From Amphritea sp. (GTDB taxonomy: Bacteria; Pseudomonadota; Gammaproteobacteria; Pseudomonadales; Nitrincolaceae), in NCBI GenBank assembly GCA_024679635.1, contig JAIBDA010000070.1, positions 1 to 7,136 on the forward strand: a stretch of 7,136 bases of DNA, in the 5' to 3' direction. Below the pieces are notes generated by a model, which ran no database searches, had not been told where the DNA came from, and was given only the letters and a program-made list of their open reading frames with translations. Shown piece by piece: positions 1 through 7,136 of this stretch (within the stretch, counting starts at the first letter, position 1; the number at the start of each line of letters is the position of its first letter). A program made the translations under genes and the position numbers.

Positions 1-95
1 GGTATGGTGAACGTTATCCGGTGGCGAGTAATGATAATTCTTCAGGGCGAGCTTTAAATCGCCGTGTAGAAGTGAATATCCGCGGACAACAATAA
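1..95 (+). CDS. OmpA-family protein, C-terminal end only (partial)
   Basis: Only the end of this gene is present. Reading codons from position 3 gives YGERYPVASNDNSS, then GRALNRRVEVNIRGQQ and a TAA stop at 93-95. The pattern GYGE..P.ASN....GR..NRRVEV is the hallmark end of the OmpA C-terminal (OmpA/MotB, peptidoglycan-binding) domain, in which the NRRVE helix-strand closes the fold. Such domains hold outer-membrane or lipoprotein partners to peptidoglycan in the periplasm. The N-terminal part, which would decide between an OmpA porin, a Pal-like lipoprotein and a flagellar MotY-type protein, lies off the left edge, so no symbol is given. MotY is worth considering because FlgT, encoded next door, works with MotX/MotY, but nothing in these 30 codons proves it. 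The stop codon is followed at once by hairpin array A and two terminators, so transcription of this gene ends here. Confidence 0.85.
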   Translation, partial: YGERYPVASNDNSSGRALNRRVEVNIRGQQ

Positions 96-174
96 CTCGC
101 TTCGCGAGAGTGGCTAGAACGGAGCCTTCGGCTCCTGCTCGTGGCTAGACGGAAACTTCGTTTCCTCGCTCGAA
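96..174 (+). repeat. hairpin array A: three perfect palindromes with TTC loops after the OmpA-family stop codon
   Basis: Three perfect stem-loops follow the stop codon: CTCGC-TTC-GCGAG at 96-108, GGAGCC-TTC-GGCTCC at 121-135, and GGAAAC-TTC-GTTTCC at 151-165. Each has a TTC triloop closed by a C-G pair, but all three stems have different sequences. The linkers are AGTGGCTAGAAC (109-120), TGCTCGTGGCTAGAC (136-150) and TCGCTCGAAAAAG (166-178). The same linkers recur, on the other strand, in array B behind flgT. These stems are not terminators themselves, since none is followed by a T-run; the terminator comes next at 189. They could be structured 3' UTR elements or a palindromic repeat family. 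The pairing is directly visible; the function is unknown. Confidence 0.8.
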
Positions 175-188
175 AAAGCAAAGACAAG

Positions 189-212
189 AACCGCCGATTG
201 GCGGTTTTTTTT
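189..212 (+). terminator. rho-independent terminator of the OmpA-family gene
   Basis: The stem AACCGCC (189-195) pairs perfectly with GGCGGTT (200-206) across a GATT loop. The last two T of the stem run into an eight-T tract ending at 212. It points rightwards and lies 93 bp downstream of the OmpA-family stop, behind hairpin array A. There is no matching T-run for the leftward direction, so it should serve only the + strand. Confidence 0.88.
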
Positions 213-237
213 CTGGTTTCTAACTCAAAGCGGACAT

Positions 238-269
238 AAAAAAAGAGAGCTGAAGAGCTCTCTTTTTTT
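238..269. terminator. bidirectional intrinsic terminator between the OmpA-family gene and flgT
   Basis: A 14-bp perfect inverted repeat has arms A7-GAGAGCT (238-251) and AGCTCTC-T7 (256-269) with a GAAG loop. The A-run on the left and the T-run on the right make it work in both directions. It backs up the terminator at 189-212 for rightward transcription and is the only clear terminator for leftward transcription of flgT. It sits between the two hairpin arrays. Confidence 0.88.
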
Positions 270-280
270 GTTTTTTTTCT

Positions 281-388
281 AGCAAGTAAAACGAAGTTTT
301 ACGTCGAGCAACGAGCAAGTGACGAAGTCACGTTCTAGCAAGCCGCGCAGCGGCGGTCTGCTTGGTAATAAGCGTTCCGCTTATTACC
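281..388 (-). repeat. hairpin array B: four palindromes behind flgT, in mirror orientation to array A
   Basis: Read on the minus strand after flgT, this holds an 11-bp stem GGTAATAAGCG/CGCTTATTACC (388-364) with a GAA loop. Next come GCCGC-TGC-GCGGC (354-342), GTGAC-TTC-GTCAC (331-319) and GTAAAAC-TTC-GTTTTAC (302-286). The flgT stop codon (386-384) lies inside the 5' arm of the first stem. The linkers TTGCTAGAAC and TTGCTCGTTGCTCGAC, and the tail TTGCTAGAAAAAAAAC, match those of array A at the same places, whereas the stems do not match. The orientation again follows the gene: the TTC loops are on the transcribed sense strand. The first stem differs (GAA loop) and may be a separate structure. 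Confidence 0.8.
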
Positions 389-1604
389 AGGCGATAACCA
401 CATCATCCGGTTGAATATTGTAAACAGCCCCGTCTTCCGAAAGCCGGCCTATAGCAAACATTGGTTGTACTTCGGTAACGGTCATCGTTTTGCGGGTGTT
501 GGTGAGTTGCACATGGCTGCGCATATCTTCAGTAAAGAAACTGGATTTACGGTAAACCGTTAATTTATCACCGGCGTTGATGCCAGATAAGGCGCCGGCA
601 TTGAACCAGAGGACGTTGCCGTCACTTTTAGTGATACGGGCTGAGAAGGGCATGCAGCGAAGCTCGTTATTCAGGTCGGAGGCGACTTGATTGATTAGCT
701 CGCGGGTCTGCTTGCCGTAATCCTGGCGCCAGAATTCGGCGCTGGCAAAGCCGGGGCGGGCTTCGGGTTCGAGGTTCCAGCGGCCAGCGGTGGCGTACTG
801 TTTGCTGAATAATAGCGCACCAGAGAAACCATCATGGATATACAGATCCAGCGCCAGACTGCGCAGATGGCGTTTGCTGCGGTAATCCATGCGGTTATAG
901 AAATCTACCAGAATATTGCGATTAGGGTCGATAACGGAGCTGTCTGACATGGTTATATCCCGGATTACCCCGGAGATAATGTATTGGACGTCTAGCTGGC
1001 GAGTATGATCTAGCACGGTGGTTAGGGCGCCAGCGCTGAGCTGTCGTGCCGGCGCAGTGGCTGCGGTTTGATGCATATTAAGCATGCCGGCGTTGAGTGC
1101 TCGAAGATTGCTCTTCTGATTGATCTGGTTGCTGAGAATATGGCTCAGTTCTGTTTGTATGTTGCTGAGATTGCCAAGATTAGCTTGCTGCGGGTAGAGC
1201 AGAGGAAAGGCCGTTATTGCTACAGATTTCTGGTATCCGTGACCGGAGACTCCTGCCGGACAGCCTTTCTCGAAATCGACGTTGGCGCGCACTTTAACCC
1301 ATAGCATCCGGCCCTGAATCTTTTCGTCCAGTACCTCTATATTGCTTACCATACCCAAGGTGCTGACCTGCATATTATCGATACTCAAGACCCCCTGTTC
1401 GATCGTCTGGGTGCTACTGACAATTGCGCTGGCCTGAAGGGAGGCTTGTTGTGTGGCGTTTTTAATCGCGGCCTGGCGAGCAGAATCGATATCTTTGTTA
1501 AAGATCAGCGCTCGGCCCTCCGCTTCCATCGTGACGGCGTGCAGTGACAGGCTGATAAAACTGATAAGTAAAACAGCTAGAATACGTAGCATAGGATTAA
1601 ACAT
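384..1604 (-). CDS. flgT: FlgT, periplasmic flagellar H-ring assembly protein
   Basis: FlgT forms part of the H-ring around the L and P rings of the flagellar basal body in Vibrio-like bacteria and is needed to place the MotX/MotY T-ring of sodium-driven motors. The 406-residue product starts with a Sec signal peptide: LRILAVLLISFISLSL, with likely cleavage after LHA at residue 23. Residues about 24-112 look like the N-terminal LPP20-like domain (MEAEGRA...LWVKVRANV). Residues about 125-320 form the middle, TolB-N-like domain. Residues about 321-406 form a small beta domain containing NAGALSGINAGDKLTVYR and ending in DDVVIAW. Two cysteines, C115 and C317, lie near the domain borders and could form a disulfide (inference). 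The chosen start is the first Met; a second Met at residue 5 would still leave a signal peptide, and neither has a strong ribosome binding site. The divergent flgO-flgP neighbours match the arrangement known for Vibrio, which strongly supports the call. The stop codon lies inside a hairpin of array B. Confidence 0.9.
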   Translation of the reverse strand: MFNPMLRILAVLLISFISLSLHAVTMEAEGRALIFNKDIDSARQAAIKNATQQASLQASAIVSSTQTIEQGVLSIDNMQVSTLGMVSNIEVLDEKIQGRMLWVKVRANVDFEKGCPAGVSGHGYQKSVAITAFPLLYPQQANLGNLSNIQTELSHILSNQINQKSNLRALNAGMLNMHQTAATAPARQLSAGALTTVLDHTRQLDVQYIISGVIRDITMSDSSVIDPNRNILVDFYNRMDYRSKRHLRSLALDLYIHDGFSGALLFSKQYATAGRWNLEPEARPGFASAEFWRQDYGKQTRELINQVASDLNNELRCMPFSARITKSDGNVLWFNAGALSGINAGDKLTVYRKSSFFTEDMRSHVQLTNTRKTMTVTEVQPMFAIGRLSEDGAVYNIQPDDVVIAW

Positions 1605-1624
1605 AACTTATGGCTGACCGATAA
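1598..1624 (+). promoter_or_regulatory. candidate sigma-28 (FliA) promoter for flgO-flgP
   Basis: TAAA at 1598-1601 is followed by exactly 15 bases and then ACCGATAA at 1617-1624. The flagellar sigma-28 consensus is TAAA-N15-GCCGATAA, so only one of the twelve specified bases differs and the spacing is exact. It points at flgO and would give a leader of roughly 95-100 nt. Its -35 box lies inside the first codons of flgT, so RNA polymerase bound here would cover the flgT start. Transcription of flgOP by FliA in this organism is an inference. Confidence 0.6.
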
Positions 1625-1726
1625 TACTCTAAGGTATGCAAATTATTGACTTGATGCAATACGGCAGGCGCTGTTTAAGTGCCTGATTTATGTTAGTTTA
1701 AATGGATATTTAATTCTGGGTGTCTG

Positions 1727-2434
1727 GTGTTGATGAGATATTCTTTACTGCTTGTTCCAATCCTGTTGTCGGGATGTATGCTGAAAGAGCCTGTTCCGGT
1801 GACGGTGCAAAGTGTTGATCCCCAGGTGGTGGAGCAGATGCGTGAAGCTGAAGCGGCCAATCTGGAAGCCCGGCGTGAGCTGACTAAACATGAGGTTAGT
1901 GTTGTTGGCAGCCAGTCATCTGGCGCAGACCCATTGAGTGAAGCGGTGGCGCAGATGGCGTTGCAGCTCAATGTGGGCCTGACCGAGAATCGGGTTAAGC
2001 GGTTACCGATCGCGATACTTTCCTTTGTGCAGCTGGGTACTAAAGCGTCCGGTACGCCTACCGGAGAACGGCTAAGTGAAAACTTTATTTTTCAATTGCA
2101 GCAGCATGGTTATAACCTGATAGATTTTCGGGCGGTGAGTTTGAATACCTCAGCTAAAGACCCGCTGTCGACGGCAAATCTTTCTGCACTGCATAACCGT
2201 TACCGCATTCATTTTGTTCTTACGGGTACTTATAGTCAGCATCCGGATGGCATTATTATCAATGCCCGGGTACTGGATACTACGACTCGACAAATTCTGG
2301 CCGCATCCCAGACAAATCTGCCTTCAGTTCGGTTGGAGGGGGCTTTACCGGGTTATGATCCGATTAAAGCGATGGATGATGGCATGATTATTGAAAATGG
2401 CACCCGTCGGACGGCCACAGAGGGTATGCAATGA
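1727..2434 (+). CDS. flgO: FlgO, flagellar outer-membrane lipoprotein
   Basis: FlgO is a lipoprotein required for stable flagella and motility in Vibrio, associated with the outer-membrane part of the basal body. The product (235 residues from the GTG start) opens with a lipoprotein signal peptide, RYSLLLVPILLSGC, with the lipidated Cys at residue 17 and Met at +2, compatible with outer-membrane sorting. Residues about 25-60 are charged and helix-prone (REAEAANLEARREL). Residues about 85-200 match the FlgO domain, a TolB-N-like fold: RLPIAILSFVQL, then GERLSENFIFQLQQHGYNLID, then IHFVLTGTYS, then ARVLDTTTRQILA. Starts at GTG 1727, TTG 1730 and ATG 1733 are all in frame. GGG at 1718-1720 is spaced best for the GTG, but the ATG would give an equally good signal peptide. 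The stop overlaps the flgP start by 4 bp (ATGA), so the two are translationally coupled. A candidate sigma-28 promoter lies upstream. Confidence 0.88.
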   Translation: MLMRYSLLLVPILLSGCMLKEPVPVTVQSVDPQVVEQMREAEAANLEARRELTKHEVSVVGSQSSGADPLSEAVAQMALQLNVGLTENRVKRLPIAILSFVQLGTKASGTPTGERLSENFIFQLQQHGYNLIDFRAVSLNTSAKDPLSTANLSALHNRYRIHFVLTGTYSQHPDGIIINARVLDTTTRQILAASQTNLPSVRLEGALPGYDPIKAMDDGMIIENGTRRTATEGMQ

Positions 2435-2913
2435 TCTTGAAGTCTGTTCTAAAAAGGTTGTTTCAGGGGGCTTTGGTGCTGATGCTGGCGATCTCTCTGG
2501 GAGGTTGTGAAACCTTCGTGGAGTCGACCAAGGATATTGTTTCAGCGCTGCCTGATCTTCCGCCTAGTGTTGATAATACGCCGGTGGAACCCAACTGGGT
2601 GCAAGTGACGGGATATGCGCCGATCAGCCTTCAGGCAGGCCAGACTGAGCAGCATAAAGTGCTGATGGCGATGAAGGCCTCTAAACTGGATGCCTATCGG
2701 GAGTTGACGGTGCTGGTGCATGGACAATATCTGGCAGGGACAACCTCGGTTAAAGATATGCTGCTACAGAATAATCAGTTTCAGGGTGCGGTTGCGGGTA
2801 TTGTCCGTGGTGCGCGGGTGGTGAAGAGCTATCCGATACAAACCGATGTTTATGCGACGATACTGGAGATCGACTTGAATCAGGTGCAGCGGGCCTGGCA
2901 GTCCAGTCAGTAA
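2431..2913 (+). CDS. flgP: FlgP, LPP20-family flagellar outer-membrane lipoprotein
   Basis: FlgP is the partner of FlgO and builds the outer-membrane-associated disc or H-ring of polar flagella; it is required for motility in Vibrio and Campylobacter. The 160-residue product has a lipoprotein signal, LFQGALVLMLAISLGGC, with Cys at residue 26 and Glu at +2 (outer-membrane sorting expected). A proline-rich linker follows (LPDLPPSVDNTPVEP). The LPP20-like domain then runs from about residue 56 to 155: WVQVTGYAPI, then ASKLDAYRELTVLVHGQYL, and IVRGARVVKSYPI. The start ATG overlaps the flgO stop and has a clear AGAGGG ribosome binding site at 2419-2424 inside flgO, six bases upstream. Transcription ends at the strong terminator that begins 14 bp after the stop. 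Confidence 0.9.
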   Translation: MILKSVLKRLFQGALVLMLAISLGGCETFVESTKDIVSALPDLPPSVDNTPVEPNWVQVTGYAPISLQAGQTEQHKVLMAMKASKLDAYRELTVLVHGQYLAGTTSVKDMLLQNNQFQGAVAGIVRGARVVKSYPIQTDVYATILEIDLNQVQRAWQSSQ

Positions 2914-2927
2914 TCTCTTTTAGATTG

Positions 2928-2992
2928 AAAAAAACGCAGGCTCAGTGAGGTGTCCAGCTTTATGGGATCACTTCACTGAGTCTGCGTTTTTT
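2928..2992. terminator. long bidirectional terminator between flgP and the DUF1244 gene
   Basis: The left arm 2929-2952 (AAAAAACGCAGG then CTCAGTGAGGTG) pairs with 2969-2992 (CACTTCACTGAG then TCTGCGTTTTTT). This gives 24 continuous pairs, two of them G-U. Three more pairs (2953-2955 with 2965-2967) form past a single bulged T at 2968. An A-run on the left and a T-run on the right allow it to stop flgOP transcripts (stop 14 bp away) and the leftward DUF1244/glnD transcripts (stop 29 bp away). It explains the whole gap between the two genes. Confidence 0.92.
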
Positions 2993-3020
2993 ATGTGTCG
3001 AATGTGCGGTCTTTGGCGGT

Positions 3021-3317
3021 CTATTTTGGCTTCTGAGTCGCCTGAAAAGCGGCCAGTTGCTCGGGTGTTGCAGGCTGTTGATGTTGTTTTTTCCACTCTG
3101 AATATGGCATGCCATAGACGTGCTCGCAGGCCTCTTCATAGCTCATCACTACACCGTGATCGTCGGCTGCAGCTTTATACCATTTAGACAGGCAGTTGCG
3201 GCAGAAACCGGCCAGGATCATCAGATCTATGTTCTGCACATCCTTGCGCTCATCCAGATGCGCTACTAATCGGCGGAAGGCTGCTGCTTCCAGTTCGGTT
3301 TGTGTTTGTTGATCCAT
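3021..3317 (-). CDS. DUF1244 domain protein
   Basis: The 98-residue product matches the small DUF1244 family of proteobacteria over nearly its whole length. Recognisable blocks are ELEAAAFRRLVAHL (9-22), DVQNIDLMILAGFCRNCLSK (26-45) and EEACEHVYGMPYSEWK (61-76). The GFCRNC block places two cysteines (C39, C42) in a CxxC pair, which might bind metal or be redox-active; this is a suggestion only, as the function of the family is not known to me. The last 20 residues are a Gln/Pro/Ala-rich, probably disordered tail. No signal peptide is seen, so it should be cytoplasmic. The ATG has a good AAGGA ribosome binding site. It is the last gene in the leftward map-glnD run, 80 bp after the glnD stop. 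No convincing promoter is visible in that 80 bp, so read-through from glnD is likely. Confidence 0.88.
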   Translation of the reverse strand: MDQQTQTELEAAAFRRLVAHLDERKDVQNIDLMILAGFCRNCLSKWYKAAADDHGVVMSYEEACEHVYGMPYSEWKKQHQQPATPEQLAAFQATQKPK

Positions 3318-3397
3318 GATCGGTCCTTTTAATCTAATCAGTGCTGGTTTTCTTAGTTCGCTTATGAGGCTTGCTTCTCGAACTTATTTTCCGGGAT

Positions 3398-6088
3398 TTA
3401 GGCTGACTGGCTGTGTTCATCGAGCTGCTGACAGATGGTCTTTTTTAGTCGCTCACAGAGTTCCGGGTCAGCGATAGGTAGTCCCTGATCATCAGTGATG
3501 AAGAAAAAATCTTCTACTCGCTCACCAATGCTGGTGATCTTGGCTTTACGCACCGAGATGCCCAAATCCACAAAGATACCGCCAAGGCGGGCCAGCAGGC
3601 CCGGTCGGTCGGGGGTGATTACTTCAAGTGCGGTTAGCTGCGTTGCCGGATCGGTACTCAGACTGACTTGGGTTGGGTAGGCAAATAGCTTCATCTGGCG
3701 AGGAATTCTTCGCTGGATAATTGCGGGGAAATCATCAGGATCATCCAGCTCTTCGATGAGGTGGGTGCGGATCTGTTCCAGGTAGTCGTCATCTTCTGGT
3801 AGAGGCAGGTTGTCTTCTGTCAGTACGGTGTAGGTATTCAGGGCCTGATTATTATCTGCCACCATGATCTGCGCATCCTGGATGTTCAGATTCAGTTGGT
3901 CGAGAGCCGAGGCGGTTGCCGCAAACAGAGTGGGCAGATCGGGCATGTAGATGAAAACTTCGGTGGCGCCTTCGTAAGCTCTGTAAGACGTTTTGCGGAT
4001 CATGATCAGGGGTAGCGTTGAATCACCGTGTTCCAGTATTGCCTGGGTTTGCCAGGCAATATGCTGAGGTTGTTCCCGCAGAAAGTAATCTTCGCCGAGC
4101 AGATTCCAGAATTGAAGAACGTCAGATGGGCTGTGGCCTTTGCGTTGCAGTATGGCTAGAGATTCATTTTGTATCTGATCAATCCGGTCATCTTTTTTAA
4201 CTGGGTTTTCGAGTCCGCGACGCAGAGTGCGTTTGGTTTCGGTGTAGAGTTGACGCATCAGGGTGGCACGCCAACTGTTCCATAAGCTGTGATTGGTCGC
4301 GTTAATATCGGCCACGGTGAGAATGTACAAATAATCAAGATGGATAATGTCGCCAACATGCTCTGCAAAGTGGAGAATTACATCCGGATCAGAGATGTCT
4401 TTACGTTGTGCGGTCATGGACATCAAAAGGTGGTTTTTGACCAGCCACTGAACCAGGTGGGTGTCCCATTTTCCCAGGTGATGTCGCTGACAAAACTCGA
4501 TGGCATCGGTTGCGCCGAGTTCTGAGTGATCTCCTCCACGTCCTTTGGCTATGTCGTGGTACAGGCCTGCGATATAGATAAGCTCAATTTTAGGTAGCTG
4601 ATTAACAACCCGGTGGGCGATAGGGAATTTTTCTCTTTGATCTTCATGCCGAAACAGGCGGATATTCTGGATCACTTTGAGGGTATGGGCATCAACCGTA
4701 TATATATGAAAAAGATCATGCTGCATCTGGCCGATGATTCTGCCAAATTCAGGCAGGTAAAGGCCGAGGATGCCGTATCGATTCATCCGCTTGAGTTCGG
4801 TAGATACCCTGGCGTCCTGGCGCAGGAGTTCCATGAACAGCGAGGTGTTGCGGATATCGTTACGGAAATCGTCGTCGATTCGGTGCCGGTTGTTTCTGAT
4901 TAATCGAATTGTCGAGGCGCGCACCCCTTTAATCTGATCGTTCTGGGCTAGCAGGACGAACATCTCCAGCATTGCGAAGGGTTGGTGCTCGAATACCGAT
5001 TCATGGGATACCCGAATAAAACCATTGTGTAAATTGAAACGGTTATTCAGCGGTTCAATAACCTGTTCCTCTTCGTGTCGCAGAATGACCTCGTCGAAAT
5101 ACTGTAGCAGCATGCCGTTAAACTCAGACATCGCTTTGGCGACCCGGTAGTACTTGCTCATGAACTGTTCGACAGCTAAGGCACCGTTCTGATCGGTGTA
5201 GCCAAAGAACTCCGCCAGCGTCCGCTGATGGTCAAAAAGTAAGCGGTCTTCACGGCGGCTGCAAAGCATGTGCATCGCATAGCGCATACTCCAGAGGTAA
5301 AGTTCACCTTTGTTCAGTGTATCCAGTTCTAATTCGGTTACGAAGCCGTGATCAACCAGGTCGCGGATATAGGTGGCGCCGAAGTGTCGCTTGGCTACCC
5401 AGCCGATGGTCTGCAGATCGCGCAAGCCTCCGGGGGATTTTTTCAGGTTAGGCTCTAAATTGTATTCAGTGTCGTTGGTCTTATCGTGACGACGACTCTG
5501 CTCTTCAACTTTGGCGAGGAAGAATTCCTTATCGGTCCAGGCCCCTTCAGAGGTAACTTTCAGGTACATCTGAACATGCAGGTCTTCATTGCCAACCAGA
5601 GGTCGAGACTCAATGAGGTTGGTTGCGATTGTGATATCGTTTTTAGCTTCTTCATAACACTCTTCCAGCGTTCGTACGCTGGAACCAATGTCCAGGTTGA
5701 TGTCCCAGAGCAGGGTGAGAAAACCGCTGATGCTTTCCTGTACTTCGGAGTCTTCGACGTCATCCAGTAGGATAAGCAGGTCCACATCTGAGCGTGGGTG
5801 CAGTTCCCCGCGTCCATAACCGCCGACGGCAATCAGTGATATGTGTTGCTCGGATGGCCACTTAAACAGGTTCCAGGCCTGGAGAAGCAGTTGGTCAACC
5901 AGCCAGGCGCGACCATAAACCAGCTTGCGAATATCTTCGCCATCTTTGAAGCGCTGATCCATGGTCTCCTGGGCAGACTTTAGTGCCTGCTTGAATACCG
6001 TTATCGGAGAGCTGGATTTCGCTAAATCAGCAGTAAAATCACGGGCTGAGAACAGTGTTTCGTCAGCAGCAAAAGCAGTATTCGACAT
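3398..6088 (-). CDS. glnD: GlnD, bifunctional PII uridylyltransferase / uridylyl-removing enzyme
   Basis: GlnD senses glutamine and adds UMP to, or removes it from, the PII proteins GlnB/GlnK, setting glutamine synthetase activity and NtrBC-dependent transcription. The 896-residue product has the usual length and all four domains. The nucleotidyltransferase motif is AVGGYGRGELHPRSDVDLLI (87-106), with the catalytic aspartates D101 and D103 in SDVD. A conserved block, NLKKSPGGLRDLQTIGW, follows at 214-230. The HD hydrolase domain carries DAHT (466-469), GLYHDIAKGRGGDHS (508-522) with H511/D512, and D593 in VADI. Two C-terminal ACT domains for glutamine sensing occupy about 707-780 and 818-890 (LEVITPDRPGLLARLGGIFV in the second). 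All key residues are intact, so both activities are expected. It lies 24 bp downstream of map and is presumably co-transcribed with it. The ribosome binding site is weak (GAGA). Confidence 0.97.
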   Translation of the reverse strand: MSNTAFAADETLFSARDFTADLAKSSSPITVFKQALKSAQETMDQRFKDGEDIRKLVYGRAWLVDQLLLQAWNLFKWPSEQHISLIAVGGYGRGELHPRSDVDLLILLDDVEDSEVQESISGFLTLLWDINLDIGSSVRTLEECYEEAKNDITIATNLIESRPLVGNEDLHVQMYLKVTSEGAWTDKEFFLAKVEEQSRRHDKTNDTEYNLEPNLKKSPGGLRDLQTIGWVAKRHFGATYIRDLVDHGFVTELELDTLNKGELYLWSMRYAMHMLCSRREDRLLFDHQRTLAEFFGYTDQNGALAVEQFMSKYYRVAKAMSEFNGMLLQYFDEVILRHEEEQVIEPLNNRFNLHNGFIRVSHESVFEHQPFAMLEMFVLLAQNDQIKGVRASTIRLIRNNRHRIDDDFRNDIRNTSLFMELLRQDARVSTELKRMNRYGILGLYLPEFGRIIGQMQHDLFHIYTVDAHTLKVIQNIRLFRHEDQREKFPIAHRVVNQLPKIELIYIAGLYHDIAKGRGGDHSELGATDAIEFCQRHHLGKWDTHLVQWLVKNHLLMSMTAQRKDISDPDVILHFAEHVGDIIHLDYLYILTVADINATNHSLWNSWRATLMRQLYTETKRTLRRGLENPVKKDDRIDQIQNESLAILQRKGHSPSDVLQFWNLLGEDYFLREQPQHIAWQTQAILEHGDSTLPLIMIRKTSYRAYEGATEVFIYMPDLPTLFAATASALDQLNLNIQDAQIMVADNNQALNTYTVLTEDNLPLPEDDDYLEQIRTHLIEELDDPDDFPAIIQRRIPRQMKLFAYPTQVSLSTDPATQLTALEVITPDRPGLLARLGGIFVDLGISVRKAKITSIGERVEDFFFITDDQGLPIADPELCERLKKTICQQLDEHSQSA

Positions 6089-6112
6089 CGAAGTTCTCGT
6101 TTAAAATCAAGC

Positions 6113-6883
6113 TTAAAAGTTTTCGTCCTTGCGTTTGGTCAATACTTCACAGCCATCGGCCGTGACTAGCAGGGTGTGCTCCCACTGGGCTGAAAGTCGT
6201 TTATCAGCGGTTTCAACTGTCCAGCCATCCCGTTTTAGCAGTTTGACGTGTCGTTTTCCGGCGTTGATCATCGGCTCAATAGTAAAGCACATCCCTTCCT
6301 GTAGTTCGAAGCCTGTGCCCGGCTTTCCGTAATGCACAACCTGTGGTTCTTCGTGGAAATCTTTGCCGATACCGTGTCCGCAGTATTCCCGTACGACGGA
6401 GTAATGATTGGATTCGGCCAGGTTCTGAATAACATGACCTATGTCACCCAGTTGCGCTCCGGGTTTTACCAGTGCGATCCCTTTATAGAGACACTCCAGG
6501 GTGATTTCACAAAGGCGTTGGGCATGAGGGGCGGCATTGCCAACGTAAAACATCTTGCTAGTGTCGCCATGGTAGCCGTCTTTGATCACGGTAATATCGA
6601 TATTAATAATATCGCCGTTTTTTAACTTTTTATCGTTAGGGATGCCGTGGCACACTACGTGGTTAACTGACGTGCAGATCGATTTAGGAAACCCGTGATA
6701 GTCCAGTGGTGCTGGAATAGCATCCTGCTCATTGACGATATAATCGTGACAGATCTTATTGATCTCTTCGGTGGTTACGCCAGGCTTTACAAAGGGTTCG
6801 ATCATTTCTAATACTGCCGCGGCCAGACGGCCTGCGACGCGCATTTTTTCGATCTCGTCCGGTGTTTTGATAGTGATGCTCAT
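6113..6883 (-). CDS. map: type I methionine aminopeptidase
   Basis: This enzyme removes the initiator methionine from nascent cytoplasmic proteins whose second residue is small. The 256-residue product is close to the E. coli enzyme in length. The five metal ligands are all present: D96 in INIDITV, D107 in GYHGDTSKMF, H170 in EYCGHGIGKDFHEEP, E203 in FTIEPM and E235 in QWEHTLL. The substrate-binding histidines H79 (VVCHGIPND) and H177 are also present. The ATG has an AAGGG ribosome binding site. The short N terminus without a zinc-finger extension is that of the plain type Ia enzyme. It is the first gene of the leftward run and stands divergent to the presumed rpsB, the arrangement known from E. 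coli. Confidence 0.97.
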   Translation of the reverse strand: MSITIKTPDEIEKMRVAGRLAAAVLEMIEPFVKPGVTTEEINKICHDYIVNEQDAIPAPLDYHGFPKSICTSVNHVVCHGIPNDKKLKNGDIINIDITVIKDGYHGDTSKMFYVGNAAPHAQRLCEITLECLYKGIALVKPGAQLGDIGHVIQNLAESNHYSVVREYCGHGIGKDFHEEPQVVHYGKPGTGFELQEGMCFTIEPMINAGKRHVKLLKRDGWTVETADKRLSAQWEHTLLVTADGCEVLTKRKDENF

Positions 6884-6933
6884 ATAAACCCTTATTAATG
6901 TAAGCCTTTGGGGCGTAAGAAGATAGTTGTGCG

Positions 6934-6962
6934 ATTGTAGCTAATTAACCACTCAAGAACAA
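6934..6962 (-). promoter_or_regulatory. candidate sigma-70 promoter for map-glnD
   Basis: On the minus strand TTGTTC (6962-6957) is followed after 17 bases by TACAAT (6939-6934). The -10 box matches five of six consensus bases and the -35 only TTG. It would start transcription near 6927, giving a leader of about 45 nt before the map ATG. The spacing is good but the -35 is weak. Another TATAAT exists on this strand at 6985-6980 without a fitting -35. Confidence 0.4.
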
Positions 6963-6993
6963 AAAAACGCTATAAATAGATTATAATTCCTGC

Positions 6994-7022
6994 TTCAAAA
7001 GCGTTGGGATTTATGGTATAAA
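6994..7022 (+). promoter_or_regulatory. candidate rpsB promoter with AT-rich upstream tract and GC-rich discriminator
   Basis: TTCAAA (6994-6999), a 17-base spacer and TATAAA (7017-7022) form a sigma-70-type promoter pointing off the right edge. A-tracts and TATAAATA/TTATAATT blocks at about 6958-6987 could act as an UP element. The -10 is followed at once by GTCGCGC, the GC-rich discriminator typical of ribosomal promoters under stringent (ppGpp) control. Transcription would begin near 7029, just before the structured leader. The box positions are seen; the stringent control is inferred. Confidence 0.55.
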
Positions 7023-7028
7023 GTCGCG

Positions 7029-7136
7029 CTCTAAATTTGTGTAAATAAACGCAAGTTTTTAAATCCTCACATGTTACCGTCACATACCCTTGGGTGCCGC
7101 TTGCGGTTGGGGTATGGGGTGCATGGAAGCCTAACC
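7029..7136 (+). ncRNA. probable rpsB 5' leader RNA (t44/tff-like), truncated at the window edge
   Basis: About 108 bases of the leader follow the promoter at 6994-7022 without a coding region. CATACCC (7083-7089) pairs with GGGTATG (7110-7116), enclosing a small CCG/CGG hairpin around 7098-7107. GGTT at 7105-7108, inside that hairpin region, can pair with AACC at 7133-7136, which would make a pseudoknot. In gammaproteobacteria the gene divergent from map is rpsB, and its leader is the conserved t44/tff RNA through which ribosomal protein S2 represses rpsB-tsf. Position, promoter type and fold all fit, but I cannot run the family model and the rpsB start codon is outside the window. Confidence 0.6.

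What the first reader, a model, noticed from the sequence alone, without database searches (positions are those of the whole stretch)
96..388. Two mirror-image arrays of TTC-loop hairpins with conserved linkers but non-conserved stems
Array A (96-174, + strand) and array B (281-388, - strand) share their linkers in the same order: GCTAGAAC, then TGCTCGT[G/T]GCT[A/C]GAC, then GCT[A/C]GAAAAA. They also share the C-TTC-G hairpin centres. The stems between the linkers are all different (GGAGCC, GGAAAC, CTCGC against GTGAC, GTAAAAC, GCCGC), yet every one is perfectly self-complementary. Ordinary REP/BIME repeats keep the stem sequence, whereas here pairing is kept and stem sequence is free. That suggests either selection on RNA shape in 3' UTRs (a protein or RNase reading the CUUCG centre and the single-stranded linkers) or a palindrome-generating process such as template switching acting on a repeat family. 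Both arrays start right at a stop codon, are oriented with the gene they follow, and precede an intrinsic terminator. I do not recognise the family.
Basis: seen in the sequence. Interest (0 to 1): 0.75.

Follow-up and report, generated by a model that had tools for sequence, protein, structure and literature searches.

The report
Shape-conserved hairpin repeats after stop codons
Many marine bacteria of the genus Amphritea carry dozens of copies, some over a hundred, of a short repeat that folds into tiny hairpins just behind genes; the pairing and the joining sequences are kept while the hairpin letters vary, which looks more like a protein reading folded single-stranded DNA than like RNA structure.

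Summary
Window 96-174 (+) and 281-389 (-) carry seven perfect triloop hairpins behind an OmpA-like gene and flgT. They belong to a repeat family of Amphritea: 12 of 17 genomes match, up to 134 hits, almost none elsewhere. Covariation is strong. Stems are not free: a few recur, stems are largely kept at orthologous loci, and pairs next to linker and loop rarely vary. Arrays are directional 3'-end elements: between co-directional genes 58 are sense and 20 antisense; in convergent gaps 70 lie nearer the gene they follow, 13 nearer the other. No replication-strand bias in one genome. RNA wobble is not favoured: 12 G.U, 24 A.C. The tolerance pattern (perfect 5-bp stem, inner pairs free, one free loop base, two-base spacer to a -TAG tag, C|T on both sides) resembles the DNA specificity measured for Marinomonas TnpA-REP. 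Best reading: an orphan REP-like family read as single-stranded DNA hairpins and kept in sense in 3' UTRs. No cognate transposase was found; one RAYT in 30 loci lies between two such arrays, but inside other palindromes.

The parts
1..95 (+). 3' end of an OmpA-like gene; stop TAA 93-95
   Evidence: read from the sequence. The OmpA-like name is by recall; no family search was run on this fragment
96..108 (+). array A hairpin 1, CTCGC-TTC-GCGAG, directly behind the stop codon
112..120 (+). linker/tag GGCTAGAAC
   Evidence: same linker in other units
121..135 (+). array A hairpin 2, GGAGCC-TTC-GGCTCC
   Evidence: same stem recurs in A. atlantica
136..150 (+). linker TGCTCGTGGCTAGAC, candidate C|T sites inside GCT[AC]G
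   Evidence: cleavage role is inference
151..165 (+). array A hairpin 3, GGAAAC-TTC-GTTTCC
166..179 (+). end linker TCGCTCGAAAAAGC
   Evidence: similar ends (GCTAGAAAAAGC) in other copies
186..213 (+). terminator-like hairpin with T-run after array A
236..279 (.). long palindrome between the arrays, terminator-like on +; on - the T-run is inside the stem
   Evidence: the - reading is by eye
279..309 (-). array B last unit: GCTCGAC-GTAAAAC-TTC-GTTTTAC-TTGCTAG
312..339 (-). array B middle unit: GCTAGAAC-GTGAC-TTC-GTCAC-TTGCTCG
342..354 (-). array B hairpin GCCGC-TGC-GCGGC behind the linker GCAGACC
   Evidence: stem identical in the window and the five genomes with an array at this locus
363..389 (-). 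long stop-overlapping hairpin TGGTAATAAGCG-GAA-CGCTTATTACCA
   Evidence: a stop-overlapping palindrome stands alone at the array-less site in G013
384..1604 (-). flgT, the gene followed by array B (stop codon 384-386)
   Evidence: FlgT_N, FlgT_M, FlgT_C

Best explanation
The two arrays are copies of an Amphritea family of REP-like elements. The unit is [GYTMG]-A(A)C-[perfect stem, usually G-Y-N-R-C]-T-N-C-[stem']-T(T)-[GCTMG]; adjoining units run head to tail and share GCTAG-type linkers. Shown: genome-wide dispersal, covariation, bounded stem freedom, position behind stop codons in sense, presence/absence and unit-number differences at orthologous loci. Inferred: units were spread, and their pairing policed, by a single-strand-DNA hairpin nuclease of the TnpA-REP (RAYT) kind that reads the tag, the spacer, the loop and perfect pairing but is indifferent to the inner stem pairs, cutting at C|T inside GCTAG so that each unit is a TAG-AC-hairpin-TTGC module. 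Inferred: the sense 3'-UTR placement is a second filter (tolerance, or use as a 3'-end RNA element that shields mRNA ends or slows ribosomes near stops). The enzyme was probably lost or acts in trans. Enzyme, cut sites and RNA effect are all untested.
For: Covariation: on the best 150 of 236 R1 hits (122 distinct rows) 97.5% of cells pair and 160 cells changed on both sides against 51 in shuffles; slid structures 14-43% paired (the alignment was fitted to the model). There pairs 1 and 5 are nearly fixed (GC 120 of 122; CG 115 of 118), pairs 2 and 3 use four Watson-Crick types, pair 4 GC 75 and AU 43 of 121. Linker-only cores agree: pair 1 GC and pair 5 CG in 88 of 91 each. Corneloup 2021 (PMC8266576, section 20 read) reports for Marinomonas TnpA-Mb: 5-bp perfect REPs, two bases to GTAG, no effect of stem positions 2 and 3, less activity for position 4, mismatches harmful, three of four loop positions strict and one free, last two tag positions dominant with a CT site, cuts at CT and CA on both sides. 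Loops T-N-C in 79 of 91, i.e. GNA on the other strand; GNA loops are described as extraordinarily stable DNA mini-hairpins (PMC4686876 passages). No wobble preference. Sense 3'-end placement. flgT site without array in G013; one unit fewer behind ackA in G013 than in G001. Repeats and RAYT genes co-occur: 11 of 17 genomes have both, 4 neither (one-sided p 0.0099; confounded by kinship, and two of the 11 have only 1-2 weak repeat hits).
Against: No cognate RAYT. Y1 genes seen lie beside other palindromes: the MKGNSSALRKGR type beside GTAGGAGC-type ones in L058 and L059 and similar GC-rich ones in L060, L061, L068, L073; a second type beside GTAGGTTGGGAT or GGTGCGTTATAACGCACC ones in L063, L064, L285, L079, and none of that kind in L062, L065, L075; a third beside TTCCCACGC ones (L070 and L074 not looked at). 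R1 finds repeats in 3 of 30 loci of NF047646 hits (30 of 33 listed hits have a locus): L297 about 1 kb off, L305 about 0.1 kb behind the gene, and L296 on both sides of the gene, outside its TTCCCACGC palindromes. G005 has 17 repeats and no RAYT hit; G006 four RAYT hits and no repeat. The tag is CTAG, TTAG or CTCG, not GTAG. REP_Mb has a 4-nt loop, these 3. The number of further pair types does not exceed shuffles (268 of 500 reach it). Stems are nearly static at two orthologous loci, so little recent copying shows there. Strong transcription orientation is not predicted by a pure DNA parasite. A.C over G.U is only p = 0.065, and one extra unit behind ackA in G010 has two T.G pairs.
Confidence: 0.55

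Rival explanations
1. 3'-UTR RNA elements: transcribed hairpins selected for RNA pairing, protecting mRNA 3' ends or modulating termination and ribosome release.
For: 139 of 178 arrays have a same-direction gene on their 5' side (81 of these in convergent gaps, where that holds for either orientation); median distance to its stop 35 bp, 44 of 139 within 15 nt; 58 sense to 20 antisense between co-directional genes. In convergent gaps 70 lie nearer the gene they follow, 13 nearer the other. Opposite-strand neighbours within 400 bp: 23 +-, 0 -+. E. coli REPs within 15 nt of a stop are said to stall ribosomes (PMC12306157 passages). Stems are largely kept at flgT and ackA across species.
Against: Sense G.U is rarer than A.C (2 vs 9; 12 vs 24), the reverse of tolerated RNA wobble. 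Of three mismatched stems read at the two orthologous loci, two carry A.C (flgT in G003, ackA in G010) and one two G.U (extra ackA unit in G010). Terminators within 130 nt are not clearly more common after arrays than after other gene ends (21 of 191 vs 50 of 623, p 0.24). G003 shows no sense bias (6 to 10; 6 to 5).
Confidence: 0.25
2. Palindrome-generating replication: template switching between arms creates and repairs the hairpins, giving double changes without intermediates.
For: Double changes with few one-sided intermediates. One in-place loop inversion: TTC in G015, GAA in G008 and L004, same stem at flgT. Template switching can do this (PMC8794818, abstract and passages).
Against: Loops mostly keep T-N-C orientation relative to the linkers (206 of 273 distinct units); GAA occurs in 2 of 273. 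It does not explain the near-fixed outer pairs, the tag or dispersal.
Confidence: 0.12
3. Pure relics: perfect copies of a few master cassettes, neither selected nor active; low mismatch reflects age only.
For: Few recurrent stems dominate (GTCGC 64, GCGAC 60, GCGGC 47, GGAAAC 44, GTCAC 37 of 382 perfect units). Identical cassettes repeat within kilobases.
Against: A GTTGC stem behind ackA is kept in 7 of 8 genomes with arrays there, and GCCGC behind flgT in the window and all five genomes with arrays there. Conservation against flanking spacer was not measured.
Confidence: 0.08

Closest known systems
REP_Mb of REPtron Mb, Marinomonas sp. MWYL1 (group 3 TnpA-REP), Corneloup 2021, PMC8266576 (passages and section 20 seen)
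   Same: Short perfect 5-bp palindrome; two bases between tag and stem (here two or three); what varies and what is fixed here matches what the enzyme tolerates there; one free loop base; CT dinucleotides on both sides.
   Different: Tag CTAG/TTAG/CTCG rather than GTAG; 3-nt T-N-C loop rather than 4-nt; no cognate transposase found; no tested activity.
GTAG-REP superfamily (Di Nocera 2013, PMC3733652; abstract, passages, sections 5 and 15 seen)
   Same: High-copy extragenic palindromes; sub-families with alternative complementary stem residues; close to 3' ends of ORFs; tag often supplies the TAG stop.
   Different: GTAG tag not seen in its place; [quoted passage not shown] G.T pairing was often observed there, rare here.
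CGTC-REP superfamily (same paper, passages)
   Same: No dedicated transposase identified.
   Different: 8-9 bp stems that begin with AT pairs, 4-5 nt loops, CCA tails; predominantly alphaproteobacteria.
d(C-GNA-G) DNA mini-hairpins (PMC4686876 passages)
   Same: On the other strand the loops read C-GNA-G with a free middle base.
   Different: A physical motif, not a repeat family; that paper asks for at least two G-C pairs, and stems ending in AC have only one next to the loop.

Membership tests
Repetitive extragenic palindromes (broad sense) | high-copy palindromes, mostly extragenic | tested here: met
   22-134 R1 matches in 9 of 17 genomes (at most 150 candidates scored per genome); 105 of 113 hits in G013 outside called ORFs
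GTAG-REP superfamily | unpaired GTAG (or GYAG, GYRG, GTRG, GTMG) tag at one end | tested here: not met
   in the window and in the arrays found through flgT and ackA, without any tag pattern, the tag beside the stem is GCTAG, GTTAG, GCTCG or close. Family-wide searches imposed a G-Y-T-M-G form, so a GTAG-tagged subset would have been missed
GTAG-REP superfamily | RAYT gene flanked by the same repeats (REPtron) | tested here: not met
   30 loci of NF047646 hits: repeats in 3, in one (L296) on both sides but outside another palindrome pair that lies next to the gene
GTAG-REP superfamily | alternative complementary stem residues within a family | tested here: met
REP of group 3 TnpA-REP (REP_Mb type) | short perfect stem, two-base spacer, one-sided tag, CT sites on both sides | tested here: inconclusive
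   architecture matches but spacer is 2 or 3 bases, tag differs, loop is one base shorter
REP of group 3 TnpA-REP (REP_Mb type) | cleavage by its transposase | not testable with these tools
   needs biochemistry
CGTC-REP superfamily | 8-9 bp stem with two AT pairs first, 4-5 nt loop | tested here: not met
   346 of 527 units have 5-bp stems, 8 have 8-bp ones; first pair G-C in 220 of 273. The scan itself fixed the loop at 3 nt and the stem at 4-8 bp
Rfam RNA families | match to a curated family over the arrays | tested here: not met
   at gathering thresholds only t44 at 7048-7135
RNA element selected for pairing | G.U tolerated over A.C on the transcribed strand | tested here: not met
   12 G.U vs 24 A.C; 2 vs 9

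The most novel reading that the evidence does not exclude
A hairpin-DNA-guided element whose spread is coupled to transcription: a single-strand nuclease or transposase, indifferent to inner stem sequence, inserts units into single-stranded DNA exposed behind genes, so that arrays point with the transcript and show no replication-strand bias. The stem alphabet would then be a natural record of the enzyme's specificity.
Probability: 0.15. Interest if true: 0.8.

Novelty: new variant of a known kind. Interest (0 to 1): 0.52.

Why it matters
It is a genome-scale natural experiment on which letters of a hairpin matter: pairing, outer pairs, tag and two loop bases are held while inner pairs vary. 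It lets a wobble count set DNA-level against RNA-level explanations of REP elements, and gives a clear case of strand-directional 3'-end repeats whose function (mRNA ends or stop-codon proximity) could be tested at conserved loci such as ackA.

Tried and rejected
Integron attC sites: considered because GTTAGAC fits the R' box (recalled); rejected on inspection of G008:C21, where repeats sit between ordinary chromosomal genes such as a valyl-tRNA synthetase-like one (name by recall). Linker pattern counts: the reversed control was also high, so they were not used; model R1 replaced them. Nearest-neighbour folding of single hairpins gives the same energy on both strands and cannot show the GNA effect. 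The G013 counts include units beside ribosomal RNA operons. leave out eight G013 loci that I took to be rrn-linked: Rfam finds rRNA in seven (5S and 23S in L160, L189, L196, L198, L201; 16S in L159, L190) and none in L202, which was therefore dropped on shared sequence alone. Of 215 arrays, one search dropped these 8, 15 at edges, 10 duplicates and 4 in ORFs; one search did not remove duplicates. The looser one search gave 61 sense to 31 antisense. One search read ten minus-strand flgT loci on the wrong strand; re-read them, except G009, whose locus ends inside the gene. Terminator enrichment after arrays: not found. Plasmids: no match to array A. Genes are longest-ORF calls, not a trained gene finder. 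Paper searches (listings; word searches in PMC6006769 and PMC2817692: no hit) showed no report of this family in Amphritea; most subscription journals are not held.

Full report
WHAT IS THERE. The window is from an Amphritea relative: FlgT is 98% identical (best segment) to two Amphritea MAGs, one of them partial. The genes are an OmpA-like 3' end, flgT, flgO, a 160-aa ORF without a Pfam hit, a DUF1244 gene, glnD and a peptidase M24 gene. Between the convergent OmpA-like gene and flgT lie two arrays of perfect triloop hairpins joined by GCTAG-type linkers, each in sense with the gene it follows, with terminator-like palindromes between them. Seven of the window's 17 perfect triloop hairpins fall in 294 bases.

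A FAMILY. A covariance model of 27 positions (R1, built from 24 units of fetched loci) matches 12 of 17 genomes of the genus: 134, 123, 103, 96, 95, 91, 39, 31, 22, 17, 2 and 1 matches; five have none. At most 150 candidates per genome were scored. R1 finds array B but not array A of the window at E up to 1, so units with longer stems are undercounted. In the family 14 of 116 genomes match; the two beyond the genus set have 1 and 7. In an even draw from the order 2 of 390 match, one being G008 itself and the other with a single hit. Searches scored fewer candidates under stricter filters. No plasmid matched array A, and no Rfam family covers the arrays at gathering threshold.

THE UNIT. Linker-defined cores, taken without asking for pairing, number 99 distinct: 75 perfect, 11 with one mismatch, 5 with two, 8 with more. 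Among the 91 with at least three pairs, 79 loops read T-N-C. Over all fetched DNA, 527 linker-bounded units with at most two mismatches show 382 perfect stems of 33 kinds, five of which make up 252. On the best 150 of 236 R1 hits (122 distinct rows, fitted to the model) 97.5% of cells pair and 160 cells changed on both sides, against 51 in shuffles; sliding the partner by 1-3 columns gives 14-43% paired. The number of further pair types does not exceed shuffles (268 of 500). Outer and loop-closing pairs are almost fixed, pairs 2 and 3 take all four Watson-Crick types, and pair 4 is GC or AU in 118 of 121. The window's own first hairpin (C-G outer pair) is an exception.

STEMS WITHIN ONE LOCUS. 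Behind flgT I read 16 of 17 genomes (in G009 the locus ends inside the gene). Arrays stand in five, G001, G003, G008, G010 and G015, besides the window and L004; G007 has a degenerate remnant-like stretch and G014 a tandem heptamer. The second hairpin stem is GCCGC in the window and all five, with loops TGC, TAC, TTC and, in G008 and L004, GAA. The third is GTGAC or GCGAC; the fourth differs by one or more pairs. G013 has no array there, only a palindrome that overlaps the flgT stop and, read by eye, the stop of the opposing gene. Behind ackA all 17 regions were read: eight genomes have arrays, six of them ahead of a terminator-like hairpin (by eye); a GTTGC hairpin is present in seven of the eight, and G013 has only a GCGAC unit, as if the first of G001's two were lost. 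So letters differ between loci more than within one.

ORIENTATION. In G013 (one contig, dnaA found, dif placed by a recalled consensus with one mismatch), 88 of 105 intergenic units follow a same-direction gene (rrn-linked units included). In six genomes, with gene calls of at least 100 aa and 37 of 215 arrays dropped, 178 arrays divide into 81 convergent, 58 co-directional sense, 20 co-directional antisense and 19 divergent; median distance to the stop 35 bp, 44 of 139 within 15 nt. Convergent arrays count as following a gene whichever way they point, so the orientation tests are 58 to 20, and 70 to 13 for lying nearer the gene they follow in convergent gaps. Opposite-strand neighbours within 400 bp are 23 +- and 0 -+. 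The looser one search gave 61 sense to 31 antisense. G003 shows no sense bias (6 to 10, 6 to 5). Replication direction shows no effect in G013 (62 leading, 51 lagging; p 0.35). Terminators are not enriched after arrays by my detector (21 of 191 against 50 of 623).

DNA OR RNA. RNA selection should leave G.U pairs on the transcribed strand. Counts are 2 G.U to 9 A.C and 12 to 24 in 893 cells of 169 distinct units (p 0.065). This speaks against a wobble preference; it does not prove the opposite. At the two orthologous loci two mismatched stems carry A.C and one extra unit (ackA, G010) carries two T.G. On the other strand T-N-C reads G-N-A closed by C-G, a loop class described as extraordinarily stable in DNA (PMC4686876 passages), GAA more than GTA (PMC6479982 passages).

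CLOSEST MECHANISM. Corneloup 2021 (PMC8266576; passages and section 20) measured what TnpA-Mb of Marinomonas needs: a perfect 5-bp stem, two bases between tag and stem, indifference at stem positions 2 and 3, less activity when 4 is changed, three strict loop bases and one free, the last two tag bases for a CT site, and CT or CA cuts on both sides. The pattern of what varies here follows that list, and GCTAG linkers put C|T on both sides of each unit. This is a resemblance between a sequence census and another enzyme's assay, not a test; position numbering in the paper is assumed to start at the stem base.

THE MISSING ENZYME. NF047646 (REP-associated tyrosine transposase) hits 12 of 17 genomes. 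Several types were seen; many lie beside palindromes of other kinds, some beside none that I could see. R1 finds units in 3 of 30 such loci: about 1 kb off in L297, about 0.1 kb behind the gene in L305, and on both sides of the gene in L296, where an array plus terminator occurs twice outside the TTCCCACGC palindromes next to the gene. I read this as an insertion beside an array; a real association is not excluded. Presence of repeats and of RAYTs agrees in 15 of 17 genomes (p 0.0099), but four of the agreeing ones are a distant group (FlgT 60-63%).

VERDICT. A real, genus-level, directional REP-like family; broad REP criteria are met, the GTAG tag and REPtron criteria are not. I file it as a new variant of a known kind. 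Most likely units were dispersed and kept paired as DNA hairpins, with sense 3'-end placement kept by selection or by the way they insert.

Noticed in passing
window 7048-7135 (+): Rfam t44 RNA.
   Followed up: no
L058, L059 (flanks of RAYT genes): Amphritea has canonical RAYTs beside GTAG-type palindromes of their own (GTAGGAGCGGCG..., GCCCCTGGAAGGGGC), a second REP system in the same genomes.
   Followed up: partly
L296 and L305: A further RAYT type lies between TTCCCACGC palindromes; in L296 an array plus terminator occurs on both sides of it, once behind a ferredoxin-like gene (name by recall).
   Followed up: partly
L042:1075-1160; L216 downstream of flgT: Tandem heptamers (GCTCGTT)n and (TAGCGAG)n related to the linkers, hinting that linkers can expand on their own.
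   Followed up: no
L160, L189, L196, L198, L201: In G013 five loci carry near-identical arrays close behind a 5S rRNA gene.
   Followed up: partly
L155, L181, L176: A further hairpin class with a CAAG loop (for example GCTGAACAAGTTCAGC) precedes the first unit in several arrays.
   Followed up: no
window 112-150 and family linkers: Linkers of the GCTAGTGGCTAG form carry TAG triplets seven bases apart, so stops fall in successive frames behind the gene; in 20 of 142 cases the gene's stop lies at or past the start of the first linker.
   Followed up: partly
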